Shown here: positions 1-54,337 of the stretch, in pieces
Numbering within the stretch: the first letter of the stretch is position 1
Layout: each line of letters starts with the position of its first letter
The notes under the pieces: generated by a model
Seen by the model: only the letters and a program-made list of their open reading frames with translations
Told to the model about the DNA's origin: nothing
Database searches by the model: none
Source of the DNA: Oscillospiraceae bacterium
GTDB taxonomy: Bacteria > Bacillota > Clostridia > Oscillospirales > Oscillospiraceae
DNA length: 54,337 bases
NCBI GenBank assembly: GCA_017624715.1
Contig: JAGAMN010000022.1
Coordinates: forward strand, 1-54,337
Direction of reading: 5' to 3'
Translations under genes and position numbers: made by a program

Positions 1-64
1 CAAGTACTTGCTTTACGATTTCTAGTTTCTCTTCTTTACTGCGCAGTGTATATTTTCTCGACAT
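1..64 (-). CDS. Transposase N-terminus (partial, IS3 OrfA-like)
   Basis: Only the first 21 codons lie in the window. The minus-strand reading starts at ATG 64 and gives MSRKYTLRSKEEKLEIVKQV, which resembles the start of the helix-turn-helix OrfA of IS3-type transposases (basic start, then EEK.EIVK). A GGGGGTG ribosome site precedes the ATG. The rest lies beyond the left edge, so family and intactness cannot be judged. An imperfect hairpin at 94-131 lies just upstream and may be the element end or a terminator. Confidence 0.5.
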   Translation of the reverse strand, partial: MSRKYTLRSKEEKLEIVKQVL

Positions 65-93
65 AATAACACCCCCAATTCCATAATAGCATA

Positions 94-131
94 AAAATAA
101 TGGTAGGCACTTTCGTGTCTACCATTATTTT
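94..131. repeat. Hairpin / possible IS terminal repeat
   Basis: The sequence forms a stem of about 15 bp (AATAATGGTAGRCAC with its complement) around a 4-nt loop. It sits between the transposase start and the remnant gene at 173-337. It could be the left end of the insertion sequence (IS3-family ends begin TG) or a rho-independent terminator for the minus-strand gene to its right. One internal mismatch is A-C on the minus strand but G-U on the plus strand. Confidence 0.5.
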
Positions 132-172
132 ATCACTTCAACTTAGGTGCTGCGGTTTGCTATCTATTGTAC

Positions 173-337
173 TTAGTTTGCTTTTCTGGTGATTGCCCAA
201 ATGCCCCAGCCAACGCTGCAGGCAATAAACCAGTTAATTGGATAAATCGCAAAGATGACATATAGGAATCCACCCCATGGGCCGAAAGGCGCCACCTCAG
301 TATACAAGGCAACGAAGGAAATAACCAGCAGAATCAT
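173..337 (-). pseudogene. Small membrane protein or 3' remnant of a membrane gene
   Basis: Fifty-four codons from ATG 337 encode a hydrophobic protein with two likely membrane segments, each rich in aromatic residues (MILLVISFVALY and YPINWFIACSVGWGIW), ending in a basic RKAN tail. No ribosome site is visible before the ATG. The open frame continues upstream through a dispersed intergenic repeat (340-422), which suggests that the 5' part of an older gene was lost or replaced. I do not recognise the family. It may also be a genuine short membrane peptide. Confidence 0.35.
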
Positions 338-339
338 CG

Positions 340-422
340 GGGAGTGTACCACCGCCCTCAAAGAGGGAGGCAAGGTTTCTCCCAGGGGATTGCCGCGGCG
401 GCAAAGCCGCCTCGCAATGACA
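340..422. repeat. Dispersed intergenic repeats (two types joined)
   Basis: The left part contains CAAAGAGGGAGGCAAGGT (359-376), found again exactly at 41506-41523. The right part, with a GCGGCGGCAAAGCCGCC hairpin and CTCGCAATGACA end, resembles the palindromic repeat at 37816-37918. These are non-coding, REP-like sequences that lie between genes. Confidence 0.6.
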
Positions 423-424
423 AG

Positions 425-459
425 TAACTCCGGCAGGTGGAAAACCCCTGCCGGAGTTT
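425..459 (-). terminator. Terminator of the M42 peptidase gene
   Basis: Perfect 11-bp stem ACTCCGGCAGG / CCTGCCGGAGT (427-457) directly after the stop codon of the minus-strand gene. The T-tract is short. Confidence 0.6.
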
Positions 460-461
460 GA

Positions 462-1502
462 TTATACATCCAGGTAGCCGCAGAGGACCTTAAGGGTATT
501 GTACACGCCGTCAATGTGGCTGCGCTCGTAGCCGTGGCTGGCATAGACACCGGCACCGATCAGGCCGTGGCGGATATCTACACCGCTGCGCAGGGTGGCC
601 TCCACATCGGAGCCATAGTAGGGATACACATCCACCGCATAATCCGCTTCCATCTTCTTGGCAGCTTCGATCAGCTTGCCCACCACCTCATAGCTGTAAG
701 GGCCGCCGGAGTCCTTTGCGCAGATGGAGACCTGTTTTTCGGTACAGCTCAGGCCTGCGCCCACGCAGCCCATATCCACGGAAATGGCTTCGGTAATACC
801 GGCAGGCACGGATGCACTGCCGCCGTGGCCCACCTCTTCGTAAACAGTCACATGGACCCATGTGCGGCGCTTGGGAGTGATGGCATTATCAGCCAAATAT
901 TTGGCAAAGCCAAGCAGGATGCCAACGCTCAGCTTATCATCCAGGAAGCGGCTCTTCAGGTAACCGGACGCGGTGCGGCGGGTACGGGGCTCGAAGCAGA
1001 CAATATCGCCCACTTCAATACCCAGAGCACGGGTATCTGCAGCAGAGCTTACATCCTCATCCAGCACCACTTCCATGGTATCGAAGCTGCGCTTGGCGCT
1101 GCTGTAATCTCCGTTGACATGGACGGAAGCATTGCACAGCTGGAAGGTGCCGTCCAGCACCTTGCCGGTGCGGGTATAGACCCAGACATTTTCCGCTTCG
1201 CCGTTATTGGGGTTCATGCCACCCAAAGCAGTCAGCCGCAGGCGGCCATTGCCCTTAACTTCGGCCACCATACCGCCCAAAGTATCGGCATGGGCTTCCA
1301 GCAGCAAGCCGTCGTTTTCATCCTCTCCGCCCAAGTCCACCAACACGCCGCCTTTGGCGGTAATGCTTGCGATAAAGCCCAGCTTTTCAAAATTCTCCTT
1401 GACCCAGGCTGCCGCCCGGGCAGTATAGCCGGAGGGAGAGTCGATGCTCAGCAAAGTTTCGGTTTTCTCCCAGGCAAATTCTGCGTAACGCTTTTCGATC
1501 AT
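462..1502 (-). CDS. M42 family metallopeptidase (glutamyl aminopeptidase-like)
   Basis: Predicted cytoplasmic two-metal aminopeptidase of family M42, which trims N-terminal residues from short peptides; M42 enzymes usually form dodecameric shells. The 346 residues match family length. Metal and catalytic residues can be placed: H71 and D73 in LLEAHADTLGG, D188 in SRFLDDK, E222/E223 in YEEVGHGG, D243 in SVDMG, and a late His in YASHGYERSH. An AAGGAGGA ribosome site precedes ATG 1502. Its TTGTTT/TATAAT promoter (1529-1557) overlaps the terminator of the GH127 gene upstream. Substrate preference cannot be read from sequence. Confidence 0.9.
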   Translation of the reverse strand: MIEKRYAEFAWEKTETLLSIDSPSGYTARAAAWVKENFEKLGFIASITAKGGVLVDLGGEDENDGLLLEAHADTLGGMVAEVKGNGRLRLTALGGMNPNNGEAENVWVYTRTGKVLDGTFQLCNASVHVNGDYSSAKRSFDTMEVVLDEDVSSAADTRALGIEVGDIVCFEPRTRRTASGYLKSRFLDDKLSVGILLGFAKYLADNAITPKRRTWVHVTVYEEVGHGGSASVPAGITEAISVDMGCVGAGLSCTEKQVSICAKDSGGPYSYEVVGKLIEAAKKMEADYAVDVYPYYGSDVEATLRSGVDIRHGLIGAGVYASHGYERSHIDGVYNTLKVLCGYLDV

Positions 1503-1528
1503 AGAAGTGTCCTCCTTGCTTTTTCTTG

Positions 1529-1557
1529 ATTATAGCATATCGGAAGAAAGAAAACAA
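1529..1557 (-). promoter_or_regulatory. Promoter of the M42 gene, overlapping a terminator
   Basis: On the minus strand TTGTTT (1552-1557) and TATAAT (1529-1534) are separated by 17 bp. The -35 box shares bases with the end of the GH127 terminator stem and its T-tract. Confidence 0.65.
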
Positions 1558-1578
1558 GCCATCCAAACGGACGGCTTG
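1551..1578 (-). terminator. Terminator of the GH127 gene
   Basis: Stem ACAAGCCRTCC / GGAYGGCTTGT (1554-1578) followed on the minus strand by TTTTCTTT. Lies between the GH127 stop and the M42 start. Confidence 0.75.
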
Positions 1579-1586
1579 TTGGTCGT

Positions 1587-3398
1587 TTATTGAACTGTAT
1601 AGTTGAGCCACACATACATTTCCGACACGCCACGGTTGGCAAAGGCGTAATACGGAATGAAGGTCAATTCCTTATCCTGGCGGACATTTTGGAATCTGCG
1701 GTAAAGTCCTGCGCCGGGGACTTTATACAGCCCCTTGGTTTTAAGGATCGGGATGCCAAATTCCGCACTTTCCGCCACCGCCACCGGCTGGGTCGGATCC
1801 AGCAGAACATTGCGTAGCTGGTTGCCGTTGTCCACGCCTTCCAGGCAGTAGACCACCGGACCACGCATCAGCGCCAGCTTGTTGGCAATTTCCGGGACAT
1901 AGGCATCGGCCTCCATAAACTCCACCGGCATGGCAAAGGAAATCAGGAGCTCTCCATCTGCCGGAACAGTTACATAGGCATAGCCTCTGTCCATCGTATA
2001 GGGCTGAGACACAGTAAATTCGCGGCACCAGCCGGGAATCCGCAAAGCAACGGTTTTGTAACCTTCCACCGTGAGCTTGACCTCGCCCTTGGCGGGATAC
2101 TCGGTTTGGCATGTCACGCCGGGAGCCTGGGATTGGGCATACTGGTGGACATAGAGGGTATCCCCCTGGGTGCTGTACAGCAAGTCGCTCATGCTGGCGA
2201 TCACCCGGAAAATGTTGGGCGGGCAGCAGGAGCAGCTGAACACCTTGACCCGTTGGGTCAGGGGGCGCTTGATCTTCAGGCTGGTTGCCGTATTGGTCTG
2301 ATTAAAGTCCGGCTCCAGCTCCAGAGGATTGACATAGAAGAAGGATTCTCCATCCAGGGACACACCGGACAAGGCTCCGTTATACAGTACCCGCTCGATG
2401 GCATCGGCATAGCGGCTGTCTGCACGAATCCGAAGAAGTCTGCGGGCAAAGAAGATCATGGAAAGCGCAGCGCAGGTCTCGGCATATGCCGTATCGCTGG
2501 GCAGATCCCGATCCACAGTAAATGCCTCGCCGGCAAAAGCTGAACCCAAGCCGCCGGTGATATACATCCGGCGATCCACCGCATTTTGGAAAATGGCTTC
2601 CGCAGCTTCCAAATAGTCAGCGTCGTCATTCAGAAGTGCCAGGTCAGCCATACCGCAGGCAATGTACATTGCCCGGACAGCGTGGCCCTCCGCGGTACGT
2701 TGCTGCACCAGGGGCATATGGCTCTGATCGTAGCACCGCTTCGTCCAATCATTGACGGTGGTATCTTTGCCGTTATTGCCCCGTTGATCCAGGAAGAACT
2801 TGGCCAAATCAAAATACCGCTTCTCCCCAGTGGTCTGGGAAAGCCGCACCAGGGCCAGCTCGATCTCAGGGTGGCCACCGGTAACAAAGGGTGCGCTGCC
2901 ATCGATCTTGAACACTTTTTCGATCAGATCGGCATATCGGCATACCGCCTTGAGGAAACGATCCTCGCCGGTGGCTTCATAGTAGGCACAGGCAGCCTCC
3001 ATCAAATGGCCGGCGCAGTACAGCTCGTGGCGGTCACGGTTGGTAAGACGGGGCTCTTCGGTTTTTACAGTGAAATAGCTGTTCATATAGCCGTCCGGCC
3101 ACTGGTTTTCCAGCAGGTCGTCGATGGCTTTTTCCACCAAAACCTGAAGCTGGGGATTCGGTTTTTTACCCAGGAGATAGGCAGCACCCTCCAGCCATTT
3201 GGCAATATCGGAATCCCAGAAAAAGTGTGCTTGCCACTCGGTTGTTTCTGTCCATTGACATTTGAGAAGTTCAAATCGGTGGGTATCAGAAAAACGGTCA
3301 TATACCGCCCTGGCCGTTACTGCTTCATTGATATCCTGGCGATGTTTCCAAAAGCCGCCAGTAATGCTGCAATCCTTATAACTGATTTCATAAAGCAT
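1587..3398 (-). CDS. GH127 beta-L-arabinofuranosidase-type glycosidase
   Basis: Glycoside hydrolase family 127 (old DUF1680), predicted to release terminal beta-L-arabinofuranose from plant glycans or hydroxyproline-linked arabinans. The 603 residues are near family length. Residues match those known in the Bifidobacterium enzyme HypBA1: E291 in FAGEAF, E307 and C309 in YAETCA, and C391/C392 in SCSCCPPNIFR, that is, the Zn-bound nucleophilic Cys plus ligands. There is no signal peptide, so substrates must be imported first. ATG 3398 is chosen because AAGGAGGG lies just upstream; an upstream extension in the same frame lacks a ribosome site. GH127 members vary in substrate. Confidence 0.88.
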   Translation of the reverse strand: MLYEISYKDCSITGGFWKHRQDINEAVTARAVYDRFSDTHRFELLKCQWTETTEWQAHFFWDSDIAKWLEGAAYLLGKKPNPQLQVLVEKAIDDLLENQWPDGYMNSYFTVKTEEPRLTNRDRHELYCAGHLMEAACAYYEATGEDRFLKAVCRYADLIEKVFKIDGSAPFVTGGHPEIELALVRLSQTTGEKRYFDLAKFFLDQRGNNGKDTTVNDWTKRCYDQSHMPLVQQRTAEGHAVRAMYIACGMADLALLNDDADYLEAAEAIFQNAVDRRMYITGGLGSAFAGEAFTVDRDLPSDTAYAETCAALSMIFFARRLLRIRADSRYADAIERVLYNGALSGVSLDGESFFYVNPLELEPDFNQTNTATSLKIKRPLTQRVKVFSCSCCPPNIFRVIASMSDLLYSTQGDTLYVHQYAQSQAPGVTCQTEYPAKGEVKLTVEGYKTVALRIPGWCREFTVSQPYTMDRGYAYVTVPADGELLISFAMPVEFMEADAYVPEIANKLALMRGPVVYCLEGVDNGNQLRNVLLDPTQPVAVAESAEFGIPILKTKGLYKVPGAGLYRRFQNVRQDKELTFIPYYAFANRGVSEMYVWLNYTVQ

Positions 3399-3488
3399 AT
3401 ACTTTCCCTCCTTTTTTATAATGTTATCACAGCAAATAATCCGAAACAAGCAAATAGTTGTCTTTTTGTAGTCAAGCTTTAAGATAGA

Positions 3489-3518
3489 AAACAAGCCGCC
3501 CATTTAGGCGGCTTGTTT
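3489..3518 (-). terminator. Terminator of the thrS-FAD oxidoreductase operon
   Basis: Perfect 12-bp stem AAACAAGCCGCC / GGCGGCTTGTTT with a 6-nt loop, just after the oxidoreductase stop. Confidence 0.8.
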
Positions 3519-3524
3519 AGCATG

Positions 3525-4697
3525 TTAAAATAGAACTCCCTGGGATCTTAGGGTTTCCTGCAATACGGAAACATCCAAAGAGGCAAAATCCGTTCCGGAC
3601 TTCAGGGCGATGGCTGCGGCGGTGCCGGCAGCCTGTCCGGTCAATGCACAAACAGGGATCACTCGGGCAACCTCCCAGCCTTCACCGTCGGCAGAGACTA
3701 CACGGCCCGCTGTGATGAGATTACCCACCTGCCGGTTATACAGGCATCGGTAGGGCATATGGAACACCGGTCCGCGATTACGAAAATCACCAAAGGTGCC
3801 GATGCTGTCCTCGCAACTGTCCTGCTCGCCCACAAATGTAGTTTCGCCGATCATGCACCGGATCTTCCGATACTGGGGCATGGTGGGAATGGCGGTCAGC
3901 TCCCGGTCATTCTTAGGCTGATCCTTGATGTAGTCAAAGACGGCCTGCTTGCCCCAGGCGATAAATGCGTTTTCCGAATCGGAATCATACCGGTCAAGCA
4001 GCGGTTGATCTGCAGGATGTCCCTGTCCAGAGGCAACTGCACCACGCATGATCCATTTGCGAAATACCGTTTCGTCCTGGGATGCGGTATCCTCTCTGGT
4101 AAACCCATGGGCAACATAGGTCAGGTAATTGGTTCCCAGCCGGGTGGGCAATCCAGCGCCGACACAGACAGAAGCATCACCGGTGGCATCCACGACAAAT
4201 TGGCAGCCGTAGAACTCTTTTCCGGAGACCGTTTCCGCTACGATACCGGCTACTTTGCCGTTTTCCATGATGGGATAGGTGGCCATAGTATCAAACCGAA
4301 TGGTCACACCGCTTTCTTTCACCCAAGCATCCAAGGCCAATGCAAATACCGTAGGGGAATACTTGGTGGCAAATCGGTCGTAACGGCAACGGTTGCGGCC
4401 TTCCCCACCCCATTGGGCTGGCAGGTTTTCCATGCCGTAACAGATGGAAAGGCGCAGCAATTCTTCACCGATACCGCCGACCACTTGTTTGCCGTTGCCG
4501 TCGCACAGGGGCTCGTACCAGTTGATGAGGCCAACCGTGGCCAGGCCGCCCAGGTTGATCTGCTTTTCCAGCAGCAACGTCTTTGTGCCATTTCTAGCAG
4601 CAGCTACGGCAGCAGCAACACCGCCAATGCCGCCACCAACCACGACAACATCATATTCACCTTTGAATGTGACTTCTCTTGTGTCGCAGTAATTCAT
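3525..4697 (-). CDS. FAD-dependent oxidoreductase (FAD_oxidored type)
   Basis: Flavoprotein of 390 residues with an N-terminal Rossmann motif (YDVVVVGGGIGGVAAAVAA) and acidic strand end LLLEKQ, then a second FAD-binding signature FVVDATGDASVCVGAGLP and a C-terminal segment ending in GRVVSADGEGWEVARV and ALTGQAAGTAAAIA. This architecture is typical of FAD_oxidored enzymes (PF12831). Substrate unknown. ATG 4697 follows AAGGAAG within the end of thrS; the two genes are 7 bp apart, so this enzyme is probably co-transcribed with thrS under T-box control, an unexpected pairing. Confidence 0.8.
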   Translation of the reverse strand: MNYCDTREVTFKGEYDVVVVGGGIGGVAAAVAAARNGTKTLLLEKQINLGGLATVGLINWYEPLCDGNGKQVVGGIGEELLRLSICYGMENLPAQWGGEGRNRCRYDRFATKYSPTVFALALDAWVKESGVTIRFDTMATYPIMENGKVAGIVAETVSGKEFYGCQFVVDATGDASVCVGAGLPTRLGTNYLTYVAHGFTREDTASQDETVFRKWIMRGAVASGQGHPADQPLLDRYDSDSENAFIAWGKQAVFDYIKDQPKNDRELTAIPTMPQYRKIRCMIGETTFVGEQDSCEDSIGTFGDFRNRGPVFHMPYRCLYNRQVGNLITAGRVVSADGEGWEVARVIPVCALTGQAAGTAAAIALKSGTDFASLDVSVLQETLRSQGVLF

Positions 4698-4704
4698 GGC
4701 AAAC

Positions 4705-6501
4705 TTACACTTCCTTGCTCTTGGTGGCGATTTCCATGAGGCACTTGGCAATGAACTCGTCGGGGGTCATAGCGCCCAGGTCCTCACCCTTGCGGGTACG
4801 GACAGAGACAGTGCCGTTTTCCATGTCCCGGTCACCAATGACCAGCATATAGGGGATCTTCTGCAGCTGTGCCTCCCGAATCTTGTAACCCAGCTTTTCG
4901 CTGCGGCAGTCGGTCTCAGCGTGGATGTTCAGCGCATTCAGCTTTTCAGCCAGCTCCTTACTATACTCATGGGCGCGGTCGGTGATGGGCAGGACCTTGA
5001 CCTGCGTGGGCATCATCCACAGAGGCAGTGCGCCGGCGTAACGCTCGATGAGGTAGGCCAGGGTGCGCTCGTAGCAGCCCAGGCTGGTACGGTGGATGAT
5101 ATAGGGGGTCTTCTTCTGGCCGTCGGCATCCACATATTCCATGCCGAACTTCTGTGCCAGCAGCATATCGATCTGAATGGTGACGATGGTATCTTCCTTG
5201 CCAAAGACGTTCTTGTACTGGATATCCAGCTTGGGGCCGTAGAAAGCGGCTTCGTCGATACCGATTTCGTACTCCACACCCAGGTTGTCCAGAATCTCCT
5301 TCATGACGGACTGGGCGTGCTCCCACTGCTCGGGCGTACCCTCGTACTTGATACCGGCCCGGGCGGGATCCCACTGGCTGAAGCGGAAGGTGCAGTTTTC
5401 CAGCATGCCGACGGTATCCAAGCAATACTTTGCCAGCTCCAGACAGCCCTTGAACTCCTCTTCCAGCTGATCAGGACGCAGCACAAGGTGGCCCTCGGAA
5501 ATGGTGAACTGGCGGACGCGGATCAGGCCGTGCATCTCACCGCTGTCCTCGTTACGGAACAGGGTGGAAGTTTCACCCAAGCGCATAGGCAGGTCACGGT
5601 AGGATCTTGCACGGTTCAGGTAGACCTGGTACTGGAAGGGGCAGGTCATGGGACGCAGAGCGAAGCACTCTTTCTCCTCATCGTGAGGATCGCCCAGAAC
5701 GAACATGCCGTCCAGGTAGTGATCCCAGTGGCCGGAAATGCGGTACAAATCCCGTTTTGCCATCAGAGGGGTCTTGGTCAGCAGGTAGCCTCGCTTCTGC
5801 TCCTCGTCTTCCACCCAGCGCTGCAGGGTCTGGATAACTCTTGCACCCTTGGGCAGCAGAATGGGCAGGCCCTGGCCAATCTCTTCGACAGTGGTGAAGA
5901 ACTCCAGCTCGCGGCCCAGCTTATTGTGGTCGCGCTTCAGGGCTTCTTCCTGAGCCAGCAGGTAAGCATCCAGCTCGTCCTTGCTGGGGAAGCCGATGCC
6001 GTAGATACGCTGCAGCATCTTGCGGTTACTATCGCCGCGCCAGTAAGCGCCACAGGCCTTGGTCAGCTTGAAGCCATTGTGACGGACACGGCCGGTATGA
6101 TCCAGGTGGGGACCGGCGCACAGGTCGGTAAACTCACCCTGAGTGTAGAAAGAAATGACGGCGTCTGCAGGCAGGTCTTCGATGAGTTCCTTTTTGTAGG
6201 GCTCGTTGTGGGCTTCAGCCCAGGCGATAGCCTCTGCTCTGGGCAGCTCGCTGCGCTCCAGGCGGATGCGCTCCTTGCAGATCTTCTTCATCTCCCCTTC
6301 GATCTGCGCCAGATGGTCGGGCGTAAAGGAGAAGGGAGCATCAAAGTCGTAGTACCAGCCCTCATCGATAGCGGGGCCGATGGCCAGCTGAACTTCCGGC
6401 CACAGGCGCTTGACAGCCTGGGCCATGATGTGGCTGCAGGTATGCCAGAAGGTCTTGCGGTACTCCGGATTTTCAAAGGTGTACAGGTTTTCGTTTTCCA
6501 T
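4705..6501 (-). CDS. thrS: Threonyl-tRNA synthetase (lacks TGS domain)
   Basis: Charges tRNA-Thr with threonine. The 598-residue protein begins directly with the editing/SAD domain (HTCSHIMAQAVKRLWP, later DLCAGPHLDHTG), continues with the class II catalytic core (ALRPMTCPFQYQVY, TSTLFRNEDSGEMHGLIR, HRTSLGCYERTLAYLIE) and ends with the anticodon-binding domain (PLWMMPTQVKVLPITD). The usual N-terminal TGS domain of about 60 residues is missing; shortened forms of this kind occur in some Clostridia. AAGGAGGA precedes ATG 6501. Upstream is a complete T-box leader. Confidence 0.95.
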   Translation of the reverse strand: MENENLYTFENPEYRKTFWHTCSHIMAQAVKRLWPEVQLAIGPAIDEGWYYDFDAPFSFTPDHLAQIEGEMKKICKERIRLERSELPRAEAIAWAEAHNEPYKKELIEDLPADAVISFYTQGEFTDLCAGPHLDHTGRVRHNGFKLTKACGAYWRGDSNRKMLQRIYGIGFPSKDELDAYLLAQEEALKRDHNKLGRELEFFTTVEEIGQGLPILLPKGARVIQTLQRWVEDEEQKRGYLLTKTPLMAKRDLYRISGHWDHYLDGMFVLGDPHDEEKECFALRPMTCPFQYQVYLNRARSYRDLPMRLGETSTLFRNEDSGEMHGLIRVRQFTISEGHLVLRPDQLEEEFKGCLELAKYCLDTVGMLENCTFRFSQWDPARAGIKYEGTPEQWEHAQSVMKEILDNLGVEYEIGIDEAAFYGPKLDIQYKNVFGKEDTIVTIQIDMLLAQKFGMEYVDADGQKKTPYIIHRTSLGCYERTLAYLIERYAGALPLWMMPTQVKVLPITDRAHEYSKELAEKLNALNIHAETDCRSEKLGYKIREAQLQKIPYMLVIGDRDMENGTVSVRTRKGEDLGAMTPDEFIAKCLMEIATKSKEV

Positions 6502-6529
6502 TTTGGTTTTCCTCCTTTTCTTGGGGAAG

Positions 6530-6778
6530 GTAAAAAAATCCCACCCCTGACAAAATCAGGGGTGGGATACAAGCTTTGTATTCCACGGTTCCACCCTGGT
6601 TGCTTTGCAAGCAAAGCCGCTCATTGACGCTTTAACGGGCGCACCCGGCAGACCATTTCCGGTCAGCGGCTCAGAAGTGGTATCCTCTTCGGCAGGGGTA
6701 CAGATGCCTTGCACCAAAAGTGGCATCCTCTCTGGGAATCTTACCGGGAAGGGCGTGTCTTCATCACAGCCTTTGTAT
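6530..6778 (-). ncRNA. T-box riboswitch leader of thrS
   Basis: The minus-strand leader carries the T-box consensus AGGGTGGAACCGTGGAA (complement near 6580-6596), an upstream stem I with a threonine specifier ACC in GATACCACTTCTGA, and a strong terminator stem CCCACCCCTGA / TCAGGGGTGGG (about 6539-6567) followed by TTTTTTT. Uncharged tRNA-Thr should bind and favour the antiterminator, raising thrS and oxidoreductase transcription when threonine is short. Boundaries are approximate. Confidence 0.93.
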
Positions 6779-6784
6779 GGAGAG

Positions 6785-6813
6785 AATTTAGCACAAATTC
6801 AGAGAAATGTCAA
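6785..6813 (-). promoter_or_regulatory. Promoter of the thrS operon
   Basis: TTGACA (6808-6813) and TAAATT (6785-6790) on the minus strand, 17 bp apart, just upstream of the T-box leader. Confidence 0.75.
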
Positions 6814-7028
6814 TGCTTTGTGGAGGAAAAAGGCCAGAATTTGCCTTTTGTGAGAAAAATTTTTGCGGTTTTACATTTGATTATGTTATGTAAACATCGC
6901 TGTAGAATTCCACTACATATTGTGGTGAATCGGTATATAAATGTGTATATTTTGAATAAAAGTTGACATAATTTCATTTACATAATTTTGTAAAAAGTTG
7001 TCGTTTTTTAGCTTTTTGAAGAAAATGC
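6814..7028. other. AT-rich intergenic stretch
   Basis: Between the divergent thrS and yabE-like promoters. It is AT-rich, with short runs such as TTGACATAATTTCATTTACATAA near 6963-6985 that look promoter-like but lack a well spaced partner. No gene or strong structure is seen. Confidence 0.5.
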
Positions 7029-7056
7029 TTGACTTTTTGCACAATAATGTTATAAT
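7029..7056 (+). promoter_or_regulatory. Promoter of the yabE-like gene
   Basis: TTGACT (7029-7034), 16-bp spacer, TATAAT (7051-7056). The transcript leader is about 95 nt before the AAAGGAGGA ribosome site. Confidence 0.8.
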
Positions 7057-7156
7057 ACCCCAGCGCGCTTATGCGTATAAATATTTTGTATTCAAGGATC
7101 GCCGTTTAATATGCGGCAGAATCCTGACCAATATTTCCTTGAAAGGAGGACATCCC

Positions 7157-8230
7157 ATGCTGGAATGCAATCGTTCCATGAGAAAGAAATTTATGCTGAT
7201 GACCCGAGTCTTCGCAGTACTGTTGCCCGTCATTCTTCTGACTGTGCTTCTGTCTCAAACCGTTATGGCGCTCAATACATATGTGATCAGCGACGGCGAT
7301 CGTGTTACGATCCACACAACCTATGCAACCGATCCGGCAGAAGTGCTCTCCGAGGCTGGTTTTGAACTGAATCCCGACGATTTTTATACCACCCAAATCA
7401 GTTCCGGCAAATCGGAGATTACCATTCAGCGGCTGCAGACCGTGACCATCTACTTAGGACAGACACAGGTGAAGATGCAAACCTACGGTGAGACCGTGGC
7501 TTCCATCCTGAACCGTGCCGGCATTACCCTGACCGACGATGATGCGGTTTCCGTACAGCCCAACACCAACACCCGTGACGGAATGACGATTACCGTTTCC
7601 CGTACACAGTATGTTGTGGAAACCTATGATATCGAGGTTCCCTACGAAACGCTGTACTGCTATGCACCCAATCTTCCCGAGGGTCAGCAGGTGGTGCTGA
7701 CCAAGGGTGTTAACGGCATTGCCGAGCGCACCGCCAATGTTATGTACATCAACGGCACCGAGATCAGCCGTACTCCCCTGTCCGACAAGGTTACCCTAGA
7801 GCCCGTGAAGGAGGTTATCGCCATCGGCAGCAAGGCCGGTGCTGACATCCAGGAAATGCCGGAAACTTCTCTAGGTATGCCCATTATCGGTGACGGCGTG
7901 ATTATCACCCCCCAGGGTGAGGTTCTGAACTACTCCAATGCCGGTGTATTCACAGCCACCGCCTACCATAATACAGACCCCGGCTGCACCATTTATACCT
8001 ACATTGGCACCCTGTGCCGCGTGGGCGCAATCGCAGTTGATCCTAAGGTCATTCCCCTGGGCACCAAGATGTACATCGTTTCCAACGACGGCAGATATAT
8101 CTACGGCGAAGCTGTGGCAGAGGATACCGGCGGTTCCATTAAGGGTAACCGTATCGATCTGTACTTCGATAGCGTTCCTGAATGTATTCAGTTCGGCATC
8201 CGTGACTGCACGGTTTATTTCCTTAACTGA
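7157..8230 (+). CDS. yabE: YabE-like cell-wall protein: DUF348, G5 and 3D domains
   Basis: Exported or membrane-anchored peptidoglycan-active protein of 357 residues. An N-terminal hydrophobic segment (about 11-34) is followed by ubiquitin-like DUF348 repeats (YVISDGDRVTIHTTYATDP, later VTIYLGQTQVKM), a G5 domain (YDIEVPYETLYCYAP to NVMYINGTE), and a C-terminal 3D domain with the conserved Asp residues (GAIAVDPKVIPLGT, EDTGGSIKGNRIDLYFD). The 3D domain resembles the MltA/YuiC lytic transglycosylase core, so it probably cuts glycan strands during growth. ATG 7157 follows AAAGGAGGA. As in Bacillus, it lies just before ksgA, though rnmV, which usually sits between, is absent. Confidence 0.85.
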   Translation: MLECNRSMRKKFMLMTRVFAVLLPVILLTVLLSQTVMALNTYVISDGDRVTIHTTYATDPAEVLSEAGFELNPDDFYTTQISSGKSEITIQRLQTVTIYLGQTQVKMQTYGETVASILNRAGITLTDDDAVSVQPNTNTRDGMTITVSRTQYVVETYDIEVPYETLYCYAPNLPEGQQVVLTKGVNGIAERTANVMYINGTEISRTPLSDKVTLEPVKEVIAIGSKAGADIQEMPETSLGMPIIGDGVIITPQGEVLNYSNAGVFTATAYHNTDPGCTIYTYIGTLCRVGAIAVDPKVIPLGTKMYIVSNDGRYIYGEAVAEDTGGSIKGNRIDLYFDSVPECIQFGIRDCTVYFLN

Positions 8231-8238
8231 TTTTTCAA

Positions 8239-8267
8239 TTGCAAAACCGCCTTTCTTCTGCTATGAT
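8239..8267 (+). promoter_or_regulatory. ksgA promoter inside the upstream terminator
   Basis: TTGCAA (8239-8244), 17 bp, TATGAT (8262-8267). The -10 box lies in the loop of the terminator hairpin, so a transcript from this promoter would start near 8274 and lack the left stem arm. Confidence 0.6.
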
Positions 8268-8290
8268 GGTAGGAGAAAGGCGGATTTTTT
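8247..8290 (+). terminator. Terminator of yabE, ending at the ksgA start codon
   Basis: Perfect 10-bp stem CCGCCTTTCT (8247-8256) / AGAAAGGCGG (8274-8283), then ATTTTTT up to base 8290; ksgA ATG begins at 8291. The loop and right arm hold the AGGAG/AAAGG ribosome site of ksgA. Confidence 0.75.
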
Positions 8291-9151
8291 ATGATCAATG
8301 TATGTGATATTCAAGTAATGAAGCCCCTGCTTGCTGAGCACGGCTTCCACTTTTCTAAAGCAAAGGGCCAGAATTTCCTCATTGCCTCCTGGGTACCGGA
8401 ATCCATTGCGGAGCAGGCCGGTGTAGATGAAACCGCAGGTGTGTTGGAAATTGGTCCAGGTATTGGCCCTCTGACCCAACAGCTGTGCCTGCGTGCCAAG
8501 AAGGTCTGCGCTGTGGAAGTGGATAATCGGCTGGAGCCTATTTTGAAGCAGACCGTAGGAGAATTTGAGAATTTGGAGATTCTGTGGGGCGATGTGCTGA
8601 AGCAGGATGTGCCGAAGCTGGTGGCGGAGAAATTCGGCGCTTTGCGGCCTATGGCCTGTGCCAACCTGCCCTACTACATCACCTCCCCCATTCTCTCCGC
8701 CCTGTTGGAGGCGGATTGCTTTGACTCTGTTACGGTTATGGTGCAAAAAGAAGTAGCGCAGCGGATTGCTGCAGCACCGGCTAGTCCGGATTACAGCGCA
8801 TTTACCGTGTTCTGTCAGTATTATGCTGAACCGGAGCTGCTGTTTGATGTGCCGCCTCACTGCTTTATGCCGCAGCCCAAGGTGACTTCCGCTGTGATCC
8901 GTTTAAAAATTCGCAAAGAACGAAACTGGGATATTGATGACCCTGCGATCTTTTTCCGGTTGGTGAAGGCAAGCTTTGCCATGCGGCGCAAGAAGCTGAG
9001 CAACGGTCTGGCATCCGGTTTCCCGGACTTGGGTAAAACCGGTGCAGCCGAAGTGATCCAGGCTGCCGGATTTGATGAGAACGTCCGGGGCGAGACGCTG
9101 TCCATTCCGGAATTTGCGCGGATCGCCAACGAGATCGCAAGACGAAGATAA
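8291..9151 (+). CDS. rsmA: 16S rRNA dimethyladenosine transferase RsmA/KsgA
   Basis: Dimethylates two adjacent adenines near the 3' end of 16S rRNA during small-subunit assembly, using S-adenosylmethionine. The 286 residues fit the family. SAM-binding motifs are present: KGQNFLIASW, VLEIGPGIGPLT, VCAVEVDNRL and the catalytic ACANLPYYITSP. The C-terminal helical domain carries the usual FFRLVKASFAMRRKKLSN. ATG 8291 lies directly after a terminator T-tract; the ribosome site is within the hairpin, so expression likely depends on the internal promoter at 8239-8267. Confidence 0.94.
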   Translation: MINVCDIQVMKPLLAEHGFHFSKAKGQNFLIASWVPESIAEQAGVDETAGVLEIGPGIGPLTQQLCLRAKKVCAVEVDNRLEPILKQTVGEFENLEILWGDVLKQDVPKLVAEKFGALRPMACANLPYYITSPILSALLEADCFDSVTVMVQKEVAQRIAAAPASPDYSAFTVFCQYYAEPELLFDVPPHCFMPQPKVTSAVIRLKIRKERNWDIDDPAIFFRLVKASFAMRRKKLSNGLASGFPDLGKTGAAEVIQAAGFDENVRGETLSIPEFARIANEIARRR

Positions 9152-9152
9152 G

Positions 9153-9182
9153 AAGAACCGGGGCAAATGCCCCGGTTCTTTC
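9153..9182 (+). terminator. Terminator of ksgA
   Basis: Perfect 12-bp stem AAGAACCGGGGC / GCCCCGGTTCTT (9153-9180) with loop AAAT, starting at the stop codon. Confidence 0.85.
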
Positions 9183-9198
9183 CACAAAACCACAAGTT

Positions 9199-9298
9199 TT
9201 GTCATTCTGAGCAAAGTAGCCGCAGGCTACGAAGTCGAAGAATCCGTATTCTTGTTTATGGGGAACGGATCCCTCGACTACGCTCGGGATGACAGCAA
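9199..9298. repeat. Dispersed intergenic repeat (GTCATTCTGAGC type)
   Basis: Starts GTCATTCTGAGC, has an internal GTAGCCGCAGGCTAC palindrome, and ends CTCGACTACGCTCGGGATGACA. Such GTCAT...ATGAC bounded palindromic repeats occur between genes in many gut bacteria. It lies between convergent ksgA and sfsA. No coding capacity is suggested. Confidence 0.6.
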
Positions 9299-9299
9299 A

Positions 9300-9977
9300 T
9301 TACAGTTTTACCATCACCGGCAGACGAATGATCATTTCGTTTTCCGTTACGGCACAATCCATGGCCAAAACCGTTACGCCATTGGCTGCGGCTTCCCGAA
9401 GTGCCGCACCGAAGGCAGGGTCGGTGGTATCATTGGAGTGCAGGTATTTTACATCGGACATCTGGATCACAAAGAGCACATACGCACCATAGCCCTCCCG
9501 GGCAGCGGCGGTCAGCCCACGCAGATGCTTGACTCCCCGCTCCGTAGGAGCATCGGGGAAGGCGCAGATGCCGTCATCTTCCAGCGTTACACCCTTGACT
9601 TCCAGGAAGCATCGGTGGCCGTCCTTAGTGAAGGAAAAGTCAAACCGGGAGTCACCATGGACGGTTTCTGCCTTCAGGTCTTCAATAGGCCCAAGACCGC
9701 CGCTGCGAAGCCACTCCCCGGCAGCAATATTGGGGGCTTGGGAATCCATATTGATCAACCGCTCCCCTTTATGCACGGCAATCAGGTCGTACTGGGTTTT
9801 GCGGTTGGAGTTGCTGCTTTTCTGACACCACACAAGGGCACCGGGCGTGAGTAATTCCCGGCAGCGGCCGGTGTTTTTCACATGACAGACTGCTTCTGCT
9901 CCGTCGATTTCAACATGGGCAATGAAGCGGTTTGGCCGGAAGCGAAAGATCCCGGGAACCATATTTTCGTAACGCAT
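9300..9977 (-). CDS. sfsA: SfsA family DNA/RNA nuclease-like protein
   Basis: SfsA was first described as stimulating maltose genes in Escherichia coli; it has an OB-like N-terminal half and a restriction-endonuclease-like C-terminal half. The 225 residues fit. Family signatures: FIAHVEIDGAEAVCHVKNTGRC near the N-terminus, SRFDFSF, CFLEVKGVTLEDDGICAFPD with the acidic residues of the nuclease fold, and TERGVKHLRGL. An AGAGGTGAG ribosome site precedes ATG 9977. Its physiological role in Firmicutes is uncertain. Confidence 0.92.
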   Translation of the reverse strand: MRYENMVPGIFRFRPNRFIAHVEIDGAEAVCHVKNTGRCRELLTPGALVWCQKSSNSNRKTQYDLIAVHKGERLINMDSQAPNIAAGEWLRSGGLGPIEDLKAETVHGDSRFDFSFTKDGHRCFLEVKGVTLEDDGICAFPDAPTERGVKHLRGLTAAAREGYGAYVLFVIQMSDVKYLHSNDTTDPAFGAALREAAANGVTVLAMDCAVTENEMIIRLPVMVKL

Positions 9978-10041
9978 AGGCTCACCTCTTAGATTTATGG
10001 TAGCAGATTTTTTAGATTTCGCAAGAGGGAGAATTTTTTTG

Positions 10042-10069
10042 TTGACAATCGGGATTTTTGTGATATAAT
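10042..10069 (+). promoter_or_regulatory. Promoter of tRNA-Val(CAC)
   Basis: TTGACA (10042-10047), 16 bp, TATAAT (10064-10069). Confidence 0.8.
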
Positions 10070-10086
10070 CTTACCTGTTCCGATAT

Positions 10087-10163
10087 GGAGGCATAGCTCA
10101 GCTGGTTAGAGCGCATGCTTCACACGCATGAGGTCACAGGTTCGAGTCCTGTTGTCTCCACCA
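10087..10163 (+). tRNA. tRNA-Val (anticodon CAC)
   Basis: A 77-nt cloverleaf with encoded CCA: acceptor GGAGGCA / TGTCTCC, D-arm GCTC...GAGC, anticodon stem CATGC / GCATG around loop TTCACAC (anticodon CAC, reads GUG), T-arm ACAGG TTCGAGT CCTGT. It has its own promoter and terminator. Confidence 0.95.
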
Positions 10164-10200
10164 AACAAAAAACCCATCCGAAAGGATGGGTTTTTTGTTT
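10164..10200 (+). terminator. Terminator of tRNA-Val(CAC)
   Basis: Long stem AAACAAAAAACCCATCC / GGATGGGTTTTTTGTTT with a GAAA tetraloop, directly after the CCA end. Confidence 0.9.
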
Positions 10201-10348
10201 GGTGAAAATAAGACACAGGACTAGAACCCATCTAAATGCAATAGTCCAGTGGACTGTTGCGGCCACCAGTTCAAAAACTGGTGGCAACATTAGTTTTTGC
10301 CCCAAAGGGGCAAAAATGCAAATCGAGTCCTTTTGTCTCCGGACACCA
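10201..10348. repeat. Palindromic element built from the tRNA-Val(CAC) 3' end
   Basis: The stretch begins with an inverted, slightly altered copy of the tRNA 3' half (10211-10229, AGACACAGGACTAGAACC) and ends with a direct copy, TCGAGTCCTTTTGTCTCC (10323-10340), which differs at one base from the tRNA. Between them are three hairpins: GCAATAGTCC / GGACTGTTGC (10238-10260), GCCACCAGTT / AACTGGTGGC (10262-10285) and TTTTTGCCCC / GGGGCAAAAA (about 10293-10315). A related element follows tRNA-Val(GAC). No coding sequence. Confidence 0.7.
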
Positions 10349-10489
10349 CATCCGACCTCGCTGTCGCTCGGCCACCTTCTCCTCAAGGAGAAGGCCTGTC
10401 GGGCAATTCGTGAATCGCTCCTACAAAATGATTATCGCCCGGGCGATTGTGTTATTTTGTAAATTATCCAATTCCAGCACATTTTCCCA
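10349..10489. repeat. Dispersed intergenic repeat with hairpins
   Basis: Contains GCCACCTTCTCC...AAGGAGAAGGC, a hairpin, then ATTCGTGAATCGCTCCTAC, which resembles the sequence near 16823 (ATTCACGAATCGCC). No gene is seen before the GH2 promoter. Confidence 0.5.
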
Positions 10490-10518
10490 TTGCAAAATTG
10501 TTCATTTTGTTGTATGAT
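10490..10518 (+). promoter_or_regulatory. Promoter of the GH2 gene
   Basis: TTGCAA (10490-10495), 17 bp, TATGAT (10513-10518), about 25 nt before the ribosome site. Confidence 0.7.
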
Positions 10519-10557
10519 ATACCCTGTAAAATAATGAACATACAGGAGGACACCAAT

Positions 10558-12813
10558 TTGAGAACCATTTTGAACATTAACCAAAAGTGGAGTTTTACCA
10601 AACAAACCTCTGAAATCCCCTCTGCCATCGACAGTAGCTGGGAGCCGGTCAACCTGCCCCACAGCTGGAATGCCATCGATGGCCAGGACGGCGGTAACGA
10701 CTACCACCGCGGTACTTGCCACTATGCAAAACTGATCGAAAAGAAAGATCTTCCCGCTGCTGATCGCTACTACCTGGAGATCAAGGGTGCAAACTCTTCT
10801 GCAGATGTGTATGTGGACGGCAGGCACCTTGCCCATCACGACGGCGGCTACTCCACCTGGCGTGTGGATCTGACCAACAGTCTGGCTGACAGCAGCCTGC
10901 TGGTCATCGCCGTGGACAACAGTGCTAACGAAACTGTCTACCCCCAGATGGCTGACTTCACCTTCTACGGCGGTCTGTACCGGGATGTGAACATCATCGC
11001 CGTTTCTGAATCCCACTTTGATCTGGACTACTACGGTGCCCCCGGCATCAAGGTCACTCCCGCTATCAACGGCAACAACGCTAATGTGGATGTGGAAGTT
11101 TTTGTTACCAATGGCAAGCCGGGTCAGACCATCCGCTACACTATCTACGATGCCCAGGAAAACGCTCTGCAGACTGTCGAAGCCAGCGATACCAAGGCAA
11201 ATTTCACCATTGAAAATGTCCACCTGTGGCATGGCCGCAAGGATCCTTACCTGTACTGCTGCGAGGCTGAACTGCTGCAGGACGGCGAAGTGATCGACAA
11301 TGTCTGCACCCGTTTTGGCTGCCGAAGCTTTGAGATTGATCCCAATAAGGGCTTTATTCTCAACGGCGAAGCGTATCCTCTGCGTGGCGTTTCCCGTCAC
11401 CAGGACCGCTGGGGTGTCGGTAATGCACTACTGCCCGAGCATCACGAGGAAGACATTGATTTCATCATGGAAATGGGCGCTACCACCATCCGCCTCGCCC
11501 ACTATCAGCATGATCAGTATTTCTACGATCTGTGCGACGAGAAGGGTCTTGTGATCTGGGCGGAGATCCCCTACATTTCCAAGCACATGCCCACCGGTCG
11601 TGAGAACACCATCAACCAGATGAAGGAACTGGTGGCACAGAACTATAACCACCCCTCCATCGTGGTCTGGGGTCTTTCCAACGAGATCTCCATCGGCGGC
11701 AGCAGCCCCGATCTTCTGGAGAATCACAACATCCTAAACGATCTGTGCCACGAAATGGATCCCACCCGTCTGACCACCATTGCAGCCGTTTCCATGTGCA
11801 AGATGGACGATCCCTATCTGTTGATTCCCGATGTGGTGTCCTACAACCACTACTTCGGCTGGTACGGCGGCGACACCAGCATGAACGGACCCTGGTTTGA
11901 TAAGTTCCACGCCATGCACCCCAATATTCCCATTGGTATCTCCGAGTATGGCTGCGAGGCTTTGAATTGGCACAACTCCGATCCCCGTCAGGGCGACTAC
12001 ACCGAGGAATACCAGGCCTACTACCACGAGGAACTGATTAAGCAGATCCACGAGCGTCCCTATCTGTGGGCCACCCATGTGTGGAATATGTTTGACTTCG
12101 GCGCAGATGCCCGTGCAGAGGGCGGCGAAAACGGCCAGAACCACAAGGGCCTGATGACCTTTGACCGGAAGTACAAGAAGGACTCCTTCTATGCTTACAA
12201 GGCATGGCTGAACCCCGAGCCCATGGTGCATCTGTGCGGCAAGCGCTACATTGACCGAGTAGAAGATGTGACCAGAGTTACCGTTTACTCCAACCAGCCG
12301 ACTGTTGAGTTGTTTGCCAACGGTGTTTCTCTGGGCGTGCAGCAAAACAACGGCCTGCCGTTCTTCTACTTTGAAGTACCCAATGTGGGCAAGACCGAAC
12401 TGAAGGCTGTGGCTGGCGACTGCACCGACGAAAGTGTCATTAATAAGGTCGAGGAGTTCAACGAAGCTTACCGCCTGGTGGAAGAAGGCGCGATTCTTAA
12501 CTGGTTTGATATCGTGGAGAAGCCGGGCCGTCTGTCCCTGAATGCCAAGATGAGTGATGTGATCTCCACTTTCCGTGGCAAGCTGCTCTTTGCCAAGCTG
12601 ATGGGTAAAATGCTCGGTGGCAAGAAGAAAGGCGAGAAGGCCAAGCCCATGGGCTTTGAAGTAACTCCCGAGATGATGAGCATGATGGGCGGCTTCACCG
12701 TTCTGCGTCTTCTGACGATGGCAGGCGGCATGATGGATGCTAAGTTCACCAAAGAAGACCTCCTGGCTCTGAACAAGAAACTGAGCAAGATCAAAATGCC
12801 CAAGAAAAAGTAA
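10558..12813 (+). CDS. GH2 glycosidase (beta-galactosidase/glucuronidase type) with basic C-terminal tail
   Basis: Cytoplasmic family 2 glycoside hydrolase of 751 residues, hydrolysing a beta-linked sugar; the substrate is not fixed by sequence. N-terminal jelly-roll domain (to about 150) with the hallmark FYGGLYRDV; immunoglobulin-like domain; TIM barrel with RGVSRHQDRWG, acid/base E376 in WGLSNEIS and likely nucleophile E463 in GISEYGCEA. The start is TTG 10558, placed 7 nt after TACAGGAGGA; an upstream in-frame ATG has no ribosome site. After about residue 650 comes an unusual Lys/Met-rich helical tail (AKLMGKMLGGKKKGEKAK, then EMMSMMGGFTVLRLLTMAGG, ending KKLSKIKMPKKK). Confidence 0.9.
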   Translation: MRTILNINQKWSFTKQTSEIPSAIDSSWEPVNLPHSWNAIDGQDGGNDYHRGTCHYAKLIEKKDLPAADRYYLEIKGANSSADVYVDGRHLAHHDGGYSTWRVDLTNSLADSSLLVIAVDNSANETVYPQMADFTFYGGLYRDVNIIAVSESHFDLDYYGAPGIKVTPAINGNNANVDVEVFVTNGKPGQTIRYTIYDAQENALQTVEASDTKANFTIENVHLWHGRKDPYLYCCEAELLQDGEVIDNVCTRFGCRSFEIDPNKGFILNGEAYPLRGVSRHQDRWGVGNALLPEHHEEDIDFIMEMGATTIRLAHYQHDQYFYDLCDEKGLVIWAEIPYISKHMPTGRENTINQMKELVAQNYNHPSIVVWGLSNEISIGGSSPDLLENHNILNDLCHEMDPTRLTTIAAVSMCKMDDPYLLIPDVVSYNHYFGWYGGDTSMNGPWFDKFHAMHPNIPIGISEYGCEALNWHNSDPRQGDYTEEYQAYYHEELIKQIHERPYLWATHVWNMFDFGADARAEGGENGQNHKGLMTFDRKYKKDSFYAYKAWLNPEPMVHLCGKRYIDRVEDVTRVTVYSNQPTVELFANGVSLGVQQNNGLPFFYFEVPNVGKTELKAVAGDCTDESVINKVEEFNEAYRLVEEGAILNWFDIVEKPGRLSLNAKMSDVISTFRGKLLFAKLMGKMLGGKKKGEKAKPMGFEVTPEMMSMMGGFTVLRLLTMAGGMMDAKFTKEDLLALNKKLSKIKMPKKK

Positions 12814-12827
12814 ATTCACGCAAAATG

Positions 12828-12855
12828 CCGCCCGGTTGACACCGGGCGGTTTTTG
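12828..12855 (+). terminator. Terminator of the GH2 gene with TTGACA as loop
   Basis: Stem CCGCCCGG (12828-12835) / CCGGGCGG (12842-12849), loop exactly TTGACA, then TTTTT. Confidence 0.85.
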
Positions 12856-12864
12856 TTGTAAAAT
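12836..12864 (+). promoter_or_regulatory. Lipoprotein-gene promoter embedded in the terminator
   Basis: TTGACA (12836-12841), 17-bp spacer made of the right stem arm and T-tract, TAAAAT (12859-12864). Predicted start about 12871. Confidence 0.75.
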
Positions 12865-12902
12865 GGAGGTTGTAAATATTCTGATGAACGGAGCCGTTTA
12901 CC

Positions 12903-13556
12903 ATGAAGAGAAAGATTTGTCTGGTTCTGGCCGCCATCGCCTTGTTTACCGCTATTGCCACCTGCACCGGCTGCACTAAGGAGTCCGATGCATTGATCGG
13001 CACCTGGGCCGGTGAGGTCAACTACGCGAACTACTTTAATCAAGGTCTGCAAAGTATCGCCGGTGAAGAGCTGGCAGAATACTGGTCCGTGGAGAATTTC
13101 CCCATTACGCTGATCCTGACCTTCCGGGAAGATGGAACATACAGCATGACTGTGGATCAGGAAAAGCTGAACGAAACCATTGAGGGACTGAAGAAGAAAC
13201 TGGCACGGGGTCTGCGGGACTTTATGCAGGACCTGATCGATGCATCTGAGTCCACCATGACTGTGGACGAATTTATGGCCAGCATGGATATCTCCGTGGA
13301 TGGCATGATCCAGAAGGCTGTAGGCCCGGAAATCGTGGAAGCCCTGGTCAACGAATGCACCTACGAGGGTAACTTCTCCGTGAAGGACGGCAAGCTTTAC
13401 ACCTCCGCTGCTCTGGCGTACAATGTGGACGAATCCATGTACGAAACCTATGAGGTGACCAAAAATACGCTGACATTTATGTCCGTTGTGGGCGGTGACG
13501 GCAATTCTCTGCTGAATGAATCGCTGTATCCGTTCACCTTAATAAGAACCAACTAA
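12903..13556 (+). CDS. Uncharacterised lipoprotein
   Basis: Protein of 217 residues with a lipoprotein signal: MKRK, hydrophobic run, then a Cys-containing lipobox (ATCTGC, lipidated Cys probably residue 24). The mature part starts with a lipocalin-like pattern (LIGTWAGEVNYANYF, LILTFREDGTYSMTVD) and ends with KNTLTFMSVVGGDGN, as in small Clostridial lipoproteins of unknown function; the middle is helical and charged. A weak GGAG site precedes ATG 12903. It follows the GH2 gene but has its own promoter. No function can be assigned. Confidence 0.75.
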   Translation: MKRKICLVLAAIALFTAIATCTGCTKESDALIGTWAGEVNYANYFNQGLQSIAGEELAEYWSVENFPITLILTFREDGTYSMTVDQEKLNETIEGLKKKLARGLRDFMQDLIDASESTMTVDEFMASMDISVDGMIQKAVGPEIVEALVNECTYEGNFSVKDGKLYTSAALAYNVDESMYETYEVTKNTLTFMSVVGGDGNSLLNESLYPFTLIRTN

Positions 13557-13560
13557 ATAT

Positions 13561-13599
13561 AAATGACCACCGATTCGATAAATCGGTGGTCATTTTTTA
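13561..13599. terminator. Bidirectional terminator, lipoprotein / feo operon
   Basis: Perfect 15-bp stem AAATGACCACCGATT / AATCGGTGGTCATTT (13561-13595) between convergent genes. Confidence 0.85.
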
Positions 13600-13767
13600 C
13601 TTTTTACAACCGGTGCAGCCGCCACCGCAATTGCCTGCGGAGCAGGCACAGCTATCGGGGCAGCCGATGCACTTCTTGCCGCTCTTTTTGGATTTGTGAA
13701 TGGCGAAGATCGCCAGTCCGGCGATGACTGCCACAAGGGCAATGATGACAAAATCAACCCAGTTCAT
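13597..13767 (-). CDS. FeoB-associated Cys-rich membrane protein
   Basis: Small protein of 56 residues: one N-terminal membrane helix (WVDFVIIALVAVIAGLAIFA) followed by a basic, Cys-rich tail (CIGCPDSCACSAGNCGGGC and TGCKK). This is the FeoB-associated family (PF12669), always found next to feoB and suggested to help ferrous iron uptake in place of FeoC. ATG 13767 is chosen for its AAGGAGG site; the gene overlaps the end of feoB by 14 bp. Confidence 0.9.
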   Translation of the reverse strand: MNWVDFVIIALVAVIAGLAIFAIHKSKKSGKKCIGCPDSCACSAGNCGGGCTGCKK

Positions 13768-15808
13768 ATCTACTGCCTCCTTGCACTGCCGGGGTTTTCT
13801 TACCGCCACGGATGCACAGAGCTGTCAGCACTGCCGCAAAAGCCAGGACGAACAGGCCACCGCCGATGGCAGCAGGTACGTTCAATGCTTCACCTGAGAA
13901 CAGAGTGCCCAGCGTAAAGACTAGGTAGCCTACAGAGTAACCGGTGCCCAGCTGCAGGCCAATGCCACCCCAGAACCACTTTTTCTCGGTGATTTCTGCA
14001 TTCATGGCACCCAAAGCCGCAAAGCAAGGGGGCGAGAACAAATTGAACATCAGATACGCCAGGGCTGCAGCCTTGGTCAGGCCAAAGACAGCGGCAACTT
14101 CTGCGCTGGCGCCGCCGGCCATTTCCAGGGATTCGGTGTCGATCAGATTGGAGATGCCATAGCACACGGCCAAAGTGCCAACTACATTTTCCTTTGCAAT
14201 AAAGCCGGTAACTGCCGCCGCGGCCATCTGCCAGGCGGTAATGCCAATAATAGGCACCAGGAGCACCGCCACAGGATTGGCAATGGTTGCCAGGATGGAG
14301 GTATGGGCCATGCCCTCCTCCACCAGCTGGAACTGCCAGTTGAAGGACTGCATGATGTAAATGACGGTGTTGCACAGCAGGATGATCGTGCCGGCCTTCA
14401 CAATGTAGGCCCAACCCCGACTGAGCATGGAAATGGTTGCACGCTGGAAGCTGGGCAGCTTATACTCCGGCAGCTCCATAATGAAGAAGGATTTGCTTTT
14501 CGCACCAGCGATGCGATTGACCAACAAGGCACCCAGCAGGATCAGTACAATGCCCGCAAAATACATCAGCGTGCCCACCCAGGAGGCATCGTCAAAGAAC
14601 GCACCGGCAAACAGGGCAATGACCGGCAGCTTTGCGCCGCAAGGCATGAATGGGGTCAGCATAGCGGTGGCATTGCGCTCCCGCTGGTTGCGGATGGTGC
14701 GAGCCGCCATGACACCGGGAATGGCACAACCGGTGCCCACCACAAAAGGAATGACGGATTTACCGGACAGGCCTACTTTTTTGAAGATAGGATCCAAAAC
14801 CACAGTAGCCCGGGCCATATAGCCGCAATCTTCCAAAAGGGCAATGAGGAAATACATGACCATGACCAGAGGCAGGAAGCCCACCACAGCGCTGACACCG
14901 CCGATGACGCCCTCGGTAAGCAAGGCGGCCAGGAACACATTGGCGTTGGCATTTTCCAACAGGCCAGCCACCCATTCCTTGAACATATCGATCAAGGTGA
15001 CCAGACCGGGAATGACGGTGCCGTTTTCAAATTCATAGCCCTCAGCGATCCAGGGGCCAAGCCAGGCCTGGGATATCTGGAATACCAGGAACATGACAAT
15101 GGCGAAGATGGGCAAGCCAACCAAAGGATGCGTCAGGACTGCGTCGATCTTATCCTGGACGTTGTGATCCGCGGTACGGATCTTACGGGCTTCCACAGCC
15201 TTAACAATGGCATTGACGAATGCGAAACGCTTGCGGTCGGCAGCCTCCACTTCCTTTTTGTTGGTCAGGTTCACGATGCCGGGATCATAAGGCGCGGTTT
15301 GCCCCTTCCCTGCTACAGCAATGGCGGTTTTTACCAACTCTGCCAAGCCTTCGTGGCCGAAGGAAGTGGAGATCGTCTGAATCACCGGACAACCCAGCTT
15401 CAGCGCTAGGGTATTGGCATCAATGGTTGTTTTTTTCTTTTTATTAACATCAGATTTATTTAGCGCCACCACGACGGGTATGCCCAACTCCAACAGCTGG
15501 GTTGTAAAAAACAGGCTGCGGCTCAGGTTTGTGGCATCCACGATGTTGATGATCACATCAGGGTTTTCCTTTTGAATATAGGTACTGGTGACGCTTTCCT
15601 CCGCCGTAAAGGGGGACATTGAGTAAGCGCCGGGCAGGTCTACCGCTACAAGTTCCGCGTCTCCTGCATAGCTTTTCTTAATGGTGGCCTCTTTCAGGTC
15701 CACAGTAACACCGGCCCAGTTGCCCACATGCTCGTTGCGGCCGGTCAAAGCATTATACATCGTCGTTTTGCCGGAGTTAGGATTGCCGGCAAATGCAATT
15801 TTGATCAT
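13754..15808 (-). CDS. feoB: Ferrous iron transporter FeoB
   Basis: Membrane Fe2+ transporter of 684 residues. N-terminal G domain: G1 GNPNSGKTT (about 8-16), G3 VDLPGAYS, G4 NKSD, with the switch region GNWAGVTVDLKE. A helical linker leads to the core membrane domain with two gate regions and many helices (for example FLPLVMVMYFLIALLEDCGYMAR, shown here only as FLPLVMVMYFLIALLEDCGY). Lies between feoA and the Cys-rich partner. A TGAGGAGGAA ribosome site precedes ATG 15808; a copy of the operator-like palindrome lies 25 bp upstream of the start. Confidence 0.96.
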   Translation of the reverse strand: MIKIAFAGNPNSGKTTMYNALTGRNEHVGNWAGVTVDLKEATIKKSYAGDAELVAVDLPGAYSMSPFTAEESVTSTYIQKENPDVIINIVDATNLSRSLFFTTQLLELGIPVVVALNKSDVNKKKKTTIDANTLALKLGCPVIQTISTSFGHEGLAELVKTAIAVAGKGQTAPYDPGIVNLTNKKEVEAADRKRFAFVNAIVKAVEARKIRTADHNVQDKIDAVLTHPLVGLPIFAIVMFLVFQISQAWLGPWIAEGYEFENGTVIPGLVTLIDMFKEWVAGLLENANANVFLAALLTEGVIGGVSAVVGFLPLVMVMYFLIALLEDCGYMARATVVLDPIFKKVGLSGKSVIPFVVGTGCAIPGVMAARTIRNQRERNATAMLTPFMPCGAKLPVIALFAGAFFDDASWVGTLMYFAGIVLILLGALLVNRIAGAKSKSFFIMELPEYKLPSFQRATISMLSRGWAYIVKAGTIILLCNTVIYIMQSFNWQFQLVEEGMAHTSILATIANPVAVLLVPIIGITAWQMAAAAVTGFIAKENVVGTLAVCYGISNLIDTESLEMAGGASAEVAAVFGLTKAAALAYLMFNLFSPPCFAALGAMNAEITEKKWFWGGIGLQLGTGYSVGYLVFTLGTLFSGEALNVPAAIGGGLFVLAFAAVLTALCIRGGKKTPAVQGGSRYELG

Positions 15809-15831
15809 TCAGATTCCTCCTCACTCACAAC

Positions 15832-15850
15832 AGTTAGCCGCCGCTAACCG
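15832..15850 (-). promoter_or_regulatory. Operator-like palindrome before feoB
   Basis: CGGTTAGCGGCGGCTAACT on the minus strand; GTTAGC and GCTAAC half-sites flank 4 bp. Same 19-mer, one base different, as the site at the feoA promoter. Confidence 0.6.
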
Positions 15851-15890
15851 CCCCATTAAAAACAGTGGCTGCCGTGTTGATCCGATCCGG

Positions 15891-16103
15891 TCAGACCCGG
15901 ATGGCAGCAGCCAGCTGGTTATCGATGGTATATCTTCCGTCCTTGATGGCGACGGTGATGCTGCCTTTGCGCCGGGAAACCACCGTAATGGGTTCGCCGG
16001 TATAGCAGCCCAAAGAGAACAGAAAGGCATTCAGCTCTTCATCATCTGTATTGATTTGCTGAATGATATATTCCCTGCCCTCAGGAGCAGTAATGAGATC
16101 CAT
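15891..16103 (-). CDS. feoA: FeoA family protein
   Basis: Small SH3-like partner of FeoB (70 residues from ATG 16103). Typical FeoA pattern: Gly-rich turn, AFLFSLGCYTGEPITVVSRRKGSITVAIKDGRYTIDN (shown in parts: LFSLGCYTGEPITVVSRR and SITVAIKDGRYTID) and a C-terminal LAAAIRV. The start is ambiguous: GTG 16112, ATG 16109 or ATG 16103. The last is chosen because GGGTGAT lies 6-8 bases upstream. First gene of the feo operon, immediately downstream of a promoter with an operator-like palindrome. Confidence 0.85.
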   Translation of the reverse strand: MDLITAPEGREYIIQQINTDDEELNAFLFSLGCYTGEPITVVSRRKGSITVAIKDGRYTIDNQLAAAIRV

Positions 16104-16129
16104 AGCCATCACCCGGTTCTATAATTTCG

Positions 16130-16148
16130 AGTTAGCCACCGCTAACCG
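16130..16148 (-). promoter_or_regulatory. Operator-like palindrome at the feoA transcription start
   Basis: CGGTTAGCGGTGGCTAACT on the minus strand, covering the predicted +1. GTTAGC/GCTAAC half-sites recall DtxR-family boxes but with a 4-bp gap. Confidence 0.6.
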
Positions 16149-16153
16149 AATAA

Positions 16154-16182
16154 ATAATAACACCCTTGGAAGGATTTGTCAA
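16154..16182 (-). promoter_or_regulatory. Promoter of the feo operon
   Basis: TTGACA (16177-16182), 17 bp, TATTAT (16154-16159) on the minus strand. Confidence 0.75.
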
Positions 16183-16727
16183 GGGTTGAGAGAAATATTT
16201 TTTCGCCAGAACGCAGCCTCAGCCAGCAGTTTTGCAATCAATTCCTGCTTTGCCTGGGTATAACTGCCCCTGTCTTGTGCAAACTTCACCGCCAAACTAC
16301 ACTTCAAGTCATCATAGCTCCGGGCTTTTTCGGGGAAAGCGTTCAAGTAGGCACGAAAATTGACGTAATCCTGCCAGGGGGTGCTGTTCCAAAGCACCAC
16401 ATGTATATGGTGTGTACGGATATTCTTTTCAAAATCTCCCATCACAAACAGCATCTGTCCCTCCACATCCTGCTTGCGATAAATGATCCCGTGTTTCTCC
16501 AAAGACGGGATATGGGGCATTACCGCATTCAAAGAGGTCACACCCACGGCGATGTCGATAATCGGCTTGGCATGAATGCCTACAATTGCTGTACTTCCGA
16601 CATGCTGAATGTCAATAGCCGCATCAGAGAGAACTCCCTTCAGTAGACCAATTGCACGAGCTGCATCCCCGTGCCAGCTATTCTGATGTTCTGACAATGC
16701 AACTGTACCACGCTTTAATCCGAGCAT
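16179..16727 (-). CDS. GrpB/UPF0157 family nucleotidyltransferase-like protein
   Basis: Protein of 182 residues with the GrpB (UPF0157) signature HVGSTAIVGIHAKPIIDIAV, a nucleotidyltransferase-fold motif with GS and paired Asp, followed by HHIHVVLWNSTPWQDYVNFR and a C-terminal helical part. Members of this family are linked to dephospho-CoA-kinase-like or unknown transfer reactions; the substrate is unknown. A GGAGGTGG site precedes ATG 16727. Its end overlaps the feo promoter by 4 bp. Confidence 0.88.
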   Translation of the reverse strand: MLGLKRGTVALSEHQNSWHGDAARAIGLLKGVLSDAAIDIQHVGSTAIVGIHAKPIIDIAVGVTSLNAVMPHIPSLEKHGIIYRKQDVEGQMLFVMGDFEKNIRTHHIHVVLWNSTPWQDYVNFRAYLNAFPEKARSYDDLKCSLAVKFAQDRGSYTQAKQELIAKLLAEAAFWRKNISLNP

Positions 16728-16819
16728 ATAACCACCTCCGATGTAGTGGAGATATTATATGACACACCGCACAGAAATTCAACAAAAAAACATTTGTCTG
16801 CAACACCGTTGTAAAGGCC

Positions 16820-16963
16820 ATTCACGAATCGCCTATGGGAGGATCAAGACCCTCCCCTACAAACTACCGATTAGGTTTCAAACCATACCGATAAGGTGAA
16901 AAACCGGATTTTATCCGATAAAGTTGCTATGATGGTGGCAAACCAAGAACCGGGAGGAACGTT
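16820..16963 (+). promoter_or_regulatory. Regulatory region of the ABC exporter with palindromes
   Basis: After a dispersed repeat (about 16820-16866, GGGAGG...CCTCCC) come ACCGAT-AAGGT type repeats and the palindrome CGGATTTTATCCG (16905-16917), then a TATGAT -10-like box (16929-16934) and GGGAGGA ribosome site. The palindrome and the two ACCGATWAGGT copies could bind a regulator that is not encoded here. Confidence 0.4.
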
Positions 16964-17692
16964 ATGGAAGCCATCAAAACCGTTGATCTGACGAAGAAAT
17001 ACAAGGATGTGGTTGCCGTTGATCGGCTGAATCTGCAAATTGCGCAGGGGGAATTATTCTCATTGCTGGGTGTGAACGGCGCAGGAAAAACCACCGCTAT
17101 CAAAATGCTCTCCTGCCTTACCTGTCCCACCTGTGGCGATGCCTTTGTGGGTGGACACAGCGTCGTCCACGCCCCAATGGCTGTCAAGGGCATCATCGGT
17201 GTATCGCCCCAGGAAACAGCCATTGCCCCCAATTTGTCCGTTAAGGAGAATCTGGAACTCCTATGTGGCATCCACGGTTTTTCCAAAAAACGGACCCAAG
17301 ATAAGCTCCTGATACTTTCAGAGCAGTTTGGGCTGCAAAGTATTCTTTCCCGGAAAGCCGGCAGGCTTTCCGGCGGTTGGCAGCGTCGGGTCAGCATCGC
17401 CATGGCATTGATTGGTGAACCGAAGGTGCTCTTTCTGGACGAACCAACCCTGGGGCTGGATGTGCTGGCGCGAAGTGAATTGTGGGATGTGATCCGCAGT
17501 CTGAAGGGTAAGGTTACCATTATTTTGACCACCCACTATATGGAAGAAGCGGAAGCTCTGTCCGACCGCATCGGTATCATGCAAAACGGCAGGCTTTTGG
17601 TGGTGGGAACTGCGCAGGAGCTCATGGACATGACCGGTACGGACAGATTTGAAAACGCCTTTATTGCCATTGTGAAGGAGGCAGAACAATGA
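16964..17692 (+). CDS. ABC transporter ATP-binding protein (ABC-2 type exporter)
   Basis: ATPase of 242 residues, DrrA/CcmA/NatA type. Walker A GVNGAGKTT (about residues 39-47), Q-loop VSPQETAIAPNLSV, signature LSGGWQRRVSIAMAL (Trp where Gln is usual), Walker B VLFLDEPTLGLD, switch His in TTHYMEEAEALSD. It pairs with the permease downstream (4-bp ATGA overlap). Substrate could be a drug, lipid or peptide; unknown. A GGGAGGA site precedes ATG 16964. Confidence 0.92.
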   Translation: MEAIKTVDLTKKYKDVVAVDRLNLQIAQGELFSLLGVNGAGKTTAIKMLSCLTCPTCGDAFVGGHSVVHAPMAVKGIIGVSPQETAIAPNLSVKENLELLCGIHGFSKKRTQDKLLILSEQFGLQSILSRKAGRLSGGWQRRVSIAMALIGEPKVLFLDEPTLGLDVLARSELWDVIRSLKGKVTIILTTHYMEEAEALSDRIGIMQNGRLLVVGTAQELMDMTGTDRFENAFIAIVKEAEQ

Positions 17693-18420
17693 AAATGTTG
17701 ACCTTTGCCAAGCGGTGCGCCAAGGAAATCTTGCGCGATCCGCTGAATTTGATGTTTGGATTGGGCTTTCCCATCGTCATTCTTTTGCTGCTCAGCGCTA
17801 TTCAGGCAAATGTGCCTGCGGAATTATTTGTCATCCACCAGTTGGCACCGGGTATTGGTGTATTTGGGCTTTCTTTTATGACGCTATTTTCAGCCACCCT
17901 GATTGCCAGGGACAGAGAAAGTGCGTTTTTACAAAGGCTGTATACCACACCCCTGATCCCTGCAGATTTTATCGTAGGCTATATGCTGCCCATTCTGCCC
18001 ATTGCCATGGCACAAAGTGCCGTAAGCTATTTGGTAGCTGTGCTGTTGGGGCTGAAAGTGACTGTGAACATCGTATTCGCTGTTTTGATGATCTGTCCTA
18101 TTGCAGTTTTCTACATTGCCCTGGGGCTGCTGTGCGGAAGCATCTGCAATGTCAAGCAGGTTGGCGGCATCTGTGGTGCGCTGCTGACAAACCTGTCGGC
18201 TTGGCTTTCCGGGGTGTGGTTTGACCTGGAGCTGGTGGGCGGTGTATTTGGCAAAATTGCGAATCTGCTTCCCTTCGTCCACGCTGTGGAACTGGAGAGG
18301 GCGGTCATCCGTGGGGATTTCGCGGATGCTCTGCCCCACATGCTTGTGGTTTTGGGGTATGGAGTCGTCACCCTAGTGGGTGCGGTGCTGTTTTTCCTAA
18401 GACAAATGCAGAGACAATAA
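17689..18420 (+). CDS. ABC-2 type transporter permease
   Basis: Membrane permease of 243 residues with six predicted helices (for example LMFGLGFPIVILLLLSAI near 17-35, IAVFYIALGLLCGSI near 144-158 and a final VLGYGVVTLVGAVLFFL). Contains the ABC-2 middle signature where the LERL-type segment reads FLQRLYTTPLIPADFIVGY. Translationally coupled to the ATPase. Together they should form a homodimeric exporter. Confidence 0.9.
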   Translation: MKMLTFAKRCAKEILRDPLNLMFGLGFPIVILLLLSAIQANVPAELFVIHQLAPGIGVFGLSFMTLFSATLIARDRESAFLQRLYTTPLIPADFIVGYMLPILPIAMAQSAVSYLVAVLLGLKVTVNIVFAVLMICPIAVFYIALGLLCGSICNVKQVGGICGALLTNLSAWLSGVWFDLELVGGVFGKIANLLPFVHAVELERAVIRGDFADALPHMLVVLGYGVVTLVGAVLFFLRQMQRQ

Positions 18421-18482
18421 CCGTATATATTCTCGGCTGTAAATCGAATTAACAGATTTTTTCAAATTTCTCAAAAAAGTGC

Positions 18483-18511
18483 TTGACAAATGATCGCCTC
18501 TTGGTTATAAT
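18483..18511 (+). promoter_or_regulatory. Promoter of tRNA-Val(GAC)
   Basis: TTGACA (18483-18488), 17 bp, TATAAT (18506-18511). Confidence 0.85.
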
Positions 18512-18524
18512 CTGTCTTGCGCTT

Positions 18525-18601
18525 GGACGATTAGCTCAGCTGGCTAGAGCATCCGCTTGACGTGCGGAAGGTCATAGGTTCGAGTCCTATATCGTCCACC
18601 A
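18525..18601 (+). tRNA. tRNA-Val (anticodon GAC)
   Basis: A 77-nt cloverleaf with encoded CCA: acceptor GGACGAT / ATCGTCC, anticodon stem TCCGC / GCGGA around loop TTGACGT (anticodon GAC, reads GUC/GUU), T-arm ATAGG TTCGAGT CCTAT. Confidence 0.95.
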
Positions 18602-18640
18602 AAAAGAAAAGACCACCCAGACGGGTGGTCTTTTCTTTTT
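18601..18640 (+). terminator. Terminator of tRNA-Val(GAC)
   Basis: Stem AAAAAGAAAAGACCACCC / GGGTGGTCTTTTCTTTTT with loop AGAC, starting at the last A of CCA. Confidence 0.9.
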
Positions 18641-18782
18641 GGTATGGTATTCAGATATAGGACTCGAAGAGGGCGGCGACGGCGTAGCCGACGCAACCAA
18701 GTGTCCGGTGGACACTTGGTTAGCCCGGGGAAGAGTCCTATGGAAAGCCGGTTGCAGGTTGCGGCCTGTAAACGGCTTTTCA
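18641..18782. repeat. Palindromic element built from the tRNA-Val(GAC) 3' end
   Basis: GATATAGGACTCGAA (18654-18668) is an exact 15-nt inverted copy of the tRNA T-arm/acceptor region, and GAGTCCTAT (18733-18741) is a short direct copy. Between them is a GC-rich core with CGGCGTAGCCG (18680-18690) and the 11-bp hairpin ACCAAGTGTCC / GGACACTTGGT (18696-18720, loop GGT). A further AGCCG...CGGCT stem follows (about 18746-18778). Same plan as the element after tRNA-Val(CAC). Non-coding. Confidence 0.7.
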
Positions 18783-18895
18783 TCCTTTTTTTGAATCATA
18801 ATGTAAATCAAGTCCTGTTTCCTCTTCTGACGAGCAATTCTCGCCCCTACATAGAAAAATATAGGGAAAACCACAGAAAAACCTTGAAAATATAC

Positions 18896-18924
18896 TTGAC
18901 TTTTCCTCTTGACAATGCTAAAAT
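18896..18924 (+). promoter_or_regulatory. Promoter of rplU
   Basis: TTGACT (18896-18901), 17 bp, TAAAAT (18919-18924). Confidence 0.8.
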
Positions 18925-18930
18925 ATCACA

Positions 18931-19016
18931 GCCGCATTGAAAAGGCTTAAGTTGGAGATGTATGGTCCAACGCCTCTAGAGCGAGACTACACAATATAAA
19001 GTAGGTGAAAACAAAC
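18931..19016 (+). promoter_or_regulatory. rplU leader, possible L21 leader RNA
   Basis: About 85-nt 5' leader with the stem GTTGGA / TCCAAC (18951-18971) followed by GCCTCTAGAGC. Firmicutes rplU operons often carry an autoregulatory L21 leader in this position; a covariance search is needed to confirm membership. Confidence 0.5.
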
Positions 19017-19328
19017 ATGAAGGCAATTATCGTTACCGGCGGTAAGCAGTACACCGTCTCCGAGGGCGACGTCATCTTCGTTGAGAAGCTGGGCGTTGAG
19101 GCTGAGGAAAACGTCAAGTTCGACGAGGTTCTGGCTGTCCTGGACGGCGAGAACACCAAGATCGGCACCCCCGTTGTTGAGGGCGCCTGCGTCGAGGCTA
19201 AGGTCGTTAAGAACGGCAAGGGCAAGAAGATCCACGTCCTGCGCTACAAGGCAAAGAAGGGCGAGAAAAAGAAGATCGGTCACCGTCAGCCCTACACCAA
19301 GGTGGAAATCACCAAGATCGCTCTGTAA
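19017..19328 (+). CDS. rplU: 50S ribosomal protein L21
   Basis: Ribosomal large-subunit protein, 103 residues. Typical L21: [73 protein letters not shown] 19017 is chosen over the in-frame GTG 19005, since AGGTG lies 8 bases before it and L21 normally starts MKA or MYA. First gene of the rplU-prp-rpmA-obgE cluster. Confidence 0.97.
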
Positions 19329-19336
19329 TTGAAACT

Positions 19337-19660
19337 ATGACAAGATGCGAATTTTTTACGGAAGATGACAGAATCACCGGATTCTCCGTCTCCGGTCACA
19401 GCGGCTATGCTGAGGCTGGCTCCGACATCGTCTGTGCCGCCATCTCCGCTGTTGTTTCTATGGCCGAAGCCACCATCAATGATGTGTGCGGCGCAAAGGC
19501 CAAAGTTCGGGTCAAGGAAGAGGATGCTCGCATCACCCTTACCCTCCCCGCTTCCTGCGATGAGGAAGAAAGCATCCAGGCAATCTTAGCCGGTATGCTG
19601 CTGACTCTGTGCAGCCTGCGGGACGATTATCCTGATTATATCGAAGTTTTGGAGGTGTAA
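19337..19660 (+). CDS. prp: Ribosomal-processing cysteine protease Prp
   Basis: Cysteine protease of 107 residues that removes the N-terminal extension of L27 in Firmicutes. Catalytic dyad visible: H21 in [16 protein letters not shown] and C33 in the same block, matching H22/C34 of the Staphylococcus aureus enzyme. It lies between rplU and rpmA as usual, 8 bp after rplU, with a weak ribosome site, so it is probably translationally coupled. Confidence 0.93.
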
Positions 19661-19665
19661 CACCC

Positions 19666-19947
19666 ATGCTGAAAATTGGTATTCAGTTCTTCGCTCACCA
19701 CAAGGGCGGCGGTTCCACCAAGAACGGCCGTGACTCCGAGTCCAAGCGTCTGGGCGTGAAGCGCGCTGACGGTCAGTTCGTTCTGGCCGGCAACATTCTG
19801 GTTCGCCAGAGAGGCACTCACATCCACCCCGGTGTCAATGTTGGCATTGGCAAGGACGACACCCTGTTTGCTCTGGTTGACGGTACCGTCAGATTCGAGC
19901 GCAAGGGCAAGGACCGCCGGCAGTGCTCCGTGTACGCCGAGCAGTAA
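19666..19947 (+). CDS. rpmA: 50S ribosomal protein L27 with cleavable extension
   Basis: Ribosomal protein near the peptidyl-transferase centre, 93 residues. The N-terminus [18 protein letters not shown] carries the conserved extension; Prp should cut after FF to expose AHHKGGGS. Core L27 motifs follow: [56 protein letters not shown] site precedes ATG 19666. Confidence 0.97.
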
Positions 19948-19963
19948 TAGCGTATTAAGAACG

Positions 19964-20002
19964 AAGGACTGTTGCAAACTACTCTTGCGACAGTCCTTTT
20001 TC
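19964..20002 (+). terminator. Terminator after rpmA
   Basis: Stem AAGGACTGTTGCAA / TTGCGACAGTCCTT with a 7-nt loop, followed by TTTC. The following 80 bp before obgE contain TTTTCAATTTTCCATTTTC-type simple repeats. Confidence 0.7.
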
Positions 20003-20089
20003 TTAAGCTGACAATTGATGATGGAAAGGTGAAAAAACATTTTCAATTTTCCATTTTCAATTTTCAACTTGATCACAAGGAGGATCATT

Positions 20090-21364
20090 ATGTTTGTAGA
20101 TAAAGTTCGAATTACCGTATGCGGTGGTCGGGGCGGCGATGGTGCTGTGGCCTTCCACCGGGAAAAATATGTGGCATCCGGCGGCCCGGACGGCGGTGAC
20201 GGCGGTCACGGCGGCAGCGTCATCCTGCGGGTCAACGACAATCTCTCTACCCTGCTGGATTTCCGATACAAACGGAAGTACACTGCCGAGGCCGGTGTCA
20301 ACGGCATGGGCAGAAAAATGGCCGGCAAGCGTGGCGAGCCGCTAATTATTCAGGTCCCCCGGGGCACAGTTGTCCGGGATGCTGAGACCAATCAGATCAT
20401 CGTGGATATGTCCACCGGTGAGGATTACATCATCGCCAAGGGCGGTCGCGGTGGCTGGGGTAATGCCCATTACGCCACCCCCACCCGTCAGGTTCCTCGG
20501 TTTGCCAAGGCCGGTTTGAAGGGTGAAGAGCGGGACATCATTTTGGAGCTGAAGCTGCTGGCTGATGTGGGTCTGGTTGGCTTCCCCAACGTGGGCAAGT
20601 CCACCCTTTTATCCGTCACCTCCAACGCCCGTCCCAAAATCGCCAACTACCACTTCACTACCCTGTTCCCCAATCTGGGCGTGATTTACGTGGATGAGGG
20701 TGTGTCCTTCGTCATGGCAGACATCCCCGGTATTATCGAGGGTGCTGCAGAGGGCGCTGGCCTGGGTCACGATTTCCTGCGGCATATCGACCGCTGCCGT
20801 CTGCTAGTGCATGTGATCGACGTTTCCGGCAGTGAGGGCAGAGATCCGGTGGAGGATTTTGATGCTATCTGTGCCGAGCTGGGCAATTACAGCGTGGATC
20901 TGGGCGACCGCCCCATGATCGTAGCTGCCAACAAGGTTGATCTGCTGATGCCGGAATCCGACAATCTGCAACGCTTAAGAGAGCATGTGGAGGCCGCCGG
21001 CTGTGAGCTGTATGAGATCTCCGCAGGTACTACCCAGGGCACAAAAACGCTGATGCGTGTGGTTGCGGAAAAGCTGCGCACCCTACCCCCGGTGACCATT
21101 TACGAGCCGGAGTATGTAGAGGTGATCGAAGAGCCCACCGATCCTTCCGCCTTTGAAATTGAACATTACGGCAGCACCTGGCTGATTACCGGCCGGTGGC
21201 TGGAGCGTTTGGTGCAGAACATTAATTTCGACGATTATGAGTCCCGGAACTACTTTGATCTGCAGCTGCGCAAGTGCGGTCTGTTCAAGCGATTGGAAGA
21301 ACTGGGTATTGAAGACGGCGATACCGTGGATATTTACGATCTGGAATTTGAATATCAGAGATAA
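20090..21364 (+). CDS. obgE: GTPase ObgE/CgtA
   Basis: Ribosome-assembly and stress GTPase, 424 residues. N-terminal Gly-rich Obg fold (VCGGRGGDGAVAFHREKYV, GGPDGGDGGHGGSV), G domain with GFPNVGKSTLL, the switch I TLFPNLG, DIPGIIEGAAEGAGLGHDFL, NKVD (AANKVDLL), and a C-terminal OCT domain (about 345-424) as found in Firmicutes and Thermus. ATG 20090 follows AAGGAGGA. It ends the rplU-prp-rpmA-obgE order that is common in Firmicutes. Confidence 0.96.
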   Translation: MFVDKVRITVCGGRGGDGAVAFHREKYVASGGPDGGDGGHGGSVILRVNDNLSTLLDFRYKRKYTAEAGVNGMGRKMAGKRGEPLIIQVPRGTVVRDAETNQIIVDMSTGEDYIIAKGGRGGWGNAHYATPTRQVPRFAKAGLKGEERDIILELKLLADVGLVGFPNVGKSTLLSVTSNARPKIANYHFTTLFPNLGVIYVDEGVSFVMADIPGIIEGAAEGAGLGHDFLRHIDRCRLLVHVIDVSGSEGRDPVEDFDAICAELGNYSVDLGDRPMIVAANKVDLLMPESDNLQRLREHVEAAGCELYEISAGTTQGTKTLMRVVAEKLRTLPPVTIYEPEYVEVIEEPTDPSAFEIEHYGSTWLITGRWLERLVQNINFDDYESRNYFDLQLRKCGLFKRLEELGIEDGDTVDIYDLEFEYQR

Positions 21365-21369
21365 AATTG

Positions 21370-21402
21370 AAGGAGCGTTGCAAACCTGCAACGCTCCTAT
21401 TT
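21370..21402. terminator. Terminator of obgE
   Basis: Perfect 12-bp stem AGGAGCGTTGCA / TGCAACGCTCCT with T-rich tail, between convergent genes. Confidence 0.85.
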
Positions 21403-21406
21403 TTAT

Positions 21407-21598
21407 TTAGTAAGAAGCCTCCCAGCGGCTGACAATGCAAACCTTTAAGTCTGCTTCCCAGGAATTGGGCACAACATAAACCTTCATATCCGCTTCCCAG
21501 CTGTCTACCACGGCTACTTTCATATCTGCATCCCAACCGTTGGTAATGTATACCTTTTTATCGGCTTCCCAAGCGTTGTTCACCATGCAAACTTTCAT
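21407..21598 (-). CDS. Tandem-repeat mini-protein (DUF6150-like)
   Basis: Sixty-three residues made almost wholly of five copies of a 12-14-residue unit: MKVCMVNNAWEAD, KKVYITNGWDAD, MKVAVVDSWEAD, MKVYVVPNSWEAD, LKVCIVSRWEAS. Alternating hydrophobics (K-V-x-V-V) suggest short beta strands linked by Trp-Glu-Ala-Asp turns, as in DUF6150-type proteins. A GAGGAG site precedes ATG 21598. Downstream partner of the 102-residue gene, 43 bp apart. Function unknown. Confidence 0.75.
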   Translation of the reverse strand: MKVCMVNNAWEADKKVYITNGWDADMKVAVVDSWEADMKVYVVPNSWEADLKVCIVSRWEASY

Positions 21599-21641
21599 AT
21601 TTCTGTCTCCTCAACTTTAGTAACACGCTTAGTGATATGTA

Positions 21642-21950
21642 TTACAGCTTCATGGCAGAGAAGCCAATTCCTGCAGGCGCAGTCTCTACCTTATAGACCA
21701 CATCGCAGACATCGGCACCGGAAAGACGAAGCTTAATGGTCAGCATCTCCAAATAGCCGACCTTTGCGCTGACTTCCCACTCCTGGCCATTGTCGGAGGT
21801 GATAATCACAGTGTGGGGACCGGCTGTGGTTTTATATACGTTGGGGCCGCTAAAGATCCGGTGCTTCGGTCCGTTGTTTACCGAAAAATACGTTTTTCCA
21901 TTTTCGATTTGGGGATCTGCAATCAGGGAAAGATAAGCCTTGTCAAACAT
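21642..21950 (-). CDS. Uncharacterised small beta-rich protein
   Basis: Protein of 102 residues without signal peptide. Alternating strands (GKTYFSVNNGPKHRIFSGP, AGPHTVIITSDNGQEWEVS, EMLTIKLRLSGADVCDVVY) recall a PEGA-like or small beta-sandwich fold; this is only a pattern impression. A strong AGGAGGA site precedes ATG 21950. It probably forms an operon with the repeat mini-protein downstream. I do not recognise a family. Confidence 0.6.
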   Translation of the reverse strand: MFDKAYLSLIADPQIENGKTYFSVNNGPKHRIFSGPNVYKTTAGPHTVIITSDNGQEWEVSAKVGYLEMLTIKLRLSGADVCDVVYKVETAPAGIGFSAMKL

Positions 21951-22064
21951 TTTGCGTCCTCCTAATGTATTGTATTATGAATGTAACATTCATTGTATAT
22001 AGTATACTTCGACAAAATGTTTCTGTCAAGCAATCATTTGTCACCGTGTTAAAGATGAAAATGT

Positions 22065-22092
22065 TTGCATTTTTCAACTTTTTTGATATAAT
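22065..22092 (+). promoter_or_regulatory. Promoter of the AraC-type regulator
   Basis: TTGCAT (22065-22070), 16 bp, TATAAT (22087-22092). Confidence 0.6.
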
Positions 22093-22097
22093 AAAGG

Positions 22098-22114
22098 GGT
22101 CACAGCATGTGACC
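22098..22114 (+). promoter_or_regulatory. Palindrome GGTCACA-GCA-TGTGACC
   Basis: Perfect 7-bp inverted repeat with a 3-bp centre, lying at the predicted transcription start of the AraC-type gene. Candidate operator or short hairpin. Confidence 0.5.
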
Positions 22115-22146
22115 TCTCTATTCTTCCCTTTTCAGGAGGTTCCTCC

Positions 22147-23295
22147 ATGATTCAGGACTTGAATCAGATCAACTTTCAGCCTTACGGAAATATTGTTCCC
22201 AGCCGGGAAAAGGATGAAAACATTGGGAATATGACCCAAAATTTCGGGGTAAAATCCGAAGAGGGCACGGTTAGCGTCTATCGGACAACCTGTCCCGTGC
22301 AGATGCAGATTGGCAGCGGAAAGAGCGTGCTTTCCGTTTCCCTGGACGGCGAAAATTTCCGACATTTTTATTTTGACAAGCCCATTTGTATCAAATCCGA
22401 TGTATATTTTTGCTTTTATCCTTTTAAAGGCGACGCAGTGATCCATGCGGCCTCTGCCCAGCCGGCCATCCCCATTGGAAATCGGCCCAGTGACAGTCTG
22501 CGGATGGATCAGCAGCTGCGCATTGAAGGCATATATACCTTCTTTTATCAGGAGCGGGAACAGGGCTTCGTATTTCCCGGTGAGGAGCATCCCATGCCGG
22601 AGCTGACTTATGTGGATCAGGGCGAGCTGCACAGCGTTACCGACGGCCAAGATATCCTCTTAAAAGCCGGTGATATTGCCATCTTTGGGCCCAACCAATG
22701 GCATATGCACTACGCGGACATGGGCGTTGCCCCCCGGTATGTGACCATCAGCTTTGATATGGAGGGTGCGGACATTGCTCCCCTGCTAAATCGCAAATTT
22801 ACAGCGCCCCAGCAGGCGATTGCGCTGATTCAGCAGATGCTGCAGGAACAGGAACGAATGGATGAATACTCCACTGACATGATCATTGCCCAGCTGACAA
22901 CCCTGATGCTGCTTCTGCTGCGGCAGGCCGGCTCCCCTGCCGGCAAGCTGCGATCTTCCAATGCGGTACATTCGGAAAATGAGATTATTCGCAGGGCGCA
23001 GCAGTACATCGGTAGCCATGTCCGGGAGAAACTGTCTGTGCCGGTACTGGCCCAAAAAGTGGGTGTCAGCCCCAGCTATTTGACAGCGCTGTTCCACAAA
23101 AACCTGCAAATCTCCCCCGGTGAGTACATCCGGCGGATCAAGCTTCAGGAAAGCAAACAGATGATTCGGGAGAATTCTATGAATTTCACCGAGATTGCCC
23201 AGGCACTGCAGTATTCTACAGTGCATCATTTCTCCCGGCAGTTTAAGGAGAAATTCGGTCTAACCCCCTCGGAATATGCCAAGTCCGTTCGTTAA
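22147..23295 (+). CDS. AraC family transcriptional regulator
   Basis: Regulator of 382 residues. A long N-terminal region holds a cupin-like sensor (FVFPGEEHPMPELTYVDQGE, LLKAGDIAIFGPNQWHMHYA) and the C-terminal 100 residues hold two helix-turn-helix motifs (LSVPVLAQKVGVSPSYLTAL; FTEIAQALQYSTVHHFSRQF) with the AraC ending KEKFGLTPSEYAKS. Such proteins usually sense sugars or metabolites. The AGGAGG site precedes ATG 22147. No sugar operon adjoins; its targets are unknown. Confidence 0.9.
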   Translation: MIQDLNQINFQPYGNIVPSREKDENIGNMTQNFGVKSEEGTVSVYRTTCPVQMQIGSGKSVLSVSLDGENFRHFYFDKPICIKSDVYFCFYPFKGDAVIHAASAQPAIPIGNRPSDSLRMDQQLRIEGIYTFFYQEREQGFVFPGEEHPMPELTYVDQGELHSVTDGQDILLKAGDIAIFGPNQWHMHYADMGVAPRYVTISFDMEGADIAPLLNRKFTAPQQAIALIQQMLQEQERMDEYSTDMIIAQLTTLMLLLLRQAGSPAGKLRSSNAVHSENEIIRRAQQYIGSHVREKLSVPVLAQKVGVSPSYLTALFHKNLQISPGEYIRRIKLQESKQMIRENSMNFTEIAQALQYSTVHHFSRQFKEKFGLTPSEYAKSVR

Positions 23296-23322
23296 TTTTG
23301 ATTTAGAAAGCGTGTAAAGGCT

Positions 23323-24117
23323 ATGGATTTTAAGGTTTTATGTGTCGGCGATGTGGTAGGCAACCCGGGTATGGATCGGGTACGCCGCAGTCTGCGGTAT
23401 CTCAAGCGGAAAACAAATGCGGATTTTGTCATCGTCAACGGTGAGAATGCGGCCGTTGTGGGCATTACCCCGGATCAGGCAGAGGACATCTTTGATGCCG
23501 GTGCAGATGTAATCACTCTGGGCAATCACAGCTTTCAGAAGCGAGAGATCGTGCCTTACCTGGAAGACAACAGCAGAGTCCTGCGGCCTGCAAATTACGC
23601 CCCACAGACCCCGGGAAATGGTGTCGGCATCTATGACACCAAGGCCGGTGCTGTGGCGGTTGTGGATCTGATCGGTCGGTGTAATATGGACTACGGCCCG
23701 GATAATCCGTTTTTGCAGATAGAAAAGATTCTGAAGGACATTTCTGCCAAGATCGTTCTTGTCGAGATTCATGCGGAGGCTACCTCAGAAAAGCTGGCTA
23801 TGGGCTATATGCTGGACGGACGGGTCAGTGCCGTGTGGGGCACCCACACCCATGTACCCACCGCCGATACCCGGATTTTGCCCCAGGGTACGGGCTATGT
23901 GACGGATCTTGGCATGACCGGCCCCCGGGACAGTGTTTTGGGTATTCGACCGGATCTTTCCATTGCGAAATTCCGTGGGGATCTGCCTCAGCGGTATCAA
24001 TGGGCCAACGGACCGACGAAAATGGAGGCCGTCCTCTTTACGATTGACACAGCCACGGGGCTGTGCAAGCAAGCAGAAAGGGTGGATTTAATCGATGAAG
24101 ATTCTGCACAGCGCTGA
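23323..24117 (+). CDS. ymdB: YmdB family metallophosphoesterase
   Basis: Protein of 264 residues of the TIGR00282 family; Bacillus YmdB is a 2',3'-cyclic-nucleotide phosphodiesterase that affects biofilm and nanotube formation. Metal-binding motifs: VGDVVGNPG near residue 8-16, NGEN, LGNHSF, EIHAEATSEK, WGTHTHVPTADTRILP and TDLGMTGP. First of four overlapping genes, 27 bp after the AraC gene; it overlaps the next gene by 23 bp. Confidence 0.93.
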   Translation: MDFKVLCVGDVVGNPGMDRVRRSLRYLKRKTNADFVIVNGENAAVVGITPDQAEDIFDAGADVITLGNHSFQKREIVPYLEDNSRVLRPANYAPQTPGNGVGIYDTKAGAVAVVDLIGRCNMDYGPDNPFLQIEKILKDISAKIVLVEIHAEATSEKLAMGYMLDGRVSAVWGTHTHVPTADTRILPQGTGYVTDLGMTGPRDSVLGIRPDLSIAKFRGDLPQRYQWANGPTKMEAVLFTIDTATGLCKQAERVDLIDEDSAQR

Positions 24118-25165
24118 CTGGCATTTGGATTCTCCTCTGGTAGGAAGAAGCGAAGAACACTCCCAATACCTGCGCCGGGAACTGCTGATGATCCCGGAGC
24201 GGATCGCGGCTATGTGTCGCAGCGAGGGTTGCGATCTGCTGCTGTTGGCAGGCGATCTATTTGACGGCAGTTATACCCAGGAGAGTTTTCATGCCGTAAG
24301 CAAAGCTCTGGGTGAGCTGGATATCCCGGTATACATTGCCCCGGGAAATCATGATTTTTGTGTACCGAGCAGCCCTTATTTGGCGGAGATTTGGCCGGAA
24401 AATGTACATATTTTCAAGAGCCAGGCAATCGAAGAAATCGACATCCCGGAGCAAGACTGCAAGCTCTATGGCGCAGGTTTTACTGCCATGGACTGCCCCG
24501 GATTGCTGAAGAATTTCCGAGCAGAGGGTTTGCAGCGGTGGCACATCGGTTTGCTTCACGGCGATCCCATGCAGGCCTCCTCCCCCTACTGCCCCATCAC
24601 CAGCCAGCAGGTTCGGGAAAGCGGACTTTCCTATCTGGCTCTGGGGCACATTCATAAGGGCGGCAGTTTCCGCGCCGGGGACACCCTCTGCGCATGGCCC
24701 GGCTGCCCTATGGGACGGGGCTATGACGAGCCGGGCATTAAGGGTGCGCTGTTGGTGACTTTGGACGAGGGTGTAACTGCCCAATTCTTGCCCATGAATA
24801 CCCCCCGTTTTTTTGACGAAACTTTGGATGCCGGCGAAGACCCGACAGAGGCCATTGCCAACCTGCTGCCCCCTGTGGAAACCCAAGATGCTTACCGGGT
24901 GACATTTACGGGTTATGCAGCTCCTATTGACCTTGCTGCAATTGCTGCCCAGTATCCCCACATCCCCTATTTGGATCTGCGGGATCGGACAATGCCGGAG
25001 GTGGATCTGTGGAGCAGTATTGACGAAGATTCCCTGGAGGGTATGTTCTTCAAGGCGCTCCACAACGGACTGGACACCGACAGCGAAAAATTGCAGCGGC
25101 AGCTGAAGCTGGCCGCGAAAATTTCCCGGCAGATTCTGGACGGACAGGAGGTGGTTCTGCCGTGA
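24095..25165 (+). CDS. SbcD-like metallophosphoesterase (YhaO type)
   Basis: DNA repair-type exonuclease subunit of 356 residues. Calcineurin-fold motifs: HSADWHLDSPL (D8, H10), LLAGDLFDG, APGNHDF, LLHGD, ALGHIHKGG. It lies upstream of an SbcC-like ATPase with a 4-bp GTGA overlap, as in Mre11-Rad50 type pairs; length and partner fit the YhaO/YhaN branch. Probably processes DNA ends or hairpins. Confidence 0.88.
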   Translation: MKILHSADWHLDSPLVGRSEEHSQYLRRELLMIPERIAAMCRSEGCDLLLLAGDLFDGSYTQESFHAVSKALGELDIPVYIAPGNHDFCVPSSPYLAEIWPENVHIFKSQAIEEIDIPEQDCKLYGAGFTAMDCPGLLKNFRAEGLQRWHIGLLHGDPMQASSPYCPITSQQVRESGLSYLALGHIHKGGSFRAGDTLCAWPGCPMGRGYDEPGIKGALLVTLDEGVTAQFLPMNTPRFFDETLDAGEDPTEAIANLLPPVETQDAYRVTFTGYAAPIDLAAIAAQYPHIPYLDLRDRTMPEVDLWSSIDEDSLEGMFFKALHNGLDTDSEKLQRQLKLAAKISRQILDGQEVVLP

Positions 25166-27306
25166 AGATCTATTCCATGACCGCTACTTTCGGTAAGCTG
25201 GAGCATCAGACGCTGACTTTGAAACCGGGTCTGAACATCATTGAAGCCCCCAATGAATGGGGTAAATCCACCTGGTGCGCATTTTTGGTGAACATGCTTT
25301 ACGGTTTGGACACCCGAGCGAAATCCACCAAGACTTCCCTGGCGGACAAGGATCGCTATGCTCCCTGGTCCGGCGCGCCTATGTCCGGGCGGATTGATTT
25401 GAACTGGAACGGACGGGACATTACCATTCAGCGGCAGACGAAGGGTCGGCTGGTGTTTGGTGAGTTTTCCGCCTATGAAACGGACACCGGTCTTCCTGTG
25501 GAAGAATTGAACAGCACGAACTGCGGCCAAATGCTGCTGGGTGTGGAGCGCAGCGTATTTACCCGGGCGGGCTTTTTAAAGCTGACCGATCTGCCGGTAA
25601 CTCAGGACGATGCCCTGCGCCGCAGACTGAACAGCCTGGTGACCACCGGTGACGAAAGCGGTGCTGGGGACAAGCTGGCCAGCACCCTGCGAGATTTGAA
25701 AAATAAGTGCCGCTACAACAAAACCGGTCTGCTGCCTCAGGCGGAAACGGAGAAAATGCGGCTGGAAAATCAGCTCAGTGAGCTTATTAGCCTGCAGCAG
25801 GAAATTGTACGGTTGAAGCAGCAGTACAGCGAAAAGGAAGTATTCCTTGCAGACCTGCAAAATCACAAAGCCGCACTGCAGCATGCCGCCGCAGAGGACG
25901 ATGCACAAAAGGTGACCGATGCGGAGCAGGCGCTGGCGAATGCCACGGCGGATTATGATGCCCTTTCCCAGGTTTGCGACGGTCTGCCGGAACTGGAGAC
26001 GGCGCGAAAGGCTCTGCAGGAGGGCAAGGATTTACAGCAGATGCAGTTGCAGCTGCAAACGGAAAATCAGCAAATGCCTTCCATTCCGGATTCCCCTGCT
26101 GCTCCTACCTGTTTCCGGGAACTGACGCCCCAAGAGGCGGTTGCCCGGGCAAGAGAGGATCGGGAGGAATATATCGCCTTGCAGGCAAGCCGGGTAAAGA
26201 TGAACCGTAAGCTGTGGATTGGTTATGTGCTTGCTGCGATTGTCAGCTTGGCGCTGGGTTTGGCAGGTCTACTGTGGCAGCCGGTGATGTACATGGTTTC
26301 CGGTGCGGTACTGATTGCAGCGGTTATTGGTTTGCTGATTTTCACAAGCCATAAGAACAAGATCTATGTGACCAGAACATCAGCCATTTTTGAAAGATAC
26401 CCCGGTATGGGTGTTGATAAATGGATCGCAGAAGCGGAGAAATATCTGCAGGATCAAGAAAATTATCTCAAGACCGCAGAGTCTGTCAAGGCGCTGCGCA
26501 AGGATCTGGATGAACGCATTCGGGTTCTGGAGGAAAGGATCGCAGCCTATTCCAACGGCGAGGCGCTGAATGTATGCGTGGATCGGTGGAGTCAGATCGT
26601 TGCCAACCGGAATGCATTGGCCATTGCCGAGAAGGAATTGCAGCAGGCACAGCGCCACGCAGCTGCTCTGCGCTCAATGCTGAAGCCTGTGGCAAAGCCC
26701 GAAAGAGAGGATACGCTTACCTATTCCGACAGTCAGACAGACGCTCTGCTGGCATCCATCGCCTTTGATTTGAAACAGTTGCACTTGAAACTGGGTCAGT
26801 ACGAAGGCCGGGCGGAGTCTTTGGGTCAGGAATCGGTGATTCGCACTCAGCTGAAGGCCGTTTCCCGGCGGATCGGGCAGCTGGAGGATACTTACACCGC
26901 TTTGGAATTGGCGCTGACAGCGTTGAACGCTGCTACCACGGAACTGCAACGGCGATTTGCGCCCCGGATTTCCAAGCGGGCCCAGGAGCTATTTGGTCAA
27001 CTCACCGGGCAGCGGTATGACCGACTGGCGCTTAGCTCCGATTTAAGCCTGAATGCCGGCGCCCAGGAAGAGGACACCCTCCGCCCTGCCCAAGTCCGCA
27101 GCGACGGTACGGTGGATCAACTGTATTTGGCTCTGCGGTTGGCTGTTGCCGAGGAGCTGACCCCCGATGCACCCCTGGTGCTGGATGATGCCCTGGTGCG
27201 TTTTGATGACACCCGCCTGGCAGCAGCTATGGATATTCTGCGGACAATTGGAGAAACTAAGCAAGTGATCTTGTTTACCTGTCAGAGCAGAGAAAGTAGG
27301 CTGTAA
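25162..27306 (+). CDS. SbcC/YhaN-like AAA ATPase with membrane segments in the coiled coil
   Basis: ATPase of 714 residues starting at GTG 25162. P-loop IIEAPNEWGKSTWC near the N-terminus, Walker B-like LVLDDALVRFDDTRL near the C-terminus, and long coiled coils between. At about 352-395 two hydrophobic helices (WIGYVLAAIVSLALGLAGLL; VSGAVLIAAVIGLLIF) break the coil, as in Bacillus YhaN, implying membrane association. Probable partner of the SbcD-like nuclease. Confidence 0.87.
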   Translation: MKIYSMTATFGKLEHQTLTLKPGLNIIEAPNEWGKSTWCAFLVNMLYGLDTRAKSTKTSLADKDRYAPWSGAPMSGRIDLNWNGRDITIQRQTKGRLVFGEFSAYETDTGLPVEELNSTNCGQMLLGVERSVFTRAGFLKLTDLPVTQDDALRRRLNSLVTTGDESGAGDKLASTLRDLKNKCRYNKTGLLPQAETEKMRLENQLSELISLQQEIVRLKQQYSEKEVFLADLQNHKAALQHAAAEDDAQKVTDAEQALANATADYDALSQVCDGLPELETARKALQEGKDLQQMQLQLQTENQQMPSIPDSPAAPTCFRELTPQEAVARAREDREEYIALQASRVKMNRKLWIGYVLAAIVSLALGLAGLLWQPVMYMVSGAVLIAAVIGLLIFTSHKNKIYVTRTSAIFERYPGMGVDKWIAEAEKYLQDQENYLKTAESVKALRKDLDERIRVLEERIAAYSNGEALNVCVDRWSQIVANRNALAIAEKELQQAQRHAAALRSMLKPVAKPEREDTLTYSDSQTDALLASIAFDLKQLHLKLGQYEGRAESLGQESVIRTQLKAVSRRIGQLEDTYTALELALTALNAATTELQRRFAPRISKRAQELFGQLTGQRYDRLALSSDLSLNAGAQEEDTLRPAQVRSDGTVDQLYLALRLAVAEELTPDAPLVLDDALVRFDDTRLAAAMDILRTIGETKQVILFTCQSRESRL

Positions 27307-27653
27307 TGTCCGGATGCGGTAATTGCTGCGGCAGCTGCGGAAGCTGCGGTGAAATGATCCTCTCCCCCGGTGAGGTGGATATGCTCCGGAAATTGGGGCA
27401 GATTCCCTTCCTGCCGGCGGTGCGGCGCAGAGACGATCCCACACCCTATTATTTGGAGGACGATGACTATTCTGTAGAGGAATATAGCTTAATTCTCCAA
27501 TGTTTGGAAAAGCGGCAGCTCATCAGTCTGGACTTTGGCAAGCCCCTTTCCGGGACTTACCGGAATGCGGAAGCCCACCATCTGCGGGGCAGTTTTGCCC
27601 TGACAGCAAGAGGTCAACAGGTTTTGGAGCTGATTGAAATCCACGGTATATAA
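27306..27653 (+). CDS. Cys-rich small protein with winged-helix-like body
   Basis: Protein of 115 residues whose start codon overlaps the ATPase stop (TAATG). The N-terminus is Cys/Gly rich (MSGCGNCCGSCGSCGEMIL), suggesting a metal or Fe-S site; the rest (LSPGEVDMLRKLGQIPFLP, SLILQCLEKRQLISLDFGK, SFALTARGQQVLELIEI) looks like a winged-helix fold. No named family is recognised. Translational coupling to ymdB-sbcD-sbcC-like genes suggests a role with that complex. Confidence 0.7.
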   Translation: MSGCGNCCGSCGSCGEMILSPGEVDMLRKLGQIPFLPAVRRRDDPTPYYLEDDDYSVEEYSLILQCLEKRQLISLDFGKPLSGTYRNAEAHHLRGSFALTARGQQVLELIEIHGI

Positions 27654-27669
27654 CCAAGCGCAATATTTT

Positions 27670-27701
27670 GACCCGGTAGAGAAGTTCTCTACCGGGTCTT
27701 A
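27670..27701. terminator. Bidirectional terminator
   Basis: Long stem GACCCGGTAGAGAA / TTCTCTACCGGGTC between the Cys-rich gene and the convergent lipoprotein gene. Confidence 0.8.
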
Positions 27702-27791
27702 TCGTAGGGCGGTGGCTTGACCCACCATGACAAAACGCAACGGCAGCACCATCAAGGCACTGCCGTTAACGATTGGAGAACTTCTTTTTGC

Positions 27792-28634
27792 TCATTCTTC
27801 CGCTTCTGCCCAATGGATATTTACATCTTCATTGAGGCCTTCTGCCCATTTCTCATTCCAATCTGCACTGGGAGCGGACACTCCAAAATAAATATCGGTG
27901 ATGTTGGTATCATAGAACACCCAAGCACCCATCTTTTCAATAGAAGCAGGAATTGTAATGGTTTTAAGACTTGTACAGTTCTCGAAAACTGAACCAGTAA
28001 TTTCCTTTATCTGATTACCAAGCGTAACACTTGCCAGAGAGGTACAGCCTTTAAACGCAGCTGAATAGATATACTCAGTAGCATCGCTAATTACAACTGT
28101 TTTCAGCTTTGTGCAACCTTCAAATGCGCTTACACCTATGGTAACAACGCTTTCTCCAACATTTATGCTCGTAAGAGATATTTGATTTTCAAAGGCATCA
28201 TCAGAAATAAGCGTAACGGTATCGGGAATAATCACAGAAGTAAGCATGTACTCGCTCTTGAACGCGCCATATCCAATCTCAACTACAGGAAGTCCATTAT
28301 AATTCGAGGGGATCACAATGTCGCCACCCTTGTATCCGGGACCAACTCTGTCAACCGCGTACCCCTCCTTGTCGTATGTAAGTTTAAAAACAAGGTCATA
28401 TTCAAAGCTGCAAACATCACATATGCCGTTTTCATCTGCGTCACTATGTTCTACAAGGGCTAATGGCGAAGGGCAGCCACAAGTGTACCTTATGAAGTGA
28501 CCTATATCGTATTGACCATACTCGTAAGTGTGTTCATGAGCATTGTGTGGAGAATTCGTCGATTGACAAGCACAAAGAATTGCTCCGCACATAAGAACGA
28601 AGGTGAAGATTGCAAGTACCTTTTTCATAGCCAT
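27792..28634 (-). CDS. Leucine-rich-repeat (BspA-type) lipoprotein
   Basis: Surface lipoprotein of 280 residues. Signal and lipobox MCGAILCACQ (lipidated Cys near residue 22). A short Cys/His region follows (CGCPSPLALVEHSDADENGI, then CDVC). Five BspA/LRR_5 repeats of about 23 residues run from about 105 to 250 (LTSVIIPDTVTLISDDAFEN, LTSINVGESVVTIGVSAFEG, LKTVVISDATEYIYSAAFKG, and so on). Such proteins bind host or glycan ligands or other surface proteins. AAGGAGG precedes ATG 28634. Upstream 28650-28800 is AT-rich with no gene seen. Confidence 0.88.
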   Translation of the reverse strand: MAMKKVLAIFTFVLMCGAILCACQSTNSPHNAHEHTYEYGQYDIGHFIRYTCGCPSPLALVEHSDADENGICDVCSFEYDLVFKLTYDKEGYAVDRVGPGYKGGDIVIPSNYNGLPVVEIGYGAFKSEYMLTSVIIPDTVTLISDDAFENQISLTSINVGESVVTIGVSAFEGCTKLKTVVISDATEYIYSAAFKGCTSLASVTLGNQIKEITGSVFENCTSLKTITIPASIEKMGAWVFYDTNITDIYFGVSAPSADWNEKWAEGLNEDVNIHWAEAEE

Positions 28635-28808
28635 TGAACCTCCTTGTTCTTTGAATATATTCTCCCTAAATATTATTTATCGAACTGACGGTAACAGCAT
28701 ATCACAATTCCCATAGAAAATCAAGAATTCGGATGTTCCCGGTAACGCTTGTAGTATAAGAACGAAACTTGCGACATAATGGCCATCCAGGAGTGATGCC
28801 CCATAAAA

Positions 28809-28846
28809 ATAGTAGGACGGGAGCAAGCCCCCGCCCTACTTTTTTC
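28809..28846 (-). terminator. Terminator of the OYE-GH31-aconitase X operon
   Basis: Stem AGTAGGACGGG / CCCGCCCTACT with poly-T on the minus strand. Confidence 0.8.
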
Positions 28847-28848
28847 AT

Positions 28849-29298
28849 TTAGTTTTCAACGACAACGGTGCCGTCTTCTTTGATGGTGATGGACATGCCG
28901 TCCTTGACGTAGTTCAGGAACTCGTCACCCAGGCTGTCCACAACGGGCATATTCACGCCCTCCAGCCACACAGATGCCAGAATAGAGCCGGCGGCAGCAA
29001 GAGAGTCGATGGGATTGGAAAACAGCATGCAGGCAGGCTGACGGCCCATGGCGCAGGCGCAGTACAGCACCAGGCCGCCGGTGGTAGAGCCGATGGTCTG
29101 AGGCAGGCACAGAGCCTTGCCCAGCATTTCCTTGCCGTAAAGATCCGGGTTATTCTGGTCACCGCAGGTAGCCTTCTTGTCGCCAAACTGCAGAGCCTTC
29201 TGGAAGGAGGCCAGGGTATTCAGTCCGCCGTGAGAAACCAGCGCAGGAGCGGTCACGGTGCCGGGAGCAACGATGCGTCCTTTAAATTCTTTCATCAT
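28849..29298 (-). CDS. Aconitase X swivel domain (small subunit)
   Basis: Protein of 149 residues of the DUF126/AcnX swivel family. Signatures: GRIVAPGTVTAPALVSHGGL, ALCLPQTIGSTTGGLVLY, CACAMGRQPACMLFSNPIDS. With the large subunit it forms a two-chain aconitase X, a dehydratase family including phosphomevalonate dehydratase (Archaea) and cis-3-hydroxy-L-proline dehydratase (Bacteria). Starts at ATG 29298, overlapping the large-subunit stop (TGATG), so coupled. Ribosome site GGGAGG. Confidence 0.88.
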   Translation of the reverse strand: MMKEFKGRIVAPGTVTAPALVSHGGLNTLASFQKALQFGDKKATCGDQNNPDLYGKEMLGKALCLPQTIGSTTGGLVLYCACAMGRQPACMLFSNPIDSLAAAGSILASVWLEGVNMPVVDSLGDEFLNYVKDGMSITIKEDGTVVVEN

Positions 29299-30572
29299 CA
29301 GTTACCTCCCTTTGTGATTTTTTCCAGGATCTGGGCTTCGGTGTAGTAACGGGCGGTTGTGTAGGTGCGCAGCTTATTGGAGCAAGTGATCACGGGCATT
29401 TTGCCAGCCAGGGGGTTATTCATGTACATCAGCGGGCAAATGTAGCTCAGGATCACGCCGGTGGCCTTCAGCCGCTCAGCATATTCGGTCTGCTCAAAGG
29501 CCTTCTTCACCGCAGGAGCGGTGGTGAAGACCGTGGGGATCTGCACCTTCTTGTTACCGCTGGCCTTCAGGCCCTCCTCCACAGCTTCGGTCCAATTGAT
29601 CAGCTGCTGCAGGCTCATGTGGGGGCAGCCCACGAAGCACAGTTTGGGCTTTGCATCGGGATTCTTCCAAATAACAGGGTAGTTATCCTGCACGCGCTGC
29701 AGCTCTGCATCGTCGATGACATAGACCTGGGCATTTTCCAGCACCAGGCTTTCGCCCAGTTCCTGAGCCTCGGGGGTCAGGCCGGCAATGTGGTACAGAC
29801 CCACAGCACCGTTGCTGGCGGTGGCAGCGCCGAAGTCCTTCAGGTAGGCGCAATTATCGTCGTTGAGTTCCGTGCCCAGCCACTTTTCCATGCCGGTGAT
29901 ATAAGGAACATCCTCCATGACCTTCATGCCAATGGCAGAGCCAAGGAGCTGCGCCTCGGGCTTCTTGGTGGTTTCCACCTTGATGATCCAGCTTGCCTTA
30001 CGGCCTTCATCGGTCAGCAGTCCGAAGTGAGGCACGAAGCCGGCAATAGAGCCCATGATGTCCATGATGCCGGAGTTGCGGTTGCAGCGGGCGCCCAGGA
30101 CGGAGTTGGCATAGACAACAGCGGAGGATTCTGCCCAGCTGAGCACATCGCCCTTCTTGGGCTTGTTGCCAACCTGGTCCAAATAGCAGGCACAGGTAAA
30201 GGCATCCTCGTTCATCAGGCCCAACTCGTTCAGCTGCTTCTCATAGGAGTCTTGCTTGGCATACATAGCCACGTTAAAAATGATATTCTGCAGGAAATTG
30301 GCAGGGACATTCTTATCCAGCGGACGGGGGTCTACGGAGAATTTCTGCCCGGACACCGCACCGGCATCGATGAGCTGCTGCATTAAGTCAAATACAGGGG
30401 TCATCATCTTCAGGCCGAAGGAGGTGACCAGATGATTATACTCGGAGGTCACGGGTACCATCTTGTCAGCACCGAAGGTCTCGCCGTACATCACCAGGGT
30501 CTTCATGACCTTGGCCATAGTCTCGCCTTTGGAGCCGTTCAAAATGGCTTGTTGTTCATCTGTTAAAAACAT
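29298..30572 (-). CDS. Aconitase X catalytic domain (large subunit, DUF521)
   Basis: Protein of 424 residues. DUF521 signatures: MFLTDEQQAILNGSKGETMA, SEYNHLVTSFG, SSAVVYANSVLGARCNRNSG, CFVGCPHMSLQQL with the Cys cluster that binds Fe or Fe-S, ITCSNKLRTYTTARYY. ATG 30572 follows GGAAAGGAATA and lies 18 bp after the GH31 stop. Substrate is not predictable: neighbours are a glucosidase and a flavoenzyme, not proline or mevalonate genes. Confidence 0.88.
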   Translation of the reverse strand: MFLTDEQQAILNGSKGETMAKVMKTLVMYGETFGADKMVPVTSEYNHLVTSFGLKMMTPVFDLMQQLIDAGAVSGQKFSVDPRPLDKNVPANFLQNIIFNVAMYAKQDSYEKQLNELGLMNEDAFTCACYLDQVGNKPKKGDVLSWAESSAVVYANSVLGARCNRNSGIMDIMGSIAGFVPHFGLLTDEGRKASWIIKVETTKKPEAQLLGSAIGMKVMEDVPYITGMEKWLGTELNDDNCAYLKDFGAATASNGAVGLYHIAGLTPEAQELGESLVLENAQVYVIDDAELQRVQDNYPVIWKNPDAKPKLCFVGCPHMSLQQLINWTEAVEEGLKASGNKKVQIPTVFTTAPAVKKAFEQTEYAERLKATGVILSYICPLMYMNNPLAGKMPVITCSNKLRTYTTARYYTEAQILEKITKGGN

Positions 30573-30589
30573 ATTCTTATTCCTTTCCG

Positions 30590-33085
30590 TCAAATTTGGA
30601 TGCCCAGGTATTTATCTTCTGTCAAAGACAGCATTTCCTGGACAGCCTTGCTCAGCATATCCATCTCCTGGAATTTGCCATTGAGTTGGAGACATTTTTC
30701 TTCCAGCGGCATAGCTTCGTTGCTGACGACCTCCCACATGGCAGCCTTGGACTGAATGGTATGCTGGGCAAAGAGGATCTTATTCTCGCAGCGGTCAAGC
30801 GCATCTGCGTTGTCATGGATGAGCGCGTCGCCTTCGATCTGCAGGCTGATTTCGGCAGTAGAAGCTACGCTGACGGTGACCCACAAGGTATTGGTTTGGG
30901 CATCAAGGGCAGTTTCAGCTGCAATAGCCTTGCCGTTTACCAAGGCGGTGACGGCAACACTCTTGTGGAAGCCCCGCAGGCCGATGCGCCAATTCCGCTT
31001 TTCGGGAATCAGGCTCAGATCGCCGGTAGCAGGCGCAATGGTCAGCTTGGGAGTCTTGCCCCAATCCAGGATGATTGCGGTACGGGCAACCGCGCCGTTC
31101 TTGTAATCCAGCATTTCACCGGAGTCCTCGGTCAGCACAAAGCGGTTGCTTGCCCCGGGGAACACCAGCAGCTTCATATCCACCGTGCTGCCCAGGTGGT
31201 TATCGTGGGGTGTAAGCTTAGCCATAGGCACGATACCGCCAGCTTTGGCAAAGACAGGAATGGTTTTGCGGTCGCGGCAGACGGTGAGCTTTCTTCCCTT
31301 GCCGCCGGCATAGTGCATACCGGTGAAGAAGTCGAACCAGCTTCCAGCAGGCAGCCACATCTCGGTGGCCGCTAGCAGAGCTCTGGGGTCTTCCTTTTTG
31401 GTGATGGGCGCTACCATCAGCTCGCTGCCGAAGAAGAACTGATTGGGCACTTCATAGGCAGCGTTTACCTTGGGATAGTGATAGTACATCGGCTGTACCA
31501 GAGGTTCTAAGTCCTCATGGTTGCGGTAGTTCATGGTGTAGATATAGGGAAATAGCTGGTGACGCAGGCGCAGCCAGTCGCTGATGACCTTGCTGCTCAG
31601 CATATCGTAATTCCAGGGCTCCTTGTGAACAAAGGGCTCACAGCTGCTGTGGAGTCGGTTGATGGGAGAAAATACACCCAGCTGCACCCAACGGACAAAC
31701 AGCTCGTCATCCCGCACGCCCAGCATATGGCCGCCGATATCGTGGCTCCACCAGCTGTAACCGATGTTAGAAGCGGTGGCGGTGAAGTAAGGCTGAAACT
31801 GCAGACTCTCCCAGGTGATAGTGGTATCGCCGGAGAAGCCCACGGGATAGCGATGGCTGCCGGGGCCTGCATACCGGGAAAAGAACATGGGCCGCTTGCC
31901 GCTGCGCTCAATGTCCTGAATGTGCAAGTGGTTCAGCATCCACAGGGGGTCCATCCGCTCACGGGGGTCTAAATACTCGCCGGGCTTATTGGCTTCGTGG
32001 ATCCAGTGGTAGTCAGTGCCCTGCTGCCAGTCCATCCACCAGAAGTCCACACCATCGCGTTCGTATGGGTGGTGGAGAATGTCGAAATAGGTTTCCATAT
32101 GGTGCTGGGATAGCAGATCCAGCGGCACTCGCTGCTTGGTTGCAGGGTCGATGCCGTTGGCTCGGGCCATTTCCTCGTACATGTCCTCATGGCGGCAGGT
32201 GCCGTGAGCCGGATGTAGATTCAGAGCGGTCTTAAGGTTACGGTCTTTCAAGCCCTTCAGGAAGGCCTTGTAATCCGGGAACAGTTCCTTATTCCAGCTG
32301 TAACCGGTCCAGCCCTTGGCGAATCGGGGGTCGGGCTCTTTCTGATCCTCAGGAATCTTGACCACATGCCAATCCATATCGACGACACCGACGCTAAACG
32401 GCAGGTCCTCTTCCACAAAACGATCCATCAAATCCAGATATTCCTGCTGGGTGTAGGCATAGTAGCGGCTCCACCAGTTGCCCAGTGCATAGGCAGGCAG
32501 CAGCGGAGGTGCGCCGGTGAGCTTATAAAGAGCCTTGACAGCACCCAAGTAGTCATATCCGAAGCCGAAGAAATACAGGTCCTGGGTATTTTCGCCGCGA
32601 ACACCGATCCAGCCGTCCTCTTCATTGAGGAGCAGTGCGTTGCTGTCGTCCAGCACGGAGAAGCCCCAACGGGAGCAGACACCAGTATCCAGGGGGCAAC
32701 TGCCGGTGACCCGGTCCAGGGTACGGGCAGTACCGCCCAGGTCCTCCACAGCATCACCGTAATTCCAGGTAGAAGCAGGCTCAGAAAGCAGCTTAACAGA
32801 CAAGGTTTCAGCGCTGAAAGGAACGCCGTCCTTGCAGGTCAGCAGCAGGTGTGCGGTCTTGACGGTAACGGTGCCATCCTTGATCTCCCAGGTGAAATCG
32901 CAGGGTGCGAAATCACGGAAGAAGGCCATCTGACTGGCGCGATCCTCAAATACGCCATTAGGGGCATACTCCATACGGATCAGCCGGGAATCCAGTACAG
33001 TAAACCGACAGGTTTTGCCGGAGACAATGCTCTGCGGATAGGCACGGGGCCGCATCTCACAACGGAAACGCTTGTTTTTTTCCAT
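30590..33085 (-). CDS. GH31 alpha-glucosidase-type glycosidase
   Basis: Cytoplasmic family 31 enzyme of 831 residues. Beta-sandwich N-domain (ALGNWWSRYYAYTQQEYLDL), then TIM barrel with nucleophile D352 in DFWWMDWQQGTDYH and acid/base D420 in GFSGDTTITW; SWWSHDIGGHMLG and GVFSPINRLHSS complete the active site. No signal peptide. Lies between the OYE-type flavoenzyme and aconitase X genes, 12 bp after the flavoenzyme, so co-transcribed. Substrate within GH31 is open: alpha-glucosides, xylosides or sulfoquinovosides are possible. Confidence 0.9.
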   Translation of the reverse strand: MEKNKRFRCEMRPRAYPQSIVSGKTCRFTVLDSRLIRMEYAPNGVFEDRASQMAFFRDFAPCDFTWEIKDGTVTVKTAHLLLTCKDGVPFSAETLSVKLLSEPASTWNYGDAVEDLGGTARTLDRVTGSCPLDTGVCSRWGFSVLDDSNALLLNEEDGWIGVRGENTQDLYFFGFGYDYLGAVKALYKLTGAPPLLPAYALGNWWSRYYAYTQQEYLDLMDRFVEEDLPFSVGVVDMDWHVVKIPEDQKEPDPRFAKGWTGYSWNKELFPDYKAFLKGLKDRNLKTALNLHPAHGTCRHEDMYEEMARANGIDPATKQRVPLDLLSQHHMETYFDILHHPYERDGVDFWWMDWQQGTDYHWIHEANKPGEYLDPRERMDPLWMLNHLHIQDIERSGKRPMFFSRYAGPGSHRYPVGFSGDTTITWESLQFQPYFTATASNIGYSWWSHDIGGHMLGVRDDELFVRWVQLGVFSPINRLHSSCEPFVHKEPWNYDMLSSKVISDWLRLRHQLFPYIYTMNYRNHEDLEPLVQPMYYHYPKVNAAYEVPNQFFFGSELMVAPITKKEDPRALLAATEMWLPAGSWFDFFTGMHYAGGKGRKLTVCRDRKTIPVFAKAGGIVPMAKLTPHDNHLGSTVDMKLLVFPGASNRFVLTEDSGEMLDYKNGAVARTAIILDWGKTPKLTIAPATGDLSLIPEKRNWRIGLRGFHKSVAVTALVNGKAIAAETALDAQTNTLWVTVSVASTAEISLQIEGDALIHDNADALDRCENKILFAQHTIQSKAAMWEVVSNEAMPLEEKCLQLNGKFQEMDMLSKAVQEMLSLTEDKYLGIQI

Positions 33086-33097
33086 AGGAGTCTCCTC

Positions 33098-35161
33098 TTA
33101 CAGCTTCATGCACACATCCCAGGCTTGCCAGATAACAGTACGCAGATTGCCCACCTTGCAGGCATCGCCGATAACATGGACATGCTTAGCCTTTTCAGCC
33201 AGGGGAGCAGGTCTGTAACCGGTGGACAGAATCACATTGTCGGCAGGGATCTTGAACTTCTCACCGTCTTTACCCACAACAGTAACGCCGTCGTCGTGGA
33301 TCTCTGCCAGCTTGGTTTCCAGATGTACGGGGACTTTATTGGCATTGAAGAAATCACGAAGATAGCTGGTATTGGCCAGGCAAATGCCGGGGGTAACGAT
33401 CAGGTCGTCCATCATTTCCACGATAGTGGGCTTCTTGCCCTGCAGGTACAGCTCGTAAGCGATCTCGCAGCCGGTCAGGCCGCCACCGATGATGGTAACA
33501 TTCTCCCCTACTTCATGCTTGCCCAGCAGGAAGTCGATGGCCTGGATGCCCTTGTCGATGCCGGGTACGGGGATCCGGTTAGCCTTGGAGCCGGTGGCAA
33601 TGATGATCTCATCGGCCTGGAGTTCAGACAGATCCTTGATCTCGCTGTTAAGCTTGACTTCGATGCTGGGGTACTTGGTCAGTTCCCGCTTATACCAGGC
33701 GATCAGGTCACGGTCCTTCTCCTTGAAAGAAGGTGCTGCTGCAGCGATGAAGACACCGCCCAACTCGCCGGACTTTTCATACAAGGTCACCTTGTGACCG
33801 CGCTTTGCCAGCACCAGAGCGGATTCCATACCACCGATACCGCCACCGATGACCGCAATATTCTTGATCTTCTTGGCAGGTGCGATGTAGTGCTTCTTGC
33901 TCTGCATAGTTTCTGCGTTCAGTGCGCAGCGGGCGAGGCCCATGGTGTCTTTCAGATCCTGGGTGTTGTAGTGACCCTTGGAGGAAGAGAAGTTGAAGCA
34001 GCCGCTGTGGCAGCAGATGCAGGGACGAATATCTTCGATCCGATCCTCAATCAGCTTGGTGATCCACTCGGGGTCAGCCAGGAACTGACGGGCAACGCCC
34101 ATGCCGTCGATACGGCCTTCGGCGATGGCCTGAGCGGCAACGTCGGGCTCCATACGGCCGGCACAGACCACGGGAATATCCACAAACTTCTTGATATGAG
34201 CAACATCGTCCAGGTTGCAGTTCTGGGGCATATACATAGGCGGATGGGCCCAGTACCAGGAGTCGTATGTACCGTTGTCGGCGTTGAGCATATCGTAGCC
34301 GGCATCCTGCAGGTACTTGGCGGCGCGCTCGGACTCTGCCATGTCACGGCCCATTTCCTTGGCATCTTCACCGGGAACGATGCCCTGGGCAAAGCCCTTC
34401 AGCTTGGACTCAACGGAGTAGCGCAGGGATACAGGGAAATCCTGTCCACAGGCTTCCTTGATGGCCTTGACAACTTCCGCAGCGAAGCGGTAGCGGTTTT
34501 CAAAGCTGCCGCCGTATTCGTCGGTACGCTTGTTGAAGAACTCGATAGCAAACTGGTCCAGCAGGTAGCCTTCATGGACAGCATGGACTTCCACACCGTC
34601 GACACCGGCTTCCTTGCACAGCTTGGCGGTCTTGGCGAAGGCCTCGATGATCTCGTGGATTTGCTCCATGGTCATTTCGGGGCAGATGATGTCCGGGGCC
34701 CAACGGGCAGGCTGGGCACTGGGGCTAGCCAGCTCGTGGCTAGTGTCCAGTACGGGTTTGACCAAAGCACGGGTAAATTTATTCTTGTGCAGGGGGCCAA
34801 CCAGCTCGGTGATGGCCCAGGAACGGCCCATGCCGGCGGTGAGCTGGACGAACAGCTTGGCGCCGGTCTTATGGATCTCGTCCATAAACTCCTTGAGTTC
34901 TTTGAACATCTTGGGGTTCTGCCACAGCCACTTGCCCCAGAAAGTATCCCGCAGGGGTGCGATGCCGGGAATGATCAGGCCCACATTGTTTTGAGCCCGC
35001 TCCAAAAACAGCTTTGCAGCTTCCTTGTCAAAGCCGCAGCCGGTGAGCTCAAACCAGCCAAACAGGGATGTACCGCCCATGGGGCACATAACGATGCGGT
35101 TTTTGATTTCCACATTGCCAACCTTCCAGGGGGTAAATAAGGCTTCATATTTCTGATCCAT
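33098..35161 (-). CDS. Old-yellow-enzyme/FAD reductase (2,4-dienoyl-CoA reductase type)
   Basis: Multidomain flavoenzyme of 687 residues. N-terminal FMN TIM barrel (LFTPWKVGNVEIKNRIVMCP; HEGYLLDQFAIEFFNKRTDE), a 4Fe-4S Cys cluster (RPCICCHSGCFN, with a later Cys), then FAD and NAD domains (IAVIGGGIGGMESALVLAKR; VTIIGGGLTGCEIAYELY). This is the layout of 2,4-dienoyl-CoA reductase, trimethylamine dehydrogenase and bile-acid BaiCD/BaiH enzymes. First gene of the operon. AAAAGGAG precedes ATG 35161. Probably reduces an activated C=C bond. Confidence 0.9.
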   Translation of the reverse strand: MDQKYEALFTPWKVGNVEIKNRIVMCPMGGTSLFGWFELTGCGFDKEAAKLFLERAQNNVGLIIPGIAPLRDTFWGKWLWQNPKMFKELKEFMDEIHKTGAKLFVQLTAGMGRSWAITELVGPLHKNKFTRALVKPVLDTSHELASPSAQPARWAPDIICPEMTMEQIHEIIEAFAKTAKLCKEAGVDGVEVHAVHEGYLLDQFAIEFFNKRTDEYGGSFENRYRFAAEVVKAIKEACGQDFPVSLRYSVESKLKGFAQGIVPGEDAKEMGRDMAESERAAKYLQDAGYDMLNADNGTYDSWYWAHPPMYMPQNCNLDDVAHIKKFVDIPVVCAGRMEPDVAAQAIAEGRIDGMGVARQFLADPEWITKLIEDRIEDIRPCICCHSGCFNFSSSKGHYNTQDLKDTMGLARCALNAETMQSKKHYIAPAKKIKNIAVIGGGIGGMESALVLAKRGHKVTLYEKSGELGGVFIAAAAPSFKEKDRDLIAWYKRELTKYPSIEVKLNSEIKDLSELQADEIIIATGSKANRIPVPGIDKGIQAIDFLLGKHEVGENVTIIGGGLTGCEIAYELYLQGKKPTIVEMMDDLIVTPGICLANTSYLRDFFNANKVPVHLETKLAEIHDDGVTVVGKDGEKFKIPADNVILSTGYRPAPLAEKAKHVHVIGDACKVGNLRTVIWQAWDVCMKL

Positions 35162-35208
35162 AAATACGCTCCTTTTGTTTATGTATTTTTGCTATGATTG
35201 ATAGGGAA

Positions 35209-35237
35209 ATTGTACTATATTTTTTGCTTTCTGTCAA
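35209..35237 (-). promoter_or_regulatory. Promoter of the OYE-GH31-aconitase X operon
   Basis: TTGACA (35232-35237), 17 bp, TACAAT (35209-35214) on the minus strand. Confidence 0.75.
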
Positions 35238-35256
35238 CGAAATGCCCCTTTCATTC

Positions 35257-35285
35257 TTGCGCTTTTTGCGGTTACGATGTATAAT
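35257..35285 (+). promoter_or_regulatory. Promoter of the BlaI-like membrane protein gene
   Basis: TTGCGC (35257-35262), 17 bp, TATAAT (35280-35285). Confidence 0.65.
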
Positions 35286-35315
35286 AAAATCAACCTTTGA
35301 AAAGGGGGCAAATTT

Positions 35316-36926
35316 ATGCAATCGCCCGTTGTAAACGACCAGGAACGCCATGTGTTGCAAGCGTTACTGTCCAAAGGACCCATGATGCCGGAACAGCTTG
35401 CCGATCTGTGTAAAAATGCCTTCGGCTGGTCCGGTACTGTGATCCGCCGCACTCTGAAATCTCTGCTGAAGCAAGGGCTTGTGACAGAGCAGGAAGGTCT
35501 TTTAACCCCGATGGTTACCAAAGAGGATTTGGAGGATAATCTTTGGGACTTCCGGCTTCAGGACAGCTTCGAATGGACACCCCCTGAACAGCCGGAGCAA
35601 CAGCGTAAGCAACCCTTTTTTAAGAGCCTGTGGTTCTGGACAACCTGCGTTGCATTGATTGTGATTGCCATTCTAAGCATCGCTTTGATTCAGCCTACTT
35701 TGCCTGCTGCAACTACGGCCGACATTCCCTCACAGCTACTCTCCTGCAAGGAAGCACTGGATCAGTGGCAAGCAAAGGAAGCCCTGCAACTTCTCCACAT
35801 CACAGAAATTCCCAATATCGAAATGCCGCTTACTTCCTACTGTTTCTACGGGGATGACTGGATGCAGCTGTGCTGGGATTCGCGAAATCCCTATTCTACA
35901 GCCCACCTCAGTTTTATGTGCCGGGATGGGCAGCTGTTTATCAGCAACAACGCCATCGATGTTATACACTGGAAACCCACAAATCTGGAATATTCCGATA
36001 CACCGAAGCCTTGGCCTATGACCTTCTCCTGGCAGCATTGCAAGCTTGATTATCTGGACACCACAACCTCAGGCAAGGAAACGCATATTCTTTTCCGGGT
36101 TACGGAGCTTTCTGCAGAAAATGCCAGCACTTATGAAGTCACATTTATATTCGATCAGTCACAGAATTTGACAACAATCAAAGTTTATACTACCCAATCC
36201 GATGTGACCCGGTGCGATATATTCCATTTACAGGAATCCGACCCCTATACAATTTCCCAGCTGTTCTCAGAGTCAGAAATCCAAAATCCTAACACAGAAG
36301 CACCTGCCATTCCCGAGGAATTGGAAGCGTGCAAAGAAGCGCTGGATAAGTGGCAAAAGTTGGATGCCTATAAAATCATCCGGGAGTACACCGTATATGG
36401 TGATGCCTCTGCGACTTTGGAAAGCCCCGCGTATTCCGAGTATTGGAAATCCGGTGATAACCGGCTGCAATTAACCCATTATAAGGATTTTACAACGGGA
36501 AAAATGTATCGCAGCGGCACCTATTATGGGCACAACAGCGCAAATGGAACATTCTGGCAGCCCAATAATAGTGTCTCGGCACAAACGACCTATGTTTGGC
36601 CTGCGGACTTTGCGTGGGATGATTGCGATTTGACCCATAAGACCACCAAAAAAACAGTATATGGTAAGCATATTATTTTCAGCGTAGTCATAACCGATCC
36701 GGAACACAAAATCTACGGATCCTCGCCCTACTATGTGTGCTTCAGCTTTAGCACTGATGGACAGTTGGAATCCATTTCCGTTGCCATGGTCAGCTCCGAT
36801 TATATTTCCAACTTGGCTGTATCGGTCAGCACTTACCGGCTGGTACCGGAAGATGCCGATACTATTGCGCAGTACATTAACGAGCAAGTTATAACCGACA
36901 ACACACCCGTTCCCGAGCCGGGTTAA
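35316..36926 (+). CDS. BlaI-like winged helix fused to a membrane anchor and duplicated ectodomain
   Basis: Protein of 536 residues with an unusual order. Residues 1-75 match the BlaI/MecI/CopY winged-helix pattern (HVLQALLSKGPMMPEQLAD, GWSGTVIRRTLKSLLKQGLV, LLTPMVTKEDLE). A Pro/Gln-rich linker leads to one membrane helix at about 103-127. Two copies of an outer domain follow (about 138-325 and 328-520), each starting with a similar helix (SCKEALDQWQAKEALQLL; ACKEALDKWQKLDAYKII) and rich in aromatic strands. Likely a one-component membrane regulator sensing outside the cell. An AAAGGGGG site precedes ATG 35316. Family not recognised. Confidence 0.7.
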   Translation: MQSPVVNDQERHVLQALLSKGPMMPEQLADLCKNAFGWSGTVIRRTLKSLLKQGLVTEQEGLLTPMVTKEDLEDNLWDFRLQDSFEWTPPEQPEQQRKQPFFKSLWFWTTCVALIVIAILSIALIQPTLPAATTADIPSQLLSCKEALDQWQAKEALQLLHITEIPNIEMPLTSYCFYGDDWMQLCWDSRNPYSTAHLSFMCRDGQLFISNNAIDVIHWKPTNLEYSDTPKPWPMTFSWQHCKLDYLDTTTSGKETHILFRVTELSAENASTYEVTFIFDQSQNLTTIKVYTTQSDVTRCDIFHLQESDPYTISQLFSESEIQNPNTEAPAIPEELEACKEALDKWQKLDAYKIIREYTVYGDASATLESPAYSEYWKSGDNRLQLTHYKDFTTGKMYRSGTYYGHNSANGTFWQPNNSVSAQTTYVWPADFAWDDCDLTHKTTKKTVYGKHIIFSVVITDPEHKIYGSSPYYVCFSFSTDGQLESISVAMVSSDYISNLAVSVSTYRLVPEDADTIAQYINEQVITDNTPVPEPG

Positions 36927-36947
36927 TGTTAGAAAGGACGAACTATT

Positions 36948-37814
36948 ATGAAGCCGATTGTTTATTTTTCCCGCACTATCACTCCGGAGAAAGTCCTGGA
37001 ACTGTATCAAAAATTAGGCAAGGAGCTGCCCGGCAAGGTGGCCATCAAGGTCCACTCCGGTGAGGTCGGCAATCAGAATTTCCTGCGGCCGCCTTTCTGG
37101 AAGCCCATTATTGACCACGTGGGTGGCACGGTGGTAGAGTGTAACACCGCCTACCCCGGCTCCCGAAACACCACCAAGCGGCACATGAAGACCTTCAAAA
37201 AGCACGGCTGGATTGACTATTTCTCCGTAGATCTGCTGGATGCGGAAGGCCCGGATATGGTTTTGGATATTCCTCAGGGTAAGATCATTCAGAAAAACTA
37301 TGTGGGCAAAGATATGGCGGACTATGATTCCACCCTGGTGCTGTCCCACTTCAAGGGTCACCCCATGGGTGGCTACGGCGGCGCCATCAAACAGCTGTCC
37401 ATTGGCTTTGCTTCTTCCTTCGGCAAGGCCTATATTCACGGTGCAGGCGAGCCCAAGAAGATCTGGACTGCTGACCACGATTCCTTCCTGGAGGCTATGG
37501 CGGATGCCGCTCTGTCCGTAAAGGAATACTTTGGTGAAAACGCGGTGTATGTCAATGTGATGAAGAACATGAGCGTGGACTGCGACTGCTGCGCCATTGC
37601 CAAGGATCCCTGCATTGGCGACATTGGCATCTTGGTATCTTTGGATCCGGTGGCCATTGACCAGGCCTGCGTGAATCTGGTCTACGCCTGCGACGATCCC
37701 AATAAGTCCCATTTGATTCAGCGGATCGAAAGCCGCAACGGTATCCACACCATCGAGGCCGCCGCGGCCCTGGGCCTGGGCAGCCGGGAATACGACCTGG
37801 TGGAAGTGGAGTAA
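36948..37814 (+). CDS. DUF362 domain protein
   Basis: Protein of 288 residues, 21 bp after the BlaI-like membrane gene. DUF362 signatures: KVAIKVHSGEVGNQNFLRP, LVLSHFKGHPMGGYGGAIKQ, and a Cys pattern VDCDCCAIAKDPC followed by DIGILVSLDPVAIDQACVNL. Some family members bind Fe-S clusters; the reaction is unknown. An AGAAAGGACG site precedes ATG 36948. Confidence 0.85.
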   Translation: MKPIVYFSRTITPEKVLELYQKLGKELPGKVAIKVHSGEVGNQNFLRPPFWKPIIDHVGGTVVECNTAYPGSRNTTKRHMKTFKKHGWIDYFSVDLLDAEGPDMVLDIPQGKIIQKNYVGKDMADYDSTLVLSHFKGHPMGGYGGAIKQLSIGFASSFGKAYIHGAGEPKKIWTADHDSFLEAMADAALSVKEYFGENAVYVNVMKNMSVDCDCCAIAKDPCIGDIGILVSLDPVAIDQACVNLVYACDDPNKSHLIQRIESRNGIHTIEAAAALGLGSREYDLVEVE

Positions 37815-37815
37815 A

Positions 37816-37918
37816 GCAGTGTCATTGCGAGGAGCGAAGCGACGTGGCAATCCCCCAGATATTTCTCCTAACCAGGAGATTGCCACGCCAGTGTAAACAC
37901 TGGCTCGCAATGACACAT
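37816..37918. repeat. Dispersed palindromic intergenic repeat
   Basis: Begins GTGTCATTGCGAGGAGCGAA and ends CACTGGCTCGCAATGACAC; the arms pair over long stretches (GTGGCAATC / GATTGCCAC). The right end matches part of 391-418. REP-like element between convergent DUF362 and vanZ genes. Confidence 0.7.
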
Positions 37919-37930
37919 ATTGACAACAAA

Positions 37931-37957
37931 ACAGGAGCCTGTCAGACAGGCTCCTGT
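37931..37957 (-). terminator. Terminator overlapping the vanZ stop codon
   Basis: Stem ACAGGAGCCTG / CAGGCTCCTGT whose loop holds the vanZ TGA stop; followed by TTTTGTTG on the minus strand. Confidence 0.75.
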
Positions 37958-38445
37958 TTCATTTTTCGCAGGATTGCAAATATCCCGTAGCCCATGACCA
38001 CGCCGATCAGGTTCAGAATCAGATCGTCTATGTCACAGTGTCCCAGCAAGCTAAACAACTGCAGCAACTCTACGGCACAAATGATGCCCGCAGACGCAGC
38101 CAAGGTTTTCCAAAACTTTCGCAGCTTGGAGAATACCCCAGGGAGAAAGAATCCCAGTGGAATAAACATGCCCACATTGCCGCCCAGGTTGATCACCGCA
38201 TGGCGAGCCTCATAGGCATACACGCTGGCAGATTCCCATTTTTCGACATAGTACGCTTTTCGCAGCAGCACATCCATAAAATTCCCCACCGTGCGAAAGG
38301 GCTTTAAATTCCAGCCGGAACAAACCTGCTGCCAGTAATCCGCTGCACCGTAATCCGGGATCCGGGCGCTTTGAAAGAACAACAGCCATATCATCAGCCC
38401 TGCATACAGCACAAATGCGATCTGCATACCTCTCTTTTTTCGCAT
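37942..38445 (-). CDS. VanZ family membrane protein
   Basis: Membrane protein of 167 residues with about four helices. VanZ pattern: N-terminal FVLYAGLMIWLLFFQSARIP, NLGGNVGMFIPLGFFLPGVF, VELLQLFSLLGHCDIDDLIL, then NLIGVVMGYGIF. Named after the teicoplanin-resistance protein, but most homologues have no proven role. ATG 38445 follows AGGGGGG; its TTGTGT/TATAAT promoter (38467-38495) starts just after the pfp terminator. Confidence 0.88.
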   Translation of the reverse strand: MRKKRGMQIAFVLYAGLMIWLLFFQSARIPDYGAADYWQQVCSGWNLKPFRTVGNFMDVLLRKAYYVEKWESASVYAYEARHAVINLGGNVGMFIPLGFFLPGVFSKLRKFWKTLAASAGIICAVELLQLFSLLGHCDIDDLILNLIGVVMGYGIFAILRKMKQEPV

Positions 38446-38466
38446 CACGATCCCCCCTTTTAAAGG

Positions 38467-38495
38467 ATTATAGCACATTCACCGGTGCAACACAA
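38467..38495 (-). promoter_or_regulatory. Promoter of vanZ
   Basis: TTGTGT (38490-38495), 17 bp, TATAAT (38467-38472) on the minus strand, two bases after the pfp terminator. Confidence 0.65.
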
Positions 38496-38497
38496 GC

Positions 38498-38527
38498 AAA
38501 AAGGACGTGCCGCAGCACGTCCTTTTT
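38498..38527 (-). terminator. Terminator of pfp
   Basis: Perfect 13-bp stem AAAAAGGACGTGC / GCACGTCCTTTTT, loop of 4 nt. Confidence 0.88.
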
Positions 38528-38538
38528 ATTTCAGGAAT

Positions 38539-40197
38539 TTAGGCCTTTTCCAGAGCCAGGGTTCTGGTGGTCAGGTCGCAGACCTCGGCAGGTCCAAAGT
38601 ACTGGATGGCACCGGGGTAGGTGTAGCAGGTCTCAATAGCCCACTGCTCTCTGTTGGCAGCGAAGAAGGTGAAGGGCTTGCCGTCCAGCTCAACCAGAGC
38701 CTTGCGGATAACGGGCTTGTCCTCGCCGTTTCTTCTCTCGATGTTCATCATCTTGGTGATGGGCATGCCGCCGGCAACCCACTCCTCAGCAGGCTTGGAC
38801 AGATTGGAAACCTTGGACAGATAGCCGTTGTAGCCGTACTGAATCAGCATGAAGGCGTTGTAGCCCAGGGAGTAGCAGTAGTCAGCGTCGAAGTTGGAGG
38901 GGAAAGCGCAGCGGCCTTCGTAGCCCAGGAAGTGATGCTGGGGAGCGAACTTGCCCTTGTAGGTGCCGGCAGCCTTACGGGCAGCCAGGTTGTCCTTAAC
39001 CAGGGCGGAGAACAGCTTCTCGGACTCGATCAGAGAAACCTGCACGTTACCATGGGGGTCACGCTCCAGGAACAGCTGCTGCTGAATGTTTTCGGGCAGG
39101 ATAGCGAAAACAGCCATGGACTCCTTGGTCAGACCGTTCTCGATGAAAGCGTACTTTTCCTTCCAGCTGGGCAGAGCATTGAACTTCTCGGTCTTTTCAC
39201 CGGCCAGCAGCTCGTTGATCTCGGCGATCAGCACGGAGAATTCGGGAACGAACTCAACAATGCCCTCGGGGATGATGGCAACGCCGAAGTTCCAGCCCTT
39301 AGCGGCACGGCCTGCCACGGAATCGGCAATGTAGTCAGCGATCTGAGCCAGGGACATCTTCTTGGCGGCAACTTCCTCACCGATCAGGCAGATATTGGGC
39401 TGAGTCTCCAGAGCGCACTCCAGAGCAACATGAGAAGCGGAACGGCCCATGACCTTGATGAAGTGCCAGTACTTCTTGGCAGAGTTGGCATCACGCTCGA
39501 TGTTGCCGATCATTTCGCTGTAGGTCTTGGTAGCGGTATCGAAGCCGAAGGAGCACTCGATATCCTCGTTCTTCAGGTCGCCGTCGATGGTCTTGGGGCA
39601 GCCGATGACCTGAACGCCGGTGTTGTGCGCAGCAAAGTACTCAGCCAGAACAGCGGCGTTGGTGTTGGAATCGTCGCCGCCGATGATAACAATGGCGGTG
39701 ATGCCGTGCTTCTTGCAGACATCAGCAACGATGGCGAACTGCTCCTCACTCTCCAGCTTGGTTCTGCCGGAGCCGATAATGTCGAAACCGCCGGTATTGC
39801 GGTACTGGTTGATGTACTCGTCATCAAAGATTAGGTAATCGTCGTTGATCAGACCGCTGGGGCCGCCCTTGAAGCCGTACAGCACATTCTCAGGGTTGGT
39901 AGCCTTCAGAGCATCGTAGAGGCCGCAGATAACATTGTGGCCGCCGGGGGCCTGGCCGCCGGACAGGATAACGCCAACGATCTGCTTCTTAGCCTCGGAG
40001 GTGTTCTGACCCTTCTTGAAGGTGATCTCGTTCTTGCCGTAGGTGTTGGGGAACAGAGCCTGGATCTTGGCCTGGTCCGCCACACTCTCGGTTGCGTTAC
40101 CGTTTTCCACACAGATCTCGGAAATGCCGTTTCTCAGCATGCCCGGGAGCTTGGGATTGTACTGGTATCTTGCCATCTGCAAAGGTGACAATTTCAT
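38539..40197 (-). CDS. pfp: PPi-dependent 6-phosphofructokinase
   Basis: Glycolytic enzyme of 552 residues (long-form PFP). Phosphorylates fructose-6-phosphate with pyrophosphate instead of ATP. The PPi-type signature GGDDSNTN (D175/D176 where ATP enzymes have GGDGS) and GCPKTIDGDLKN (about 199-210) are present, with GVILSGGQAPGGHNVI for the phosphate loop and VMGRSASHVALECAL. A strong AAGGAGTG site precedes ATG 40197. Divergent from fba. Confidence 0.95.
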   Translation of the reverse strand: MKLSPLQMARYQYNPKLPGMLRNGISEICVENGNATESVADQAKIQALFPNTYGKNEITFKKGQNTSEAKKQIVGVILSGGQAPGGHNVICGLYDALKATNPENVLYGFKGGPSGLINDDYLIFDDEYINQYRNTGGFDIIGSGRTKLESEEQFAIVADVCKKHGITAIVIIGGDDSNTNAAVLAEYFAAHNTGVQVIGCPKTIDGDLKNEDIECSFGFDTATKTYSEMIGNIERDANSAKKYWHFIKVMGRSASHVALECALETQPNICLIGEEVAAKKMSLAQIADYIADSVAGRAAKGWNFGVAIIPEGIVEFVPEFSVLIAEINELLAGEKTEKFNALPSWKEKYAFIENGLTKESMAVFAILPENIQQQLFLERDPHGNVQVSLIESEKLFSALVKDNLAARKAAGTYKGKFAPQHHFLGYEGRCAFPSNFDADYCYSLGYNAFMLIQYGYNGYLSKVSNLSKPAEEWVAGGMPITKMMNIERRNGEDKPVIRKALVELDGKPFTFFAANREQWAIETCYTYPGAIQYFGPAEVCDLTTRTLALEKA

Positions 40198-40241
40198 AAT
40201 AAAACACTCCTTAAATGTTAGTTTTTAAATTACCAGCCTAG

Positions 40242-40270
40242 ATTATACTTCATTTCGCGCCAAAGGTAAA
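40242..40270 (-). promoter_or_regulatory. Promoter of pfp
   Basis: TTTACC (40265-40270), 17 bp, TATAAT (40242-40247) on the minus strand. Confidence 0.6.
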
Positions 40271-40322
40271 TAGCTAATTTTGTTTTTTTCGAAATATCAG
40301 GGCTGTTTTTTGAAATTAACGA

Positions 40323-40350
40323 TTGAAATATCAAAATTTTATGGTATAAT
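40323..40350 (+). promoter_or_regulatory. Promoter of fba
   Basis: TTGAAA (40323-40328), 16 bp, TATAAT (40345-40350). Confidence 0.7.
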
Positions 40351-40400
40351 GTAGCCGTTAAAAAGTGGCCTTGCGCCACATGAAGAAAGGATAGATTCCA

Positions 40401-41369
40401 ATGGCTCTTGTAACCACAACCGAAATGTTTAAGAAGGCCTACGACGGCGGCTACGCTATCGGTGCTTTCAACGTCAACAACATGGAGATCGTTCAGGCGA
40501 TCACCGAGGCCTGCAAGGAGGAGAAGTCCCCCGTTATTCTGCAGGTTTCCAAGGGTGCCCGTGCCTATGCTAACCATACTTATCTGGTCAAGCTGGTCGA
40601 GGCTGCCGTGATCGAGTGCCCCGAGATCCCCATCGCTCTGCATCTGGACCACGGTGACAGCTTTGAGACCTGCAAGTCCTGCATCGACGGCGGCTTCACT
40701 TCCGTCATGATCGACGCTTCTTCCAAGTCCTTCGAAGAGAACATCGAGATCACCAAGAAGGTCGTTGAGTACGCTCACGATCACGGTGTCGTTGTCGAGG
40801 CTGAGCTGGGTTCCCTGGCCGGCATCGAGGACGAGGTCAATGTTTCCGCTGAGGCCGCTTCCTACACCCGTCCCGAGGAAGTCGAAGAGTTCGTGACCCG
40901 CACCGGCTGCGACTCCCTTGCAATCGCCATCGGCACCAGCCACGGCGCTTATAAGTTCACCCCCGAGCAGTGCACCGTCAACGAGCAGGGCATCCTGGTG
41001 CCCCCCGCACTGCGCTTCGACGTTCTGGAAGAGGTCACCAAGCGTCTGCCCGGCTTCCCCATCGTCCTGCACGGCTCTTCCTCCGTTCCCCAGGACTATG
41101 TTGCCATGGTCAACGCCCACGGCGGCAAGATGCCCAACGCTATCGGCGTGCCCGAGGAGCAGCTGCGCAAGGCCGCTGCCCTGTCCGTCTGCAAGATCAA
41201 TATCGACTCCGATCTGCGTCTTGCCATGACCGGCACCATCCGTAAGTTCTACGATGAGCATCCCGACAAGTTCGACCCCCGTGAGTACCTGAAGCCCGCC
41301 CGTGCCAACATCAAGGAGCTGGTCCGCCACAAGCTGATCAACGTCCTGGGCTGCGCCGGCAAGGCTTAA
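40401..41369 (+). CDS. fba: Class II fructose-bisphosphate aldolase
   Basis: Zn-dependent aldolase of 322 residues that splits fructose-1,6-bisphosphate. Motifs: YAIGAFNVNNMEIVQAI, PIALHLDHGDSFETCKSCI (Zn His and catalytic Asp), EAELGSLAGIEDEVNV, LAIAIGTSHGAYKF (Zn His), FPIVLHGSSSVPQDYV, and CKINIDSDLRLAMTG. GAAAGGA precedes ATG 40401. With pfp it forms a divergent glycolytic pair. Confidence 0.96.
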   Translation: MALVTTTEMFKKAYDGGYAIGAFNVNNMEIVQAITEACKEEKSPVILQVSKGARAYANHTYLVKLVEAAVIECPEIPIALHLDHGDSFETCKSCIDGGFTSVMIDASSKSFEENIEITKKVVEYAHDHGVVVEAELGSLAGIEDEVNVSAEAASYTRPEEVEEFVTRTGCDSLAIAIGTSHGAYKFTPEQCTVNEQGILVPPALRFDVLEEVTKRLPGFPIVLHGSSSVPQDYVAMVNAHGGKMPNAIGVPEEQLRKAAALSVCKINIDSDLRLAMTGTIRKFYDEHPDKFDPREYLKPARANIKELVRHKLINVLGCAGKA

Positions 41370-41384
41370 GTATTTCAAAATTTT

Positions 41385-41417
41385 GGACTCCCTCACTTGA
41401 GGGAGTCCTTTTTTTGC
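41385..41417 (+). terminator. Terminator of fba
   Basis: Stem GGACTCCCTCA / TGAGGGAGTCC, followed by TTTTTTT. Confidence 0.88.
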
Positions 41418-41467
41418 TTGTTTTTTGCTCCACTGCAAACCTCGCTTTGAGTATTTTATAATAAATT

Positions 41468-41523
41468 GGCTCTCCCTCCGTATCGCCTTACGGCAATTCA
41501 CCCCCCAAAGAGGGAGGCAAGGT
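41468..41523. repeat. Dispersed intergenic repeat
   Basis: GGCTCTCCCTCCGTATCGCC...CAAAGAGGGAGGCAAGGT; the last 18 bases are identical to 359-376. Contains the hairpin GCCTTACGGC. Lies between fba and the next membrane gene. Confidence 0.65.
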
Positions 41524-41538
41524 CTTCTGTATTTTCTC

Positions 41539-41567
41539 TTGCGCGATGACATTCATTATGATATGAT
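41539..41567 (+). promoter_or_regulatory. Promoter of the CPBP-like membrane gene
   Basis: TTGCGC (41539-41544), 17 bp, TATGAT (41562-41567). Confidence 0.55.
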
Positions 41568-41588
41568 GTAGAAGATGGAGGTGATCGT

Positions 41589-42338
41589 GTGAACAAGCTG
41601 TTTCCGCAGATGCTAGAAAGACCGGAAAATGAGCCGGTTATTCTGGGACTTGTGTACTGGATCGGTGCATTTTTTCTAATCCCCGCCCTTTTGACATTTT
41701 TCTTTTTAGGCGGACGGCAGCCAGAGTATGAAGTCTGGATCGTGATCGTTTATCACGTCATCAATTTTGTGGTGGCGCTGCTTGCTTACCGCACACATTT
41801 GATGGATACATTCATAAATGTGCAGATCTACACCAAGGAAATTTTGTCCACCGCAGCCATTTGCGCTGTTGTAATCGTCGTTCTGCGGATTACCCTGGGT
41901 GAAATCCTCTGGCATACTGGAAACGAGTTTTTCTTCAATATTTCTTTTGCAACGCTGCCCACTACGGAAGCAGACTTTTTGTTCTTCCCTACTGGCATAC
42001 TGGATATGCAACCGATTTGGGGTATTCTTTGTTTCTGCCTAATGACCCCGCTGACGGTCAGCTGTCTGCTGTATGGCTGCGTATTTGCGCCCATTTGCGT
42101 TAAGAAACCGTGGGTCGCCTACGTGGTTACGATCGCATTGACATTTGTGCAGAAATTTATGATTTTCTTCTGCTTGCACAGCTTTGAAGAGCAGATGGCA
42201 CAGTTCTGGCTGCAGCTGCCGGTACATTTGGTTGCCTGTTGGTCTTACCAAAAGACGGACACCATCTGGACACCCATTGCTGTACACATGATCGCCAATA
42301 CTGTTTTCTGCCTGCATTTTCTCATAATTATTCTTTGA
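41589..42338 (+). CDS. Polytopic membrane protein with CPBP-like C-terminus
   Basis: Membrane protein of 249 residues, about seven hydrophobic segments, starting at GTG 41589 after GGAGGTGAT. The C-terminus (HLVACWSYQKTDTIWTPIAV, then HMIAN) recalls the last motifs of CPBP/CAAX-type intramembrane proteases (Y.KTGSIW.PI..H..NN), but the glutamate pair of the first motif (EExxxR) is not evident; only FEEQMAQFW nearby. It may be a degenerate or unrelated family. No neighbour explains it. Confidence 0.55.
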   Translation: MNKLFPQMLERPENEPVILGLVYWIGAFFLIPALLTFFFLGGRQPEYEVWIVIVYHVINFVVALLAYRTHLMDTFINVQIYTKEILSTAAICAVVIVVLRITLGEILWHTGNEFFFNISFATLPTTEADFLFFPTGILDMQPIWGILCFCLMTPLTVSCLLYGCVFAPICVKKPWVAYVVTIALTFVQKFMIFFCLHSFEEQMAQFWLQLPVHLVACWSYQKTDTIWTPIAVHMIANTVFCLHFLIIIL

Positions 42339-42345
42339 TCCACCT

Positions 42346-42370
42346 GCCGCCCTCTAATGAGGGCGGCTTT
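42346..42370 (+). terminator. Terminator of the CPBP-like gene
   Basis: Perfect 9-bp stem GCCGCCCTC / GAGGGCGGC with loop TAAT, then TTT. Confidence 0.75.
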
Positions 42371-42461
42371 AATTCTTGATTAAGATTTGCCCCCTCATAT
42401 TGACAGGAAAGGCCTGCCATTTTACCATAGGCACAGTAATTCGAATACAGGGAGTGAGCTT

Positions 42462-43166
42462 ATGGGGCCCCAGCTTTTTGGTATTGAGCATATCCTCTAC
42501 ATCATCACATCCACCGTTGCAGCAAGCGCAGGTTTGCTACTGGCAAAGAAGTACGCAAAAACAGAAAAAAGTCAGACAATTGTTTTAAAAATTCTGGCAG
42601 CACTTCTTTTTGTCGCTATTATGACCAACCGGTTTTCCCAGGTGTTCCGCTATAGCACTGTTCGGTGGTACGCAATCATTCCGGACAGTTTTTGTGGCAT
42701 GACCAGCCTGGTGCTGGCGCTGGCTGTACTGCTGGGAAAGAAAGACAACCATGTTTTGCATTTTGTTTGGCTTTTGGGCTTGTTCGGTGGTATCTCCACG
42801 GTAATTTATGCAACATTCCTGGATCAGGATCTGTCTTTCTTCTACATACCCACCATTTCCGGTCTGCTTCATCACAGCCTGTCTGCCACGGTTGTGGTCG
42901 CGCTGCTGATGTTTAAGCAAATCGATATCACCTACAAAAAATGGTACTGTACCTTCTTCGGATTTACTTGCTATTTGACCCTGGGTGCATTTTTGATGCA
43001 CACCTTTCATTTGAGCGATGCATTCCACATTGCAGAGCCGTTGATCTCGGATACGCCCCTGACTGCTTGGGTAATGGCCCCAATGTACGCAGTAGGTTAT
43101 GGATTGATCCTGTTGGTCGTTGAAATTGTTAAAAGAAAACAGAACAAAAAGGTCACCCCTGTATGA
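42462..43166 (+). CDS. YwaF/TMEM164-like membrane protein
   Basis: Membrane protein of 234 residues with seven predicted helices. Pattern FGIEHILYIITSTVAASAGL, WYAIIPDSFCGMTSLVLAL, LGLFGGISTVIYATFL, SGLLHHSLSATVVVALLMF matches the YwaF (TIGR02206/TMEM164) family of unknown function. ATG 42462 follows AGGGAGTGA; an upstream in-frame ATG at 42387 lacks a site. Confidence 0.78.
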   Translation: MGPQLFGIEHILYIITSTVAASAGLLLAKKYAKTEKSQTIVLKILAALLFVAIMTNRFSQVFRYSTVRWYAIIPDSFCGMTSLVLALAVLLGKKDNHVLHFVWLLGLFGGISTVIYATFLDQDLSFFYIPTISGLLHHSLSATVVVALLMFKQIDITYKKWYCTFFGFTCYLTLGAFLMHTFHLSDAFHIAEPLISDTPLTAWVMAPMYAVGYGLILLVVEIVKRKQNKKVTPV

Positions 43167-43180
43167 GGGTGATCTTTTTT
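43146..43180 (+). terminator. Terminator of the YwaF-like gene
   Basis: Stem AAAAAGGTCACCC / GGGTGATCTTTTT, starting within the last codons. Confidence 0.75.
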
Positions 43181-43194
43181 ACCCTTCTTCCCTC

Positions 43195-43223
43195 TTGTAA
43201 AGATGGAAAAAATGTGGTAAACT
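43195..43223 (+). promoter_or_regulatory. Promoter of prfC
   Basis: TTGTAA (43195-43200), 17 bp, TAAACT (43218-43223). Confidence 0.55.
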
Positions 43224-43264
43224 AGTTTAGTTTGAAAGAAATCCCCTAATTAGGAGTAGATATT

Positions 43265-44857
43265 ATGTCAACCTTGATTGAAGAAATCAGCCGGCGGCGT
43301 ACTTTTGCCATCATTTCCCACCCCGACGCCGGTAAAACTACCTTAACCGAAAAATTCCTGCTGTACGGCGGTGCCATTGCCCAGGCCGGCGTGGTCAAGG
43401 GCAAGAAAAACTCCCGCGCTGCTACCTCCGACTGGATGGAGATTGAAAAACAGAGAGGTATTTCCGTTACTTCCTCTGTTATGCAGTTCCAGTACGGCGG
43501 CTTCTGCATCAACATTCTGGACACCCCCGGTCACCAAGACTTCTCCGAGGATACCTACCGCACCCTGATGGCGGCGGACTCCGCGGTGATGGTTATTGAC
43601 GGCGCGAAGGGTGTGGAGCCTCAGACCAGAAAGTTGTTCAAAGTCTGCGCCATGCGGCACATTCCCATCTTTACCTTTATCAACAAGATGGACCGGGAAA
43701 CCAAGGATCCCTTTGATCTGCTGGACGAAGTAGAACGGGAACTGGGTATTGAAACTTATGCTATGAACTGGCCCATCGGCTCCGGCAAAGACTTCCAGGG
43801 TGTTTATGACCGGGAGAACGCAGAGCTTCTGTTCTTCTCCGGTGTCAATGGCAAAGCGAAAGCTGACAAGCTGAGCGTAGATCTATATGATCCCCAGGTC
43901 GCCCAGCTTTTGGACAGCGAAGCCAAGCATCAGCAGCTGATCGACGATGTAGAGCTGCTGTCTGCCGGTCGGGAAATGGATATGGAAGCTGTCCGCTGCG
44001 GTGAGCTTTCTCCCGTGTTCTTTGGCTCTGCACTGACCAACTTCGGCATTGAGCCTTTCCTGGAAGCATTCCTGAAGCTGACACCCCCTCCCCTGTCCCG
44101 TACTGCTGATTGCGGTCTGGTGGATGCATTCTCCCCGGATTTCTCCGCATTTGTTTTCAAGATCCAGGCCAACATGAACAAGGCGCACCGTGACCGTCTG
44201 GCCTTCATGCGGATCTGCTCCGGCAAGTTCCAGCGGGACACCGAATACTACCATATGCAGGGCGGCAGAAAGATGCGTCTTTCCCAGCCCCAGCAGCTGA
44301 TGGCTGCAGAGCGTGAAATCGTGGAAGAAGCCTATGCCGGTGACGTGATCGGCGTGTTTGACCCGGGCATTTTCGCGATTGGTGACACCATCACCGTACC
44401 CGGCAAGAAGTTCTCCTATTCCGGCATTCCTACCTTCGCTCCCGAGCATTTCTGCCGGGTCAGCGCCAAGGACTCCATGAAGCGCAAGCAGTTTGTCAAG
44501 GGCACCGAGCAGATCGCTCAGGAAGGTGCCATCCAGATCTTCAAAGTGCCCAACTCCGGTATGGAGGAAGTCATCGTTGGCGTTGTTGGTACGCTGCAGT
44601 TTGATGTATTTCAGTACCGCATGAAGAACGAGTACGGCGTGGATCTGCGAATGGAGAATCTACCCTATGAGGAGATCCGGCTCATCGAGAGCTATCCTGG
44701 CGACCTCTCCGACCTGAACCTGGGTTCGGATGCGGAACTTCTGGAAGATTACCGCGGCCGCAGCCTGCTGGTTTTCTCCAGCTACTGGGCAATCGACTTC
44801 ACCTGCCGCCGGAATCCCGGCCTGGTAGTCAAGGAAATCATCGTAGAAGAAGGTTAA
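43265..44857 (+). CDS. prfC: Peptide chain release factor 3
   Basis: GTPase of 530 residues that recycles RF1/RF2 after termination. G domain: ISHPDAGKTTLTEK, GISVTSSVM, DTPGHQDFSEDTYRTL, INKMDRETKDPFDLLDEVE, with later domains II and III (FVFKIQANMNKAHRDR; VGVVGTLQFDVFQYRMKNEY). TTAGGAGTAG precedes ATG 43265. Confidence 0.95.
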   Translation: MSTLIEEISRRRTFAIISHPDAGKTTLTEKFLLYGGAIAQAGVVKGKKNSRAATSDWMEIEKQRGISVTSSVMQFQYGGFCINILDTPGHQDFSEDTYRTLMAADSAVMVIDGAKGVEPQTRKLFKVCAMRHIPIFTFINKMDRETKDPFDLLDEVERELGIETYAMNWPIGSGKDFQGVYDRENAELLFFSGVNGKAKADKLSVDLYDPQVAQLLDSEAKHQQLIDDVELLSAGREMDMEAVRCGELSPVFFGSALTNFGIEPFLEAFLKLTPPPLSRTADCGLVDAFSPDFSAFVFKIQANMNKAHRDRLAFMRICSGKFQRDTEYYHMQGGRKMRLSQPQQLMAAEREIVEEAYAGDVIGVFDPGIFAIGDTITVPGKKFSYSGIPTFAPEHFCRVSAKDSMKRKQFVKGTEQIAQEGAIQIFKVPNSGMEEVIVGVVGTLQFDVFQYRMKNEYGVDLRMENLPYEEIRLIESYPGDLSDLNLGSDAELLEDYRGRSLLVFSSYWAIDFTCRRNPGLVVKEIIVEEG

Positions 44858-44858
44858 T

Positions 44859-44894
44859 AAAAATCCCGACCTTGTGGAAAGGTCGGGATTTTTT
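44859..44894. terminator. Bidirectional terminator, prfC / glgP
   Basis: Stem AAAATCCCGACCTT / AAGGTCGGGATTTT between convergent genes. Confidence 0.88.
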
Positions 44895-44895
44895 G

Positions 44896-47229
44896 TTAGA
44901 ACTGCGTGGGCTGGATGTGCCAGATTTCCTCGGCGTACTGACGAATGGTACGGTCGGAGGAGAACTTTGCACCGGAGGCGATGTTCAGCAGACACTTCCG
45001 GCCAAAGGCCAGGCGATCGGCGTAATCGGCATTGGCTCTGAGCTTGGCTTCCACATAGGAAGGATAGTCAAGCAGAATATAGTAGTGGTCAGCCTTGTGC
45101 CAATGGGTGCCGTCCAGCAGAGCATGGTACAGCTCTCTCTGGTCGTCATCGGTGGGCACAGTGCCATCTACCAAGGTATCCAAGGCGCGACGCAAGTGCT
45201 GATCCCCATTGTAGATATCCCGGCTGTTGTAACGGTCCTTGATGGCATTGATCTGCTCTACGGTGTGACCGAAGATATACTCATTCTCAATGCCGGCTTC
45301 CTGGGCGATTTCCACATTGGCGCCGTCCAGGGTGCCCAGGGTCACAGCGCCATTGAGCATCAGCTTCATATTGCCGGTACCGGAGGCTTCTGTGCCGGCA
45401 GGAGAGATCTGCTCGGAAACATCGGCGGCAGGAATGATATGCTCAGCGTAGGAGCAGTTATAGTTCTGTACGAAGACCACCTTCAACTTTTCGCTGACAG
45501 CGGGATCGCTGTTGATCATCTTGGCGATGCGGTTGATATAGCGGATGATTGCCTTTGCCCGGGCATAACCGGGGGCGGACTTGGCACCGAAGATAAATGC
45601 GGTGGGCTGGAAGTTGGGCAGCTCGCCGTTCTTCAGACGGAAGTAGATATCCACGATGGACAGAGCATTCATCAGCTGGCGCTTGTACTCGTGCAGGCGC
45701 TTGACCTGAATGTCGAACATGAAGTCAGGGCTGAGCTGAACGCCTTCCTTCTCGGCAATAACCTTGCACAGCTGTTCCTTCTTGGTACGCTTGATGGTAT
45801 TAAACTGACGGACCATGTCATCGTCGATCATGGGCTTCAGCTTTGCCAGGCGATCCAGATCCTTCAGGAAGTCACCGCCGATGCGGTACTTGATCATCTG
45901 GGTCAGTTCGGGGTTGCACAGGCCCATCCAGCGACGGGGGGTGACACCGTTGGTCTTGTTCTGGAAGCGCTCGGGGAATGCGGCGTACCACTGCTTAAAG
46001 CAGTCGTCCTTCAGAATCTGAGAGTGGATCTCAGCAACACCGTTAATATAGCTGCCAACATAGACGCTCAGGTTTGCCATGTGGGCGGTGTTATCCCGGA
46101 CGATAAACAGCTCGGGATGCTCGCTCTTCAGCTTCTGATCGATACGGCAGATGATGTCCACGATCTCGGGCACCACGCTGCGCAGCAGGTCCAGATTCCA
46201 CTTCTCCAGAGCCTCACCCATAACGGTGTGGTTGGTGTAGGAGAAGGTCTTCTGAGCAATAGCAAAGCTTTGGTCAAAGTCCATGCCTTCGACCATCAGT
46301 AGACGGATCAGCTCGGGGATGGACATAGCAGGGTGGGTATCGTTCAGCTGGACAGCGTAGAAGTCAGCAAAGTTGCTCAGGTCAGAGCCGTGGGCAGACT
46401 TATACACCCGGATCATATCCTGCAAAGATGCGGAGGACAGCACATACTGCTGCTTGATACGCAGGCGCTTGCCTTCCCAAGTGGAGTCATTGGGATACAG
46501 AACACGGGTGATGTCCTCAGCCTTGTTCTTCTGAGCCAGAGCGCGCAGGTAATCCTGGTCGTTGAAAGCGTTGAAGTCCAGTTCCTCCTCGGCCTCGCAC
46601 TGCCACAGACGCAGAGTGCCCACATTGTCGGTACCGTAGCCGATAACAGGAACGTCATAGGGTACAGCCAGGACGGTATGGTCGGGGAATTTGACCTTCA
46701 CAGTATGGTTATAGCGGCGGTAAGACCAGGGATCGCCGAACTTGGTCCAGTCATCAGCAGCTTCGATCTGGCTGCCAGCCTGGTCAAAGCTCTGCTTGAA
46801 CAAGCCAAAACGGTAACGCAGGCCGTAGCCGGACAGAGGAATGTTGCAGCTGGCGGCACTATCCAGGAAGCAGGCTGCCAAACGGCCCAGGCCGCCGTTA
46901 CCCAGGGCTGCATCCTCAATATCCTCCAGGACGGCCAGATCCACACCGCGCTCAGCAAACAGCTGCTTCATTTCGTCCAGGATGCCCAGGTTATACATGT
47001 TGCTGTAAACCAGACGGCCAACCAGGTACTCGGCGGAAATGTAGTAAGCTTTCCGCTGGTGCATACGGGTGCGCTTGGCACCATTCCAGTTATCGGAAAT
47101 CGCCATCATGACGGCCTGACCCAGAGCTTCGTGCAGTTCCTGGGGGGTCGCTTCCTGCAGGGACACGTCATGGGTGTACTTCAGCTGTGCTTCCGTCCAC
47201 TTCAGAATGTTCAGGCAATTGTATTTCAT
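44896..47229 (-). CDS. glgP: Glycogen/starch/maltodextrin phosphorylase
   Basis: GT35 enzyme of 777 residues that releases glucose-1-phosphate from alpha-1,4-glucans. Signatures: YYISAEYLVGRLVYSNMYNL, NGGLGRLAACFLDS, NDTHPAMSIPELIRLLM, and the PLP-lysine region GTEASGTGNMKLMLNGAVTL. ATG 47229 is preferred to 47244, because GGAG lies 8 bases before it. Sits 34 bp after malQ, forming a malQ-glgP operon. Confidence 0.95.
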   Translation of the reverse strand: MKYNCLNILKWTEAQLKYTHDVSLQEATPQELHEALGQAVMMAISDNWNGAKRTRMHQRKAYYISAEYLVGRLVYSNMYNLGILDEMKQLFAERGVDLAVLEDIEDAALGNGGLGRLAACFLDSAASCNIPLSGYGLRYRFGLFKQSFDQAGSQIEAADDWTKFGDPWSYRRYNHTVKVKFPDHTVLAVPYDVPVIGYGTDNVGTLRLWQCEAEEELDFNAFNDQDYLRALAQKNKAEDITRVLYPNDSTWEGKRLRIKQQYVLSSASLQDMIRVYKSAHGSDLSNFADFYAVQLNDTHPAMSIPELIRLLMVEGMDFDQSFAIAQKTFSYTNHTVMGEALEKWNLDLLRSVVPEIVDIICRIDQKLKSEHPELFIVRDNTAHMANLSVYVGSYINGVAEIHSQILKDDCFKQWYAAFPERFQNKTNGVTPRRWMGLCNPELTQMIKYRIGGDFLKDLDRLAKLKPMIDDDMVRQFNTIKRTKKEQLCKVIAEKEGVQLSPDFMFDIQVKRLHEYKRQLMNALSIVDIYFRLKNGELPNFQPTAFIFGAKSAPGYARAKAIIRYINRIAKMINSDPAVSEKLKVVFVQNYNCSYAEHIIPAADVSEQISPAGTEASGTGNMKLMLNGAVTLGTLDGANVEIAQEAGIENEYIFGHTVEQINAIKDRYNSRDIYNGDQHLRRALDTLVDGTVPTDDDQRELYHALLDGTHWHKADHYYILLDYPSYVEAKLRANADYADRLAFGRKCLLNIASGAKFSSDRTIRQYAEEIWHIQPTQF

Positions 47230-47263
47230 GTTAAGAGTCTCCATTCATTGATACTGTTGATAA

Positions 47264-48742
47264 TTATTTCTCTGTGCGGCCATACAGCACAGTCATCCTG
47301 CGAATACGCTTAGCCAAGGCCTGATCGGCAAAGCCGGCCTTGGCACGCCAGGTCCAGTTTGCGCTGGTCAGAGTGCCGGGGAAATTCATCCGGGCTTCCT
47401 CGCCCAGGTCCAGGTAATCCTGCATCTGAATCACGCACAGTTTTGCCACGCTGGACATTGCGGTGCGGATCACGCCCCAGACCAGGCCCTCTTCTTCCGT
47501 CAGAGTCATGTACTCTTTGGCGTACGCCACGGCATCTTCCGAAGCGGTGTCAAACCACTGTCTGGTAGTCATGTTGTCATGGGTGCCGGTATAGCAAACG
47601 CAGTTGAAATCAAACTGGTAAGGCAGATATTCGGAGGGGTCTCTGGAATCAAAGGCAAAGCCCAAAACCTTCATACCGGGAAAACCGGAATTATCCCGCA
47701 GGTCCAGCACCTCCTGGGTCAATAGGCCCAGATCTTCGGCAATCATATCCAGATCAGGCAGTTGGCGCTTGACGGCATTGATAAAGTCCATATCAGGGCC
47801 CTTGATCCACTTGCCGTTTTTGGCAACAGTATCGCCATAGGGCACGGCCCAGTAGCTTTCGAAGCCACGGAAGTGATCCAGGCGGATCACATCGTAGAGC
47901 TTACCGGCAGCAGCCAGGCGGCGAATCCACCAGTTGTAGTCATCCTTGGCCATTACATCCCAGCGATACAAGGGATTGCCCCACAGTTGACCGTCATCAG
48001 AAAATGCATCGGGAGGACAACCGGCAACAGCGGTGGGCTCCAGGTCTGCGTTCATCTGGAACAGCTCGGAAGCAGTCCAAGTCTCCACAGAATCATAGGG
48101 CACATAGATCGGTACATCGCCGATGATGCGGATGCCGTTTTTATTGGCATAGGCATGCAGGGCGTTCCACTGCTTGAAGAATACATACTGCACAAAGCTA
48201 TAGAACCGAATCTGGTCCTTCAGTTCCTGCCGGGCCTGCCAAATGGCATCGGGCTGGCGAAACTTCAGTCCCTGTTCCCACTGATACCAGGGCTGACCGC
48301 CCAGTTTATCCTTTAGCGCCATAAACAAGGCGAAATCCGGCAGCCAATCACTGTTTCCACGGCAAAATGTATCCAGCTTTTCCTGGTCTGCAAAACGGGA
48401 ATAGGCGGTGCGCAGCAGATTCAGCCGATTGTTGTATTGAATGCCGTAGTCCACCTTGGTTTCGCTGTCGCCCCAGTAAACGCCTTCCAGGTCATCAGCA
48501 GTAAGCAGCCCCTCTTCGATCAGCAAATCCAGGTCGATGAGGTAATGGTTTCCGGCGAAGGTAGAGCAGGACTGGTACGGAGAATCGCCGTAACCGGTGG
48601 GAGACAAAGGCAAGATCTGCCAGCGGCTCTGTCCGGCCTGCTTCAGAAAATCCACAAATTCAAAAGCCGCCTTGCCCATAGAGCCGATTCCATAGGGGCC
48701 GGGCAAGGAGGTAATATGCATCAAAATACCACTTTCACGCAT
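47264..48742 (-). CDS. malQ: 4-alpha-glucanotransferase
   Basis: GH77 amylomaltase of 492 residues that transfers maltodextrin segments, supplying chains for glgP. Motifs: RESGILMHITSLPGPYGIGS, QILPLSPTGYGDSPYQS, IRIIGDVPIYV, VIRLDHFRGFESYWAVP (nucleophile Asp), MIAEDLGLLTQEV (acid/base Glu), and CYTGTHDNMTT. ATG 48742 follows AAAGGAG; a longer upstream in-frame extension has no ribosome site. Confidence 0.95.
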   Translation of the reverse strand: MRESGILMHITSLPGPYGIGSMGKAAFEFVDFLKQAGQSRWQILPLSPTGYGDSPYQSCSTFAGNHYLIDLDLLIEEGLLTADDLEGVYWGDSETKVDYGIQYNNRLNLLRTAYSRFADQEKLDTFCRGNSDWLPDFALFMALKDKLGGQPWYQWEQGLKFRQPDAIWQARQELKDQIRFYSFVQYVFFKQWNALHAYANKNGIRIIGDVPIYVPYDSVETWTASELFQMNADLEPTAVAGCPPDAFSDDGQLWGNPLYRWDVMAKDDYNWWIRRLAAAGKLYDVIRLDHFRGFESYWAVPYGDTVAKNGKWIKGPDMDFINAVKRQLPDLDMIAEDLGLLTQEVLDLRDNSGFPGMKVLGFAFDSRDPSEYLPYQFDFNCVCYTGTHDNMTTRQWFDTASEDAVAYAKEYMTLTEEEGLVWGVIRTAMSSVAKLCVIQMQDYLDLGEEARMNFPGTLTSANWTWRAKAGFADQALAKRIRRMTVLYGRTEK

Positions 48743-48863
48743 TGCGGTAAACTCCTTTAAGTAATATGCTTCATTGTATGGGGAATGGACTTCGGTGTTG
48801 CCTGTATTCTCCTCTGGCAAGGGCAGTTTGTCCTTATATTTCAACGAAAGCCTATATGATAAG

Positions 48864-48892
48864 AGAGTACCTCTTTTTTGACGATTTGTCAA
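48864..48892 (-). promoter_or_regulatory. malQ-glgP promoter with inverted repeat
   Basis: On the minus strand TTGACA (48887-48892) and TACTCT (48864-48869), 17 bp apart. The -35 lies in the inverted repeat TTGAC-N5-GTCAA (48878-48892). Leader of about 120 nt before malQ. Confidence 0.5.
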
Positions 48893-48979
48893 GAGAAACC
48901 CGTTGCGCAAACAACCTTTTTTCCTTTTTTAAAAACTATAATTTTGTTTTTCCTATTTTTCCCAGTTTGAAACAAATAA

Positions 48980-49009
48980 AACATCCGCAGAAGCCTTTCT
49001 GCGGATGTT
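48980..49009 (-). terminator. Terminator of the deacetylase gene
   Basis: Perfect 13-bp stem AACATCCGCAGAA / TTCTGCGGATGTT reaching the stop codon, followed by TTATTTG. Confidence 0.82.
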
Positions 49010-50108
49010 ATTCTTGCTCAACCTTCCCGGTAAACAGGTCAAATTCGTAGCCTTTGGCTCGGATAGCATCAATGGAATCGCAGATGGCAGACACACCGCT
49101 TGGGGTGACTGTGTGGAAGTAATAGATCGCGCCGCTATGGGTGGAATTTACAATATCCGCAAGGAATTCTGCGGAATTCGGAGGTGAATTTCTATCCCAA
49201 TCCCGATATGTATAGCTCCACTGGACGGTGGTATAACCCAAGCTTTGGGCTACCGCCAGCAACCGTTCGGAATAATAGCCGCTGGGTGGGCGGAAGAGCC
49301 TCATTTCATAGCCAAAATGCTCAACCATGTAATTATGCATCACCATAATCTCGGACACCTGCTGATCCACAGTCTGTTTTCCCATATCCGGATGTTTGGT
49401 GGCATGGTTGCCAACGATGTGTCCTTCGTTGATCATCCGCCAGACCATGTCAGGCGCTAATCTTGCGTAGTCCCGATTGATAAAGAAGACAGCCTTGATA
49501 TTCTTTTCCTTCAGCATATCCAGAACCACACCGGTAAGGTTGTCCTGCTCATAGCCGTGGGCGAAGGTAAGATAGACTTTACCGTTGTCCGGAGCAATAA
49601 AATGGGCATCGTACAGCTTCCCGTAGGCTTTTTGCGCATTACTGGCGTTGGACGGGCGAACGCCATTGGCAGATTTGCCGGCGCCGTAACCTTTCCGGGT
49701 TCCGTTAATGGCGGCCAGCTGATCCCGGGTGTACAGATTGCCAATCATCGTATCGCCCTCAGGCGGATAAGCAGTAGGTCTGGTTGTGGGCGGTTGGGTT
49801 TCCGGCGGCTCGGTTACCGGAGGCTCGGTTACCGGAGGTTCTGTGACCGGCGGTTCTGTGACCGGAGGTTCGGCAATGGTCGGCTCGGTTACAGGAGACT
49901 CCGTACCCGTCGGTTCGCTTTGCTGGGGTATGGAGGGCCCTGTCCATTGTGTTGGAAAGGAAGTTACACTGGAAGAGGGTGTTTCGGCACTGGCCGGGCC
50001 GTCAACCCCGTAATTGCCAAAGACATTGGCAATTACGATACCTGCCACAATCATCGCCGCAAGAGACAGAGATGTAATACCTATGAGCTGTAATCTCTTT
50101 TTATCCAT
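49008..50108 (-). CDS. PdaA-like polysaccharide deacetylase homologue, catalytic Asp lost
   Basis: Membrane-anchored protein of 366 residues: N-terminal helix (about 8-30), a Pro/Thr spacer with a repeated PVTEP unit (about 72-112), then a NodB-like domain most similar to spore delta-lactam deacetylase PdaA. Motif 1 should read TFDDG or TFDNGYE; here it is TFAHGYEQDN with A183 and H184, removing the catalytic and metal Asp/Asn. Motif 2 is kept (H235 and H239 in GNHATKHP), motif 3 LFRPPSGYYSE is kept. It may bind but not deacetylate glycans. ATG 50108 follows AAGGAGGAT. Confidence 0.82.
   Translation of the reverse strand: MDKKRLQLIGITSLSLAAMIVAGIVIANVFGNYGVDGPASAETPSSSVTSFPTQWTGPSIPQQSEPTGTESPVTEPTIAEPPVTEPPVTEPPVTEPPVTEPPETQPPTTRPTAYPPEGDTMIGNLYTRDQLAAINGTRKGYGAGKSANGVRPSNASNAQKAYGKLYDAHFIAPDNGKVYLTFAHGYEQDNLTGVVLDMLKEKNIKAVFFINRDYARLAPDMVWRMINEGHIVGNHATKHPDMGKQTVDQQVSEIMVMHNYMVEHFGYEMRLFRPPSGYYSERLLAVAQSLGYTTVQWSYTYRDWDRNSPPNSAEFLADIVNSTHSGAIYYFHTVTPSGVSAICDSIDAIRAKGYEFDLFTGKVEQE
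49790..49900 (-). repeat. 15-bp tandem repeat encoding PVTEP
   Basis: In-frame tandem copies of a 15-bp unit (plus-strand form ACCGGAGGCTCGGTT with variants) encode the Pro/Thr/Glu spacer of the deacetylase-like protein; copy number is likely to vary between strains. Confidence 0.8.
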
Positions 50109-50137
50109 GGTATCCTCCTTCCAAAAGATTTGACGCA

Positions 50138-50166
50138 ATTATATCACGATTCCAGGATGATTGCAA
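50138..50166 (-). promoter_or_regulatory. Promoter of the deacetylase-like gene
   Basis: TTGCAA (50161-50166), 17 bp, TATAAT (50138-50143) on the minus strand, about 10 bp after the msmX-type terminator. Confidence 0.65.
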
Positions 50167-50175
50167 TAACAGCAA

Positions 50176-50205
50176 AAACGGGCCTGCCCGAAGGCAGGCC
50201 CGTTT
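50176..50205 (-). terminator. Terminator of the sugar ABC ATPase gene
   Basis: Stem AAACGGGCCTGCC / GGCAGGCCCGTTT with loop CGAA. Confidence 0.88.
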
Positions 50206-50215
50206 GGTTTGGAAA

Positions 50216-51421
50216 TTAAGCTTCCAGGTTGACCTTGGTCTCCTTGTTGAAGACATGGCAGCAGTTGCCGGGGAAGGCAAACTTAACAGCCTTGCCCATG
50301 CACAGCTCAGAAACCTCAGCACCGGTCATATGCATGGTGGAAACCACGATAACTACATCGCGGCCCAGAGCACTGACGTGCAGGTGGACGGAGGAACCCA
50401 TCATTTCGGAAACGTCGATGACGGAGTCGATGCCCTCGTTCTCTTCCAGAGTAATGTGCTCAGGACGAACGCCCAGGACGATCTCCTGCTCCTCAACGCC
50501 GTTGGCAGTCAGGTTAGCCTGCTTCTCCTCGGACAGCTCAACAACATAGCCGCCCAGCTCGACAGCATACTTGCCGTCCTTCTTGATCAGCTGTGCGTCG
50601 AACAGGTTCATCATAGGAGAGCCAATGAAGGCGGCAACGAACAGGTTGTAGGGGTGGTTGAACACTTCCTGAGGAGTGCCGATTTGCTGAATGAAACCGT
50701 CCTTCATGATGACGATACGGTCGCCCAGAGTCATAGCCTCAGTCTGGTCGTGGGTAACATAAATAAAGGTAGTATTGATACGTTCACGCAGCTTAATGAG
50801 CTCTGCACGCATCTGGTTACGCAGCTTGGCGTCCAGGTTGGACAGAGGCTCGTCCATCAGCATGACCTGAGGATCACGGACGATAGCACGGCCGATGGCA
50901 ACACGCTGACGCTGACCGCCGGACAGAGCCTTGGGCTTACGGCCCAGGTACTGGGTGATGTCCAGGATCTCAGCGGCTTCCTTAACCTTGCGGTCGATCT
51001 CAGCCTTGGGACGATGACGCAGCTTCAGAGCGAAAGCCATGTTATCGTACACGGTCATGTGGGGGTACAGAGCATAGTTCTGGAAGACCATTGCGATGTC
51101 GCGATCCTTGGGGGGCACGTCGTTGACCAGGCGGTCGCCGATGTACAGCTCACCATCGGAGATCTCTTCCAGACCGGCGATCATACGAAGGGTGGTGGAC
51201 TTACCACAGCCGGAGGGGCCGACCAGAACGATAAATTCCTTGTCCTGGATATCCAGGCAGAATTCCTGAACGGCAACAACGCCCTCTGCAGTAACCTGCA
51301 GGTTGACCTTGTTTTCCTCGTCGACAACTTCATCCTTCTTCTTTTTCTTCTTGTTCTTCTTGATGTCGTCGCCGCTGAACGGATAGACTTTCTTGATGTT
51401 TTTCAGGGTTAAACTTGCCAT
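50216..51421 (-). CDS. Multi-sugar ABC importer ATPase (MsmX/UgpC type)
   Basis: CUT1-type ATPase of 401 residues, which in Firmicutes often serves several carbohydrate importers; no permease adjoins. Walker [20 protein letters not shown], signature [16 protein letters not shown], Walker [16 protein letters not shown], switch [12 protein letters not shown], and a C-terminal TOBE regulatory domain ([13 protein letters not shown]). Oddity: the N-terminus holds an extra Lys/Asp-rich insert ([19 protein letters not shown], about 17-35) between the first strands. ATG 51421 matches family start MASLTLKNI, but its ribosome site is weak. Confidence 0.9.
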
Positions 51422-51600
51422 ACTTTCTGACTCTAAGCATACCGCCTCCGCGCGTATGCTCTCACAGTCGTCCATGAAAAGACGACACTGTATTACAGCA
51501 GGTCTCCACACTGCTGCACCGCGAGTCTTGCGGGTGTTTTTTATCCTCCTTTTTTGATGAACGATGCCTATTTTGTGGAGTAGGCATAATCCACCTAGAT
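51422..51600 (-). promoter_or_regulatory. Structured leader of the sugar ABC ATPase gene
   Basis: A leader of about 180 nt with four hairpins on the minus strand: ATGCCTA / TAGGCAT (51569-51592), AGCAG / CTGCT (51497-51515), GTCGTC / GACGAC (51467-51486), and AGCATAC / GTATGCT (51436-51460). The last loop holds GGAGG, a ribosome-site-like sequence. A separate AAAGGAGGAT (51543-51552) has no ATG nearby. Suggests translational or RNA-based control. Confidence 0.45.
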
Positions 51601-51606
51601 GGTCAT

Positions 51607-51635
51607 ATCATACCATATTTGTCAACTTCGTGCAA
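51607..51635 (-). promoter_or_regulatory. Promoter of the sugar ABC ATPase gene
   Basis: TTGCAC (51630-51635), 17 bp, TATGAT (51607-51612) on the minus strand. The remaining 51636-51774 is AT-rich with no gene; a weak TTTCAT/TACGAT pair (51716-51744) may drive the nuclease gene. Confidence 0.6.
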
Positions 51636-51774
51636 TGGTTATTTCTTACAGTTTTTGGGTATAATCTTTGTTTATTTTGCTATGGTTTTTATATAATGTA
51701 AAAAATGTAATTCTATTTCATTTCCCGTCGAAATGTGTTACGATGATAAGTACCAAAAACAAAGGAGAATTGCT

Positions 51775-54337
51775 ATGAAACGCTTAGCCAATCGCTCTTT
51801 ATCCCTCCTGCTGGCAGTGTGCATGATCGTATCGGTTTTCGTCGGCGTTCTTCCGGTTTACACCGAAGCTGCTACTACTGATAACCAGCCAGGTACCTAT
51901 TCTAAGACTTACAACTCCGGTACGCGGGATGTTGACTGCACTACCTTGAACGGCACAAGTGCGTCCTCCTATTACACCGGAAACTATACCTTCGATACGC
52001 TGTCCAGCCAGAGTAATAACTCTCTGCTACAATCTCTGCGGACGCTGATGACCAGTACGCATGCACGCACATCTTCTTATGATGATTGTCATGAATATGC
52101 AGATCGTACCGACTGCCAGAACGAAGACGGCACAGTCGTGCTTTTGTATACCGGCTATGTCTCCAGTATGAGTCAGTGGAACGGCTGGAATCGCGAGCAC
52201 GTCTGGCCCAAATCTCTTGGCGGTGACACTACCACCGGCGGTGGTGCAGACCTGCACCACATCCGCCCCTCCGACGCAGTTGTCAACAGTACAAGAAGTA
52301 ACCAAAAATACGGCAACGCTAACGGTGGTACAGCGGTATACGGCAGAACCCCTGCTTCCGGCTGCTTAGGCGGTTATTACAGCAACGGCTATTTTGAGCC
52401 CTTGGATAATGTCAAGGGCGACGTTGCCAGAATCTGTCTCTATGTTTATGTAAGATGGGGTCCCAATTGGGGCGCAGAGTCCATAACAGACGTATTCCAA
52501 AGCGTAGACGTTCTGTTGGAATGGATGGAGCTCGATCCCGTCGATACCTGGGAAATGGGTCGAAACGAAGTCGTGCAGGATATCCAGGGAAACCGAAATG
52601 TTTTTATCGACTATCCCGAATATGCTTGGTTGCTGTTTGGCGAAGAAGTCCCCGCCAATATGACCACCCCCTCCGGCAATTCCGGCGGCAGCGGCAGTGG
52701 CAATACCACGCAGCCCACAACTTCTACTCAGCCCACCGAAACTGAGCCCACCGAGACTCAGCCCGTTACCCCCACCCAGCCTTCCGGTTCTACAACTGCA
52801 ACACTGGTTACCAATGTCAGTGAACTGAAAGCCAATGACCAAATTTTGATTGTCGCAAATAGTGCCAGTTTTGCATTGAGCACTACACAGAACAGTAACA
52901 ACCGCGGTCAGACTGCGGTTACCAAGACCGAAAACACCGTTAATGTGCCTAATGACGCACAGATTCTGACCCTTGAGGCAGGTACCAAAGACAGCACTTG
53001 GTCGTTTAATACCGGTAACGGCTACCTCTATGCTGCATCCAGCAGCTCCAACTACCTGCGTACGGAAACAACCAAGAGCGATAACTCCTCTTGGACAATT
53101 AGTATTACTACATCTGGCGTTGCAACGGTTACAGCCCAAGGTAAATACACCCACAATATCCTGAGATACAATTCCAGCAGCAAGCTTTTTTCCTGCTATA
53201 CCTCTGGCCAGCAGGAAATTGCGATTTATAAACTAGACAACGGTTGTAACCATAGCTATTCCAGTGTAACCATCGATCCTGATTGCACCACAGCAGGCAG
53301 TACAACCTACACCTGCTCCGAATGTGGTGATAGCTATACTGAAACTATACCCGCCCTCGGCCATAAGTACAGCGAGCAGATCACCTTGCAGCCCGGCTGC
53401 GAGACCGCAGGCAGCAAAACCAGCACCTGCTCTGTCTGTGGTAACACCACCACACAGTCCATTCCCGCTACCGGTCACAGTTGGGATAATGGTGTCGTGA
53501 CAACACCCGCAACGGAGACCTCCACCGGCGTTATGACCTACACCTGTAGCAACTGTTCCGGCACTAAGACTGAGACCATTCCTAAAATTAGCAGCGAAAC
53601 TACCGAGAGTGTCAGCATTCCCGGCTTAGGAATGGAAAATGGTGCAGATTTCACCGGTTTAATATTTGGCAATGGCGCCGTAGTTCTGGAAACCAACAAA
53701 GGTTCCGGTACAAATGCACCAAAGTATTATAGCAGCGACACCTCTGCCAGATTCTATGCCAAAAACACGCTGGTATTTACGCCCAGTGACGGATACACGA
53801 TTACCAAAATCGTATTTACTGCCGTAAGTGGATACAGCATTAGTAGTACTGTCGTTCCGGACAACGCGAAGTTAACCGTTAACGGCACCACTGCCACGCT
53901 AACTCCGATTGTTCCCTCTCAACCGATCATCTTAACAAACACCACAAGCAGCCAGTTCCGCATCACCGACATCTCGGTAACATACGCCAAAGTCATCTGT
54001 AATCACAACTGGAATGATGCCACCTGTGCAGAACCCAAGAAGTGCTCGATCTGTGGCGAAACTGAGGGTGAGGCATTGGGTCACACTGAGGTTATCGACA
54101 CAGCTGTTGCTCCCACCTGTACCGCCACCGGCCTGACCGAAGGCAAGCACTGCTCTGTCTGTAACGAGGTTCTCGTTGCTCAGGATGTTGTTCCTGCAAC
54201 CAACCATAGCTACGGTGATTGGGTTGTAACCAAGGACGCGACCTGCACCGAGACCGGCTCCAAGGAGCAGACCTGCTCGGCTTGCGGCGATGTGAAGACC
54301 GAGGTAATCCCCACTGTCGCCCATACTCCCGGCAAGG
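51775..54337 (+). CDS. Secreted endonuclease I-type surface protein (partial, runs off right edge)
   Basis: At least 854 residues, open to the window end. Signal peptide (LSLLLAVCMIVSVFVGVLPV, cleavage near residue 32). Then a bacterial endonuclease I domain (PF04231): WNREHVWPKSLGG with catalytic H142 and DLHHIRPSDAVVNSTRSNQ with metal ligands. A Thr/Pro linker (TQPTETEPTETQPVTPTQP) leads to a beta-rich domain, then repeated CxxC modules (TCSECGDSYTETIPALGH; TCSVCGNTTTQSIPATGH), another beta domain and more CxxC modules. AAAGGAGA precedes ATG 51775. Likely degrades extracellular DNA while attached or secreted; the C-terminal anchor is not visible. Confidence 0.88.
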   Translation, partial: MKRLANRSLSLLLAVCMIVSVFVGVLPVYTEAATTDNQPGTYSKTYNSGTRDVDCTTLNGTSASSYYTGNYTFDTLSSQSNNSLLQSLRTLMTSTHARTSSYDDCHEYADRTDCQNEDGTVVLLYTGYVSSMSQWNGWNREHVWPKSLGGDTTTGGGADLHHIRPSDAVVNSTRSNQKYGNANGGTAVYGRTPASGCLGGYYSNGYFEPLDNVKGDVARICLYVYVRWGPNWGAESITDVFQSVDVLLEWMELDPVDTWEMGRNEVVQDIQGNRNVFIDYPEYAWLLFGEEVPANMTTPSGNSGGSGSGNTTQPTTSTQPTETEPTETQPVTPTQPSGSTTATLVTNVSELKANDQILIVANSASFALSTTQNSNNRGQTAVTKTENTVNVPNDAQILTLEAGTKDSTWSFNTGNGYLYAASSSSNYLRTETTKSDNSSWTISITTSGVATVTAQGKYTHNILRYNSSSKLFSCYTSGQQEIAIYKLDNGCNHSYSSVTIDPDCTTAGSTTYTCSECGDSYTETIPALGHKYSEQITLQPGCETAGSKTSTCSVCGNTTTQSIPATGHSWDNGVVTTPATETSTGVMTYTCSNCSGTKTETIPKISSETTESVSIPGLGMENGADFTGLIFGNGAVVLETNKGSGTNAPKYYSSDTSARFYAKNTLVFTPSDGYTITKIVFTAVSGYSISSTVVPDNAKLTVNGTTATLTPIVPSQPIILTNTTSSQFRITDISVTYAKVICNHNWNDATCAEPKKCSICGETEGEALGHTEVIDTAVAPTCTATGLTEGKHCSVCNEVLVAQDVVPATNHSYGDWVVTKDATCTETGSKEQTCSACGDVKTEVIPTVAHTPGK

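Follow-up and report, generated by a model that had tools for sequence, protein, structure and literature searches.

Downstream of a tRNA-Val(CAC) gene in the genome of an Oscillospiraceae gut bacterium lies a short non-coding stretch that carries two copies of the 3' end of this very tRNA, one inverted and one direct, and the question raised by this locus is what kind of element this is and how it came to match its neighbor. The gene is located in a window of 54,337 nucleotides (the whole stretch of DNA that was analyzed), which is part of a genome (G000) of 2.27 Mb in 69 contigs with a completeness of 86%. Judged from sequence, the genus is probably Faecousia, since the named sfsA relatives include several Candidatus Faecousia, with an sfsA identity of 68-73%, below that of Oscillospiraceae MAGs at up to 87%. 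An inverted copy, three hairpins and a direct copy had been proposed behind this tRNA in a first-pass annotation, and this arrangement, referred to here as a unit, was confirmed, with the following features:

10087..10163, plus strand: tRNA-Val(CAC), the target gene (ARAGORN; Rfam RF00005, 71.7 bits).
10164..10204, plus strand: terminator 1, the palindromic trailer, made of an A-tract, stem, loop, stem, T-tract and TGGTG.
10211..10228, plus strand: inverted copy of the tRNA-Val(CAC) T-arm and acceptor 3' strand, AGACACAGGACTAGAACC.
10229..10322, plus strand: type A core, common to other units of G000 (model R1 match at 10218-10330, 98.8 bits).
10238..10260, plus strand: hairpin 1, GCAATAGTCC AGT GGACTGTTGC, read from the sequence and from co-variation.
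10262..10285, plus strand: hairpin 2, GCCACCAGTT CAAA AACTGGTGGC, read from the sequence and the fold; outside the co-variation count.
10294..10316, plus strand: hairpin 3, TTTTTGCCCC AAA GGGGCAAAAA, from sequence and co-variation.
10323..10340, plus strand: direct copy of the tRNA-Val(CAC) 3' end from T55/C56, 17/18 identical to 10142-10159, without ACCA.

The junctions of the unit lie in the T-loop of the tRNA, at nt 54-56. The palindrome of terminator 1 has arms of 21 bp and extends 5 nt into the tRNA 3' end, and hairpin 3 is missing from some relatives. Folding compared with shuffles gave z -14.0 for 10087-10348 as RNA, the stretch singled out at first pass for folding, and z -7.4 for 10211-10345 as DNA. 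None of 5000 base shuffles of the tRNA-Val(CAC) downstream region produced both copies with matches as good as the real ones. It had also been claimed that the copies fit the local tRNA and not the other tRNA-Val, which holds, with scores of 18 (inverted) and 29 (direct) against Val-CAC and of 12 and 16 against Val-GAC. Between the tRNA copies of the window, an integrase gene or cargo is absent and only the 94-bp hairpin core is present. No named Rfam family matches the core at gathering score, and the weak matches in 10080-10360 mostly concern the tRNA/terminator palindrome and are below the cut-offs, except for the tRNA itself. Searches of plasmid and phage collections with the element gave no match. 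Elsewhere in the window, a malK-I RNA (RF03069, 140 bits) is found at 51416-51598 on the minus strand.

The first reading has to be amended in one respect, as the tRNA-Val(GAC) at 18525 has a unit of its own, with a different core and its own arms:

18525..18601, plus strand: tRNA-Val(GAC), target of the second unit (tRNA call).
18602..18643, plus strand: terminator 1 of this unit, palindromic, ending in TTTTTGGT (read from the sequence).
18654..18668, plus strand: inverted copy of the tRNA-Val(GAC) 3' part, GATATAGGACTCGAA.
18669..18732, plus strand: type B core (grouped by eye).
18733..18741, plus strand: short direct copy of the tRNA-Val(GAC) T-arm, GAGTCCTAT.

By eye, this kind of core is also present behind tRNA-Asn and tRNA-Ser(GGA) of G000 and behind the tRNA-Val(CAC) of a relative (L130).

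The two units of the window belong to a dispersed family. A BLAST search of the element against G000 found 19 places, and the best 8 of these 19 are behind 8 different tRNA/tmRNA genes (Val-CAC, tmRNA, Arg-CCG, Ala-CGC, Pro-GGG, His, Asp and Gly-CCC). A survey of 50 tRNA/tmRNA genes of this genome added Arg-TCT, Asn, Leu-CAG, Lys, Ser-CGA, Ser-GCT, Ser-GGA and Val-GAC. In total, at least 16 tRNA/tmRNA genes of G000 have a unit, which is of type A (three hairpins) in 13 cases and of the shorter type B in 3 (Asn, Ser-GGA and Val-GAC); Leu-TAA and Trp are doubtful carriers, and downstream of about two thirds of the tRNA genes no unit was recognized. In a strict test on genes with at least 220 nt downstream, with a score of at least 18 for both arms, the two arms match the own tRNA in 12 of 48 genes, compared with 6 of 2252 cross pairs, all six of which sit on downstream regions of the 12 passing genes. 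The usual plan of the family begins with the tRNA and its terminator; an inverted copy of the T-arm of this tRNA comes next, then a core with two or three hairpins, and last the tRNA 3' end again in direct orientation. Tandem units occur at the family level (L019, L051, L081, L087 and L243), not at the window copy. As a side observation, a different hairpin-array repeat (GATATCCGTTCC... GGAACGGATATTATATC...) was seen soon after tRNA terminators, namely in the trailers of tRNA-Cys and tRNA-Gly(GCC) of G000 (L033, L030) and also at L179.

A covariance model (R1) built from 14 type A units matches in 52 of the 61 genus genomes searched, with 0 to 24 matches per genome and none in 9 of them. Among the named sfsA loci, 17 of 80 contain a match (23 matches), with an own-strand tRNA upstream in all 17 but L140, which has an island end. 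The genomes are mostly draft MAGs, and the sampled sources were partly picked for having a unit. In a selection of 98 sources, the model gave 120 copies; for 107 of these copies, spread over 34 genomes and 28 tRNA/tmRNA kinds, a tRNA lies upstream on the same strand, at a median distance of 52 nt and at most 658. Seven of the first 30 model-hit loci were left out: L065, L070, L074, L076, L078 and L084, where no tRNA was found, and L088, whose arms match tRNA-Tyr, which was not found there, the nearest tRNA being tRNA-Thr. When the 70 loci picked by model hit alone (30 + 40) are considered, the own tRNA/tmRNA is upstream in 54 (ARAGORN), and L232 has a truncated tmRNA. The remaining 15 are four loci at contig ends (L065, L074, L076 and L264), four with a displaced tRNA end (L070, L078, L084 and L231), a tRNA-Trp array without its gene (L087), L088, and the orphans L240, L244, L250, L252 and L265. 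Of the further regions L089-L099, L091 was the one read and used.

Integrative elements were also seen near some units. At L070, L231 and L140, a reading frame that resembles a serine recombinase by eye (in translation at L070, from the DNA at the other two) runs up to a displaced tRNA 3' end, with the unit immediately after it, and by eye phage-type integrase-like genes lie downstream on the opposite strand at L046 and L054 (tRNA-Leu(TAA) and the second tRNA-Ser(CGA) of G000). The displaced tRNA ends of integrative elements beside some units are taken as separate events. Two exact matches to one hairpin variant were found in viral contigs; both look by eye like host flanks of prophages with a displaced tRNA end (tRNA-Thr, L276; tRNA-Lys, L277). 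Downstream of the unit at L277, at about 9950-10150, short pieces of the tRNA-Lys 3' end (CCAGCGGGTCACCATCGCGTAAGCGAAGAC) are also repeated about five times, head to tail.

Among 85 local alignments of the direct copy to its tRNA, 78 begin at T55 or C56, and 33 extend to A76. For the inverted copy, nt 54-62 are matched in 94-100% of the units per position and nt 66-72 in about a third; its local alignment gets to A76 in 16 of 85 units, and most stop before the CCA. Empty sites were found as well. The tRNA-Gly(GCC) of G000 is empty (L033) and followed by ATCAAATAGAATAGGAACGC, and in G026, where this tRNA has a unit (L081), the same right flank (ATCAAATAGAATAGGAACGC) comes after the direct copy. 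Among paralogues in G000, tRNA-Arg(ACG) is empty (L031), and its trailer resembles the flank beyond the unit of tRNA-Arg(CCG), which is filled (L003). In the tRNA-Val(CAC) surroundings of 30 genomes, read by eye, a unit is found behind Val in 9 and behind the following Gln in 11, one of which (G037, L117) has inverted and direct pieces without a core; none was recognized in 9, three of them less than 170 nt from a contig end, and the contig ends in 1. The trailers were compared in the 38 of 85 units whose direct copy extends to the CCA, and in 14 of these the left and right trailers are more alike than 95% of mismatched pairs; this set includes tandem units, and the clearest single units with a duplicated terminator are L109 (G058), L224 (G001), L237 (G011) and L248 (G054). 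The empty and filled sites put the insertion point in the T-loop and indicate that the 3' end of the tRNA, in some cases along with the terminator, is duplicated. Such an insertion would be tolerated because the tRNA keeps an intact 3' end.

At first pass, a random occurrence of tRNA-like copies, unlinked to the identity of the adjacent tRNA, had been considered; within the genus, the link is strong. When each arm was scored against 85 distinct 3' ends, the own tRNA came within the top 5% for 94 of the 107 direct arms and for 83 of the 107 inverted arms, and 7 of the 107 direct arms score below the median of the other tRNAs. At L130, a Val-CAC unit, the right arm is by eye more like Val-GAC. 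The cores follow a different pattern from the arms, as those behind His, Asp and Gly-CCC of G000 are 90-94% identical and have different arms. In 25 of 107 cases, the nearest neighbor of a core belongs to the same genome (label shuffles: mean 6.4, maximum 16, n=500), and in 16 of 107 it sits behind the same tRNA (shuffles: mean 5.2, maximum 18), indicating that cores are common to different tRNAs within a genome and are probably also inherited in place.

The fixed junctions in the T-loop and the duplicated 3' end are also what tRNA integrases produce, and integrative elements use these tRNAs in the genus (L070, L231 and L140; L276 and L277). The units could accordingly be small cassettes or remnants of integrative elements placed by site-specific recombination, with the T-arm serving as attB and the two copies of the tRNA representing duplicated att sequence. 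This explanation is considered distinctly improbable: the cores are non-coding and about 90 bp long, the related cores at many tRNAs with arms matching each go beyond one attP, and the inverted copy is left unexplained. A serine recombinase domain is present in 56 of the 61 genomes, most element-free ones included, and does not vary with the number of elements; the element-rich G050, G055 and G026 (drafts, 53-83% completeness) gave no match to it. The related first-pass idea of decayed integration scars fits poorly with the regular anatomy and with the strong co-variation of the hairpins.

Local arms could also be explained without any jumping, if the units are old residents, one per tRNA, with cores homogenized by gene conversion and absences due to precise deletions, which the direct repeats would permit. 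The raised number of same-tRNA neighbors across genomes agrees with this, and part of the pattern is probably inheritance in place. On the other hand, among 295 genomes drawn from the order only four match, two of the genus and two outside, in a search that scored few candidates per genome and possibly missed weak copies. The two outside the genus are a decayed match behind tRNA-Arg (L210) and one adjacent to a tRNA-Met that its arms do not resemble (L211, in G212). With only these two matches lying outside, it is probable that the genus, or a lineage close to it, is where units were acquired at many kinds of tRNA. In addition, the same tRNA-Val(CAC) hosts a type A core in the window and a type B core in the relative at L130. 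Homogenization of old resident units is therefore regarded as quite unlikely.

The hairpins and the arms have evolved differently. In an alignment fitted to the model, pairing in hairpins 1 and 3 amounts to 98.1%, and double changes occupy 347 cells, compared with 62 in shuffles, none of 500 shuffles reaching 347; in an unfitted alignment of 14 units, a double change is present in 12 of 15 pairs. This co-variation shows that the folded structure is important, be it at the RNA or the DNA level. Among the hairpin mismatches, G-U and A-C account for 15 and 4 of 1511 cells in the model-fitted alignment, where the fitting favors perfect stems, and for 17 and 10 of 2079 in the unfitted one, where hairpin finding favors perfect stems; in tRNA acceptor stems, G-U makes up 24 of 399. 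In the arms, 668 of the 765 cells (nt 56-64 of 85 first units) match the tRNA on both sides. The 97 deviating cells comprise 52 changed in the inverted copy only, 41 in the direct copy only, 4 in both differently and 0 in both alike; about 1 joint alike change is expected under independence, so that zero is weak evidence alone. As there is no sign of compensated change between them, the two arms seem to be copies of the tRNA that decay separately and postdate the hairpins. A closing stem kept by selection was a candidate to which the arm data lend no support, although few joint changes would be expected in any case.

Selection on the structure as a whole offers a further explanation, according to which the unit acts as RNA, for example as a decoy for processing enzymes, a regulator of the 3' trailer or an RtT-like small RNA, with the arms kept as its closing stem. 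The hairpin co-variation is very strong, and one unit, located between Arg-TCT and His in a tRNA cluster, is by its position probably transcribed. Against this stand the arms, without an excess of joint changes, the terminator-like hairpin that precedes most units (70 of 85), the many tRNA genes of G000 without a recognized unit and the 9 genus genomes without a model match, and this account of the unit is deemed unlikely.

The reading preferred here, at a probability of roughly 0.6, is that the unit would be a short non-coding insertion in the tRNA T-loop, of which the core spreads and the arms are copied anew from each target. The mobile palindrome duplicating its tRNA target that had been suggested at first pass thus gains a dispersed family, filled and empty sites, shared cores and local arms; its target duplication stands, and its mobility is the part that we infer from comparing sequences.

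The trailers give an indication of how the arms could be made. By the rule used, which kept loci with a hairpin found, a trailer hairpin is present at 70 of 85 element loci and at 18 of 30 element-free genes of G000. The palindrome reaches at least the last tRNA base at 60 of 85 element loci, compared with 2 of 30 element-free genes, and takes in the CCA at 18 of 85, compared with 1 of 30. At L253, L256, L259, L083 and L061, the palindrome has arms of 37-40 bp (isolated mismatches allowed), which run from the T-loop through the CCA and the terminator. Such a long palindrome at the tRNA end is expected from a strand that is copied back on itself from the trailer, which would explain the unit's own terminator; a full fold-back is seen in a minority, as 18 of 85 palindromes enter the CCA and 16 of 85 inverted copies reach A76. 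Behind tRNA-Ser(TGA) of G000 (L036), part of an inverted T-arm copy accompanies a palindrome that runs into the end of the tRNA, and no core is present; this may be a unit in decay or the product of fold-back alone.

Under the preferred reading, the unit could arise in three steps. First, a strand with the tRNA 3' end would fold back at the palindromic trailer and be copied back via the CCA and the acceptor strand to the T-loop, giving the new terminator and the inverted copy that are present in the anatomy. Second, synthesis or recombination would switch at the common T-loop sequence (TTCRANTCC) to the arm of a resident unit and copy its core, a switch suggested by the shared cores. Third, a return at the far end of the core to nt 55/56 of the target T-loop would leave the original 3' end and terminator as the direct copy, as the filled and empty sites suggest. 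The resulting direct repeats would permit tandem growth, in line with the arrays, and precise loss by recombination.

A variant in which RNA is the template is retro-copying, where the terminator hairpin of the pre-tRNA primes a reverse transcriptase, yielding the inverted copy, followed by a template switch to a core RNA. A palindrome is the expected product of self-priming, and the duplicated stretch can end near the T-run of the terminator, i.e., near the transcript 3' end (L109, L224 and L237). Reverse transcriptase shows no correlation with element number, though. No RVT_1 match (E 1e-5) was found in the element-rich and fairly complete genomes G011 (15 hits, 97% complete), G054 (18, 97%), G059 (14, 95%) and G018 (21, 92%), and the element-free G006, G007 and G039 have one or more, which counts against an RNA route as far as draft genomes allow. 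The Arg-TCT unit, moreover, has no obvious terminator before it. Retro-copying is therefore the least probable of the explanations and should be seen as highly improbable.

Among the literature matches listed, no description of such units was recognized. The first-pass statement that no named element has this plan does not hold, as the RtT repeats of Escherichia coli (Rfam RF00391) have the same one. RtT comprises the 178-bp repeats of tyrT/tyrV (rttR), and the 178-bp repeats behind tyrV in E. coli K-12 repeat the last 19 tRNA bases. When re-read here, each tyrV repeat was found to have an inverted T-arm copy ahead of the core as well. Ten E. coli stretches, nine from K-12, were read (including tyrTV, L275; proK, L280; argVYZQ, L283), which do not comprise all tRNA loci. 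Rfam RtT matches of 101-137 bits are present four times at tyrT/tyrV and once at proK, where the final 19 bases of the unit correspond to tRNA-Pro and not to tRNA-Tyr, and where the terminator is repeated. At argV, argZ and argQ, a related core (AACGTTGC..GCAACGGCCCGAAGGGCGA), below the Rfam cut-off, is followed by an 18-19-base copy of the tRNA-Arg 3' end; the argV/argZ core matches the proK core at 42 of 51 positions in a local alignment. Direct copies that are the next tRNA gene (argY, metZ/W, glnV/U, glnW and leuP/Q) were not counted as units. As for inverted copies, argV and argQ have a weak one, none was found at argZ, and the one at proK fits tRNA-Arg as well as tRNA-Pro, so that the matching to the own tRNA rests on the direct copies in E. 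coli. A terminator palindrome was not seen at the Tyr and Arg units. The RtT core has a BLAST match in 4695 of 5426 E. coli genomes, at 1 to 14 places each.

RtT thus resembles the Faecousia units in its position behind a tRNA gene, in having the 3' end of this tRNA repeated in direct orientation after a hairpin core, in the inverted T-arm copy before the core (tyrT, tyrV and proK) and in tandem arrays. The two cores have no detectable relation, as RF00391 (cut-off 45 bits) has no match in 10080-10360 up to E 10, where 33 matches of other kinds appear. The direct copy starts at nt 58/59 in RtT and at nt 55/56 in the Faecousia units, and only three tRNA kinds carry RtT in the ten stretches read. 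RtT repeats may have taken the same route with another core, as the common anatomy suggests.

Other known systems share a part of the plan. MITEs and other non-autonomous palindromic repeats are short, non-coding and dispersed, with hairpins, terminal inverted repeats and flanking duplications, as are the units; in the units, however, the inverted repeats are target sequence and differ at each site, and the duplication is about 20-60 bp with one end fixed in a gene. At the att sites of tRNA-integrating elements, insertion also takes place in the 3' part of the tRNA and the 3' end is duplicated, whereas the units have no integrase or cargo, possess an extra inverted copy and have related cores at many tRNA kinds. 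We know of no target-derived arms in Dada-type transposons, which we take to be the DNA transposons that target small RNA genes. One paper describes DNA transposons that target multicopy small RNA genes specifically (PMC3706591); Dada-type transposons are eukaryotic and have a transposase, unlike the bacterial units.

As a tentative and still doubtful proposal, the units may represent a class of mobile bacterial sequence that would have arisen separately in Oscillospiraceae and Enterobacteriaceae, with only the core inherited and both flanks made afresh through fold-back copying of either DNA or the pre-tRNA transcript; RtT would be its first member seen, though unrecognized as mobile. Known transposons bring their own ends along. 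If the proposal is true, it would describe an unusual mode of spreading, in which the ends are copied from the target and a structured core passes between tRNA genes, and the RtT repeats, an old oddity of E. coli, would be explained as one case of a wider kind. Duplications of tRNA 3' ends, finally, would then not always be the scars of phages or islands.
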